DNA of 44,055 nt from Bacteroidota bacterium (GTDB lineage Bacteria > Bacteroidota > Rhodothermia > Balneolales > HLUCCA01), in the NCBI GenBank assembly GCA_020832235.1, contig JAFIEZ010000001.1, positions 1 to 44,055 on the forward strand, in the 5' to 3' direction. The notes under the pieces are model-generated. The model was given only the letters and a program-made list of their open reading frames with translations, was not told the DNA's origin and ran no database searches. The translations under genes and the position numbers were made by a program. Of this stretch, positions 1 to 44,055 are shown piece after piece. Position 1 is the stretch's first letter. Each line of letters begins with the position of its first letter.

Positions 1-360
1 TGTTTCATTATCAATTTCTTTAACGTGTTCCGTGAATAGGGCTACTTCAAAAAAGTACTGATTACTCTTGAATATTGAGACAACATACCCATCATCTACG
101 TCTCGGATATTTTCACACTTTGGGTGAAACTCCAGCCACTGAATTTCTTCAGGTGGAATAGCCTGAGCCGTAATGTCCTCATAGGAATGCGGGAAACTAT
201 AGGTGGCAAAGTCAACGAGATAGTCGTACGCTTCCTGATTGAAGGGCGGACAGGGATGTCCGTGTACCCCAAATTCGGTTGAAACCTCAATACCCGGAAC
301 CGTTTTGCTCATCGGTATGGCGAGAATTCCTATCAGGAATAAAAGGATGGATGTTTTCAT
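1..360 (-). CDS. Small secreted protein, partial (paralogue of the 452-892 gene)
   Basis: The frame starts with ATG at 360 and stays open to the window edge (120 codons seen, no stop), so the gene is truncated by the window. Residues 1-20 form a plausible signal peptide (MKTSILLFLIGILAIPMS), so the product is probably periplasmic or surface-located. It is clearly related to the neighbouring 452-892 product: both have CPP followed by an E-A-x-D-x-L segment, a PxEIxW segment, a second cysteine about 40 residues later and a KSNQY motif. It is the last visible member of cassette 1, downstream of the JAB lipoprotein gene, and is separated from its paralogue by 91 bases holding a strong hairpin. 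No known family recognised. An immunity or partner role for the upstream effector-like protein is inference from position only. Confidence 0.75.
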   Translation of the reverse strand, partial: MKTSILLFLIGILAIPMSKTVPGIEVSTEFGVHGHPCPPFNQEAYDYLVDFATYSFPHSYEDITAQAIPPEEIQWLEFHPKCENIRDVDDGYVVSIFKSNQYFFEVALFTEHVKEIDNET

Positions 361-369
361 AATAATCCG

Positions 370-416
370 AGAGCTCCCTACCGACCGGGTATGAATTCCG
401 GCCTTAGGGGAGCTCT
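370..416 (-). other. Strong hairpin between two paralogous small genes
   Basis: AGAGCTCCC at 370-378 pairs with GGGAGCTCT at 408-416, enclosing about 29 bases. It lies between the stop of the 452-892 gene and the ATG at 360. The minus-strand sequence after it has no clear T run, so it is more likely an attenuator, processing site or stability element than a full terminator. A comparable hairpin separates two paralogues at 6094-6117. Confidence 0.5.
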
Positions 417-451
417 GTTAGATAGTGCAGCAAACGTTCACGCAATGGGAG

Positions 452-892
452 TTAGAGAGAAAATACCCGAATACGATTCAGGTTTAAATCCAAAATATTC
501 ACTCTATCTGTACCCAATTTTATTTCAACTATATTTCCATCTTCTACACGTACAGGATTTCTATGCATAGCTAGAATAAAGTAGTACTGATTACTCTTCC
601 AAAATGTGAGAAACATCTCTGATTCAGGATTATGAACCATATGCTCGCATCGGATGTGTCGCTCCACCCAGACAATTTCGGATGGCGATACAGCCTCAAC
701 GGTAACACCCTGCGCTGTATGAGGCAACGAGCTCGCTACAAACCGTTTTAACAGGTCATGCGCCTCTTCGCTATAGGGTGGACAAGCGGGTTGTTGGACT
801 GTATCACCCTGCTCTATTTCAGTTACCTGAGAATAGGTGACTACCGGAAAAAGCAGTAAACCGAAGAGTAATAAAAAAGTATAATTTTTCAT
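452..892 (-). CDS. Small secreted protein, cassette 1 partner
   Basis: The product is about 146 aa. The frame could begin at 907, but the ATG at 892 gives a clean signal peptide (MKNYTFLLLFGLLLFPVV, then TYSQ as a likely cleavage site), so 892 is preferred. The mature protein has two cysteines (in CPPYSEEAHDLL and in IRCEH) at the same places as the paralogue at 1-360, which suggests a disulfide and a periplasmic location. It lies 34 bases downstream of the JAB-domain lipoprotein gene on the same strand, so the two are probably co-transcribed. The family is not recognised. By position it may be a cognate partner or immunity protein; this is inference. Confidence 0.75.
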   Translation of the reverse strand: MKNYTFLLLFGLLLFPVVTYSQVTEIEQGDTVQQPACPPYSEEAHDLLKRFVASSLPHTAQGVTVEAVSPSEIVWVERHIRCEHMVHNPESEMFLTFWKSNQYYFILAMHRNPVRVEDGNIVEIKLGTDRVNILDLNLNRIRVFSL

Positions 893-926
893 GATTATAT
901 AACTCAATATTTAGTTTAATTGTTGT

Positions 927-2407
927 TCACAAATTCCAGCAATGATTAAAATGTCGTTCGTACACACTCGGATTTGAGGGGTCGATTCTACGAACGGCCT
1001 GTCTGTCAATTACATACATGGGTTTACCTAACTGTCTGACAACGTTTCGATCACCTCTACTGACTATATATGCACTGTACGGGGGAAGTGTCCCAAGCTG
1101 ATATGGCTCCTCACCGGGTTCTAAAAGCGAATTCCAATAATCAACACATCGTTGGTCCATGATGACATCGCCCGGCGAAAAGGGATGGGTATGTAATATG
1201 GCCCTAACGGCGTCGCGCCGATTATTTCCATCAAACGGATTTCCTATATGGATATGGCAAGAAGACACACTCTCAGGTTCTATAGGTCTGAAAGATTCTC
1301 CTTCCGCCCAATAGTACTCTAGAAAAACCACCGACTCATTGCGCTGGTTATGAAGTAGCGGACTACTATTCGGCCCAAACGAAGCATTCCACATGCGGTG
1401 GATTTCGGCCTGAACATCCATTCTGTTCAAAAAAGAACTGTCATAATCACAGATTTTATCACAATCCATTCCGTCTGTGGCTGGATCACGACCCGTGTTC
1501 CCTCCCACGCATCGGTTCGGACACACCGGATCCCAGTAGGCATTCGGATCGCCGCCACAACTTGTGGGTACGTTCACTCCACCACTGGCTTCGTCGTCGT
1601 CTTCTTCGCACGACCAGCAACCACCTCCACCGGCCTCATCGTCGTACCAATCATCCTCCTGACCAGAATCGTAGTAACATCCCATGAATGTATCACCTAA
1701 ATAATGGTCGCCATATTCGCCCTCAGCACCACCCGTTTGCCACCACGATTGCCAGTAGCATACCCATGAACCGGCGGTTTGAGCAGTCGCTCCTCCTTGT
1801 TGAACGCGTTCAAACCCGTGTGCATCCAATAGCTTATATTCAGGGAGTAACCAACGGGCATACCCTGCAAAGGCTGTTTGTGTTCGGGGCAACAAAGCTA
1901 TATTCATTCGCAGAATGCCGGAATCGTCTTCATTGGGTAAAACATAGATATACAGCTCACGGTTACCGCCAGACTGATGATCTTCCGAGTGATGAAAGTG
2001 CAATTTCCTATAGGCATAATGGTAAAACCCGCCGGTGGAGTCGGCCACAACAAACAGCGAAATGTAGCGCTCGTTGTGGATGTCGGCTACCGATTCGATG
2101 TAGGCGCGTAGTTCAGCGTGATCCAGGTTTAGTTGGGGTGCAGTACCGGCTAACGCGCTTCCTGACTTGCCACGGTTCTCGCCCGGGGGAACCACTCGCA
2201 CTTCAGGCGAGCTATTTCCGATTTTGGGTAAAACCGTAGTGCCGCGTTTGGGAAGCTCGTCGGGTGATAGAGAAGATTTCGGGTTCAGGGATGAGGTGAC
2301 CCGTTCACAGCCGGTCCAACCGGCAATTAGCAGTAAGCCCAGGATAATCGCACCGAGCGGTAACGCGCGATGACGCGATAATCTGGAGGGGGGGGGGATT
2401 TTCTCAT
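927..2407 (-). CDS. Phase-variable lipoprotein with C-terminal JAB/JAMM domain (phase-off as sequenced)
   Basis: The main reading frame is open from 927 to just downstream of a C10 run; its only conventional internal start is a GTG at 2201. The frame upstream of that GTG encodes a lipoprotein-like signal sequence (hydrophobic GAIILGLLLIAG, then WTGC, an imperfect lipobox). It would start at ATG 2407 if the run were C11 or C8; with C10 the ATG frame stops after about 25 codons. Numbered in the on-phase form (493 aa): signal and lipidated Cys near residue 34, an SPDELP linker, an N-terminal module near 85-190 shared with the two other large proteins, an acidic Cys/Gly-rich linker with GGGGCWSCEE, a Cys motif ending CVGGNT, and a C-terminal domain with HTHPFSPGD near 406-414. 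That motif matches the HxHP...SxxD part of the JAMM zinc site, with an upstream Glu in FLEYYW. Peptidase activity is inferred. Confidence 0.7.
2011..2264. repeat. N-terminal-coding repeat, copy in cassette 1
   Basis: This stretch is almost identical, without visible indels, to 7943-8196 (constant offset 5932) and encodes the start of the N-terminal module in both large genes. The flanking coding sequence diverges on both sides, so the two genes share a conserved block between variable ends. Confidence 0.85.
2388..2397 (-). repeat. Homopolymer C10 tract, candidate phase switch
   Basis: There are ten consecutive G on the plus strand, that is C10 on the coding strand, directly after ATGAGAAAAT. 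In-frame reading into the lipoprotein signal peptide needs 8, 11 or 14 C. The homology with the cassette 2 leader ends exactly at this tract. An indel error in the assembly would look the same. Confidence 0.8.
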
Positions 2408-2779
2408 AGATTGAATATCTTTGTTTCTATTGACGTTAGGTGGGTCAATGAACCCATCCGATCTGCCTCGCCATTCCGGTACTCTTTATGAGGAAATACA
2501 CCATGCGTGCCCGGAAGCGGAAGCACCCCGGGGCGCTGAGCCGGTAATGCACCAGGCGCAGCGTCTTTTCCCGGGGAAGGGATTCACTAACCGTGTAACC
2601 GCAGCTTTTCACAGCATCGATTACACTATATAGAGTATTTCGAGGGGCATTTGTGACAAAAAAATTTTGACAAGCGTGTTTAGCAGGAGCTAAATTGGCT
2701 TTGGGATCCAAATTACTGCGATTTTTATGGTGAAAATTCCTGCCATAAATAAAAGGGCGGATGTTTTTATGATGGGCAT

Positions 2780-2815
2780 AAAAAAGCCCCGAGCATATTG
2801 CTAATAGCACGGGGC
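2780..2815 (-). terminator. Rho-independent terminator after cassette 2
   Basis: Read on the minus strand, GCCCCGTGC and GCTCGGGGC form a stem around a short loop (one mismatch), followed directly by TTTTTT. It lies 92 bases past the stop of the 2907-3440 gene, so it would end the cassette 2 transcript before the cassette 1 leader. An identical element is at 5434-5470. Confidence 0.85.
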
Positions 2816-2906
2816 ATCTGAACTATCTAAATCTGAGGTCAGATTGAAATATGTTTACTTTCAAGCAGAGATTATTGTACCGACCTAAAAGCATTGCATA
2901 GCGGAA

Positions 2907-3440
2907 TTATGTGAGTCTCATCCAATATATAACTGATTGAATAACGCCATTACTGCTTATTAAAATATCTATGAATTCAACTTCACTTACTTCGATACTC
3001 AAATAACCCCTTGTTTCTGGATTTGGGTCTGATTGCTTAACTGCCCATGACTTCGGGAAGTGCTCGGCCAGTCCATCGGCAAGGTCGCCTACACGGATAT
3101 CGACGCCGTTCACACGTGCAAATATAGATTGGTCCTTAATTTCCACATAATGATATCGAAAACCGAAATCCTCATAGAATTGAAGTTCCGAGACCCCATA
3201 GGTAAGCGTGATGAGTAAACCAAACCCGACATCACCAAAATGTTCCTCCGTTTCTTGAGTCGGAGTGCCCATTGCCTTCCTCACCTGCGTTGCCGTACGA
3301 CCGATTGAGTTGCCGGAGCTTGTATGCAAGGTAAACGTTTGTGCCTGATCGATTTCAGGCATTTCTTGTGCATTTAAGTTTAGAGCCCATACCATTAGGC
3401 TGGTCAGAAGCACTACTTTAAAGCCGATAGTTGTTTTCAT
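2907..3440 (-). CDS. Small secreted protein, cassette 2 partner
   Basis: The product is 177 aa, with a signal peptide at residues 1-24 ending in LNAQ and no further membrane segment, so it is probably periplasmic. It starts 20 bases after the stop of the M23 lipoprotein gene and is followed by a terminator, which makes a two-gene unit. It shares the segment NGVDIRVGDLAD and a C-terminal region with the 5562-6077 product; the last 50 or so residues of the two are identical, while their N-terminal halves differ. No characterised family recognised. The one-to-one linkage to an M23 peptidase suggests a cognate inhibitor, chaperone or immunity protein; this is inference. Confidence 0.8.
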   Translation of the reverse strand: MKTTIGFKVVLLTSLMVWALNLNAQEMPEIDQAQTFTLHTSSGNSIGRTATQVRKAMGTPTQETEEHFGDVGFGLLITLTYGVSELQFYEDFGFRYHYVEIKDQSIFARVNGVDIRVGDLADGLAEHFPKSWAVKQSDPNPETRGYLSIEVSEVEFIDILISSNGVIQSVIYWMRLT

Positions 3441-3460
3441 GAGTTTAAATTAAGTGATAA

Positions 3461-5067
3461 TTAGTTTTGATTACAAGGATCTGGATTTACAGGGGTTGCT
3501 GTAGAATCAGTTGAGAATTGGGTAAGAAGAAACGGTTCTGGGTTCACCAAAAAGACCCTCGACATACTTGAAAGTGTACTTTCTGTGCCCATTTCAACAT
3601 GCACGTGGGTGGTAACTCGTCTACCACTTGCTGTGTTTGGAATCCCAGACCTGCCACAATAACCGATAATATCGCCCTGTTTAAACTTCCCATCCGCGGG
3701 TACTGGCGGTCTATTTTGCAGGTGCGCTATTCCAAAGTTATAACGTGTTCCATCTATCATTGTCCAACCCCGCAAATAATTACCATAACCTACACCTTGC
3801 AAGAATCCAGTATTTACATTATCTAAATCGAAGGGAGCATAAATAGGATCTCCTACGTTGCACGTTAAATCAAGACCGTGGTGAGCGTCTAGGCCATTAT
3901 TACGAGCAGCACGGTCTTCGTCTGTACAATTTGGTCCTTGCCAACCACCAGAAGCACCTCCTGGCGATACACCCTCCATACACGGCCGAAACCGCCCTCC
4001 TGTTTTACCTGAGGCTCCCGAACTGGTGATTTCGGGGTTTTTAACCACATCACCAGCACAGGGTATGTTCAGATTGTTACAATCTGCATCAGCTGGGGCG
4101 GCAAATCTTTGCGTATCCCCGCCCACGCACCGGTCGCAGTGGTCTTTGAAGGCATTTCCATCCAGTACCCCATTGCAATCATGACTTGGAGCTACCGAGC
4201 TTCCGCCATAGCAGGCATGTGGATCTGTAAAGCAATGTATCAATCCATACCCATCGCCTTTATCAGAATCACCGCCACAAAACAGGTCATCACCAGCACA
4301 CAACTCAAACTCTGTAGCCGGCGGGCGCTCAGAATCTACAAATATAGAATCCACGCAATATTCTGGTCCGAATGTCTCAAAACCCATGCCATCCAGCGAC
4401 CAGCACCACTGTTCATTTGAATCACGTTGAGTCGTGGCACCCAAACCTTTTTGCATAGAAGTGTGTACAGGTCGAAGCCTGTCACCGGGAATAGGCGCGT
4501 CAAGCACTGTTCTTAGCGCACGAAATGCTGCCGGTGAATCTGGAATTCGTGCCGCCATGATATGCTTAATACCCTCTTCGGTGATGCGCGTGTAAACCAC
4601 CGTTCTTGTGCGCCCATCGGCATAGTCAATGGACGCCGAGGTGAATTCCAATTTTACATAACCGTAACGCCAGACCTGCTGCGTACTATCGGGCACGCCT
4701 ATAAGACCGAAATGCTCCTCGTCCAGGGTGTGTTCCAACTGAGTCAGTAATTGGTGCAGGGCCACTCCATTGATAAGAGGCTCGGGAAGATTGGCCGATT
4801 TGTAGCGTTGATCCGCACCTTTGGATACGGGGTGTAAAGCAACGTCTACCGAGTTGTTATTGATAACCGGAAACGGTGTGGTTCCGGTGAGAGGGAGGTC
4901 GCTCGGGGATACATCAGCATCCACAGAGAACGAGGTCGGACTAAACTGACAGGAGGCGGCAAGGCTCATAAAAACGAGCGAAAGGATTAGCCAGCGGCCA
5001 CGCCAACTGCACAGGAGTGTATGCTCACGCAAACCTGCTGGTAAATTAGGGGGGGGGATTTTCTCAT
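3461..5067 (-). CDS. Phase-variable lipoprotein M23 metallopeptidase (phase-off as sequenced)
   Basis: The main frame is open from 3461 to past 5032 (a TTG there is the only conventional internal start). From ATG 5067 it is reached only if the C run is 7, 10 or 13 long; it is C9 here, and the ATG frame stops after 26 codons. The on-phase product (535 aa) begins MRKSPPP like cassette 1, then has a signal segment ending LAASC, a good lipobox (Cys about 40). The N-terminal module is distantly similar to the other two (SPSDLP, FxxPD, PxxPAAFRALR). A Cys-rich linker with DHCDRCVGGDT follows. The C-terminal LytM/M23 domain has HHGLD near 396-400 and HVH near 488-490, matching the HxxxD and HxH zinc ligands. 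The family cleaves peptidoglycan peptide bridges. The small partner gene lies 20 bases downstream. Confidence 0.8.
5049..5057 (-). repeat. Homopolymer C9 tract, candidate phase switch
   Basis: There are nine G on the plus strand (C9 on the coding strand) directly after ATGAGAAAAT, the same leader as at 2398-2407. The lipoprotein frame needs one more C. The sequence downstream of the tract is unrelated to cassette 1, whereas upstream it is nearly identical. Confidence 0.8.
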
Positions 5068-5433
5068 AGATTGTATGTATTTGTTTCTATTGATGTTAGC
5101 TGGGCCAATGAACCCATCCGATCTGCCTCGCCATTCGGTACTCCAAACGAGGAAATACACCATGCGTGCCCGAAAGCGGAAGCCCCCGGGGCGCTGAGCC
5201 AGTGATGCATCAGGCGCAGTGTCTGTTCCCGGGGAAGGGATTCATCGACCGTGTAACCGCAGCTTTTCACAGCATCGATTACACTATATAGAGTATTTCG
5301 AGGGGCATTTGTGACAAAGAAATTTTAACAAGCGTGTTTAGCAGGAGCTAAATTGGCTTTGGGATCCAAAGGGCTGCGATTTTTATGTTGAAAATTCCTG
5401 CCATAAATAAATGGGCGTTTTTTATGATGGGCA

Positions 5434-5470
5434 TAAAAAAGCCCCGAGCATATTGCTAATAGCACGGGGC
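5434..5470 (-). terminator. Rho-independent terminator after cassette 3
   Basis: This is the same stem as at 2780-2815 (GCCCCGTGC/GCTCGGGGC with a T run on the minus strand). It lies 92 bases beyond the stop of the 5562-6077 gene, separating cassette 3 from the cassette 2 leader. Confidence 0.85.
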
Positions 5471-5561
5471 ATCTGAACTATCTAAATCTGAGGTCAGATT
5501 GAAATATGTTTACTTTCAAGCAGAGATTATTGTACCGACCTGAAAGCATTGCATAGCGAAA

Positions 5562-6077
5562 TTATGTGAGTCTCATCCAATATATAACTGATTGAATAAC
5601 GCCATTACTGCTTATTAAAATATCTATGAATTCAACTTCACTTACTTCGATACTCAAATAGCCCCTTGTTTCTGGATTTGGGTCTGATTGCTTAACTGCC
5701 CATGACTTCGGAAAGTGCTCCGCCAGCTCATCGGCAAGGTCTCCAACGCGGATATCCACGCCGTTGATATTCACCCGATAACTGGCATCTTTTAGCTCCA
5801 CAAAATACAGGTGGGATTGGTTTAACTGGTAAAAACCAGTAATAAACGAGAATTTGGATGCTCCATACTCCAGGTCCATACCATCATAATCAATGGTTTC
5901 GGCATCTGGGTTACCCATTATTTGCCGGAATGGGGTGTACTCCACGAAGATATTTTGACCGTTTTTGTATATAGCAAAGCTGGTTGCCGCGTCCAATTCA
6001 GGATGATCTTGCCCGTAAAGGAACACGGGACAAAGTACGAGCAGAACCAATATGAAGAGTTTTAGTTGTGTTTTCAT
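5562..6077 (-). CDS. Small secreted protein, mosaic paralogue (cassette 3)
   Basis: The product is 171 aa from ATG 6077. A longer frame to 6131 exists, but it would run through a hairpin and bury the signal peptide, so 6077 is chosen. Residues 1-22 are a signal peptide (LVLLVLCPVFLYGQ). The first two thirds match the adjacent 6211-6744 product (shared SFAIYKNGQNIFVEY and DASYRVNINGVDIRVG). The last 50 or so residues are identical to the cassette 2 partner at 2907-3440. The gene is therefore a recombination mosaic of two family members. Probably periplasmic; function unknown. Confidence 0.8.
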   Translation of the reverse strand: MKTQLKLFILVLLVLCPVFLYGQDHPELDAATSFAIYKNGQNIFVEYTPFRQIMGNPDAETIDYDGMDLEYGASKFSFITGFYQLNQSHLYFVELKDASYRVNINGVDIRVGDLADELAEHFPKSWAVKQSDPNPETRGYLSIEVSEVEFIDILISSNGVIQSVIYWMRLT

Positions 6078-6093
6078 GGTGGGGTAATAAATA

Positions 6094-6117
6094 CCCCGTG
6101 CTTTGAAAAGCACGGGG
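6094..6117 (-). other. Perfect hairpin between two paralogous small genes
   Basis: CCCCGTGCTTT (6094-6104) and AAAGCACGGGG (6107-6117) form a near-perfect inverted repeat just upstream of ATG 6077. The following minus-strand bases (TATTTATTA) are only a weak T tract, so it could be an attenuator or partial terminator limiting expression of the second paralogue. The core is related to the cassette terminators. Confidence 0.55.
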
Positions 6118-6210
6118 CTAGTTATAGGCAAGTTAAACTGATCATCGTCTAAGCTACACTCCTACGAAGTGGCTGAGCCAAGTGGCACTTCAGAACAGCT
6201 TGGATAGAAT

Positions 6211-6744
6211 TTATGTTAAGCGCATGCTGTAACTAATTTGTCTGATCACACCGGTCGAGGGATTGATTATAATTGCAAACCCACTCATTTCGTCAATTTG
6301 GAGCAACACTATATCATTTTTAGGATACCCATCACCCGAAGGCCAGTTAAATCGTCGGGCTGCCCATGACTTCGGGAAGTGCTCGGCCAGCTCATCGGCA
6401 AGTTCTCCAACGCGGATATCCACGCCGTTGATATTCACCCGATAACTGGCATCGTTGAGCTCCACAAAATACAAACCAGATGGGTCGGTGTCGTAAAAGC
6501 CAAGAATGAACCAAAATTTGGACAACCCATACTGCATGTGTATTGCACCCCCATCAATTTCTTCAACGACATCGGGTGCGCCCATTATCTCATGGAATGG
6601 AGCGTACTCCACAAAGATATTTTGACCGTTTTTGTATATAGCGAAGCTGGTGGCAACATCCAGTTCCGGATGGTTTTGCCCGTAAAGGAACACGGGACAA
6701 AGCATGATTAACACCAGTGTAACGTTTTTTAGTAGTTTTTTCAT
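6211..6744 (-). CDS. Small secreted protein, cassette 3 partner
   Basis: The product is 177 aa with a signal peptide (residues 1-23, ending VFLYGQ). It starts 24 bases after the stop of the truncated M23 gene, the same layout as cassette 2. It shares SFAIYKNGQNIFVEY, FVELNDASYRVNINGVDIRV and HFPKSWA with its downstream paralogue but has its own C-terminal 45 residues, ending SMRLT like the others. Probably periplasmic. The partner or immunity role is inferred from position and from one member being present per M23 gene. Confidence 0.8.
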   Translation of the reverse strand: MKKLLKNVTLVLIMLCPVFLYGQNHPELDVATSFAIYKNGQNIFVEYAPFHEIMGAPDVVEEIDGGAIHMQYGLSKFWFILGFYDTDPSGLYFVELNDASYRVNINGVDIRVGELADELAEHFPKSWAARRFNWPSGDGYPKNDIVLLQIDEMSGFAIIINPSTGVIRQISYSMRLT

Positions 6745-6768
6745 GATGGTTATAATGTAATAGAATTT

Positions 6769-8133
6769 TTATTGTTGTTCTTGTCCGCAAGGATCCTCGT
6801 TTATCGGAGTCGCAGACGTATCTTTTGAAAACTGTGTAGCTAAAAAAGGCTCTGGATCGACTAGTTTTGTACGATAATAGGTATGACTGCCATTTTGTCT
6901 ATCCACACCAACTATCGTAAGGGCGGTCCCCATTTCGAGATGCACATGGGTTGTTACACTAGGCCATGTAATCCCAGACCGGCCACAATAGCCGATAATA
7001 TCTCCCCTCTTTACAGAACCTGTTGCTCGTCCTACTGCTTGTAGGTGCGCTGCGCCAAAATTATAGCTCACCCCATCAATGGTTGTCCAGCCTCGTACGA
7101 AGTTTCCGTATCCTCCAACAAAACCCGTTTCAAGTCCATCCATATCAAATGGGGCATACAAAGGTTCTCCTTCTGAACAGGATAAATCGAGGCCATAATG
7201 TTGTGTAGCTCCCCCATTACGAACAGCACGGTCTTCGTCTGTACAAGTTGGTCCTTGCCAACCACCAGAAGTACCTCCTGGCGATACACCCTCCACACAT
7301 GGTTTGAACCTTCCACCTGTTTTCCCGGAATTACCTGGACTGGTGATATCGGGGTTTTTAACCACATCCCCGGCGCAGGGTATGTTGAGATTGTTACAGT
7401 CATCGCCGGGGTTAGCTCGATTCAAATCAGTATCCCCGCCTACACATCGCGCTGGACACACCGGATCCCAGTAGGCATTCGGATCACCGTTACATCCACT
7501 TGGCGGTATATTGGAAGAACCTGAGGATTCCCCGGCTTCGCATGACCAACAAATTCCTCCACCGCTGGTTTCATCGGTACTGTCTACTATTGAGTCAACA
7601 ACACAATGCTCCACTATGACAACCTCAAAGCCATCCCACCAGTTATCACCCAGATTAACAAATTCTGAGGTGAAGTAACATGTTTGTTCGGTGGAATCAA
7701 ACTGCAGATTTAGAGATTTGCCATTTTCCTGATAAGCACTTTGATTTTGTCTTGGTGTTGAATTTTCATGAAATGGCAACAACCACCGCTGATAATCTTC
7801 GAAGGCCGAGCGGGTACGTGGAATCAACCCCACATTCATGTGAAAGACTCCTTCACCGGTGTTGTTGGGGCGTACGTAAATAAACAGCTCACGTTCGCCT
7901 TTTGATAGTTCCTCTTCTATGGGATAAAAGTTCAACGTTTCGTAGGCATAATGGTAAACCCCGCCGCTGGAGACGGCCACAACAAACAGCGAAATGTAGC
8001 GCTCGTTGTGGATGTCGGCTACCGATTCGATGTAGGCGCGTAGTTCAGCGCGGTTGAGGTTTAGTTGGGGTGCAGTACCGGCTAACGCGCTTCCAGACTT
8101 GCCACGGTTCTCGCCCGGGGGAACCACTCGCAC
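6769..8133 (-). CDS. M23 metallopeptidase, 5-prime truncated cassette (no start or signal peptide)
   Basis: The open frame gives 454 aa from a GTG at 8133 and continues upstream without a start codon to a TGA near 8244. The N-terminal module (residues 1-130) matches cassette 1; the 5-prime 230 or so bases are nearly identical. The linker has ICWSCEAGESSG and a motif ending CVGGDT. The C-terminal M23 domain matches cassette 2 and has HYGLD and HVH as zinc ligands. Upstream, the lipoprotein signal, C tract and ATG present in the other cassettes are missing: sequence jumps at CGGG from the mature-protein frame into the leader repeat. As it stands the protein could be made only in the cytoplasm from a weak internal start, so this is probably a silent or decaying copy, possibly a donor for gene conversion. 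Confidence 0.75.
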   Translation of the reverse strand: MRVVPPGENRGKSGSALAGTAPQLNLNRAELRAYIESVADIHNERYISLFVVAVSSGGVYHYAYETLNFYPIEEELSKGERELFIYVRPNNTGEGVFHMNVGLIPRTRSAFEDYQRWLLPFHENSTPRQNQSAYQENGKSLNLQFDSTEQTCYFTSEFVNLGDNWWDGFEVVIVEHCVVDSIVDSTDETSGGGICWSCEAGESSGSSNIPPSGCNGDPNAYWDPVCPARCVGGDTDLNRANPGDDCNNLNIPCAGDVVKNPDITSPGNSGKTGGRFKPCVEGVSPGGTSGGWQGPTCTDEDRAVRNGGATQHYGLDLSCSEGEPLYAPFDMDGLETGFVGGYGNFVRGWTTIDGVSYNFGAAHLQAVGRATGSVKRGDIIGYCGRSGITWPSVTTHVHLEMGTALTIVGVDRQNGSHTYYRTKLVDPEPFLATQFSKDTSATPINEDPCGQEQQ

Positions 8134-8196
8134 TTCAGGCGAGCTATTTCCGATTTTGGGTAAAACCGTAGTGCCGCGTTTGGGAAGCTCGTCGGG
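7943..8196. repeat. N-terminal-coding repeat, copy in cassette 3
   Basis: This is the counterpart of 2011-2264 at a constant offset of 5932. It ends at CGGG, exactly where sequence switches to the leader repeat. Confidence 0.85.
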
Positions 8197-8391
8197 GCGC
8201 TGAGCAGGTAATGCACCATGCGCAGCGTCTGTTTCCGGAGATAGGATTCACTAACCGTGTAACCGCAGCTTTTCACAGCTTCGACTACACTATATAGAGT
8301 ATTTCGAGGGGCATTTGTGACAAAGAAATTTTGACAAGTGTGTTTAGCAGGAGCTAAATCGCCTTTTGGAGCCAAATTACTGTGATTTTTT
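8194..8391. repeat. Inter-cassette direct repeat, partial copy 3
   Basis: This matches 2530-2727 at a constant offset of 5664 and lacks the C tract, the ATG and the terminator part. The open frame 8082-8375 runs across the junction and is not considered a gene. The 279 bases between 8134 and 8412 otherwise hold nothing I can identify. Confidence 0.8.
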
Positions 8392-8412
8392 TATAGTGGT
8401 TTTAATCAAACC

Positions 8413-8853
8413 CTATCCCGGATACCCGCCAAAAATGTACCCTTTAAGGTCCTCGATTTCCAGATTTTTCTGTTCGATGGTGGCCTTAACCAGGTCGCCG
8501 ATGGAGACAACTCCCACCAGTTTCTGACTGTCATCCAGTACGGGAAGGTGCCGGATTTTCTTTTGCGTCATGATGTTGAGGCAGTAGTCGACACTGTGCT
8601 GAGGGCCTACGCAAATCACGCTATCGGTCATAATTTCACTCACCTTGGTTTCGCGTGAAGCTCGACCCTTTAAGATAATCTTATTCCGATAGTCTCGTTC
8701 TGAGAGTATTCCACATAATCGGTCTCCATCCAGCACTACTAGCGCTCCTATATTATGCTCCGCCATTTTCTCGATAGCTTCATACACCGTATTGGCGGGT
8801 GTTACATGGTAAATGACAGTACCTTTTCCACTGAGTATATCCTGAATTGTCAT
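8413..8853 (-). CDS. Stand-alone two-CBS-domain protein
   Basis: The product is 146 aa and consists almost entirely of two CBS motifs (about residues 10-65 and 75-130). Recognisable features are NIGALVVLDGDRLCGILSERD in the first and KIRHLPVLDDSQKLVGVVSI in the second. Such proteins bind adenine nucleotides and act as energy or ligand sensors, usually cytoplasmic; the partner here is unknown. It is a single gene on the same strand as the cassettes, with no clear terminator between them, so some read-through into cassette 3 is possible. Confidence 0.9.
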   Translation of the reverse strand: MTIQDILSGKGTVIYHVTPANTVYEAIEKMAEHNIGALVVLDGDRLCGILSERDYRNKIILKGRASRETKVSEIMTDSVICVGPQHSVDYCLNIMTQKKIRHLPVLDDSQKLVGVVSIGDLVKATIEQKNLEIEDLKGYIFGGYPG

Positions 8854-9142
8854 GGTGTTCCTTTATTTTGAATCTATTGACGTATGATGGCATTCTTTTT
8901 TGGGTGCAGTTGCGTACCCATAACTGGAGTCAGAGCAACTTTCAACCGGATACAAGGGTAAAAACCGTTGCATGCAGCGGGTACGTTCAGCCGAATCCGT
9001 TTTAAGGGATCCGTACTGGAGAGGTGTACCCTATGTAACTCTCATTATAATCAGAAATTTAAAACTGTCAACCCATTGATGAATCAAGCTCCAGAAATAT
9101 TCAGTTTGAGTGTCGTCATGGTCTCCATAACCAACCCCATCC
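8854..9142. other. Intergenic region without recognisable gene
   Basis: About 290 bases lie upstream of the CBS gene. They contain no convincing coding frame, tRNA or strong hairpin. The CBS promoter must lie here, but no clear boxes are visible. Confidence 0.5.
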
Positions 9143-9275
9143 AAACTCTGCATCGTTTGAAAAAGGTTAAGAAGACAACTTCACTCAAACCCTGCACCGT
9201 TTGTCGAAAGGTGAAGAAGACAAACTCACCCAAACCCTGCACCGTTTGAAACAGGTGAAGAAAACAACCTCAAGG
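9143..9275. repeat. Three tandem 44-45 base direct repeats
   Basis: Units begin at 9143, 9187 and 9232 with AAAC(C/T)CTGCA(C/T)CGTTTG, followed by an AAGGT(G/T)AAGAAGACAA-type segment. They lie just past the stop of the outer-membrane protein gene at 9277. Each unit includes CAAAC/GTTTG arms able to form a small hairpin. There are no unique spacers, so this is not a CRISPR array. Confidence 0.8.
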
Positions 9276-9276
9276 C

Positions 9277-10479
9277 TCAAAAGCTCCACGTAACCGAAGC
9301 CGTCATCACCCGGCCCGAGTTTGAGAATATCGAGTCGCCACTGCCCGCAAACCACTGTCCGAGCACCTGAACATCTAGATTTTGTGCGGCCGACCATGTG
9401 AGGGCCGGACTCACAAACACCCCCTGCTCATCGGGGTACCAGATGGCCGCCATGGACCCATCCACTAACGGATGAAGCGCGTAGCGCACCTGGGATGTGA
9501 GCTGATAGCGGGTTAATGACGGATTATCCGGCGCGAGGTTGGCTCCGAAAAGCATGAAATCGTCCATGCCGCCCCGATGATTGTACAACGCCTCCATCAC
9601 ACCAAACATCCCGCTCTGAAACATGTAATCCACCGAAACCGCAGCAATATACGTGGATGAAACCCCCTCCAGCCCGCTGTAATAACTGAGCTCACCCTTG
9701 ATTCCGGCCCCTCGGAAATCACCCGCAAACCCGGTCCCTGCCACGAAACGCTTCCGATAATACCCTCCAATCAGCTGAATGTCATATCCACGGGCATCAA
9801 ATGCATACAAGAATGCCGCTACGCTCTGTTCCAGGTCGCTTGCCGGGCTCACAGCCACCTCCATGCGGGAATTAAACCCTAAAAAGCGCTGTACCCGCAC
9901 CGCATCGCTGCCCGGTCGCTCGGGATAATCAAAATCGTAGAAGGAGTACAAATTAAACAGGTCGTTCGGATTGCTGATGAGGTTCACACCCCAGTTCACG
10001 CGCTGTCGGCCTACGCGGATGTTCCATTCGCCACGGTCCCACTCGGCATAAAAGCGATCGGGAATGTGATGCAAAAACCAGGAATCGCGCTGCGCAACCA
10101 TCCACGATGCGTTCACCAGTCCGGCATCGGTGTCGATCAACCCGGCATAACCCGGAACATCCCGCACCAGATCGCCGGCAAACAGACGGGTTCGCATCTG
10201 CCAGTGCATGCTGAATCCGCTGTCGGACAAATACGCCAGATTCAGGCGTTGCTGGAGGCGGTACTCCCACCAGATTTCATCGGAGGCCGCGCCCGGCATT
10301 TCGGCGGCGATGCGCACGGGACTGCCCTGAACGTAGCCGCTAAACCGGATATTATCGGAAAGCTGTGCGACGGATGGGGTGGCGGATGCGAACAGGAACA
10401 CAAGCATAAACAGGAGCAGCGACAGCATCAACGCCGGCATCCGTACGAAGTGACCGGTTATCGTTGTTTTACGTGCCAT
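9277..10479 (-). CDS. Outer-membrane beta-barrel protein of the Lol-like operon
   Basis: The product is about 400 aa with a signal peptide (hydrophobic MLSLLLFMLVFLFASATPSVAQ) and many alternating beta strands ending in the aromatic TASVTWSF typical of outer-membrane barrels. A sequence AWDRGEWNIRVGRQRVNWG-like region resembles DUF1302-type and lipid-export-associated barrels. ATG 10479 is preferred to ATG 10503: AAGGAAG sits nine bases upstream and the overlap with the ATPase gene is only 11 bases. As the last gene of the regulator/LolA-like/permease/ATPase operon, it probably works with that ABC system at the outer membrane. Substrate unknown. Confidence 0.75.
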   Translation of the reverse strand: MARKTTITGHFVRMPALMLSLLLFMLVFLFASATPSVAQLSDNIRFSGYVQGSPVRIAAEMPGAASDEIWWEYRLQQRLNLAYLSDSGFSMHWQMRTRLFAGDLVRDVPGYAGLIDTDAGLVNASWMVAQRDSWFLHHIPDRFYAEWDRGEWNIRVGRQRVNWGVNLISNPNDLFNLYSFYDFDYPERPGSDAVRVQRFLGFNSRMEVAVSPASDLEQSVAAFLYAFDARGYDIQLIGGYYRKRFVAGTGFAGDFRGAGIKGELSYYSGLEGVSSTYIAAVSVDYMFQSGMFGVMEALYNHRGGMDDFMLFGANLAPDNPSLTRYQLTSQVRYALHPLVDGSMAAIWYPDEQGVFVSPALTWSAAQNLDVQVLGQWFAGSGDSIFSNSGRVMTASVTWSF

Positions 10480-11173
10480 GTTGCTCGACTTCCTTGGTTT
10501 CATCCTCGCTCACAGCCCCATCCACCATGGTAATCACCCGTCGGGCCCGCTCAATCACACGCGCATCATGGGTGGAAAACACGAAGGTTATACCCTGCTC
10601 GCGATTCATTTTTTCCATGATATCGAGCAGGTTCATTGCCGAGGCCGAATCCAGGTTGGCGGTGGGTTCATCGGCCAGTATAAAGCTGGGCTCCGAGGCC
10701 AGGGCCCGGGCCACGGCAACGCGCTGCTGTTGTCCGCCCGAAAGCTGCGAAGGACGTGCATCCATCCGCTCGCCAAGTCCCACGCTGTGAAGGAGCTCCT
10801 CCGCCCGACGGTCGATGTCCTGCTTATCGCGCTTCTGCAGCAGCATGATGAACGATACATTTTCACGCGCCGTGAACACCGGAATCAGATTGTAGTGCTG
10901 AAACACGAATCCGATGTGCTTGAGACGGAACGCAATGCGCTCACTGTCTTTCATGTTCGAAATGTCCACCTCGTTGATGTAAACGTTGCCGGAGGTGGGA
11001 TAATCCAGTCCCCCGATCATGTTGAGCAGGGTGGTTTTGCCCGATCCCGAGGGACCTTGAATGGCGGTGAACTCGCCCCGATTGATTTCCAGATCAACGC
11101 CCCGGAGCGCATGTACCGGTACCGTATCGGGATTGTACACTTTGGTGAGGTTTTGGGTTTTAACAAGTGCCAT
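10469..11173 (-). CDS. ABC transporter ATPase, LolD/MacB type
   Basis: The product is 234 aa with Walker A GPSGSGKTT (about 40-48), Q-loop FVFQHYNL, signature LSGGQQQRV (about 144-152), Walker B ILADEPTANLD and the H-loop in FSTHD. Sequence and length fit the MacB/LolD/FtsE branch, whose members power FtsX-type permeases that extract lipoproteins, lipids or peptides from the inner membrane rather than pump across it. It lies between two permease genes and an outer-membrane barrel on the same strand. A 180-base gap precedes it. Confidence 0.95.
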   Translation of the reverse strand: MALVKTQNLTKVYNPDTVPVHALRGVDLEINRGEFTAIQGPSGSGKTTLLNMIGGLDYPTSGNVYINEVDISNMKDSERIAFRLKHIGFVFQHYNLIPVFTARENVSFIMLLQKRDKQDIDRRAEELLHSVGLGERMDARPSQLSGGQQQRVAVARALASEPSFILADEPTANLDSASAMNLLDIMEKMNREQGITFVFSTHDARVIERARRVITMVDGAVSEDETKEVEQHGT

Positions 11174-11353
11174 GGTTTTTCAATGATTTGCTAGCAGAGC
11201 AAGTCCGTCAGGAGGCGCTCTTGATTTTAGGATTAAGGTGTTTGGGATGACTCCATCCGGCTATTTCATCATAAAAGGACGTCACGCGATGCAAGTCTGC
11301 ACCATCTGAATAGAATGACATCACGCGATGCCATGCGTTGTTTTCGATATACA
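11174..11353. other. Gap inside the Lol-like operon with a short direct repeat
   Basis: This gap lies between permease and ATPase genes. GACGTCACGCGATGC and GACATCACGCGATGC occur about 40 bases apart (roughly 11278-11333). No gene or clear terminator is seen. Confidence 0.4.
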
Positions 11354-12565
11354 TCAGGTCACCTCCATCGGATTCACGCGAACCCCTTTGAAAGCGGGAT
11401 AGGCGGAGGCGAGCATGGTAATCACAACCACTACAGCCATGATTACCCCGAAATCCGACGCCGTTACCACCGGATAAATATGATAGTCCCACCCGAGCTG
11501 GGCCGCACCGTCGGCAAACACTTCGAGGTTCATCCCCCGTTCGCTATAATATCGGAGGGTAAGCAGGGCCAGCGCCACTCCGGTTGCCACACCCGTTAGC
11601 GTGAGCAGGGCCGACTCCAGCATCAGCATGCCGAACACCCGTATCCGATTCATCCCGATCGACAGTAACATCCCGATTTCGCGCATCCGCTCGAACAGGG
11701 CCATGAGCATGGTGTTCAGAATACCGAACGCCAGAGCAATCATGATGATGGCGGTGATTAACACCATGGTCACCCCTCCCAGCTCAACAATCATGGTGAG
11801 TTCGGGCGAGATTTCGCGCCAAGTGCGTACTTTGGCCTCTGGGAAGGAGCCGGACAAGGATGCGGCCACGGCGGCCGCATCTCCCTCCTCATGCAGCAGT
11901 ACCGCGATTTCGTGGTAAATAGGACCAACGCCCATGAGTCGAATCAAATCGTCGGCGCGCACAAACACATGGGCTTCATCGTAGTTTACCGAGGCCGATC
12001 GAAACAGACCGGCTACGTTGAAAAGTCCCGATACCAGCTCGTTTCGGGTGTTTTCGAAGGTCAGCACCACCCGGTCGCCCAGCTGAATATGATGATCTGC
12101 GGCCAGCTTCTCTCCAATCAGCACCGCATTACGCATGGCCGAATCCAGGTATTCTCCGTCAGTGAGATTCTCGTGAAAGGTGGTCGTTTCCCGCTCGCGA
12201 TCGGGCTGCACACCCCGGATGCGCACGCCCGAGGTCTTCACCGGCGACTGAATCATGCCATCGGTTATGGTGCGGGATGCAAATGCGGCCACGCGAGGAT
12301 CAGCGGCGAGGGTTTCGCTGATGGAATCGTGGTCGGAAAGGTATAGGCGTGCAAAGCCTTCCGACAAAAACTCGGGATTATGCACCTGAACGTGGGTGAT
12401 TTCGCTCTCGATGAGGTAGCTTACCCGTTGCTGCATCATGCCGTTGATGATGCCGACGGTAACCACGCCGGCCCAGAGTCCGACCGTGATGGCAGCCAGC
12501 AATACGCCGCTGCGGGCGGGCTTCCTCCAGATGTTTCTCCACGATAGAATAAAGAGGGTTTTCAT
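11354..12565 (-). CDS. FtsX-type ABC permease, LolC/LolE-like (second)
   Basis: The product is 403 aa. It has one N-terminal membrane helix (about 18-40), a long periplasmic domain (about 45-265) and three C-terminal helices (about 270-395, including MVLITAIIMIALAFGILNTMLMALFERMREIG), the MacB-PCD plus FtsX arrangement. The ERMREIGMLLSIG coupling segment is typical of the family. Its ATG overlaps the stop of the preceding permease gene by four bases (12562-12565), so the two are translationally coupled and probably form a heterodimer with the ATPase at 10469-11173. Confidence 0.92.
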   Translation of the reverse strand: MKTLFILSWRNIWRKPARSGVLLAAITVGLWAGVVTVGIINGMMQQRVSYLIESEITHVQVHNPEFLSEGFARLYLSDHDSISETLAADPRVAAFASRTITDGMIQSPVKTSGVRIRGVQPDRERETTTFHENLTDGEYLDSAMRNAVLIGEKLAADHHIQLGDRVVLTFENTRNELVSGLFNVAGLFRSASVNYDEAHVFVRADDLIRLMGVGPIYHEIAVLLHEEGDAAAVAASLSGSFPEAKVRTWREISPELTMIVELGGVTMVLITAIIMIALAFGILNTMLMALFERMREIGMLLSIGMNRIRVFGMLMLESALLTLTGVATGVALALLTLRYYSERGMNLEVFADGAAQLGWDYHIYPVVTASDFGVIMAVVVVITMLASAYPAFKGVRVNPMEVT

Positions 12566-13779
12566 GATCGTGCGGCCTCCAATACGTTTAAACGGTGGAT
12601 TTTAATCAGCGGAAACAGGAACACCACAACGGCAATCAGGAACACGAAAAGGGCTTGGGTGTAGAACATATCGGGCGCGAACGACATGGGAATAACCGGG
12701 TCAAAACCCATATCCAGCACCGTTTCTGCGGCGTTTCCGGTCAGGTGAATCGGATCAATCAGCTTGAGGATGGTCCACGAAAGAGCCATTCCGCTGAGGG
12801 CACCGATGATGCTGATGAAAAGGGTCTCCAGCAGAATCACCATCGACAAGCTGCCGCGTTTCATTCCCACCGAAAGCAGCACGCCAAACTCGCGAAGGCG
12901 CTCCATGGTCATGGTGAGTACGGTGCCCCAGAAGCCAAATCCGATCACAATATATAAGATGACCGCCAGCAGGCGGGGCATGGCCATATCCATTTCCATC
13001 AGATCCAGGATTTCGGGCAGCAATTCGGGCCAGGTGTACACGACCAGCTCGGTGCCGTCCAGTTCGCTGCGCAGGGATGCTGCCACGGCATCGGTCTGGC
13101 GCGCCAGCGACGGATTGATGAGCAGGGCGGTGATTTGGTCTTCGGCGGAGAGCAGAAACTGGGCCGCATCCAGCGGCATGAATACCGCGGTGTTGTTCAT
13201 CTCCATCACCGGATGGTCGATGGTGCCCGTTATGAGAAAGAGTCCGCTGGCCGACATCCCGAAACGGCCTTGGCCAATCAGCGCGAGGGTGTCGCCGACG
13301 GATAACTGCAGGCGTTGGGCAAGTCCCTCGGCTACAACAACCTCATCCGCGCCGGACTCGAAAAAGCGACCCTCCTGCAGGTACTGTTCGATCTGATTAA
13401 ATTGACGCTCTTTTTCCAGGTCCATGCCGAAAACCATGGCGCCACGGGTGGAACTTTCGTTCGCCGCCAGCATGAAGGTTTGTATGCGCGGGGCGAGGTG
13501 CAAAATGCGGGAGTCGGCGGCCATTACGCGGTCGCGCAGGTCGGCATCGTAGTAAAAGGCATTGTCGAGGGAGGCTTCGTCGTGGTAGCGGTAGTCTTGA
13601 ATCTGGACATAGCCCGTACCGAAGCTTACCATGCGGTCGATCATCACCTCGTAGGTGCCGCGGTTCATGGATTGCAGTACGATGGCGGCAACGACGGCAA
13701 ATACAATGGCTCCGGCGGTGATGAGGGTGCGGCGCCGGTTACGCCAGAGGTTTCTCCAGGCGAGTTTGAGGTACATCAT
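12562..13779 (-). CDS. FtsX-type ABC permease, LolC/LolE-like (first)
   Basis: The product is 405 aa with the same layout as its downstream partner: an N-terminal helix (about 18-40) after the WRNLWRNRRRT segment, a periplasmic domain, and three C-terminal helices. The coupling segment reads ERLREFGVLLSVGM. The two permeases are paralogues but clearly diverged. It follows the LolA-like gene by 118 bases that contain a hairpin and short tandem repeats. It probably moves a lipid or lipoprotein from the inner membrane to the periplasmic carrier encoded upstream. Confidence 0.92.
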   Translation of the reverse strand: MMYLKLAWRNLWRNRRRTLITAGAIVFAVVAAIVLQSMNRGTYEVMIDRMVSFGTGYVQIQDYRYHDEASLDNAFYYDADLRDRVMAADSRILHLAPRIQTFMLAANESSTRGAMVFGMDLEKERQFNQIEQYLQEGRFFESGADEVVVAEGLAQRLQLSVGDTLALIGQGRFGMSASGLFLITGTIDHPVMEMNNTAVFMPLDAAQFLLSAEDQITALLINPSLARQTDAVAASLRSELDGTELVVYTWPELLPEILDLMEMDMAMPRLLAVILYIVIGFGFWGTVLTMTMERLREFGVLLSVGMKRGSLSMVILLETLFISIIGALSGMALSWTILKLIDPIHLTGNAAETVLDMGFDPVIPMSFAPDMFYTQALFVFLIAVVVFLFPLIKIHRLNVLEAARS

Positions 13780-13835
13780 AGCGATGCGGATTAAACGTTA
13801 ACAGGTGCTGAGGGATGCCTTCTGGTCGGCATCCT

Positions 13836-13900
13836 GCTTTTAAGGGTACTTTTAGGGGTGCTTTACGGGTGCTTTTAAGGGTGCTTTAGGGGTGCTTTTA
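13836..13900. repeat. Short tandem repeats GGGTGCTTTTA
   Basis: About five degenerate copies of GGG(G)TGCTTTTA follow each other with a 13-15 base period, running into the stop codon of the LolA-like gene. A perfect 7-base stem (GGATGCC/GGCATCC, 13814-13835) lies just beside them. They could modulate the step in expression between this gene and the permeases. Confidence 0.6.
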
Positions 13901-14632
13901 AGGACGCATACGCTGCATGTTGGCACGCGAGAAAAAAGAGGCGTCGAGGTCAACGTCAAAGTCGATGGTATGTTGGGTGAGGATGGTGCGTTCGTTCGAC
14001 TTCCCGGCGGGTGTTACGGTGATGCGGGTCGGAACCCGTCGGTTGCCGAAGGACTTGATGTCGTCCATCTCCATGGTGGTGACCAGGTTGTCGCGCTGGT
14101 CGTAATTTTCGATGCGCAGCTGAATATAGTCTTCCGCGGCGATCCACATCAGCACTTTGCCCCATACGACAGGGGTGTCGGGCTTGGGGATGAGTTCTAC
14201 CACGTAGGCTTGCTGACCGTTGTAGGTTTCGGTGCGCAGCAGACGGTGTTCGAAATCCCTCACCGGGTCGGACTCGCGTACGAGGTCGTCGTTGGTGAAG
14301 TCGGATCCCATCCAGGATTGTGCCATCATCGACGAGGGTAATCGCGTGGTGCGGTCCACCCGGGGATCGTAATTCCAGATGTCGTTGCCGCGCATAAGGA
14401 AGGCCGTACCCTGGTCTCGAGCGGGAGCGGTGACGATGATGAGGGAGTGGTCGGTACCCATGTGCCAGGAGCGCATGGAAACTTCGCGGTTGTAGCGGGG
14501 ACGTTCAATGGCCATGGTCATTTCCGCGTATTGTCGCTCGCCGCGCATGGCTTCTTCCATGTTGCGGATGATTTCGGTGGGGTTGGGAGATACCATCAAT
14601 GCCGATAAAAGAAGGATGTATGCATAGTTCAT
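13898..14632 (-). CDS. Outer membrane lipoprotein-sorting protein (LolA-like, PF17131 type)
   Basis: The product is 244 aa with a short signal peptide (LLLSALMVSPNP). The motifs DQGTAFLMRGNDIWNYDP, SSMMAQSWMGSDFTNDDLV and GKVLMWI are characteristic of the outer-membrane-lipoprotein-sorting family with a LolA/LolB-like half barrel that holds an acyl chain in the periplasm. The family is regularly found with FtsX-type permeases and a LolD-like ATPase, as here, so it is likely the periplasmic carrier of this export system. It starts 21 bases after the stop of the regulator gene, indicating one operon. Confidence 0.9.
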   Translation of the reverse strand: MNYAYILLLSALMVSPNPTEIIRNMEEAMRGERQYAEMTMAIERPRYNREVSMRSWHMGTDHSLIIVTAPARDQGTAFLMRGNDIWNYDPRVDRTTRLPSSMMAQSWMGSDFTNDDLVRESDPVRDFEHRLLRTETYNGQQAYVVELIPKPDTPVVWGKVLMWIAAEDYIQLRIENYDQRDNLVTTMEMDDIKSFGNRRVPTRITVTPAGKSNERTILTQHTIDFDVDLDASFFSRANMQRMRP

Positions 14633-14653
14633 GGCTATCTGAGTTAGGTGTTT

Positions 14654-15130
14654 TTAGGGGTCGCGATCGTTGATATAGTTGTCTTTTTCCGTTTCCCATT
14701 TGTTCAGGACCTGCTCAACTTCGCTGCCAAACCATCGGTAAAAACTGGACATTTCGAGGGTCCAGTCAGAGACCCTGTCGTTTTGGGATTTCAGGTTGCG
14801 CCCTTTTTCGAGAACGGTGGCAAACTTGATAAAGAGTTGTACGCGTCCGCGAAGGATGGTCCCCACATCTACATTACTCACCCGGTAATAGGTCTTTCGG
14901 TCACCGGGGAGCAGTACAGGCTCGATGAAACCGATGGCTACCAGCTGCTTGGTGGTACCGCTGATGCTGCCCTTGCTGGCTTTAAGCCCTTCCTGCAGTT
15001 CATTAAACGATACGGCATCTTTGTCGCAAACAATCAGATACCCCATAATACGTCCTGCCATGCGGGTCATGCCAAACAGCTCAAATGCGAGCCCGGCTTC
15101 TTCAATGTAGGTTAGTTTTTCGCTATTCAT
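14654..15130 (-). CDS. GbsR/MarR-family transcriptional regulator
   Basis: The product is 158 aa. The winged-helix region is near residues 20-95: FELFGMTRMAGRIMGYL, then SFNELQEGLKASKGSISGTTKQL as the recognition helix, then a wing with GDRKTYYRV. This matches the GbsR type of MarR regulators. The C-terminal half is helical and probably dimerises. It is the first gene of the Lol-like operon, and a 7-base-arm palindrome sits 50 bases upstream of its start, so autoregulation is likely. The effector is unknown. Confidence 0.9.
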   Translation of the reverse strand: MNSEKLTYIEEAGLAFELFGMTRMAGRIMGYLIVCDKDAVSFNELQEGLKASKGSISGTTKQLVAIGFIEPVLLPGDRKTYYRVSNVDVGTILRGRVQLFIKFATVLEKGRNLKSQNDRVSDWTLEMSSFYRWFGSEVEQVLNKWETEKDNYINDRDP

Positions 15131-15179
15131 GAGCAGATTTTTTTATTGTTTCATGCAAAATAAGGAATATGTTCATAAT

Positions 15180-15197
15180 GTTCAATACATATTGAAC
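15180..15197. promoter_or_regulatory. Candidate operator for the GbsR-type regulator
   Basis: GTTCAATACATATTGAAC has 7-base inverted arms around ACAT, preceded by further half-site-like GTTCATAATG. It lies 50-67 bases upstream of the regulator start, in an AT-rich stretch where the operon promoter should be. The assignment is inferred from position and symmetry. Confidence 0.6.
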
Positions 15198-15363
15198 TAA
15201 ATGAATCAACATGTGCATTGGACTAGAGGTTTACTCTGCCATCTTATTTCTTACTCGACAGCAAAAGCAAAACCAAAATTTTACCAGTATTTTTATTTAC
15301 TGGCATTATTTTGTTTTCTGTAATTCGCCTATATTTCTATATAAATGAACTAATTTTGAACTG

Positions 15364-16128
15364 ATGTCAAATATCATCGAAAATAAACTCATCGAAGAAT
15401 TTATGGGGCGAGAGTCTTTTACAAGACGAGATTTATTTAATTTCTATCGACATTTTGAACCTGACCTTAATGAAGGAACATTTGGATGGAGGATATATAG
15501 CTTAAAAAACAAAAACATCATTAGGTCAATCAAAAGAGGAGTTTATGTTATTTCACATAAACCCAAATACCAGCCTGAACTATCTCAAGAACTCATTAAG
15601 CTCACAAAAAGCGTCTCGGAAAAATTTAAAGACGCCAAATACTGTATATGGGAAACAGGGTGGTTAAATGAATTCTCTCAACATCAGGCAAGTCGGAAAA
15701 CCGTTCTGTTTGAAGTTGAGAAAGAATTTACGGAGTCTTTATACTATGAATTGAAAGACTCATCAAGAAGAGAGCTTTTCCTTAATCCAGATGATAAAGA
15801 AATTGATTTCTACATCGCAGAGAGTGACTATCCGGTTATCATCAAAAAGTTGATTACTCGTTCACCAGTTACAAAGAGGACTGAGAAAAATAAACAAATC
15901 TATATTCCTCAACTTGAGAAAATACTGGTAGACGTATTCGCAGAGAGCAAGCTGTTTTATTATCTGCAAGGATCCGAAATGATACATATTTACGAGAATG
16001 CCATAAATAATTATGTTATTAACTTTACCAAGCTCTTCAGTTACGCAAAAAGGAGAGATATAGAACTGGAAATAAAACAGTTCATGACAACTCATATTCC
16101 CCACCTTGTAAATAATATTATCAAGTGA
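15364..16128 (+). CDS. AbiEi-like / DUF6577 antitoxin
   Basis: The product is 254 aa. The N-terminal 70 residues look like a winged helix (TRRDLFNFYRHF, then GTFGWRIYSLKNKNIIRSIKRGVYVIS), the DNA-binding part of AbiEi-type antitoxins. The rest is the family's effector-neutralising domain. The stop overlaps the start of the AbiEii-type toxin gene by four bases (GTGA), the usual coupling for this type IV toxin-antitoxin system. The gene is clearly richer in A+T than its neighbours and is inserted between two minus-strand operons, which fits horizontal acquisition. AbiEi family members repress their own promoter. Confidence 0.8.
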   Translation: MSNIIENKLIEEFMGRESFTRRDLFNFYRHFEPDLNEGTFGWRIYSLKNKNIIRSIKRGVYVISHKPKYQPELSQELIKLTKSVSEKFKDAKYCIWETGWLNEFSQHQASRKTVLFEVEKEFTESLYYELKDSSRRELFLNPDDKEIDFYIAESDYPVIIKKLITRSPVTKRTEKNKQIYIPQLEKILVDVFAESKLFYYLQGSEMIHIYENAINNYVINFTKLFSYAKRRDIELEIKQFMTTHIPHLVNNIIK

Positions 16129-17240
16129 TAAAAAAGCACTGTTTTACAGAAGAGTGGCTGGATGGATTTAAAAAACAAAAAGACCACAAGCGAATCGACA
16201 AAATTGTTTTGGAAAAAATGATTTATGCTTTGCATTTGCTGGAACGTTTAAAAAGCAACGGCCTCGACTTTGTTTTTAAAGGTGGTACCAGTTTGTTGCT
16301 ATTATTGGAAACAGATAACCGATTCTCCATTGATATCGACATTATCAGTAATACGGACCGAAAAGAACTCGAAGAGATATTGCAAAAAGTCACCGATTCT
16401 TCAAATTTCACTGGCTTTGAACTTGATGATCATCGTAGCTATCAACCAGGAGTTCCTAAGGCACATTATAAATTCTCGTTTGATTCAACAACTAAAGGAA
16501 AATATCCTGGTACTATCCTGTTGGATATTCTCATAGAAGATTCTATTTATCCAGATTTGATTGAAAAGCCTGTTATTACCAAATGGATAGAATCAGATAA
16601 CGAGACCCTGGTCTCTATGCCGACCATTGATTCAATTACAGGAGATAAACTCACGGCATTTGCTCCAAATACTATTGGAATCCCCTACTTCAAGGGGAAA
16701 GACCAACAATCATTTTCAATGGAGATATGCAAGCAGCTTTTCGACCTGAGTAAACTATTCGAGAACATTCAAAGCATGGGAATAGTATCTGCCAGTTTCC
16801 ATGCTTTTGCCAAGCATGAAATCACTTATCGGGAAAATGCAACTGCGGGACTCGATTTCACTCCAGATATGGTGCTGCAAGATACTATTGATACATGTAT
16901 AATCTTGGCTAAGCGTGGTCGAGGCTCAACCGATGAAAAGGCAAAGTTCAGAGAATTGCAAAGAGGCATAACAGCATTTGGGTCGGGGTTTTTAATGACC
17001 GGCAATTTCAGGATAGATAATGCAGTATCGGCGTCTGCCCGAATAGCCTACCTAGCTGCTAAGCTTATGGTTAACGACCTCTCACCAATCTCCTACTTTA
17101 AAGACCAAGACATTAAAGATCTCAACATTCAAGACCCTAACTGGAATTATCTAAACCGTTTAAAGCGACACCCGGATAAGTCTGCATTTTTCTACTGGTA
17201 TCATACAGTTCGACTTCTACAGACTAACAACGATAATTAA
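16125..17240 (+). CDS. AbiEii-type nucleotidyltransferase toxin
   Basis: The product is 371 aa from a GTG start coupled to the antitoxin stop. The nucleotidyltransferase signature is at about residues 48-75: FVFKGGTSLLLL followed by FSIDIDIIS, giving the GGTS motif and the paired aspartates that bind metal and nucleotide. A later KLTAF segment is also typical. AbiEii toxins are nucleotidyltransferases that can modify tRNA or block growth; they act in phage abortive infection and plasmid or island stability. The full family length suggests an intact toxin. The low GC matches the antitoxin. Confidence 0.85.
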   Translation: MIKKHCFTEEWLDGFKKQKDHKRIDKIVLEKMIYALHLLERLKSNGLDFVFKGGTSLLLLLETDNRFSIDIDIISNTDRKELEEILQKVTDSSNFTGFELDDHRSYQPGVPKAHYKFSFDSTTKGKYPGTILLDILIEDSIYPDLIEKPVITKWIESDNETLVSMPTIDSITGDKLTAFAPNTIGIPYFKGKDQQSFSMEICKQLFDLSKLFENIQSMGIVSASFHAFAKHEITYRENATAGLDFTPDMVLQDTIDTCIILAKRGRGSTDEKAKFRELQRGITAFGSGFLMTGNFRIDNAVSASARIAYLAAKLMVNDLSPISYFKDQDIKDLNIQDPNWNYLNRLKRHPDKSAFFYWYHTVRLLQTNNDN

Positions 17241-17392
17241 ATAGCCTCATCAGAAACGGGCTTAAAATAGTATGATCTTGAGGAAATGGTGCCAAATTGT
17301 CGAGAGCCCCGTTTGCATGATAAAGACAACCGTCTACCTGCTCAGCACACTACCTAACCAATCAGTGCGCCCGCCACACGACCGTATACCCT

Positions 17393-18109
17393 TCAACACA
17401 CCCCGTCCGGACCGCACACGTCACCGTCGGTTCCGGCCACGTTTACAGGTTTCATCTCTTCCCGAATTTTCTCCAACACCTGCACAAAAACCGATATCGG
17501 CTGGGCTCCCGAAACCGCATACTTCTGATTCACCACGAAGAACGGAACCCCCTGAATTCCCAGTCGTTGTGCGGTCATGATATCGGCATCAATCTCTTTT
17601 TCGAGGGCTGCATCCCCCAGAGCCTCTCGGATGAGGGCTTGGTCGAGTCCCGCCTGTGCGGCAACATCCACCAGATAATCCGTACGGTCGATGTTGGCTC
17701 CATCGGTGAAATAACCCTTGAGCAGCCGCTCCTTCACTTCGTTCTGCACCCCTTCTTTCTTGGCCAGATACAGCAGGCGATGCGCCTGACGACTGTTGGC
17801 CGGCACGGTCTTGCTGAAATCAAATTCGAGTCCCGCCTCGCGCGCCCTTTCTTCCATCTGATGGTGGATCTGTTGCGACTGTTCCACCGACCACCCTTTC
17901 CGCTTGCCGAGCTCCTCGTAAATGGACCCCTCCGGACGGGTAATGGCATCGGGCGCGAGCTCGAAACTGTGCCATATTATATTCACATTATCCCGCAGTC
18001 CGGACTGCTCGAGGGCCTGCTCAAGATGGCGCTTGCCAATGTAGCAAAACGGACAAACTACGTCAGACCAGATGTCGATTTCGATGGGGGCAGATTGGAG
18101 TTGTTTCAT
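17393..18109 (-). CDS. DsbA-family oxidoreductase, FrnE-like
   Basis: The product is about 238 aa from ATG 18109; an upstream start at 18172 would overlap the preceding gene and add a tail not seen in the family. The thioredoxin-like active site WSDVVCPFCYIGK is near residues 14-26, with the helical insertion in the middle and GIQGVPFFVVN with the cis-proline near 190. A C-terminal CGPDGVC adds two more cysteines, as in some FrnE proteins. There is no signal peptide, so it is cytoplasmic. FrnE-like proteins catalyse disulfide isomerisation and help under oxidative stress. Confidence 0.9.
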   Translation of the reverse strand: MKQLQSAPIEIDIWSDVVCPFCYIGKRHLEQALEQSGLRDNVNIIWHSFELAPDAITRPEGSIYEELGKRKGWSVEQSQQIHHQMEERAREAGLEFDFSKTVPANSRQAHRLLYLAKKEGVQNEVKERLLKGYFTDGANIDRTDYLVDVAAQAGLDQALIREALGDAALEKEIDADIMTAQRLGIQGVPFFVVNQKYAVSGAQPISVFVQVLEKIREEMKPVNVAGTDGDVCGPDGVC

Positions 18110-18165
18110 AGCAGCAGGCTTGGGCGTGAATATGGTGGTTAAAATCACGGGTAAGTTACGGGAAA

Positions 18166-19623
18166 TTACCACACCCCGTAACGCAGCGTTACGCCCGTCA
18201 TGCCGAAACTGATTTCGCTGCTGGTGAGGTCGCCCAGCGGGTATTTAGTGAAAAGCTCAATGGCAATGGGATTTCGTCCGGGACGAAATGCATACATGAC
18301 CGACACGTTCAGCAGCCGGCCGGCATCCACCCGTTGAAAAGCCCCTGTAGTACTGCGAGTTTCGTAGGTTTCTACCGATGCGTTGGTCCAGACGCTTCCT
18401 TCGGTACCGGCTAACACCACACCTCCATACCGAAATCCCTCCGCTACTGACGACTCGTTCAGGTAGACCATAGATGAAACCCCGGCGGCAATGGATAATC
18501 CCCGCTCAGCTTTACGATACACCTCGAAAACGCCCTGCAGCGGGACTTCAAAAGCCAGCAAATTGTATCGCGTTTCGGTGGTAATGCGGGCATTAACTTC
18601 ACCTGCCCGCGATGGAATGGCACCGACTTGCTGAGCCACATCCGGATTCGCAGTTGCGAACTGATTATACGCGAGGAGTCCGCCGGTGGAAAGGCTGATG
18701 CGACGGGTGATCTGCCAATGACGCAAGGCTCCGGCGGTGAACCCGATTCCATCGGTACCACCCTGAGCGGTGTGCGTGGTGTTGGTGCCCATGACCAAGG
18801 AGGCGCGGTTGCGGGATGCAGACCCTGGTGAGCTCAGCTCGTGGGTTTCATAGCTTTCGGGCGGGGCAGCGGCAAACGCCGTTCGGAGAGGGCCTTCGGT
18901 GAGCGGATATCCGTTTTGCAGGATGTCTGCTTCGACCGGTGCATCGCGAAGCGTATCGGTAGCTCCAGGGTGAAGATTCTGAGCGATGGTGTTTTCGCGA
19001 AGGGTATCGGTAGGCATGGAACGGTGGCCCTGCGCAATTGCATCATCACGTTGGGTATCGGTAGGTACAGGATGCAGATTTTGTGCACGGTCATTTTCAG
19101 GATGGAGGGATTCATGGAGGGAATCGTCCTGCGCTGCATATAACTGCGTCACATGGTCCGGACTATCCGGGGGAGCATCCGTGACGGCGTCATTCGGAAC
19201 AGCGCTGCTCGTGACTGGTTCGCCCGGAACGGTGCTGCCAGCTGAAGCAGTACCACTCGTGAAAGTTTCTATAGGAACCACGGCATCATTCCTGATAGTA
19301 CTTTCCAGAGCGGAGCCACTCGGAGCGGAACCACCCGAAACCGTACTTTCCGGAATCACAGCGCCATTCGTAACCGATTCACTCGCAACATCGCCTCCCG
19401 GAGCGCCCCCCTCCCGCCAATCCAATCCGTAATATCCAATCACAGCCAATACGCCCAAGGCCAGCACTAGCCCGGCCACCATCCGCACCCAACCCGGAAA
19501 CCTCGCAGCCCTCCCCTTCAGCGACTGCTCCAGTCGAGCCAACGCGGCAGGATCAACCTCCTCATGGTAGGCATCAAAGACCTCCCGCACCGAGTCGGCA
19601 AAACGCTCATCGAACGGTTTCAT
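18166..19623 (-). CDS. Sigma-factor-linked inner-membrane plus beta-barrel protein
   Basis: The product is 485 aa. Residues 1-45 are cytoplasmic and helical (RFADSVREVFDAYHEEVDP), then one membrane helix (MVAGLVLALGVLAVIGYYGL, about 47-66). A long Ser/Thr/Pro-rich stretch (about 70-255) includes three 17-residue repeats, and the C-terminal 210 residues look like a small outer-membrane barrel. Its start overlaps the stop of the ECF sigma gene by four bases (19620-19623), so it is probably the sigma regulator. N-terminal anti-sigma-like regions with C-terminal barrels are common next to ECF factors in Bacteroidota; spanning both membranes is inference. Confidence 0.7.
   Translation of the reverse strand: MKPFDERFADSVREVFDAYHEEVDPAALARLEQSLKGRAARFPGWVRMVAGLVLALGVLAVIGYYGLDWREGGAPGGDVASESVTNGAVIPESTVSGGSAPSGSALESTIRNDAVVPIETFTSGTASAGSTVPGEPVTSSAVPNDAVTDAPPDSPDHVTQLYAAQDDSLHESLHPENDRAQNLHPVPTDTQRDDAIAQGHRSMPTDTLRENTIAQNLHPGATDTLRDAPVEADILQNGYPLTEGPLRTAFAAAPPESYETHELSSPGSASRNRASLVMGTNTTHTAQGGTDGIGFTAGALRHWQITRRISLSTGGLLAYNQFATANPDVAQQVGAIPSRAGEVNARITTETRYNLLAFEVPLQGVFEVYRKAERGLSIAAGVSSMVYLNESSVAEGFRYGGVVLAGTEGSVWTNASVETYETRSTTGAFQRVDAGRLLNVSVMYAFRPGRNPIAIELFTKYPLGDLTSSEISFGMTGVTLRYGVW
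18928..19080. repeat. Three 51-base in-frame tandem repeats (17 aa each)
   Basis: Units encode segments built on (N/G)xx(P/S)xxTDTxR followed by IAQ or similar, exactly 17 residues long. GGTATCGGTAG recurs in each unit. They lie in the periplasmic linker of the sigma-linked protein and keep the frame. Confidence 0.75.
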
Positions 19624-20162
19624 GATCGCCCTCCGAATTGATTGATGTACAAATATTGCAGCCGTTGTCGGGCGCGGGTCAGATTCGAACGGGATGTGCC
19701 CGGCGAGATGTCGAGCAACCCGCCGATTTCATCGTGACTATATCCTTCTACCTCGAAAAGGTTGAAGACCAGGCGTTGCATGGGAGGAAGCTGGTCAAAC
19801 AATCGGATGATGTCTTCGGCGTTGAGCTGCAGCTCCTGTGTTGCCTGGTATTCGATTTCGGGTACATCCTGATCGGTAAGCATGTGCGCATGATGCCGGC
19901 GCGCAGCGCGGTAATGGTCGAGCGCGGTGTTCACCAAAATGCGACGAAACCAGGCTTTGAAGGGCCGTTCGGAGTCGTATCGATCGAAATGTTCAAATAC
20001 TTTCATGAAGGCATCATTTACCATTTCCAGCGCCTCCTCCCGATTGAAGGCATAACGCAGGCAAACCGACATAGCGAAGGCATAGTACCTTGTAAAAAGG
20101 TCTTTCTGGTGCTTTGGGGACCGTTCCCGGCATCCGTTGATTAACTCCTGATCGGGATTCAA
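19620..20162 (-). CDS. ECF-type RNA polymerase sigma factor
   Basis: The product is 180 aa, probably starting at TTG 20162; there is an in-frame stop a few codons upstream and no ATG before the conserved region. Region 2 is seen at residues 20-90 (LFTRYYAFAMSVCLRYAFN, DAFMKVFEHFDRYD, FKAWFRRILVNTALDHYR) and region 4 at 120-175 (LPPMQRLVFNLFEVEGYSH, GLLDISPGTSRSNLTRARQ). It is coupled to the downstream membrane protein gene, which likely controls it. Targets are not visible here. Confidence 0.93.
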   Translation of the reverse strand: MNPDQELINGCRERSPKHQKDLFTRYYAFAMSVCLRYAFNREEALEMVNDAFMKVFEHFDRYDSERPFKAWFRRILVNTALDHYRAARRHHAHMLTDQDVPEIEYQATQELQLNAEDIIRLFDQLPPMQRLVFNLFEVEGYSHDEIGGLLDISPGTSRSNLTRARQRLQYLYINQFGGRS

Positions 20163-20268
20163 TGGGGTGGTTTAGTCGATATCTGGTGCATTGTTGATTA
20201 TGCATAACCTACTGCCATCAGCGATCAGGAGCAATAGTTGCGTATTGCGGAGGGAGGCATCGTACACA

Positions 20269-21576
20269 TCACTCTGCGCGGGGATCAACCACATGTCCCA
20301 TGAACAGTAAAGTATTGGTCGTTCGCTCACGAATTCCGTACAAAAACGGTCGATCGATGACGAAGGTAGGCTTTGTCGGTTCGGGTCCCACACTAGTAAC
20401 CCGTATCCCTATGGTCGTCACGGCCGCTGCCTCCGTACCTTCTTCGTTAACGTCGATGTAGGAGTCCTGCTTCACGAAGCCTACAAATACCGGCGTGTCC
20501 GACAGGGCTGAAAAATCGGCTGCTTCGGCAGCAAAAGCGTTCTGCATACCCAAATTCTGCAGGGTTTCATTAAGGAAGAAACTGTTTGTGCGGTACTTGA
20601 ATTTGGGCAGGTACACATCCGCAGCCATCCATTCGTTGGTGCTGCCAAGCCGGCGGGTTACCTCCAGCCACTCCTCGCCGTCGAAGGCGTTCATAAAGGA
20701 CTCAAACTCATGATCATCGGGAATTACAATGACCATAGAAAAGTTTCGTCGACCATATGGAAGTTCCACAACGCGGTATCCCTCGCCGGACGTGTAACGC
20801 GCGGTCACTTCACCCGACATAGTCGGAACCTGGGCGGTAGAACCATCCGCAAACGTAAACGTTCTGTCCCGCGTAGCGCTCTCATCAAATTTGTTGGTCC
20901 AGCTGCCTTTGTAATAAATCGCATTCATAAGCACCATCACCAGGTCGGGCGTTAGCTCATCCAGCACGTTTTCGATGAGGCCGTTGGTGTTATCCGATGC
21001 CCATTGATTGATCACATCCACCGAACGGGGATCACTGAAATCGAGGTCCTGTACCAGGGCATCAAATTCCGCTTTCAAGGCGTCGGTAAATGTAGGTTTG
21101 ACATCGAATACATGGTGATAAAACACGCTGTTGGCCAGACTTAGCTTCACGGTTTTGTCGGCTTCGAGCAGCTGTTTCACGAGGTCGCGGTACACACGGT
21201 TGATGTCGGCAATATCCAGATCGGCAGGATACCCGAGCATATCGCGAATCTGGGTGTAGGTCTCTCCTTCTGCGCCATTAAGCAGCATGGTGAGGGCAGC
21301 CGACGCACTCAGGGGCGAAAGCATCAGGTTTTTCTGGAGGTTGTCAGAAGCGGCTTCCATGTAGAAGGACACCCCAAAGCGATTATTTTCTTCAATAACC
21401 TCGACCGACTGGGGGATGAGGCTAAACTCAAATGGCTCCGGGATTTCATCAGCTTCGTTGGCATCTTTGACATCGCAGGATGCCAGCGTGAATACAGTCA
21501 GCAGCGTAAACAGAGCTGCAAAAAGCGGGAACAGGGCAGCACGGAAACGGAATGGGTGGGATGGTATCGTCATCAT
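20269..21576 (-). CDS. Serpin, lipoprotein form
   Basis: The product is 435 aa, typical serpin length plus a signal. Residues 1-40 form a lipoprotein signal ending TLASCDVKD, so it is anchored to a membrane, probably exposed to periplasm or surface. Serpin core motifs include LSPLSASAALTMLLNGAEG, LANSVFYH, LMNAIYYKGSW and the C-terminal FVIDRPFLYGIRE. The reactive-loop hinge is canonical for inhibitory serpins (EEGTEAAAVTTIG), so the protein should trap serine or cysteine proteases. Counting from the hinge puts P1 near Thr in RVTS, but this is approximate. It starts on ATG 21576 or 21573 and appears monocistronic. Confidence 0.93.
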   Translation of the reverse strand: MMTIPSHPFRFRAALFPLFAALFTLLTVFTLASCDVKDANEADEIPEPFEFSLIPQSVEVIEENNRFGVSFYMEAASDNLQKNLMLSPLSASAALTMLLNGAEGETYTQIRDMLGYPADLDIADINRVYRDLVKQLLEADKTVKLSLANSVFYHHVFDVKPTFTDALKAEFDALVQDLDFSDPRSVDVINQWASDNTNGLIENVLDELTPDLVMVLMNAIYYKGSWTNKFDESATRDRTFTFADGSTAQVPTMSGEVTARYTSGEGYRVVELPYGRRNFSMVIVIPDDHEFESFMNAFDGEEWLEVTRRLGSTNEWMAADVYLPKFKYRTNSFFLNETLQNLGMQNAFAAEAADFSALSDTPVFVGFVKQDSYIDVNEEGTEAAAVTTIGIRVTSVGPEPTKPTFVIDRPFLYGIRERTTNTLLFMGHVVDPRAE

Positions 21577-21653
21577 AATAGTCAGATGGTTGATGTTCGG
21601 TGATGTGTATACCTGTAGGTACGGAGGCCGCAGGCCAAACGCTGCATGGGAAA

Positions 21654-23030
21654 TTAAATTCCAATCTCAATCTGAAAACGAAGATACCAATCTTCGGTAG
21701 AGGGACGGGCATCGGCCTGCCATACGGTCTCCGTTCGGGTGACCTCCGCCTGCAGTTTCAGGGTATGCTCCCAGATGTATCGGGTAAGACCAAAACTCAG
21801 CTGATTTACATCCGGAAACACCGCACCTGCATTTCCCCGGGTATGTTGCACCGAATACCGACCAATAAGCTCATAGTTGGATGGGAATATATAGCTGAGC
21901 TGCCAGTCGTGCCCGTTACCGGCAAACACGCCAACTACAGGTCCGGGCGCCGGGTCACCACCAATTACCTGAAATGGCGTGCTTACGGTTAGAGGATTCC
22001 CCTCAACCGAACGACTCATATAGGCATACATGGCCGCAAACCCCTTGTATTTAAACATCGCATCCACAAAAAAGGACGTTAAATCACGGGTTTCAAAAAG
22101 CTCTGTGCCGGTTTGTCCCTGCGAGCGACGCGCTCCATAGTTCACATGATAGGTGGTTGCTAACAGCAGCTTGGGTGTTTGTTCGCGCAGGATGTCGCCT
22201 TCAAAGAACATCCCCCCTCCACTTAACGCACCAAACGGCATGAGCTCTACACGACCGGTATAAGCCAGATCTGTACTCGGACTTTTTGTCCAGTTTCGAC
22301 CATTACCGGTACTCACAGCGGTTTTGATGTTCCATGAAAAGGCATTCTCGTCTTCGTTGAGGTAGTACGCATGTACTCCATAATCACGGTCGATGGTAAA
22401 TCTTGCGTTGTTAATGCTCCGATCGGTAAGCTGAAGCGCTCCGGAGGAATTCACGCGTTGGCGGTTCCCGGGAAGCTTGGTCTGACCGAAACCCAGATTA
22501 ACCCTATCATTTGGACGATAGAAAAACATGGCATCACGAATGACGTTCAGGTTCTCACCGTCTTCAAGCGCGCCCACATCGCCCGGAGCAAAGGACAGCT
22601 GAATAGCGTATAAAAAGCTGGGGTCACCCACAAAACCATCAAATCGTAATCGAAGTCGACGAACAACACCCTCCACACCATTATCGCGACCATCATTTAT
22701 ATTGAATGAGGCTCGATTTTGCATTCGAAACCGGATATTCATGCGAAAGGTACTATCGGGCGAGGTAATGCCAAGTCCGGATCCGTAGGTATAGTACGGC
22801 AAAGTCGGGAAGCGGATGTCGTCGTTGAGGAAATTCAGCACCAGAGCTAAACTATCAGGCTGATCGCTAGGTAGTACCATACCCACTACCGATTCAGTTA
22901 TCGTATTAAATGTCAGCTGGTCGCCACTGTTCAGAGAGTGAGCTGTTGAAAGTGGTTTTGCGCTCATGACCAAGGGTATAGCAAGAACATTCAACGATAT
23001 GAGAATAAATCGAAGATTCGGAATTTTCAT
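21654..23030 (-). CDS. Phosphate-selective-type porin (OprO/OprP family)
   Basis: The product is about 458 aa from ATG 23030; a longer frame to 23090 would put a polar extension before the signal peptide. The signal peptide is LRFILISLNVLAIPLVMSA. The barrel shows family features: FRMNIRFRMQNRASFN, RRLRLRFDGF, FYRPNDRVNLGFGQTKLPG and NNARFTIDRDYG, with strand alternation to the end (WYLRFQIEIGI). These fit the porin O/P family, used for phosphate or general anion uptake. There is no transporter partner beside it, so specificity is open. Confidence 0.85.
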   Translation of the reverse strand: MKIPNLRFILISLNVLAIPLVMSAKPLSTAHSLNSGDQLTFNTITESVVGMVLPSDQPDSLALVLNFLNDDIRFPTLPYYTYGSGLGITSPDSTFRMNIRFRMQNRASFNINDGRDNGVEGVVRRLRLRFDGFVGDPSFLYAIQLSFAPGDVGALEDGENLNVIRDAMFFYRPNDRVNLGFGQTKLPGNRQRVNSSGALQLTDRSINNARFTIDRDYGVHAYYLNEDENAFSWNIKTAVSTGNGRNWTKSPSTDLAYTGRVELMPFGALSGGGMFFEGDILREQTPKLLLATTYHVNYGARRSQGQTGTELFETRDLTSFFVDAMFKYKGFAAMYAYMSRSVEGNPLTVSTPFQVIGGDPAPGPVVGVFAGNGHDWQLSYIFPSNYELIGRYSVQHTRGNAGAVFPDVNQLSFGLTRYIWEHTLKLQAEVTRTETVWQADARPSTEDWYLRFQIEIGI

Positions 23031-23124
23031 AATTTTATACGCCCTATTGATAGTCTGGTTGTCTATTTTAAAGTATAAATGTACACACAAATTCTAACCT
23101 GAACCTGAATCCCATAATACCACG

Positions 23125-24516
23125 TTAGCCTGCATCACGTACCCGCTCAACCAAGGCAGCCAACACCAATACTGATGGAGAGGTCACCGTAACGGGCGAT
23201 TTGCGGTCGCTCAATATGATTTCCAGGAGATTTCGGGCAGGATCGGCAATCACATCTACCACTTTGTTCAAACGATATTCTCGTGTGCGGGTATCGCCGG
23301 TAGTTTCGATGAACAACATCCGTCGATTGGTTATGATCACCTTGCCTTCCAGCTCCGTTTCGTAGCCCAGCTCACGATAAACCACCTTATCTTGCTGAAA
23401 TCGATTCAACACCCGTTCGTTCAGAAGGCGGACAGGCTCTATAACTCGGTAGGCAATTTCCCCGCGCACCAGCGGAACACCCGGATTGTCCAATTCATCT
23501 AAGGGTTGATCCATTTCATGGCGGATTTGAATAGCCGCCTCCATGAGTCCGCGTTCAGCCTGTATGGATGCAGCCGGGTCTTGCGATGCTTCGTCGAGCC
23601 CGAGCTCATCAATGAGCAGCAGCAAGCCCCCCTCCTCCTGCTCAGATAACAGATGATCTTCCAGGGCTGTCTCCAGTTCTTGACGGAATAGCGATTGCCG
23701 TACGCTTCGGGCAACATCCGCATCCAAAACCATGTGTGCTTCGATTTGCTCAAGCATGGACTTCCAGTATCTCGGCTTTGCCTCAGCATAGAGACACTCG
23801 TCGATAGCTTTTTCTACAAAAACAATATACCAGCGATGATGAAAACGGGGTTTGTAATCCTCCGGAACAGATGCATTAAACGCCTGCAGGGCTTTCAAAA
23901 TGGTTTCAGCAGACCGCTGAGAACCGGCATCTAGCCAAGCTTCCATTTGGTCGGTAAAAGCATACGCCTTGTTCATGCGCTGTTGATGCTGATGCCGGCC
24001 TCGAAAGGCAATGACCAAGGGTACCGTCAGCGATGCCAAAAACAACCAAAAATTAAAAAAGAGCAGCCATGCGGCAACGAGCAAGCTCAGAATGAGCGGA
24101 CGACGAATTTGACTGGATCCTCCAGGGGGGGGAGGCGGCAAGATTCGATCGGGCAGGTCTTGGGCGGCAGAGGGATAGGTAACTCCCGTGTCTTTGAATA
24201 AATCTGTACTACCGCCAGCGGAGGTAACGGGATGAAGCCTCTCGCCTGCGATGCCCTCTGCCGAACTCACCCCCGCCTGTTGCTGCCAAGCCCTGTTATC
24301 ACCGGAATCAGAACCTGCAGATCGCCCCTTACGACGGCCCGAATTCAGATTCTTTCGATAATATACCCCATGACGACCGCCATGCACATAGGGCATACCC
24401 CGGCTGTTCAGTCCCAACCGGGCACCTGTTATACCTGCTGAAATTCCAACACCTCCCTTGGAAAGGTTAAACCGAACCGGTCCGGTTTTAAACGCTTTTC
24501 TCAGGAAAAATGCCAT
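23125..24516 (-). CDS. DUF4236-domain protein with two membrane segments
   Basis: The product is 463 aa. Residues 1-55 are a DUF4236 domain (FNLSKGGVGISAGITGARLG, then YVHGGRHGVYYRK). A Pro/Gly linker (DRILPPPPPGGSS) follows, encoded partly by a C8 run at 24125-24132. Two adjacent hydrophobic segments near 138-170 make a membrane hairpin. The remaining 290 residues are mostly helical and acidic, ending with a beta-rich region (GKVIITNRRMLFIET) reminiscent of PH-like domains. Function unknown. It ends up 34 bases from the porin start region and 15 bases after the AbgT stop, so it may be co-transcribed with AbgT. Confidence 0.8.
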   Translation of the reverse strand: MAFFLRKAFKTGPVRFNLSKGGVGISAGITGARLGLNSRGMPYVHGGRHGVYYRKNLNSGRRKGRSAGSDSGDNRAWQQQAGVSSAEGIAGERLHPVTSAGGSTDLFKDTGVTYPSAAQDLPDRILPPPPPGGSSQIRRPLILSLLVAAWLLFFNFWLFLASLTVPLVIAFRGRHQHQQRMNKAYAFTDQMEAWLDAGSQRSAETILKALQAFNASVPEDYKPRFHHRWYIVFVEKAIDECLYAEAKPRYWKSMLEQIEAHMVLDADVARSVRQSLFRQELETALEDHLLSEQEEGGLLLLIDELGLDEASQDPAASIQAERGLMEAAIQIRHEMDQPLDELDNPGVPLVRGEIAYRVIEPVRLLNERVLNRFQQDKVVYRELGYETELEGKVIITNRRMLFIETTGDTRTREYRLNKVVDVIADPARNLLEIILSDRKSPVTVTSPSVLVLAALVERVRDAG

Positions 24517-24531
24517 ATTATCTGCAGTTTT

Positions 24532-26082
24532 TTAAGGATAGGTAAAGCTGGACTGCAGCCCCAAAGGAATACCCAAGGCCCAGTATATCAGCAAGAAAAT
24601 GGTCCAGCTAAACAGGAATATCACCGAGTACGGCAACATCATAGACACCAGTGTACCAATCCCCGTCGTTTTCACATAACGCTGACAAAACACCACAATG
24701 AGCGGGAAGTAGGGCAGCAACGGTGTGATGATATTGGATACCGAGTCCCCTACACGATAGGCCGCCTGGGTAAGGTCGGGCGAGATGCCCAATTGCATGA
24801 GCATCGGCACGAAAATCGGTGCAATCAGCGCCCATTTGGCTGAAGCCGATCCTACCAAAAGGTTCACAAATGCCGACAAGAAGATAATGCCTACAATAGT
24901 AGCTTGACCGGGAAGTTGAAGCGCCTCCAGGAAGTTCGCCCCTTTCAACGCAATCAGAATACCGATATTCGACTGACCAAATGCATCGATAAACAGGGCA
25001 CAGAAAAACGCCATCACTATATAGTAGCCCATACTTTGCATGGCTTTACTCATGGTCTGGATGAGGTCTTTACTGGAGGTAAACGTACCCGACAAATACC
25101 CATACACCACGCCCGGCACAACTGTGACCAGGAAGATAATGGGTACAATAGACCGCATTAACGGGGCAGCAAACGTGGTTAAATTTCCATCAGGGTCGCG
25201 CAATGGGGAATCGGATGGAAATGCCCATACAAACAACAATCCCAGAAATCCGACCATAGCCAAGGTTGCATACCAGAATGCACGAGACTCCTTCGCGGAG
25301 ACGGTCTCCATCTGGGGCAGTTCTTCGTCGCCGGGATCCAGCTCAACGTTTTTCAAACGAGGTTCCACAATTTTATCGGTGATATACCAACCCACCAAAA
25401 CAATCAAAATAGACGAGAGAGAAGTAAACAACCAGTTATTGAGCGGGTTAAGCATGATTTCCGGATTCACCAGCTGGGCCGCCTCCTGGGTAAAGCTTTG
25501 CAAGAGTGGATCGATTCCCGAGGGAATAAAGTTAGCAGAAAAACCGCCCGATACCCCGGCAAAGGCCGCTGCAATTCCGGCCAGCGGATGCCTTCCGGCT
25601 GCATAGAAAATCACCCCTCCCAAAGGAATAACCAGCACGTAGCCGGCATCGGCGGCGGTATGTGACACAATAGCAACCAGAATCAACATCGGTGTGAGAA
25701 GCGCACGAGGCGTGAACCCAAGGAGTTTTTTAAGTCCAACATTGATATAGCCCGAGTGTTCTGCCGCGCCAATACCCAGCATGGCCACCAGTACCACACC
25801 CAACGGGGCGAAATTCATAAACACAGAAACCATGGAAGTCAGGAACATGGCTAACCGTTCTCCGGTGAGCAAGTTCACTACTTTAAGTTCCTGATCATTT
25901 CGTGGATCAATCTCGCCGAAGTCAAACGGAGATAATACCGCTGAAAATGCCCATACAATTAACAAAAGAGCCAGGAAAAGAATGGCAGGATCGGGAAGTT
26001 TATTACCAGCCCACTCAATAAAATCGAGCGCCTTCCCCAGAAATCCCTTTTTATCGTCGTTTGATGTTTCCGTAGTTGCCAT
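24532..26082 (-). CDS. AbgT-family transporter
   Basis: The product is 516 aa with about 10-12 membrane helices and two re-entrant regions. Family motifs include SHTAADAGYVLVIPLG, AGVSGGFSANFIPSGIDPLL, FVNLLVGSASAKWALIAPIF and PLLPYFPLIVVFCQRY. AbgT proteins are inner-membrane antiporters for p-aminobenzoyl-glutamate, and some members export sulfonamides using the proton gradient. There is no aminobenzoyl-glutamate hydrolase next to it, so export is as plausible as uptake. ATG 26082 gives the standard N terminus. Confidence 0.95.
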   Translation of the reverse strand: MATTETSNDDKKGFLGKALDFIEWAGNKLPDPAILFLALLLIVWAFSAVLSPFDFGEIDPRNDQELKVVNLLTGERLAMFLTSMVSVFMNFAPLGVVLVAMLGIGAAEHSGYINVGLKKLLGFTPRALLTPMLILVAIVSHTAADAGYVLVIPLGGVIFYAAGRHPLAGIAAAFAGVSGGFSANFIPSGIDPLLQSFTQEAAQLVNPEIMLNPLNNWLFTSLSSILIVLVGWYITDKIVEPRLKNVELDPGDEELPQMETVSAKESRAFWYATLAMVGFLGLLFVWAFPSDSPLRDPDGNLTTFAAPLMRSIVPIIFLVTVVPGVVYGYLSGTFTSSKDLIQTMSKAMQSMGYYIVMAFFCALFIDAFGQSNIGILIALKGANFLEALQLPGQATIVGIIFLSAFVNLLVGSASAKWALIAPIFVPMLMQLGISPDLTQAAYRVGDSVSNIITPLLPYFPLIVVFCQRYVKTTGIGTLVSMMLPYSVIFLFSWTIFLLIYWALGIPLGLQSSFTYP

Positions 26083-26221
26083 AAGCTAAATTCGATAGTT
26101 AGTTGGTTTTTGAGAAACGCAAAAGCAGTACCATATTCAGACTATTATTTACCGCTATTTCCCGGAACTGCATTGACATTTATTCAGGTGCGATACCCAT
26201 TCGACCGTGGAATATAATGAA

Positions 26222-27802
26222 TCAGAAGGTCAGCGACACACTTAAGGTGTACTGATTCACATGATTTCCGGCAATCATATGCATGTTTTTCCGCCATGTG
26301 CGCAAGGCTGCAATACCAATATCGCCCGCATTTCGCCGAATTACCCCGCGGTAGCCCAACGTATATTCATGATCAACATCCCCAAAAAGGTCAGGATATC
26401 GGAAAAATAAGTCTTCATCACGCCGCAAATAGTCGATAGTAAATCCGTGCATCCCCTTCGGCGAGTAATAGCGCATAAATATATTGAACGCCGTGCCACC
26501 AGGACCTATATACGAGCCCATGAGCTGACCATCATTGGTAAATCCGTGCTCTACAATACTATGAGTGTAATAGCTGGCCGGCGAGCGGATCTGTTCGGTA
26601 CGAGTGCTGCCATTGGTGCTGATTTCCGCGGTTAATGCCATTAGCGACCAATCGTTGAATGGATAAAAAGATGTTATCCCAAGCGTATAGGCTCTCGAAT
26701 GCTCAGGAGTAGGACCAAAAGGACCTCCTCCAAAGTCATTTCGGATGTATTCAAAGTACGCCTCAAAATTAACATCGGGGAAAGTCCACCGCCCCGTGAT
26801 GGAGGTCATCTGGAAGTAATCGTCGTTAAACTTGAATCCGTCCTCTGCTACGTTAATATCCGAGTTGAAATGATGCAGCGTTGCCAGCCAATCCGCCGAA
26901 AAAGGATCAAAATCCTGCCCTCGTTTCATGAACACCCTGTTGAAACCCAGCTGCAGTCCGGGCAGATAATGCACCACCCATCCGCCGGAAATACTGGTGA
27001 AATACCGAAGATTGTTCCCCCCAACGGCATCGAAATAGCCCGACTCTCGGGCGATGCCCCAGGTTTGCTTGAGCTCCAAATACCCAAGCCACAGGTAAAA
27101 GGCCCGTGGATTCTGGATATATGCGTGAAGTACACCGGGTGCGTTGGCCCCCATCGTTATCGTACTATACCACGATTGGCCGAGCTGCATGTTCTGACTG
27201 GAAATACCCGCCCGGAAGTTCCAAACGTGTATGTTGATATCACTCTGACCCGGATGCAGCCGAACAAAAGGCCGGTCGCCAAACCGCTGCACATAATCAA
27301 TATTATACTCGTAGGGATAGGCAAATTCGGAGCGCGGCGGCCGTTCCGACCACCAGTCTTCGCCGATGGGGAAGCTCCCCAGATCAAACGCCCGATTCTG
27401 CGAGTAGTACACCACAGGCTGCACGGTAATATTCAACACCCCGTACCGCGCCTGAAACCCAGCATGCAGCTCCTGGGTTATACCACGCCCATACCAAAGC
27501 GGACCATTATTACGGCTGCGATCGTACGCAGAGTTAAAGGTAAATCGGGTGTACACGGGTAGTCTACGAATACCATCTCCATCAAGCCGATTATCGTACA
27601 ATCCCCACCAATCGTTTTGCACTTCGTCGGGAGCATCATATCGGATGAAATCAAAATGATTGTAATACAGCGGAATGGAATCCTGACGGAGCTGCAATAG
27701 GCGCATGTAGTCGTACTGGTCACTGCCCGGCGTTATTACCTGGGCTGCAAGCGGCGAGACCTTGATGCATATCAGAATAAGAAGCGTAAAGATTTTCATC
27801 AT
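26222..27802 (-). CDS. Capsule assembly protein Wzi family, outer-membrane barrel
   Basis: The product is 526 aa with a signal peptide (FTLLILICIKVSPLAAQ). Family-like segments are RLQLRQDS-type N terminus, LWYGRGITQELHAGFQ, QPVVYYSQN and WGIARESGYFDAVGGNN. The alternating strands and the final VNQYTLSVSLTF fit an outer-membrane barrel. Wzi-type proteins attach or organise capsule polysaccharide on the surface. The start overlaps the stop of the ABC exporter gene by four bases (27799-27802), and two glycosyltransferase genes precede it, so it belongs to a surface-glycan operon. Confidence 0.85.
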   Translation of the reverse strand: MMKIFTLLILICIKVSPLAAQVITPGSDQYDYMRLLQLRQDSIPLYYNHFDFIRYDAPDEVQNDWWGLYDNRLDGDGIRRLPVYTRFTFNSAYDRSRNNGPLWYGRGITQELHAGFQARYGVLNITVQPVVYYSQNRAFDLGSFPIGEDWWSERPPRSEFAYPYEYNIDYVQRFGDRPFVRLHPGQSDINIHVWNFRAGISSQNMQLGQSWYSTITMGANAPGVLHAYIQNPRAFYLWLGYLELKQTWGIARESGYFDAVGGNNLRYFTSISGGWVVHYLPGLQLGFNRVFMKRGQDFDPFSADWLATLHHFNSDINVAEDGFKFNDDYFQMTSITGRWTFPDVNFEAYFEYIRNDFGGGPFGPTPEHSRAYTLGITSFYPFNDWSLMALTAEISTNGSTRTEQIRSPASYYTHSIVEHGFTNDGQLMGSYIGPGGTAFNIFMRYYSPKGMHGFTIDYLRRDEDLFFRYPDLFGDVDHEYTLGYRGVIRRNAGDIGIAALRTWRKNMHMIAGNHVNQYTLSVSLTF

Positions 27803-29556
27803 GCAGTTGTGTTTATGATCTTCCCGTCGCGGAAGTGAATCAGGTTGTCGGCCATATGGAAAAAGCGATCATCATGAGAAATAGCAATTACTGTTCTACC
27901 GTCCTCGCGCAGTGCGGGTAGGATTTCATGGTAGATTTTAACTTTGAAATCAGCATCTTGGTTGGAGGCAATTTCATCCAGAAGGATGATTTCACTCTCG
28001 TAGCTGCAGGCAATAGCCAAGGCCAGTCGTTCGCGTTGCCCTTGGGATAACCGTCTATGCTGCAATATGTTGCCCTGGAGCTGCACCTGCTTGCTCAGCC
28101 CCGTCACCTCCAGCCAATGGGGGAGTGCATCAAGATTATAGGCCCCATCGGGCAACTCTCGAAACAGATGGAAGTCGCTAAAAACCGAAGAAAACCGCGC
28201 GCGATAATCTTCCAGGTATTGGGGTTTAATGCGTATGCCACGATATCGGATGCTACCCTGATCCGGTGCGTAAAGTCCGGTTACCACCTTGGCCAGGGTA
28301 GACTTCCCACTGCCGTTATCGCCCACGATAAAGGTGATGCGATTGGCCGGAATCTCCAGCGAGAGCGGCCCCAGTACAAAATTGGTCTCGCCGTTGTCGC
28401 GCGTATAGCTCAGGCGGATGTCGTCCAACTGGAGGATGGGAACACTGGCAGAGGCCGCGGCAGACGGCCTGCCGGAAACCTCAGTCAAGCCCGATCCGGA
28501 TCGGTCGCTGTTCAGACCATCTTCTTCGGTCGCAACCTTCTCAGGACTCTTACCAGAGCCATCTGCGGCCGTCATCCGGGAATTCTCCTCGCCCGGTACC
28601 GGAATAGGCTCTTGCTCAAAATCCCACTCTACATTCGAAATCACGTGATCTTCCAGAGCATTTACCCGCTGCAACGATACCTGCATGGCCTTATACTCGC
28701 TCACAAAATTGGCCGCACTGGCCATAGGCGACAACATAAACAGCAGTACGGTGAGCACTCCGGTAAAGGCCGCAGGCGTAGTGAGTCCATACACAAAAAT
28801 GGTGTACACCAGTACACCGAGTGCCGGAAAAAAAAGAATTTCAATAGACCGGATGGAGAAATTAAACAGAATATTCTCACGCAGCTTAAGTCGCTGATGC
28901 TCGCGAATAAGCGGGGGAAACAACGTCTGTCGATAGTGATCACGCAACACCGGATTCAATTTCAGCTCCTTAAGTCCGTACAATAAGTCTTCAAAAAAGT
29001 GATAAATCTTGTCGTACTGAGTTCGGGCCAGTCGGGCATTCTGCTGCGCCCACCTACCCAGCGTAGTCATCGTGATATAAATGATTACCAGAGCGAATAA
29101 AATCATCAGGGTAAGCGACCATGACAGGTAAAACATATATCCCACACAACCAATAATTGTTGCAATAGCCGTTGAAATCTGAGGCACCCGATAAATCGTA
29201 TTCGAAATGGTCTGGAGATCCTCGGTGAGAACAGGGAAATACTCGGATGTTCGACCCTCCGTACTACGATACGATACCTTCAGGATGTGGTCGGTAACCC
29301 AGAGCCGAAGCTGATACAAAGATTTATGTGCCATACCGGATGTGGCCAGCGTTGAAATCGTAGTACACACCAGATAGGCCAACCAGATGAGCATGTAGTA
29401 GCCGATAAATCGTACCGGATCGGGAGGCGCACCGGTTATAGCACGGTGTATCATCTGAACCAGAAAAGTGAGCAACAACCCCGACGCAGTGCCCAAGGTC
29501 AGAGCAGTGTACAAATAGGGCATAGAGCCCTGGCGTAACAGGCGAACGATATTCAT
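27799..29556 (-). CDS. ABC exporter, PvdE/SyrD/YojI type (fused permease-ATPase)
   Basis: The product is 585 aa from ATG 29556; a longer frame to 29640 lies inside the upstream gene. Six membrane helices occupy about residues 10-310. A Ser/Gly/Asp-rich linker (about 345-400) is longer than usual. The ATPase domain has Walker A GDNGSGKST, signature LSQGQRERL, Walker B IILLDEIASNQD and ISHDD. The NQD after the Walker B is typical of the PvdE/SyrD cyclic-peptide and siderophore exporter branch. The start is coupled to the upstream stop (TGATG). In this glycan operon it may export a lipid-linked or small precursor; substrate unknown. Confidence 0.88.
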   Translation of the reverse strand: MNIVRLLRQGSMPYLYTALTLGTASGLLLTFLVQMIHRAITGAPPDPVRFIGYYMLIWLAYLVCTTISTLATSGMAHKSLYQLRLWVTDHILKVSYRSTEGRTSEYFPVLTEDLQTISNTIYRVPQISTAIATIIGCVGYMFYLSWSLTLMILFALVIIYITMTTLGRWAQQNARLARTQYDKIYHFFEDLLYGLKELKLNPVLRDHYRQTLFPPLIREHQRLKLRENILFNFSIRSIEILFFPALGVLVYTIFVYGLTTPAAFTGVLTVLLFMLSPMASAANFVSEYKAMQVSLQRVNALEDHVISNVEWDFEQEPIPVPGEENSRMTAADGSGKSPEKVATEEDGLNSDRSGSGLTEVSGRPSAAASASVPILQLDDIRLSYTRDNGETNFVLGPLSLEIPANRITFIVGDNGSGKSTLAKVVTGLYAPDQGSIRYRGIRIKPQYLEDYRARFSSVFSDFHLFRELPDGAYNLDALPHWLEVTGLSKQVQLQGNILQHRRLSQGQRERLALAIACSYESEIILLDEIASNQDADFKVKIYHEILPALREDGRTVIAISHDDRFFHMADNLIHFRDGKIINTTA

Positions 29557-30275
29557 CAGGCAGGCAAGGGTTTGGTTAAACTGTGCCAGGTGCTTCCCAG
29601 AAAGAACCAGGGCTGAGCTACCACCAAAAAGGTGAGCCAAAAAGCGGCACGCAAGGGCTGAATCGGCCTCTGTAGGGCATATCGGATGTACTGACTATTC
29701 CGTTCGGAGAGTCCGTTGAAAAATGAGTGGCTCAGAAACCTTCCTCCTTGAACCGCTCGCATCGGAAACAGCGCGTACGACGCACTTAATGTACCAGACA
29801 CCGTTACATCCACCGGCCGGCCACACCAAGGCCGAGCCGACAGTTTTTGAGCTCCCTTCTGACTGAGCACATAGGCATGGGTATCGTTCGTGCGCACTTT
29901 CACGATACCGGGCGTTGAAGTACGCTCCACAAAGCGATAATCCCAAATGATCGGACGGTGACCAAAATAGAATACTTCCCAGTCGGGGGTGCTCTCTAGG
30001 AAGCCCGCATATCGACTTACAGACACATCCTTGAGAAAAATCACATCATCTTCAAATATGGCTGTTCGCTCAAACCCCTGCTCAACAATGTAGTTCCATA
30101 AATGATGGTGAGAGCTGAAACATCCACGGTCGGCGCCCTCCGCATGGGGCTCAAAGCAATGCACCTGAATGGTATCAGATAACACACCAATCGACCGGGC
30201 TATATAATCCTTTTTAGTCTGATGAAATCCCTCGTCGGGATTGGTGGTAATGAGTGCAATGTAGTCGTAATACAT
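29556..30275 (-). CDS. Glycosyltransferase family 25-like (LPS-type)
   Basis: The product is 239 aa. An N-terminal strand (YDYIALITTNPDEG), a CFEPHAEGADRGCFSSHHHLW region and the acidic FEDDV motif near residue 75 match the LPS-biosynthesis GT25 family, in which EDD binds the metal and nucleotide sugar. NDTHAYVLSQKGAQKL is also characteristic. A C-terminal hydrophobic segment (FWLTFLVVAQPWFFLG) probably ties it to the membrane. It lies between the GT4 gene and the ABC exporter with coupled starts, so it probably modifies the same surface glycan. Confidence 0.82.
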   Translation of the reverse strand: MYYDYIALITTNPDEGFHQTKKDYIARSIGVLSDTIQVHCFEPHAEGADRGCFSSHHHLWNYIVEQGFERTAIFEDDVIFLKDVSVSRYAGFLESTPDWEVFYFGHRPIIWDYRFVERTSTPGIVKVRTNDTHAYVLSQKGAQKLSARPWCGRPVDVTVSGTLSASYALFPMRAVQGGRFLSHSFFNGLSERNSQYIRYALQRPIQPLRAAFWLTFLVVAQPWFFLGSTWHSLTKPLPA

Positions 30276-30293
30276 GGCGACAATATACAGGAA

Positions 30294-31622
30294 TCAGGAT
30301 TCATAAACTCTCATAACTGAGGCCGATATCGTTTGCCAGTCGTACCGTTTCGCATGATTAAACCCCTTTTGAATTACTTTAAGACGATACACCGGATCCG
30401 ACAGTAATACATCTACCCGTGCGGCCAACGCCGTTACATCCCCTGGTACGGGAAAGTTCTCCGGTGCATAGCCTTCGGCTACATCTTTATATCCGGAGTT
30501 ACCGTAACCGGCTACCGGGGTTCCCGCTGCCATCGACTCGAGCAGTACGATTCCAAAACTCTCACCATATAATGCCGGGGCCAGATATACATCAGCCTGC
30601 GCATATAAGCGTTGCTTTGCGGCTTCCTCAACATACCCCAGAAACGTGACGTTTTCCAGATTGTATTGGTTAACATAACGTCGGGCGGCAGCCTCGCCTT
30701 TCCCTTCCCCGGCTATGAGGAGCTTGAGCCGGGGATGTCGTGGTAGCAACCTGCGGTAGACCCTCAGTGCGTGAATCAGGCCTTTCCGTGGCTCCAATCT
30801 CGACAAAAACAGTAGCGTTTGAGGGAGTTTCCGTGGATCGAGGGCCTGCTGAATCTCGGGATTTATCACTTCCGTTTTGAGCGGCGGGTCCAATTCGGAA
30901 GGGCTTTTGAACCGAAATCCGTTTGGAATTACCTTAACAGGAAAATCACTGTACTTAGTCAGGTACTGTTTTTGTGAATCCGAAACCGAAATCACATGAT
31001 CGAACAGGGGCATGAAAAATCGGGCGGCAACCGGCATCACAAAACTACCGAGGAACCGGCCCCAAAGGGAGTCGGGTGGGGTATCGTGAAAGGTGGCTAC
31101 CAGTTTAGGTCGCACATCAGGTGGCAGCTTCCTCACAAGCCTGATCAGCTGCCACGACATTACCGGCGTCCACGGGGTGTGAAAATGAAGCACATCTACC
31201 TTATCACGTTTAAAAAACTCCATCATCCTGGATTTGTCGGCCACCGTCATGCGTATCACGTCGATAGCAGTACCCCACAGCGGTAAACGTGCGCCTCCGG
31301 CTTTGCCAATCCGCTCCACCGGGATGTCAAAAGAGTCGATGGCGGGGGCGATCGTGGTTTTGGCCGATCTATCCGAGCTGGCTGTGCTTACGGTTTTGGC
31401 CGTACTTGCCGTGCTGCCCATGCTAGCCGAGTTGGCGGTTTTGGCCGTACTTGCCGTACGTACGCTGCTGGCCGTGTTGGCATCCGCCCCGACCTCATCA
31501 TACGCGCCGATTACCCGCACAAGATGACCCTGCTGCCGAAGCGTGACACATAAATCCAGAATATGGGTACGAACTCCACCCGGAACAGATAAATTATATG
31601 GACAAACATGACAAATATGCAT
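30294..31622 (-). CDS. Glycosyltransferase family 4, PimA-like
   Basis: The product is 442 aa, GT-B fold. The N terminus (HICHVCPYNLSVPGGVRTHI) closely resembles phosphatidylinositol mannosyltransferase and related GT4 enzymes. Acceptor-side residues follow in DVLHFHTPW; the donor side has FLSRLEPRKGL, LLIAGEGKGE and the E-x7-E region (LYGESFGIVLLESMAAGTP). Residues about 44-89 are a Ser/Thr/Ala-rich insert encoded by degenerate repeats, in a loop of the first Rossmann domain. It heads the operon with GT25, ABC exporter and Wzi. An inositol lipid acceptor is tempting given the inositol genes next door, but not shown. Confidence 0.9.
   Translation of the reverse strand: MHICHVCPYNLSVPGGVRTHILDLCVTLRQQGHLVRVIGAYDEVGADANTASSVRTASTAKTANSASMGSTASTAKTVSTASSDRSAKTTIAPAIDSFDIPVERIGKAGGARLPLWGTAIDVIRMTVADKSRMMEFFKRDKVDVLHFHTPWTPVMSWQLIRLVRKLPPDVRPKLVATFHDTPPDSLWGRFLGSFVMPVAARFFMPLFDHVISVSDSQKQYLTKYSDFPVKVIPNGFRFKSPSELDPPLKTEVINPEIQQALDPRKLPQTLLFLSRLEPRKGLIHALRVYRRLLPRHPRLKLLIAGEGKGEAAARRYVNQYNLENVTFLGYVEEAAKQRLYAQADVYLAPALYGESFGIVLLESMAAGTPVAGYGNSGYKDVAEGYAPENFPVPGDVTALAARVDVLLSDPVYRLKVIQKGFNHAKRYDWQTISASVMRVYES
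31355..31491. repeat. Degenerate coding repeats in the GT4 gene
   Basis: GGTTTTGGCCGTACTTGCCGT occurs in two near-exact copies, with a third diverged copy (GGTTTTGGCCGATC). They encode a run of (S/T)A(S/K)T residues and keep the frame. Confidence 0.7.
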
Positions 31623-31689
31623 TCGCCAAATGTATGGATTCCTACCCTTTTTAACCGAGCAATTCCGCTTTAAACGCTATCTTTCTTAC

Positions 31690-32901
31690 ATGCACAACAA
31701 CCCAGCTAATAATCCGATTTTGATTGGCGCCCGGAGTTTCATGAACGATTTTGCCTCTGCAGCAGCCCGGGCAAGCAAACGTATCTACGTTCAGGCCATG
31801 ACCTTCGAGGGAGATACAGCCGGGGAAGAACTCGTTGCGTTACTGTGCAAGGCACAGGGTGTCGAAAGAAAAATCTGCATCGACGATTACTCCAACGTGG
31901 TGGTGAACGACACTTTCATCGCCTCACCTCGCTGGCTGCGCGACCCCGACTTCCGTCGGGAAGTACAACAAGGCAAAAAACTGGTGGAGATGTCCCGCGA
32001 GTCCGGCGTTGGCGTTGCCTACACCAATCCCGCCGGACCGCTGCTCTTGCGATACCCCTTTCGTAACCATAAAAAACTGGTCATCTGCGACAATACCGTT
32101 TACATCGGCGGCATTAACTTCAGCGAACACAACTTCGCCTGGCACGATATGATGATCCGGCTGGATGATCCCACGCTGGCCGATCTGCTTGCAGAAGACT
32201 TCCTCCACAATTTCTCAGGACAAAAAACCTGTCGGCGTTCGGCATGGTCCTCGGGCGAGGTCTATCTGCTCAACCGCAACAAGGATGCACTTTGGGATGA
32301 CCTCCTCCAGCACTTCCGCAGCGCACAAAAAAACATCACCATCGTATCGCCTTATGTCTCCTGGCCCCTGCTGGAGGTGCTGCAAGACTGTGCTGGCCAA
32401 CCACCCGAAAGTGACGCCAACGCCAAAGACCGTGCGGACCAACCAGGCTCCGAAGGTCTACCCGCATACCGGCAAGGTTCGGCCAACGTAACGGCTCACA
32501 ACTCCGATTCCGGCGGCACACTGCCCCGCATCCGCATCATCACACCCGAGGTGAATAACAAATCCCTTTTTCGTAAAAATCTCATGCATGAATGTGCCAA
32601 AGGGTATTTCGAACTGTATTTGTACAAGGGAGGGATGTCACACTTGAAAGCCGCCCTCATCGATGATGAAACCCTCATCGCCGGAAGCAGTAACTATGAT
32701 TTTGCCAGCTACTTTTTTGAGGAGGAAGTGATGGTGACCATTCGCGACACCAAAGTAATTAATGCTTTCCAACTTACTATTCTGCAACCCATGTTTGCCA
32801 ATGCAGAACTTGTTACCCCAAAACACCCCGAATGGGGGTCATACTCTTTCAGCAGTCGGGTTCTTGGCACTTTTACAGAATCTCTGAAGCGAATCTTTTG
32901 A
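31690..32901 (+). CDS. Phospholipase D / cardiolipin synthase-like protein
   Basis: The product is about 403 aa from ATG 31690; a frame to 31630 exists but would leave only seven bases to the divergent gene. Two HKD half-sites are visible: NHKKLVICDNTVYIGGINFS (about residue 130) and SHLKAALIDDETLIAGSSN (about 315). This bilobal layout is typical of cardiolipin synthases and related transphosphatidylases. There is no signal peptide and no clear membrane helix. A low-complexity insert (about 235-275) separates the halves. It is followed at 97 bases by the CDP-alcohol phosphotransferase, so a role in phospholipid head-group synthesis is likely. Confidence 0.85.
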   Translation: MHNNPANNPILIGARSFMNDFASAAARASKRIYVQAMTFEGDTAGEELVALLCKAQGVERKICIDDYSNVVVNDTFIASPRWLRDPDFRREVQQGKKLVEMSRESGVGVAYTNPAGPLLLRYPFRNHKKLVICDNTVYIGGINFSEHNFAWHDMMIRLDDPTLADLLAEDFLHNFSGQKTCRRSAWSSGEVYLLNRNKDALWDDLLQHFRSAQKNITIVSPYVSWPLLEVLQDCAGQPPESDANAKDRADQPGSEGLPAYRQGSANVTAHNSDSGGTLPRIRIITPEVNNKSLFRKNLMHECAKGYFELYLYKGGMSHLKAALIDDETLIAGSSNYDFASYFFEEEVMVTIRDTKVINAFQLTILQPMFANAELVTPKHPEWGSYSFSSRVLGTFTESLKRIF

Positions 32902-32998
32902 GAATGGCGTACCTTTACACATCATCATACTGACGATAGTTTTCGGCTAACAGCCCGGAGATTATGGTGCAAATCACCCCAAAATCGAACATTTTTCA

Positions 32999-33913
32999 GT
33001 GAGCTGGTTTCAACAATTCCGCAACGAGGTACTATCTTCCGTGAAAATGGTGGAGATTGAAGAACGATACGATTTGGTTTTTAGCCGACCGTTCGGACTC
33101 CTGTTCGCAAAAATTGCCGCGCGTCTGCACATGACTCCTACCCAGGTTTCATTATTGTCAATGACCATCGGTGTAGGCGGAGGTGTTTTACTGCTTTTCA
33201 GCGACCATTACAGCAACGTGATTATCGCCTGCATCGCACTGGTACTGGCCGGAATACTCGACAGCAGCGATGGTCAACTCGCCCGCATGACCAATCAGGG
33301 GACGGAGCTGGGACGTGTAATTGACGGCATCGTAGATAACGTGGTTTTCATAATATTTTATGTATGTGCCGCTATATACCTGATTCCGGAGTTAGGTTTT
33401 TTCCATATAATCCCTCTTGCCGCATTAGGTGGAGCGGCACACAGCTGGAAATCTTCGGCATATGAATTTCATAAGTCAGAATATTTATACTACGCCGGTG
33501 GATATACCTCCAGCAAAATCCCCACTCCAAAAGAAGTAGAAGCCAATTTCGACCGCAGTACCTGGTTTAGGTATGCAGTATATGTTGTATATCTTGACTA
33601 CTGCAAAAAACAACAGAACACCGGATTTCGCCCTACGGAAGTCAGGCGCCGGCTTCAAGAGCTTTCTACCGATCCCAACCTACGTGCACGTTTCGTTGAA
33701 CTATACAGCGAATACAATCAACGAATGCTGTTTTGGTGGGCATGGGTTGCAGGTTCAAATGTGCAACGTGCCGGTATCATTATCTCTCTGCTGTTTGGCC
33801 GGTTCGACATCTACCTATACATCAATACCCTAAGTGTGATTCCGTTTTACTTCATAGGCAAAGCACAAGAACGGGCAGACCGTAATGTGCTGCAGGCAGT
33901 TAACAAACCATGA
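32999..33913 (+). CDS. CDP-alcohol phosphotransferase
   Basis: The product is 304 aa from GTG 32999; an in-frame stop a few codons upstream excludes an earlier ATG. The family signature is complete: DSSDGQLAR followed by eight residues, G, RVID and GIVD (about 96-121), giving the DxxDGxxARx8Gx3Dx3D site that binds two metals and the CDP-alcohol. Several membrane helices surround it. The stop overlaps the start of the nucleotidyltransferase gene by four bases. That partner resembles inositol-phosphate cytidylyltransferase, so CDP-inositol may be the donor, as in di-myo-inositol-phosphate synthesis. A CDP-diacylglycerol reaction giving phosphatidylinositol phosphate is the alternative. Confidence 0.9.
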   Translation: MSWFQQFRNEVLSSVKMVEIEERYDLVFSRPFGLLFAKIAARLHMTPTQVSLLSMTIGVGGGVLLLFSDHYSNVIIACIALVLAGILDSSDGQLARMTNQGTELGRVIDGIVDNVVFIIFYVCAAIYLIPELGFFHIIPLAALGGAAHSWKSSAYEFHKSEYLYYAGGYTSSKIPTPKEVEANFDRSTWFRYAVYVVYLDYCKKQQNTGFRPTEVRRRLQELSTDPNLRARFVELYSEYNQRMLFWWAWVAGSNVQRAGIIISLLFGRFDIYLYINTLSVIPFYFIGKAQERADRNVLQAVNKP

Positions 33914-34743
33914 AAACTAGCATCCATTCGGCCATAATTTTAGCGGCAGGTAAGAACACGCGCTTCGACACCGGTAAACCAAAATCACTGCAACCCATCG
34001 GCCAGGTCACCCTGCTGGAAAGGCAGATCCGTCAGCTTCATCGTGCCGGCATCCGACATATCGGTCTGATCACCGGATTCAGGGGGGATGTGCTTGAAAA
34101 ATACATCCACGAGCTGAATCCCAACCTGAAATTCCCCGTCACCATCATCCGAAACGAGCAATTCGAGCGTGGAAACGGTCTTTCTATTCTGGCGGCACGA
34201 TATTGGTTCAAGGAATTACAGCTCGGCACAGAGACCGCTTTTTTGTGCACCATGGCCGACCACGTGTTCGGCGACGATTTCTACGACCGCCTCATGCGGG
34301 AAGTCAAACCATCAAAACGAAATCCGCAACCGCTTGAACCTGCGATACTTCACCTGGCGGTAGACATGGTAAGCGGCAGCAACACCCATATCGACGTGGA
34401 AGATGTAACGAAAGTAGTCATCGACTTGGAAACAGCAATGGATACTTCCTATGACCCCGAGTCTGTTACTGGCGCACATATCGTGGAAATTGGCAAGCAT
34501 CTGCGCAGCTACAGCTACTACGACACCGGCTGTTTTCTGCTTCGGGAGGGGGTGTTCAATGCGGTTGAGGAGGCTAGCCGTTCGGTTGGGGAGGGGATTT
34601 CAGACACGGTTACCCTGCTAACAAAGCGCAACGAAGCACGTGTTATAGATGTGAGCGGGGTTTTCTGGAGTGATGTAGATACCCCGGAGGACTTCGAAAC
34701 TACCACAAAACTGCTTAATGCAGAAAAGCCTCGATTCGCTTAG
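33910..34743 (+). CDS. Nucleotidyltransferase, inositol-1-phosphate cytidylyltransferase-like
   Basis: The product is 277 aa. The N-terminal AIILAAGKNTRFDTGKPKSL carries the nucleotide-binding G-x-x-R and the K-P-K loop of sugar-phosphate nucleotidyltransferases; MADHVFGDDFYDRL provides the metal-binding aspartate. The SDVDTPEDFE ending is typical of the cytidylyltransferase members. It is coupled to the CDP-alcohol phosphotransferase and convergent with the inositol-phosphate synthase gene, whose 3-prime end it overlaps by 29 bases. It probably makes CDP-inositol, or another CDP-alcohol; inference from context. Confidence 0.82.
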   Translation: MKTSIHSAIILAAGKNTRFDTGKPKSLQPIGQVTLLERQIRQLHRAGIRHIGLITGFRGDVLEKYIHELNPNLKFPVTIIRNEQFERGNGLSILAARYWFKELQLGTETAFLCTMADHVFGDDFYDRLMREVKPSKRNPQPLEPAILHLAVDMVSGSNTHIDVEDVTKVVIDLETAMDTSYDPESVTGAHIVEIGKHLRSYSYYDTGCFLLREGVFNAVEEASRSVGEGISDTVTLLTKRNEARVIDVSGVFWSDVDTPEDFETTTKLLNAEKPRFA

Positions 34744-35788
34744 TTACCTCGGTTTCGGTCACATTCACGGCAGGATGTTTAAACCCATAACTAGAAATCT
34801 CCTGTACCGTCCCGGTTCTGCCACGGTCTTTGGCGACCTTCAACATGCGGATGACATCCATCATCACACCGGCACTGTTCGGACTGTCCTGCACCGTGAG
34901 CTTCAACTCCAGTTCGAAAGGAACGTCACCGAATTGCTTACCGCGCACATTGATATAACACACTTTAGTGTCGTTCAGATGCGGCACATAATCGCTGGGA
35001 CCGATACGAAGACTAGGTTCGGCTTTAAGTTCGTAGTTGTCGAAAACGGTTTTAACAGCGCTGGTTTTTGAAATACGCTTGGATGACAGCCTCGACTCAT
35101 CAATCATATTCTCAAAGTCGGTGTTACCGCCCACGTTGAGCTGATATAAGTTATCGATGGAAAATCCGCGCTCAATCATATGCTCAACCAGAAGTCGGTT
35201 CAAAAACGTAGCACCAAACTGCGATTTGATATCGTCACCGGCGCAAACGAGTCCGGCTTCGGCGAATTTCTTGTCATACTCTGGCGTTGAGCAGATAAAA
35301 ACCGGAATGGCGTTAATAAATCCGACTCCGGCAGCAATAGCTGCATCCGCGTAAAAACGGGCAGCTTTCTCACTGCCAACAGGCAGATAGCACATCAGAA
35401 AATCGGGTTGTACACTTTTGAGATAGTCTACCACATTAACCGGCTCCTGGTCCTCATCCACCTGAAAACGGTCTTTCATATGAGGAGCAACACCGTCCAA
35501 AACCTCGCCTTTCACCACACGCACGCCGGTTTGAGGCACATCAGCAAATATAGCAGCACAATTCGGAGCCGACTTTATAGCCTCGCTTAATTCCGTACCA
35601 ACCTTTCGTGCGTCCACGTCGAGCGCACCAACCACCTCGATATCGGAAGGGGCATAACCGCCAATGCTCTTATGCATCAAACCATAGGTAATCTCTTGAT
35701 TCTTATAGTATTCAATACCTTGAATGAGTGAGGATGCGCAATTTCCAACGCCCGCAATCGCTATGCGTATTTTTTGGTTATTCGCCAT
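34715..35788 (-). CDS. ino1: myo-Inositol-1-phosphate synthase
   Basis: The product is 357 aa, the length of the compact bacterial and mycobacterial enzymes. The NAD-binding motif IAGVGNCASSLIQGIEYY is at the N terminus; VGALDVDARKVG, NAIPVFICSTPEYDKKF, DDIKSQFGATFLNRLL and NVGGNTDFENM are family hallmarks. The enzyme converts glucose 6-phosphate to myo-inositol 1-phosphate with NAD in the cytosol. It faces the CDP-alcohol and cytidylyltransferase genes tail to tail and shares a 90-base divergent promoter region with the MMPL exporter. Together these genes suggest synthesis of an inositol lipid or solute. Confidence 0.96.
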   Translation of the reverse strand: MANNQKIRIAIAGVGNCASSLIQGIEYYKNQEITYGLMHKSIGGYAPSDIEVVGALDVDARKVGTELSEAIKSAPNCAAIFADVPQTGVRVVKGEVLDGVAPHMKDRFQVDEDQEPVNVVDYLKSVQPDFLMCYLPVGSEKAARFYADAAIAAGVGFINAIPVFICSTPEYDKKFAEAGLVCAGDDIKSQFGATFLNRLLVEHMIERGFSIDNLYQLNVGGNTDFENMIDESRLSSKRISKTSAVKTVFDNYELKAEPSLRIGPSDYVPHLNDTKVCYINVRGKQFGDVPFELELKLTVQDSPNSAGVMMDVIRMLKVAKDRGRTGTVQEISSYGFKHPAVNVTETEVTKRIEAFLH

Positions 35789-35878
35789 AGAAAACCGGCC
35801 TAAAATCTCTAATATTTACTAATAAATTGAGCACAATATTATCCCTAAACCACGAGAATTGCAATCTTTTAAACTAAA

Positions 35879-38485
35879 ATGAAATTCCTCTCCAGGCTTT
35901 TGACCTTTTCGTTGCGACACCCTGCAGTGGTAATTTCAGGATATATTGTGCTCTCTGTGCTTTGTTGGCGGATGGTGACTCAAATTCAGGTAGATACCGA
36001 CATCGCCAATCTTTTGCCGGATGAAAATCCACATGTGCAGAGCATGCATCGAATTACCAGTCTTTTAGGTAGTGAAGACCGGGTGGAAGTGCTATTCCCG
36101 GCTTCCTATGAGGGCTGGCTTGCAGACGCCCAACGCTTTGCAGAACGCATGATGCTGCTCGAGCGGAACGGCATGCCCGTGTACTCGGCCTTTGAACTGC
36201 AAAACGACACCCGCCTGCTTCGCGACAACATCCTGTATTTCTTGACCGATGCTGAACTGGACAGGTTAGAGACCCGGCTGGCATATGAGACGGAACAACT
36301 CCGGTTACGGTCGAACCCTTTTTATGTTGAGTTTGATGAGGATCGCGATGAGGTTGAGGCACTCGACAACTGGTTCATCGACATCCCACCCGAATTTTAC
36401 CTGAATCGCGACAGCACACAGGTCCTGATGCGGTTCTCTCCCACCGGATCCAAGGCAGATGTTGGATTCGTTGAACATCTGTTCGCACAAACCGACAGCC
36501 TGGCGTGGGCATTTGCTCAGGAACTTCCTATTGCCGACGCCGAAATTTTATATGGTGGAAACCTCTATCATCACATCCTGAAATTTCGCGACATTCAGTC
36601 CACACTGAACTTTGCCGTTGTTTTCGGTGTCATCTCCATCCTCGGTTTTCTGATGTTGTACAGTATGCGACTGGCCCGGCGTTTTATGCGTAATGATCGC
36701 ATTGGAGTATCTCGCAGTACCCTTTGGCTGCTGGCCTGGAGTATCGCAGTAGTGATAATTATTCTGCTGCCGCTGGTTGTTGCCCTGCTTATTACGTATG
36801 CCTCGGGTTTTCTGATGTTCGCAAACCTGAACATCATGACTACGGTGCTCATTGCCATCTTGTTGGGAGTTACGCTGGATTATGTGCTGCATTTTTTCTC
36901 CACCTACATGCGAAATCGGGCTGCTATGCGCGACCTGCGAGCGCTGATGGAGGCGTTTTATGATTGTGGGAAGGCGTTGTTGATTAGCTGCCTGACCAGC
37001 GGACTGGCGATGCTGGTGTTGCTTTTTTCATCGTTTCGGGGATTTTTTGAGTTTGGAGCCCTCTTTTTTGTGGGCATTGTCTCCACCTATTTCCTCACGA
37101 TAACCTTGTTTTCGGTGCTGATTATCGGACTCGACCGGTTGGTCGTTCGACTGGAGAGTCGAGTGAGGAGCCGAGTGGATGCGGATAACAATACATCCTC
37201 CTTGCGCACAAACTTGAGTGCAGGCACTGACGCCGGATTTATCGTACGATTTCTGAACTCATTCAAGCGTCCGGTCTTTTACACTGCAGTGCTGCTCTTG
37301 GCACTGGCCTTGCTCTTTGTCCCCCGCATCGAGTTCGAATACGCATTTAATGAACTGGAACCTCGAACACCTACCGACAGCCGTTTTAACGAGGTTCGTC
37401 GTACATTTGATACCCAAACCCGAAATGACGCCGCTTTTTTCCTGTTCGAAACCCGTGAGCAGGCTATTCAAGCCGCGACGCTTCTCGCAGATACACTCCG
37501 GTTTGAAACTATCGGTCATATTGAAAGCATTCACGACCGGCTGCCCTTAACACCTGAAGAGCAGCTGAACAAGCTGCAACGCATTGCTGCCATACGCATG
37601 GCTTTGGAAGACCCGCTGTTGCGTGGGGCCATAGATGAACTCTCGGGCTATGAATGGTGGGAGGCGAGAACGCCTGAGGGTCCGGATGCTCCAAAAACCG
37701 AAGCCGTAGGGACTTCCGTTGCTGATACGGGCCAGCTCGCGGGCGACCATACCCAGCTCCTGCGCATGTTGCGCACCGCTGCACACCAAACCCAGCCCGT
37801 ATCGCTCGACAGCATACCGGACTCCATCAAGCAACGATTCATTACTTCCGAGGGCGAGGTTGGCAACCTGGTCATCATCTACCCGAATATGATGCTGGCG
37901 CACGGTCGTGCCTCTATCCGATTCAAAGAAGATGCCGCCGTTGTTCACGTAGATGGCCGAAACTGGTACGCAGCCAGCACGTCCATAATCGGAGCCAGCA
38001 TCCTTACCATTATGCAGGAGGAAGCAAGCTGGCTGATGATGGCCCCGCTTGCCGCCTGTCTGCTTTGTCTGATTGTGTTTTTTCGATCGTGGAAATGGGG
38101 CTTTCTCACATTTTTGCCTTTGTTCGCTTCACTGATGCTGCTCATCGGTGGTATGGCGGCTTTTGGCATGAAATTCAATATCTATAATATCATTGTGCTT
38201 CCGGCCGTTCTGGGCGTTGGCGCAGATAATGGCATCCATCTCTTCCACCAGCTACGGCTCATGATCGACGGCAAGGGAGCGAGGTCTTACACCGACATAC
38301 TGACCCATACCGGTACCTTTATCACGGCAAGCTCCTTTACCACCACTTTGGGATTTGCCGGACTTATTTTCACCAATCACCCGGGATTACAGTCGATGGG
38401 ATGGGTTGCTGTGGGCGGCATTTTATTATCACTGCTGTGCGCTGTTGCAGCAGCGGGATTAAAAAAAGGACAGCTTCACGAGTGA
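35879..38485 (+). CDS. MMPL/RND-family exporter
   Basis: The product is 868 aa. The layout is one N-terminal helix (about 15-32), a periplasmic domain (about 40-235), helices 2-6 (about 240-420), a helix near 460, a second periplasmic domain, and five C-terminal helices (about 710-865), the duplicated RND arrangement. Segments TLDYVLHFF and GADNGIHLFHQLRL hold the conserved acidic residues of the proton relay in each half. MMPL proteins move lipids across the inner membrane. Close similarity in outline to hopanoid exporter HpnN-like members suggests a lipid substrate; the divergent inositol-phosphate synthase supports an inositol-lipid link (inference). Confidence 0.88.
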   Translation: MKFLSRLLTFSLRHPAVVISGYIVLSVLCWRMVTQIQVDTDIANLLPDENPHVQSMHRITSLLGSEDRVEVLFPASYEGWLADAQRFAERMMLLERNGMPVYSAFELQNDTRLLRDNILYFLTDAELDRLETRLAYETEQLRLRSNPFYVEFDEDRDEVEALDNWFIDIPPEFYLNRDSTQVLMRFSPTGSKADVGFVEHLFAQTDSLAWAFAQELPIADAEILYGGNLYHHILKFRDIQSTLNFAVVFGVISILGFLMLYSMRLARRFMRNDRIGVSRSTLWLLAWSIAVVIIILLPLVVALLITYASGFLMFANLNIMTTVLIAILLGVTLDYVLHFFSTYMRNRAAMRDLRALMEAFYDCGKALLISCLTSGLAMLVLLFSSFRGFFEFGALFFVGIVSTYFLTITLFSVLIIGLDRLVVRLESRVRSRVDADNNTSSLRTNLSAGTDAGFIVRFLNSFKRPVFYTAVLLLALALLFVPRIEFEYAFNELEPRTPTDSRFNEVRRTFDTQTRNDAAFFLFETREQAIQAATLLADTLRFETIGHIESIHDRLPLTPEEQLNKLQRIAAIRMALEDPLLRGAIDELSGYEWWEARTPEGPDAPKTEAVGTSVADTGQLAGDHTQLLRMLRTAAHQTQPVSLDSIPDSIKQRFITSEGEVGNLVIIYPNMMLAHGRASIRFKEDAAVVHVDGRNWYAASTSIIGASILTIMQEEASWLMMAPLAACLLCLIVFFRSWKWGFLTFLPLFASLMLLIGGMAAFGMKFNIYNIIVLPAVLGVGADNGIHLFHQLRLMIDGKGARSYTDILTHTGTFITASSFTTTLGFAGLIFTNHPGLQSMGWVAVGGILLSLLCAVAAAGLKKGQLHE

Positions 38486-38495
38486 AACTGTCCTT
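38461..38495 (-). terminator. Rho-independent terminator after ahcY
   Basis: On the minus strand AAGGACAG and CTGTCCTT pair with extra pairing inside (TTCAC/GTGAA), then T7 follows. It overlaps the last codons of the MMPL gene on the other strand, and may serve both. Confidence 0.85.
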
Positions 38496-38524
38496 AAAGA
38501 GAACTCGGGGATATCAATTCATGT

Positions 38525-38540
38525 ACCGTTTGCAAACGGT
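38525..38540. other. Perfect 16-base palindrome
   Basis: ACCGTTTGCAAACGGT is fully symmetric and lies between the ahcY stop and its terminator. It may be a protein-binding site or simply part of the 3-prime structure. Confidence 0.5.
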
Positions 38541-38560
38541 CTAGAACCTAAACCGCCATC

Positions 38561-39871
38561 TTAGTATCGGTAATAATCCGGCTTGAACGGACCCTGAACT
38601 TCAACGCCAATATAGCTGGCCTGATCAGGAGTAAGTTCATCCAGTACCACACCCAACTTAGCCAGGTGCAGACGTGCAACCTGCTCATCCAGGTGTTTCG
38701 GCAAGGTATACACCTTATTTTCGTACTGGTCAACGTTATTCCAGAGCTCGATTTGAGCGATGGTCTGGTTGGTAAAGCTGGCCGACATTACAAAACTTGG
38801 GTGACCGGTAGCACAACCGAGGTTAACCAGACGTCCTTCAGCAAGAAGGATGATATCTTTACCGTCGATGGTGTACTTATCAACCTGAGGCTTGATGGTA
38901 TCTTTGGTGTTACCGAAGTTATCGTTCAGCCATTTCACATCAATTTCATTATCGAAGTGACCAATATTGGCAACAATGGCTTTGTCTTTCATCAGTTTGA
39001 AATGCTCAGCGGTGATGATATTCTTGTTACCTGTAGCTGTAACAACGATATCGGCTTCTTTAACAGCCTCAAGCATAGGCTTCACTTCAAATCCTTCCAT
39101 AGACGCCTGAAGCGCACAAATCGGATCGATTTCGGTAACGATTACACGTGCACCGGCACCACGAAGCGACTCGGCAGAACCTTTTCCAACATCACCGAAT
39201 CCGCCAACAACGGCAACTTTTCCGGCAATCATGATGTCGGTAGCGCGACGAATTGCATCCACACATGATTCACGGCAGCCGTACTTGTTATCGAATTTCG
39301 ACTTGGTAACGGAGTCATTCACGTTGATTGCAGGAACAGGAAGAGTACCTTTCTTCATGCGCTCATACAGACGAAGTACTCCAGTAGTGGTTTCTTCCGA
39401 AATGCCCTTAATGGCCTTAGACAGCTCAGGATATTGGTCGAGCACAACGTTGGTCAGGTCACCGCCGTCATCCAAAATCATATTCAACGGGCGATCGGTA
39501 CCGCCAAAGAACAACGTTTGTTCGATGCACCACTCATACTCAGGCTCGGTCATACCTTTCCAGGCAAAAACAGGAATTCCGGCAGCGGCGATAGCGGCGG
39601 CGGCGTGGTCTTGAGTAGAGAAAATATTACAGGATGACCATCGTACTTCAGCGCCTAGTTCAACTAAGGTTTCGATAAGTACAGCAGTCTGAATGGTCAT
39701 GTGCAGACATCCCGCAATACGGGCGCCCTTCAATGGCTGTTTTGGACCGTATTCTTCGCGAAGGGCCATAAGACCGGGCATTTCAGCCTCAGCCAGTGTA
39801 ATTTCTTTACGGCCCCAGTCGGCCAATGAAATGTCTTTAACTTTGTAGTTTAAAATCTTTTCGTCAATCAT
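38561..39871 (-). CDS. ahcY: S-adenosylhomocysteine hydrolase
   Basis: The product is 436 aa, full length for the bacterial/eukaryotic type. Substrate-site sequence [36 protein letters not shown], and the NAD site [18 protein letters not shown] are all present, as is the C-terminal KPDYYRY ending that closes the neighbouring cofactor site. It splits S-adenosylhomocysteine into adenosine and homocysteine and so relieves product inhibition of methyltransferases. It is transcribed alone: a strong terminator follows and 191 bases of leader precede it. The leader has a small hairpin (ACGGT/ACCGT) but no recognisable SAM or SAH riboswitch. Confidence 0.98.
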
Positions 39872-40062
39872 GGATAGGAATTAGATAAAATGAATAAAAA
39901 TAATGCAATAAGATACGGTTTAGAGACCGTAATCCCAATGTTTCCTGAGGGGAGAAATGGTTTTTTAGTTAAAACGAAAATAGTAATTTCTTAAAATTAA
40001 CCTTGCTAAATAGCGCGTTTCGTTAGCTGAAAATAGCCTTGAACCGGTGTTGGACAATCAAA

Positions 40063-40614
40063 CTAACGTAAAGCAACGCCGGTATGTTCCTGAATCAGTT
40101 CAAGAATTTTGGCATAATCGCGTTGATGCCCACCGGAACCCATTTCTGTACTGATGTACCGCCCGTCGGGACCAATGAACACTTTGTATGGGATGCCGGA
40201 TATTTCCAGTTTTGTCGCAACACCGGTATCGTCATAAACAAAGATGAATTCATAATCGTGATTAGCCATGAATCGTCGAACATCCTCCATTTCATCGCTC
40301 CAACCTGGCGATACCGCCAGAACAACGAATTGATCGGGGAACTCGTCCAGGATCTGTTGAAATGTAGGCATGCTATTCAGGCAGGGTACGCACCATGTTT
40401 CCCAGAAGTCCACGAGCACGAGTTTACCTTCGAAATCGGATACATTGATTCGCGTTTCACCGTCTTGAATCGACACAAAACTTGCATTTTCGATGGTTTC
40501 AAGATAATCTGCACTGCCCGATACACTCGTTCGGTTCGAGCGAATGTCTGCGATTGTTATCCCCACAAGTGCAAGGATTGTGATTCCGACGAGAAATTTT
40601 AATACTGTTTTCAT
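40063..40614 (-). CDS. TlpA-like thioredoxin-fold protein
   Basis: The product is 183 aa. One N-terminal hydrophobic segment (FLVGITILALVGITIADI) acts as signal anchor, placing the domain in the periplasm. The active site is WETWCVPCLNSM (about residue 70), followed by ISGIPYKVFIGPDG with the cis-proline. This matches the TlpA/ResA group that keeps periplasmic cysteines reduced, for example in cytochrome maturation or for cysteine-rich envelope proteins. It is a single gene between ahcY and the methyltransferase. Confidence 0.92.
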   Translation of the reverse strand: MKTVLKFLVGITILALVGITIADIRSNRTSVSGSADYLETIENASFVSIQDGETRINVSDFEGKLVLVDFWETWCVPCLNSMPTFQQILDEFPDQFVVLAVSPGWSDEMEDVRRFMANHDYEFIFVYDDTGVATKLEISGIPYKVFIGPDGRYISTEMGSGGHQRDYAKILELIQEHTGVALR

Positions 40615-40863
40615 GTGTGATCGCTGTTATTTCTGCCTTAAATTCCGCATGCAGGTGTTACTGTTTTGATATCGATCGAATGATCACTTTGGATATATGC
40701 CGCAATGACGTTGATTCGCAAAAACAGCTACACTTCAGATAACGGTTTCGTTTTAAATAAGTTAACGCTTTTTGATTGGCGATAGTTTATAATCATCGAA
40801 AATGATTGTAAAGAGGGAATCTCGTACCTTGCGGTAGTCCAGCTGAAATACTGTAATGTAGTT

Positions 40864-41046
40864 TTGGCGGATCCGAATGTGAAACGAGCTTTTTACCGGG
40901 ATGCTTACTTAGACAACGTACTGTCTTACAGGCGCGATGATGTTAAAACATCCCTGCTGCGCATTGCTGGCTATGTTTTGTATCAAGTTCGTAACCGAAG
41001 TGCAGAACGGGTATCTGCACCAAATTCAATAAATACCTTCTTTTGA
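40864..41046 (+). CDS. Possible small protein coupled to the methyltransferase gene
   Basis: A 60-codon frame (possible TTG start at 40864, or a GTG a few codons later) has a basic, partly helical product (DDVKTSLLRIAGYVLYQVRN). Its stop overlaps the putative TTG start of the methyltransferase by four bases (TTGA). That coupling is the only reason to list it; no family is recognised and no good ribosome site is visible. Confidence 0.3.
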   Translation: MADPNVKRAFYRDAYLDNVLSYRRDDVKTSLLRIAGYVLYQVRNRSAERVSAPNSINTFF

Positions 41047-41747
41047 AACAATCTGATGCTACAGTTCGTTGTGAGACCTCCGTTTTGACCTGTCCGCTTT
41101 GCGGCAAAGAAGCTCCCGAATGGTCTGATCACGGGTTAATGTCGCAGGATAAGCGTGCGTTTTATTTATGCGACCGATGCAGTCTGATATATTGTTCACC
41201 CGTCACCTACCTGCCTTTTGATGTAGAACAGTCTCGTTACGAACTACATGAAAACAACTTGGAAGACCCCCACTACCTTTCCTTTCTTTCGAGGGTACTT
41301 GCTCCTGTGCAAGAACGATTACATGGAGGGATGCTTGCATTAGACTATGGAAGCGGACCTGGTCCGACCATGCCCGTACTGTTGGAATCGTATGGTATCT
41401 CTTGTGCCCTTTACGATCCTATTTATGCCCCGAACGCTCCGTCAGGTCAGTTTGATCTCATAACCAGTACCGAGACCTTTGAGCACTTTCAGCATGTGTC
41501 GTCGTCGCTGGAACATATTCGTTCGCTGCTCAAACCGGGCGGGCTGCTTTGCATCATGACCGAGCAGTGGACGGATATTAAGCGTTTTTCCAACTGGTAT
41601 TACACCCGCGACGATACCCATGTATGCTTTTATCATAGTCGCACATTCGACTGGATTGGCAACCATTACGGGCTAAAATTGCTTCACAACGATGGGAAAC
41701 GGGTAGTTTGCTACCAAAAAATAATAAAGAAACCACATGACGAATAG
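41043..41747 (+). CDS. Class I SAM-dependent methyltransferase with N-terminal zinc ribbon
   Basis: The product is 234 aa, probably from TTG 41043; no ATG precedes the conserved part. Residues about 17-50 carry CPLC and CDRC, a likely zinc ribbon. The SAM-binding core follows: LDYGSGPGPTMPVLL (motif I), DLITSTETFEHF (motif II/III) and LKPGGLLCIMTEQW. This resembles small methyltransferases that act on metabolites or lipids; the substrate is not evident. The nearby ahcY removes the by-product of such reactions but is not in the same operon. Confidence 0.85.
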   Translation: MKQSDATVRCETSVLTCPLCGKEAPEWSDHGLMSQDKRAFYLCDRCSLIYCSPVTYLPFDVEQSRYELHENNLEDPHYLSFLSRVLAPVQERLHGGMLALDYGSGPGPTMPVLLESYGISCALYDPIYAPNAPSGQFDLITSTETFEHFQHVSSSLEHIRSLLKPGGLLCIMTEQWTDIKRFSNWYYTRDDTHVCFYHSRTFDWIGNHYGLKLLHNDGKRVVCYQKIIKKPHDE

Positions 41748-41930
41748 TGGTGATAACAGAACAAGGGTTTACCATTCAATGGAATGCCTCAAAAATCCAA
41801 CCGCCTTGTGGAATTAACGCCATAGCTTTGCCGTATTAAGCAGAGCTATGAACAAGCCTTCATCCATAAATTTAAAACCTTTCTTGACCTGAGGAAATCA
41901 ACTTCGTATATTTGAAGTCTTGCACGAAAT

Positions 41931-42007
41931 GCACCCGTAGCTCAACTGGATAGAGTACCTGACTACGAATCAGGCGGTTCCAAGTTCGAATCTTGGCGGG
42001 TGTACCA
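41931..42007 (+). tRNA. tRNA-Arg (anticodon ACG)
   Basis: A full cloverleaf is visible: acceptor GCACCCG with CGGGTGT, D arm GCTC/GAG(T) around AACTGGAT, anticodon stem CCTGA/TCAGG with loop CTACGAA (anticodon ACG at its centre), T arm CCAAG/CTTGG around TTCGAAT, discriminator A. CCA (42005-42007) is encoded. The tyrosine integrase gene starts about 150 bases downstream, so its 3-prime half is a likely attachment site. Confidence 0.97.
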
Positions 42008-42012
42008 GAAAA

Positions 42013-42052
42013 TAAGCCCTGAATTGCTTCAAACGCGGTTCAGGGCTTTTTT
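42013..42052 (+). terminator. Rho-independent terminator after tRNA-Arg
   Basis: AGCCCTGAA and TTCAGGGCT form a stem followed by TTTTTTG, immediately after the tRNA. Confidence 0.85.
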
Positions 42053-42095
42053 GTTTGTGGGAATTGGGAAAGATTCTTCCCGTTTTTTATTATAG

Positions 42096-42129
42096 GTGTG
42101 GTCAAAAGTGTGGTCATTTTTGACCACAC
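42096..42129. promoter_or_regulatory. Direct and inverted GTGTGGTCA sites upstream of the integrase
   Basis: GTGTGGTCA (42096-42104) is repeated roughly at 42108-42116 (AGTGTGGTCA) and in inverted form TGACCACAC at 42121-42129. The cluster sits 26 bases before the chosen integrase start, as expected for a regulator, excisionase or integrase arm-binding site. Confidence 0.6.
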
Positions 42130-42154
42130 TCATAAAATACAAATAAAGATCCCC

Positions 42155-43285
42155 ATGGCTAGCTTAAGAAAGCGAGGCGACCGGTATGAAGCCGTATTCC
42201 GCCGCACACACAATGGTAGGAAACAAGAGGTCCACTTTTCTTTGCGGACTAGCAGCAAAACCATCGCTTCCAAACATCTGAGGAAGCTCGAGGTTGAACA
42301 AGATCAGGGGATTGTCAATGTGTTCGATAATTTCAACTTCAGAACTTGGGTTGAGTCAGGGCAAGGCACACAGAGTAGTGAGCAAGTAACCTTACTCGGG
42401 GCCATTGACCGTTTTTTAGAAGCCCGTGACGACATAAGGGAAAAAACTCGTGCTGGATACAGGGATATACTCACCAATATGAGTAACCACATCTCTCCTA
42501 CTATGCCGATTTCAATGGTGACTCAAACGGACATCCGGGATTACTTGAAAACCGGCAACAGGAAACCAGTCAGCCAGAATACATATTTGCGACACATTTG
42601 TGTCTTTTTTAGATGGGTTGAACAACAGGGTCTTGTGAGCACTGATCCATCAGCGGGAATTCAGAAGAAGCCTGTTACGGAAACACTTGCCGATAAGATT
42701 ATCAGCGAAGTTGAACTGTACCTTCTACTGCAAACACACGAGGGGTATATTGCAACCCAAGAAGCAGCTGGACTGATAAATCGCGATTCGCAGCGGCAGT
42801 TATGGTTCAGACCCCTAATAATGACCTACTTCTATGCTGGACTGCGCCTGTCTGAAGGGTTGAACCTCAAGTGGCGTAATGTTGATCTAAATAGTCGTTT
42901 GATGAGTGTTCCCAACGCGAAAGGCGGAAAAACTATTGTTGTAGCGATGCAGCAGAAACTGGTCGATGAGCTTAAGAGATGGAAGTCATTCAAAACAGGT
43001 GAACTTGTTTTCCCTAGCGTTAGAGACGGGTTAACTAAGGAGATCCCCATGGTTGCAGGGACCGTGCAAAAATGCTTCAAACGTACGGTAAGAGCCGCAG
43101 GGTTAAGCGATTCTATCCACATCCACAGTCTCCGTCATTCCTGCGTGACGCATCTACTCAGCAAGGGAGTTGACATTCTTACGGTGAACCAGACTCTACG
43201 ACACTCTTCACTTGATGTAACACGTGGGTATCAGCACCTGACTCCACACGACACACTCGCCAAGTTCGATAAATTAGGCCTGTAA
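42155..43285 (+). CDS. Tyrosine recombinase / integrase
   Basis: The product is about 376 aa from ATG 42155 (MASLRKRGDR, the usual N terminus of this integrase type); a frame to 42098 would run through the repeat sites. It has an N-terminal arm-binding region, a SAM-like core-binding domain (about 95-180) and a catalytic domain with AGLRLSEGL (Arg), a Lys in NAKGGKT, HSLRHSCVTH (HxxR), LRHSS (His) and the Tyr nucleophile in RGYQHL. All catalytic residues are visible. Position beside tRNA-Arg suggests it inserted its element there. Confidence 0.93.
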   Translation: MASLRKRGDRYEAVFRRTHNGRKQEVHFSLRTSSKTIASKHLRKLEVEQDQGIVNVFDNFNFRTWVESGQGTQSSEQVTLLGAIDRFLEARDDIREKTRAGYRDILTNMSNHISPTMPISMVTQTDIRDYLKTGNRKPVSQNTYLRHICVFFRWVEQQGLVSTDPSAGIQKKPVTETLADKIISEVELYLLLQTHEGYIATQEAAGLINRDSQRQLWFRPLIMTYFYAGLRLSEGLNLKWRNVDLNSRLMSVPNAKGGKTIVVAMQQKLVDELKRWKSFKTGELVFPSVRDGLTKEIPMVAGTVQKCFKRTVRAAGLSDSIHIHSLRHSCVTHLLSKGVDILTVNQTLRHSSLDVTRGYQHLTPHDTLAKFDKLGL

Positions 43286-43333
43286 TCGGGTATAAGAACC
43301 ATGGTAACCAACCTTAACCAATCCAAAATTACC

Positions 43334-43783
43334 ATGGTAAAGCACTTTTCTGAAATCAAAATGACTTATCGTACCGACAAGCGGTATAAAGATCTGCCTA
43401 CGATTCGAGATCCTGAAGAAGCCGCTCGTCTTCTAAGACGACTCTGGGATAAGGGTACGCTGGAGCTTCGTGAGGAGTTCTTGGTACTAATCCTGAATGC
43501 TGCAAAGCTGTGTATCGGATGGTGTAAGATGAGCACCGGTGGACAAACGGCCACTATTGTGGATCCTGCTGGGGTATTTCGTGTGGCGCTCCAAGCGAAC
43601 GCACATAGTATCATCATCGCTCATAATCATCCATCGAATAACTGCTCAGCTTCACACGCTGATATCCAGTTAACCAAGCGCATATATGAAGCTGGGAAGG
43701 TACTGGGTATTCATCTGGATGATCACATTATCCTGTGTCCGGATGGCAGTTATGTAAGTCTTCGCAGTAAAGGTCTGTTCTAG
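43334..43783 (+). CDS. RadC-like JAB domain protein
   Basis: The product is 149 aa from ATG 43334; an ATG at 43301 is possible, but the family starts near the later one. It has the JAMM site HNHPSNNCSASHAD (about 105-118), which fits HxHPS...SxxD, and VDPAGVFRVALQANAHSIIIAHN. It lacks the helix-hairpin-helix part of full RadC, like the short RadC copies common on mobile elements next to integrases. Palindromic ACCATGGTAA occurs at both possible starts. Function in the element is unknown. Confidence 0.9.
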   Translation: MVKHFSEIKMTYRTDKRYKDLPTIRDPEEAARLLRRLWDKGTLELREEFLVLILNAAKLCIGWCKMSTGGQTATIVDPAGVFRVALQANAHSIIIAHNHPSNNCSASHADIQLTKRIYEAGKVLGIHLDDHIILCPDGSYVSLRSKGLF

Positions 43784-43789
43784 CAGGCC

Positions 43790-43815
43790 GGGGAGAGCCC
43801 GGTGGGTTCTCTTTA
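43790..43815 (+). terminator. Likely terminator after the RadC-like gene
   Basis: GAGAGCCC and GGGTTCTC pair (one G-T pair) around a GGT loop, followed by TTTA. The T tract is short. Confidence 0.55.
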
Positions 43816-43915
43816 GGGTTGGCTTTTGGTTTGTAATTGGCAAGTAATTATTCGATAGATTTGAACTGTAAGCTTCCCCGAAAGTTGTCGGTTGTAAATT
43901 AGAGGTTAAGCCCTA

Positions 43916-44055
43916 TGACCTCCCCCCGAAAAACTGGGCCATTCTAAAATAGAGTTTTCGGGCAGTTTTGCTACATTTCATCAAACCAAACTGCCATGAA
44001 AAAATCAAAATTTACCGAGGCGCAGATCCTGTTTGCCCTCAACCAGGCCGAGACA
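43916..44055 (+). mobile_element. Left end of an IS3-family insertion sequence (partial)
   Basis: TGACCTCCCCCCGAAAAACT at 43916 looks like the left terminal inverted repeat of an IS3-family element, starting TGA as usual, 80 bases before the transposase start. The right end is beyond the window. Confidence 0.7.
43996..44055 (+). CDS. IS3-family transposase OrfA, 5-prime fragment
   Basis: Only 20 codons are visible before the window ends. MKKSKFTEAQILFALNQAET is the standard N terminus of IS3-family OrfA helix-turn-helix proteins. Whether the full transposase is intact cannot be seen. Confidence 0.85.
   Translation, partial: MKKSKFTEAQILFALNQAET

What the first reader, a model, noticed from the sequence alone, without database searches (positions are those of the whole stretch)
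2388..2407. C10 tract puts the JAB lipoprotein gene out of frame
ATGAGAAAAT is followed by C10. The downstream frame, open through a signal peptide (GAIILGLLLIAG then WTGC) to the stop at 927, is reached only with 8, 11 or 14 C. From ATG 2407 to 927 the length is 1481 bases, one short of a multiple of three. Homopolymer C runs early in surface-protein genes are classic slipped-strand switches.
Basis: partly seen in the sequence, partly recalled or inferred. Interest (0 to 1): 0.88.

Follow-up and report, generated by a model that had tools for sequence, protein, structure and literature searches.

The report
Poly-C on/off switch before lipoprotein genes
In a bacterium of the order Balneolales, a family of toxin-like lipoprotein genes carries a run of 9 to 13 Cs just after the start codon that usually throws the gene out of frame, most likely a hypermutable on/off switch for proteins that come in toxin-and-immunity-like pairs.

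Summary
ATG 2407(-) AGA AAA T is followed by exactly C10 (2397-2388). The 486-codon lipoprotein frame ending at 927 is entered only with C8, C11 or C14.

It is not isolated. A second lipoprotein in the window (5067-3461) has the same start with C9 and needs C10. Two sister species have it too: C9 needing C10, and C12 needing C13. All four are one C short. A fifth copy (C13, contig edge) is in frame but has AAG in place of ATG.

Homopolymer miscalling is unlikely: in 444 kb of this genome 97 runs of 7 or more bases lie in frame inside long ORFs, with no true frame break. The bodies are under coding constraint.

The tract joins a shared module (promoter-like site, a ~188-nt leader with covarying RNA structure, ATGAGAAAAT) to divergent lipoproteins with swapped C-terminal domains (M23 peptidase or JAB-like), each followed by its own exported small protein, as in toxin-immunity pairs.

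Best reading: slipped-strand ON/OFF switching of polymorphic toxin-like lipoproteins. The shared 'one short' phase leaves constitutive recoding open. Switching itself is not shown: no reads or second isolates were available. The JAB label rests on a motif only.

The parts
2388..2397 (-). C10 tract, one C short of the lipoprotein frame
2398..2407 (-). start codon and shared ATGAGAAAAT before the tract
   Evidence: same ten bases in w2 and G002
927..2387 (-). lipoprotein 1 (w1): signal peptide and lipobox, conserved N-terminal domain, Cys-rich linker, JAB-like C-terminal domain (E351, H399, H401, S443, D446 of P0001); 486 codons open
   Evidence: lipobox pattern
2441..2628 (-). structured leader RNA upstream of w1 (hairpin plus long-range helix with compensatory changes)
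2632..2659 (-). promoter-like site TTGTCA-N16-TACTCT, conserved in the leader copies (read by eye; not tested)
   Evidence: alignment
5049..5057 (-). second tract, C9, one C short of the lipoprotein 2 frame
5058..5067 (-). second ATGAGAAAAT start
3461..5047 (-). lipoprotein 2 (w2): same N-terminal domain family, C-terminal M23 peptidase with HxxxD and HxH kept
   Evidence: (PF01551, 9e-06, just below the curated cut-off)
5101..5286 (-). structured leader RNA upstream of w2
2389..3110 (-). 722-bp direct repeat, copy 1 (partner-gene 3' end, intergenic region, leader, start), ending at the C tract
   Evidence: 94% identity to 5049-5765
5049..5765 (-). 722-bp direct repeat, copy 2, ending at the C tract
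6769..8202 (-). lipoprotein 3 (w3): body with M23 domain; leader joined directly to about codon 40, so no ATG, C tract or signal peptide
   Evidence: (PF01551, 4.8e-08)
8183..8390 (-). truncated leader of w3
452..892 (-). exported ~146-aa partner of the JAB-like lipoprotein (candidate immunity protein)
   Evidence: homologues follow the JAB-like gene in G001 and, weakly, in G065 and G073
1..360 (-). paralogue of the JAB partner, cut by the contig end
   Evidence: E 4e-26
2907..3440 (-). exported 177-aa partner of M23 lipoprotein 2
6211..6744 (-). exported 177-aa partner of M23 lipoprotein 3
5562..6077 (-). extra paralogue of the M23 partner

Best explanation
The C tract is most likely a translational contingency switch. 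Ribosomes start at ATGAGAAAAT. Slipped-strand mispairing during replication changes the number of Cs, and only one length in three enters the frame that encodes the signal peptide, lipobox and body; the other two end after about 10-45 codons. In this assembly both window loci are OFF, one C short. The switched genes look like polymorphic toxin-type lipoproteins: a shared N-terminal domain, exchangeable C-terminal enzyme domains (M23 endopeptidase or a JAB-like domain), and a cognate exported small protein downstream that could give self-protection. The loci with an intact 5' end in G000 and G002 share a leader RNA, and the tract is the junction between the shared 5' module and the variable body. 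Shown here: the out-of-frame tract, its recurrence in three species, intact and constrained bodies, domain swapping, partner linkage and a covarying leader. Inferred: actual length switching, surface location, toxicity, immunity, and any role of the leader.
For: The same out-of-frame tract lies between the start and the signal peptide at w1 C10, w2 C9, G002:C5 C9 and G001:C87 C12, plus C13 at G000:C3; every family member that keeps its 5' end has it. More distant family members in another family of the order have ordinary in-frame lipoprotein starts without a C tract. Bodies are open over 478-537 codons; w1 against G001 differs at 34/31/64% of codon positions 1/2/3, and the M23 motifs and the JAMM-like motif are intact. 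All tract codons are CCC although CCC is 22% of Pro codons. Homopolymers are read correctly: 97 in frame and 0 true breaks in G000, the single flagged A7 being two adjacent genes; in G002 104 in frame, with two flagged sites that look like adjacent genes. Coding C8-C10 runs elsewhere in G000 are in frame. Three loci lie at contig ends next to or inside the tract. w1 and w3 share 73% identity in the N-terminal domain but have unrelated C-termini, and the partner gene follows the C-terminal type.
Against: No length variation within a strain or between isolates was seen, because no reads or second isolates were available. All four intact starts are in the same phase, one C short; chance gives a common phase about 1 in 27. 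The C13 copy is in frame but lacks ATG. Toxin and immunity roles rest on architecture alone.
Confidence: 0.62

Rival explanations
1. Constitutive recoding. The tract is held one C short and the lipoprotein is made at a low, fixed level by RNA polymerase adding a C (transcriptional slippage) or by -1 ribosomal frameshifting on C CCC CCC. The structured leader would then be part of a fixed low-expression design.
For: All four intact starts are exactly one C short although the required length differs (11, 10, 10, 13). A neighbouring lipoprotein on G000:C3 is also one base short, at an A7 (A AAA AAC). Slippage on A/T runs is an established recoding route (PMC3711429).
Against: Known slippage and -1 sites are mostly A/T runs. 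Lengths change by amounts not divisible by three, which a recoding site does not need. The C13 copy is in frame. The sample is small.
Confidence: 0.17
2. Assembly or sequencing error: the true tracts are in frame and were called one C too short.
For: All four are short by the same amount, and long C runs are hard to call. Three of the loci lie at contig ends.
Against: 97 and 104 in-frame homopolymers with no true break in two genomes, and coding C8, C9 and C10 runs read in frame in the same genome. Three separate assemblies agree on the phase.
Confidence: 0.13
3. Pseudogenes: the frame was lost by a single indel and the loci are decaying.
For: w3 has lost its start, tract and signal peptide; the C3 copy has AAG for ATG.
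Against: Long open frames, strong excess of third-position change, intact catalytic motifs, and the same lesion in three species.
Confidence: 0.06
4. The tract is mainly a recombination junction: the shared module of leader, ATG and C tract is moved between lipoprotein bodies, and the frame is incidental.
For: The 722-bp repeat, 94% identical, stops at the tract (2389/5049). C3 and G002 are 90% alike just after the tract but 70% just before it, and w1 and G002 the reverse.
Against: Does not by itself explain why the tract is kept in G001 with a different pre-tract sequence (ACTAAAG).
Confidence: 0.02

Closest known systems
Slipped-strand phase variation by homopolymeric tracts in coding starts (Neisseria poly-C/G genes such as nalP and mspA; Listeria inlA poly-A)
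   Same: A mononucleotide run inside the coding sequence of an exported protein gene puts it in or out of frame; alleles differ in run length (PMC3723659 abstract; PMC2831843).
   Different: Here in Balneolales, where one full-text search found no report of phase variation; in a tandem gene family sharing leader, start and tract. Length switching not yet observed.
SitA/SitI lipoprotein toxins of Myxococcus (outer membrane exchange)
   Same: Lipoprotein with related N-terminus, unrelated C-terminal domains and a downstream cognate gene, in repeated units (PMC5562445).
   Different: No sequence link was tested. The C-terminal domains are an M23 peptidase or a JAB-like domain, and the partners carry signal peptides. 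No sitB-like gene was seen; TraA/B were not looked for. The SitA paper does not mention phase variation (no occurrence of the term).
[quoted passage not shown] 2012)
   Same: E, H[ST]H, S, D signature in a C-terminal domain; lipobox plus conserved N-terminal domain with polymorphic C-termini (PMC3482391).
   Different: No Pfam match, including DUF4329. The HTHP-to-SxxD spacing is long (about 40 residues) and the fold was not confirmed.
Maf system of Neisseria (MafA lipoprotein, MafB toxin, MafI immunity)
   Same: Chromosomal toxin-immunity cassettes with an exported lipoprotein, in a genus rich in phase-variable genes.
   Different: In Maf the toxin itself is not the lipoprotein; no homology tested.

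Membership tests
Slipped-strand phase-variable (contingency) gene | Homopolymer >= 8 in the coding start, out of frame with an intact downstream frame | tested here: met
   C10 at 2388-2397 and C9 at 5049-5057; 486 and 528 codons open
Slipped-strand phase-variable (contingency) gene | Run kept at the same place in relatives with differing lengths | tested here: met
   C9, C12 and C13 in G002, G001 and G000:C3
Slipped-strand phase-variable (contingency) gene | Reversible length change within a strain, with ON and OFF phenotype | not testable with these tools
   no reads, no second isolates, no expression data
Slipped-strand phase-variable (contingency) gene | Alleles of a family spread over all three phases | tested here: inconclusive
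   four intact starts all one C short; a fifth in frame but without ATG
Polymorphic toxin-immunity system | Conserved N-terminal domain with unrelated C-terminal domains | tested here: met
   w1 and w3, 73% in the N-terminal domain, JAB-like against M23
Polymorphic toxin-immunity system | Cognate downstream gene that follows the C-terminal type | tested here: met
   JAB-like with the ~146-aa family in G000, G001, G065, G073 (the last two weak, E 0.003 and 0.0075 but ranked above 394 decoys); M23 with the ~177-aa family
Polymorphic toxin-immunity system | Toxic C-terminal domain neutralised by the partner | not testable with these tools
   needs expression tests
Peptidase family M23 (w2, w3) | Profile match and HxxxD / HxH motifs | tested here: met
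   PF01551 9e-06 (w2, 26.2 bits, below the 28.7 cut-off) and 4.8e-08 (w3, above it); motifs read
JAB/JAMM domain (w1) | Profile or fold match | tested here: not met
   no Pfam or NCBIfam match; low-confidence models, no PDB fold match
JAB/JAMM domain (w1) | E, HxH, SxxD motif | tested here: met
   HTHP and SxxD in four homologues, E in the three that cover it
SitA (Myxococcus) | Lipoprotein transferred by TraA/TraB outer membrane exchange, with sitB | not tested
   TraA/B not searched; no sitB-like gene seen upstream of w1 or w2
Bacterial lipoprotein | Signal peptide with lipobox Cys in the frame after the tract | tested here: met
   lipobox pattern found in w1, w2, C3, G001 and G002

The most novel reading that the evidence does not exclude
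A modular, tandem system of polymorphic antibacterial lipoproteins (M23 and JAB-like) with exported immunity proteins in Balneolales. Each is gated at the signal peptide by a hypermutable C tract and preceded by a common structured leader RNA, so that a population shows a changing mix of contact or vesicle-borne toxins while immunity genes stay in frame. Alternatively the one-short phase marks a new C-tract recoding site.
Probability: 0.35. Interest if true: 0.75.

Novelty: new variant of a known kind. Interest (0 to 1): 0.6.

Why it matters
Poly-C contingency switches are best known in host-adapted pathogens, where they are linked to immune evasion. Here the same device appears in an order where one full-text search found no report of phase variation. 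It is attached to what look like toxin-immunity lipoproteins and shared by tandem cassettes through a common leader. If true, stochastic ON/OFF display of antibacterial enzymes would be a population-level strategy in bacterial competition. The downstream partner genes have their own in-frame starts, so OFF cells could keep protection. It can be tested directly with amplicon sequencing and a reporter.

Tried and rejected
(1) Another start codon in the lipobox frame: none upstream in w1, w2, G001 or G002, and in G001 a stop lies two codons before the tract. (2) Systematic homopolymer miscalls: rejected by controls in two genomes. (3) Leader as a known RNA: no Rfam match. A model of the leader found it only at these loci in G000 and G002 (E <= 4e-24), the other hits being chance-level. 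(4) The leader as coding sequence ending in the start: its frame is not kept between copies (1-base indels). (5) The GAAAATCCCCCC pattern elsewhere in the order: hits outside the genus whose context was printed are not at lipoprotein starts. (6) Genome-wide excess of C runs: none (9 against about 7.8). (7) Finding the continuation of the G002 contig that ends in C11: contig ends show only JAB-partner pieces, so its lipoprotein is in an assembly gap. (8) JAB fold: two structure predictions were of low confidence and the PDB fold search gave nothing. (9) More members by scanning GTDB contigs: only the G001 record, MAG Balneolales bacterium PBR18_bin42; viral contigs none. (10) PADLOC: no match.

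Full report
Observation. On the minus strand the sequence reads TCTATGAGAAAAT, then ten C (2397-2388), then TCCAGATTATCG. Read from ATG 2407 the product ends after 26 residues. The lipobox frame runs 486 codons from 2387 to the stop at 927; it needs 8, 11 or 14 C and has no ATG, GTG or TTG of its own upstream of the tract. C/G runs of nine or more are not in excess in the genome (nine loci, about 7.8 expected), so the length alone is not remarkable. The place is: three of the nine lie at the same site of one gene family.

A family, not one gene. In the window a second lipoprotein (5067-3461) begins with the same ten bases and C9, and needs C10. A search of the genome with the 381-bp leader, and with a profile of the N-terminal domain, finds two further relatives in G000. 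w3 (8202-6769) has its leader fused to about codon 40, so start, tract and signal peptide are missing. The copy at the start of contig C3 has C13 and an in-frame signal peptide, but AAG in place of ATG. In the sister species G002 a homologous start has C9 and needs C10; a second leader copy ends its contig inside C11. In G001 (identified as MAG Balneolales bacterium PBR18_bin42) the start is ATGAGAAAAACTAAAG followed by C12, and it needs C13. So the tract is kept in three species while its length and the bases around it change. Family members in another family of the order have plain lipoprotein starts.

Not a reading error, not a wreck. In 444 kb of G000, 97 homopolymers of seven or more lie in frame inside long ORFs; the one apparent break is two adjacent genes. 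In 400 kb of G002 the count is 104, with two apparent breaks that look like adjacent genes. Coding C8, C9 and C10 runs elsewhere in G000 are in frame. Between w1 and G001 codon positions 1, 2 and 3 differ at 34, 31 and 64%, and the enzyme motifs are intact, so the bodies are maintained. In the first 27 codons (signal peptide) this bias is weak, as expected for fast-evolving signal peptides, so those codons add little.

What is switched. w1, w2 and w3 share an N-terminal domain of about 200 residues and a Cys-rich linker, then differ. w2, w3, C3 and G002 end in a peptidase M23 domain (HxxxD and HxH present). w1 and G001 end in a domain with E..HTHP..SxxD conserved in homologues, the signature listed for Tox-JAB-2 (PMC3482391). 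No profile and no fold search confirms the JAB label. M23-type genes are followed by a ~177-aa exported protein, JAB-like genes by a ~146-aa exported protein. Weak homologues of the latter (E 0.003 and 0.0075, ranked above all 394 decoys) follow JAB-like genes in two genomes of another genus, where the one lipoprotein that is complete has a different N-terminus. This is the layout of polymorphic toxin and immunity pairs, and being a lipoprotein it resembles SitA of Myxococcus (PMC5562445). Toxicity is not shown.

The 5' module. A 722-bp direct repeat (2389-3110 and 5049-5765, 94%) ends exactly at the tract. Sequence identity changes abruptly across it: w1 and G002 are 90% alike before and about 60% after; C3 and G002 are 70% before and 90% after. 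The tract is therefore also the joint between a shared module and variable bodies. Within the module, about 188 nt of leader folds into a hairpin and a long-range helix; all pairs in these two helices are kept in four sequences, four of them with changes on both sides. Over the whole structure 97.6% of cells pair against 33-46% when partners are slid. With only two species and four sequences this is good but not final evidence of a leader RNA. Rfam has no match, and a model of it finds no convincing copy beyond these loci.

Mechanism. The best explanation is slipped-strand switching of translation, with both window loci OFF in this assembly. Two things hold confidence at 0.62. Length variation within a strain could not be examined. 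And all four intact starts are exactly one C short although the needed lengths differ (11, 10, 10, 13); a common phase has a chance of about 1 in 27. Two side cases share the sign: a lipoprotein on G000:C3 with A7 that needs A8, and a Methyltransf_24 gene in G003 with C10 that needs C11. A fixed recoding site (transcriptional slippage or -1 frameshifting, PMC3711429) therefore stays open at 0.17.

Novelty. Homopolymer switches and lipoprotein toxins are each known. Their combination, in tandem cassettes with a common structured leader, in Balneolales, was not found in the papers searched. The library is open-access only, so this is weak evidence of absence.

Noticed in passing
window 2441-2628 and 5101-5286 (-): About 188 nt of leader with covarying RNA structure (hairpin plus long-range helix) between a promoter-like site and the start codon; no Rfam match and no convincing copy outside these loci.
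   Followed up: partly
L025 4058-5085 (G000:C3): A 341-codon lipoprotein frame preceded by ATGATTC and A7 that is one A short; its upstream region shares about 115 bp (promoter part) with the leaders of the C-tract family.
   Followed up: partly
L101 (G003:C147, around 466-475): A Methyltransf_24 gene in another genus of the same family is split by a C10 tract, again one C short; another candidate switch or a broken gene.
   Followed up: partly
window 8183-8202 (-): Leader of the third copy is joined directly to about codon 40 of the lipoprotein, deleting start, tract and signal peptide: a silent or decayed copy that could serve as donor for recombination.
   Followed up: partly
L079 6183-6193 (G002:C2 end); L025 1-78 (G000:C3 start); L080 1-85 (G001:C87 start): Three contigs end inside or within about 75 bp of the C tract, and two G002 contigs share a JAB-partner end, so further copies are probably hidden in assembly gaps.
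   Followed up: yes
window 3041-3110, 5696-5765, 6360-6429 (-): Partner genes of the M23 type are mosaic: 3' parts of two of them are near-identical while their 5' parts differ, as if by recombination.
   Followed up: no
window 26222-27802 (-): Capsule assembly protein Wzi domain in the same window.
   Followed up: no
window 24125-24132 (-): C8 run inside an intact ORF (23125-24516), in frame; used as a control.
   Followed up: yes
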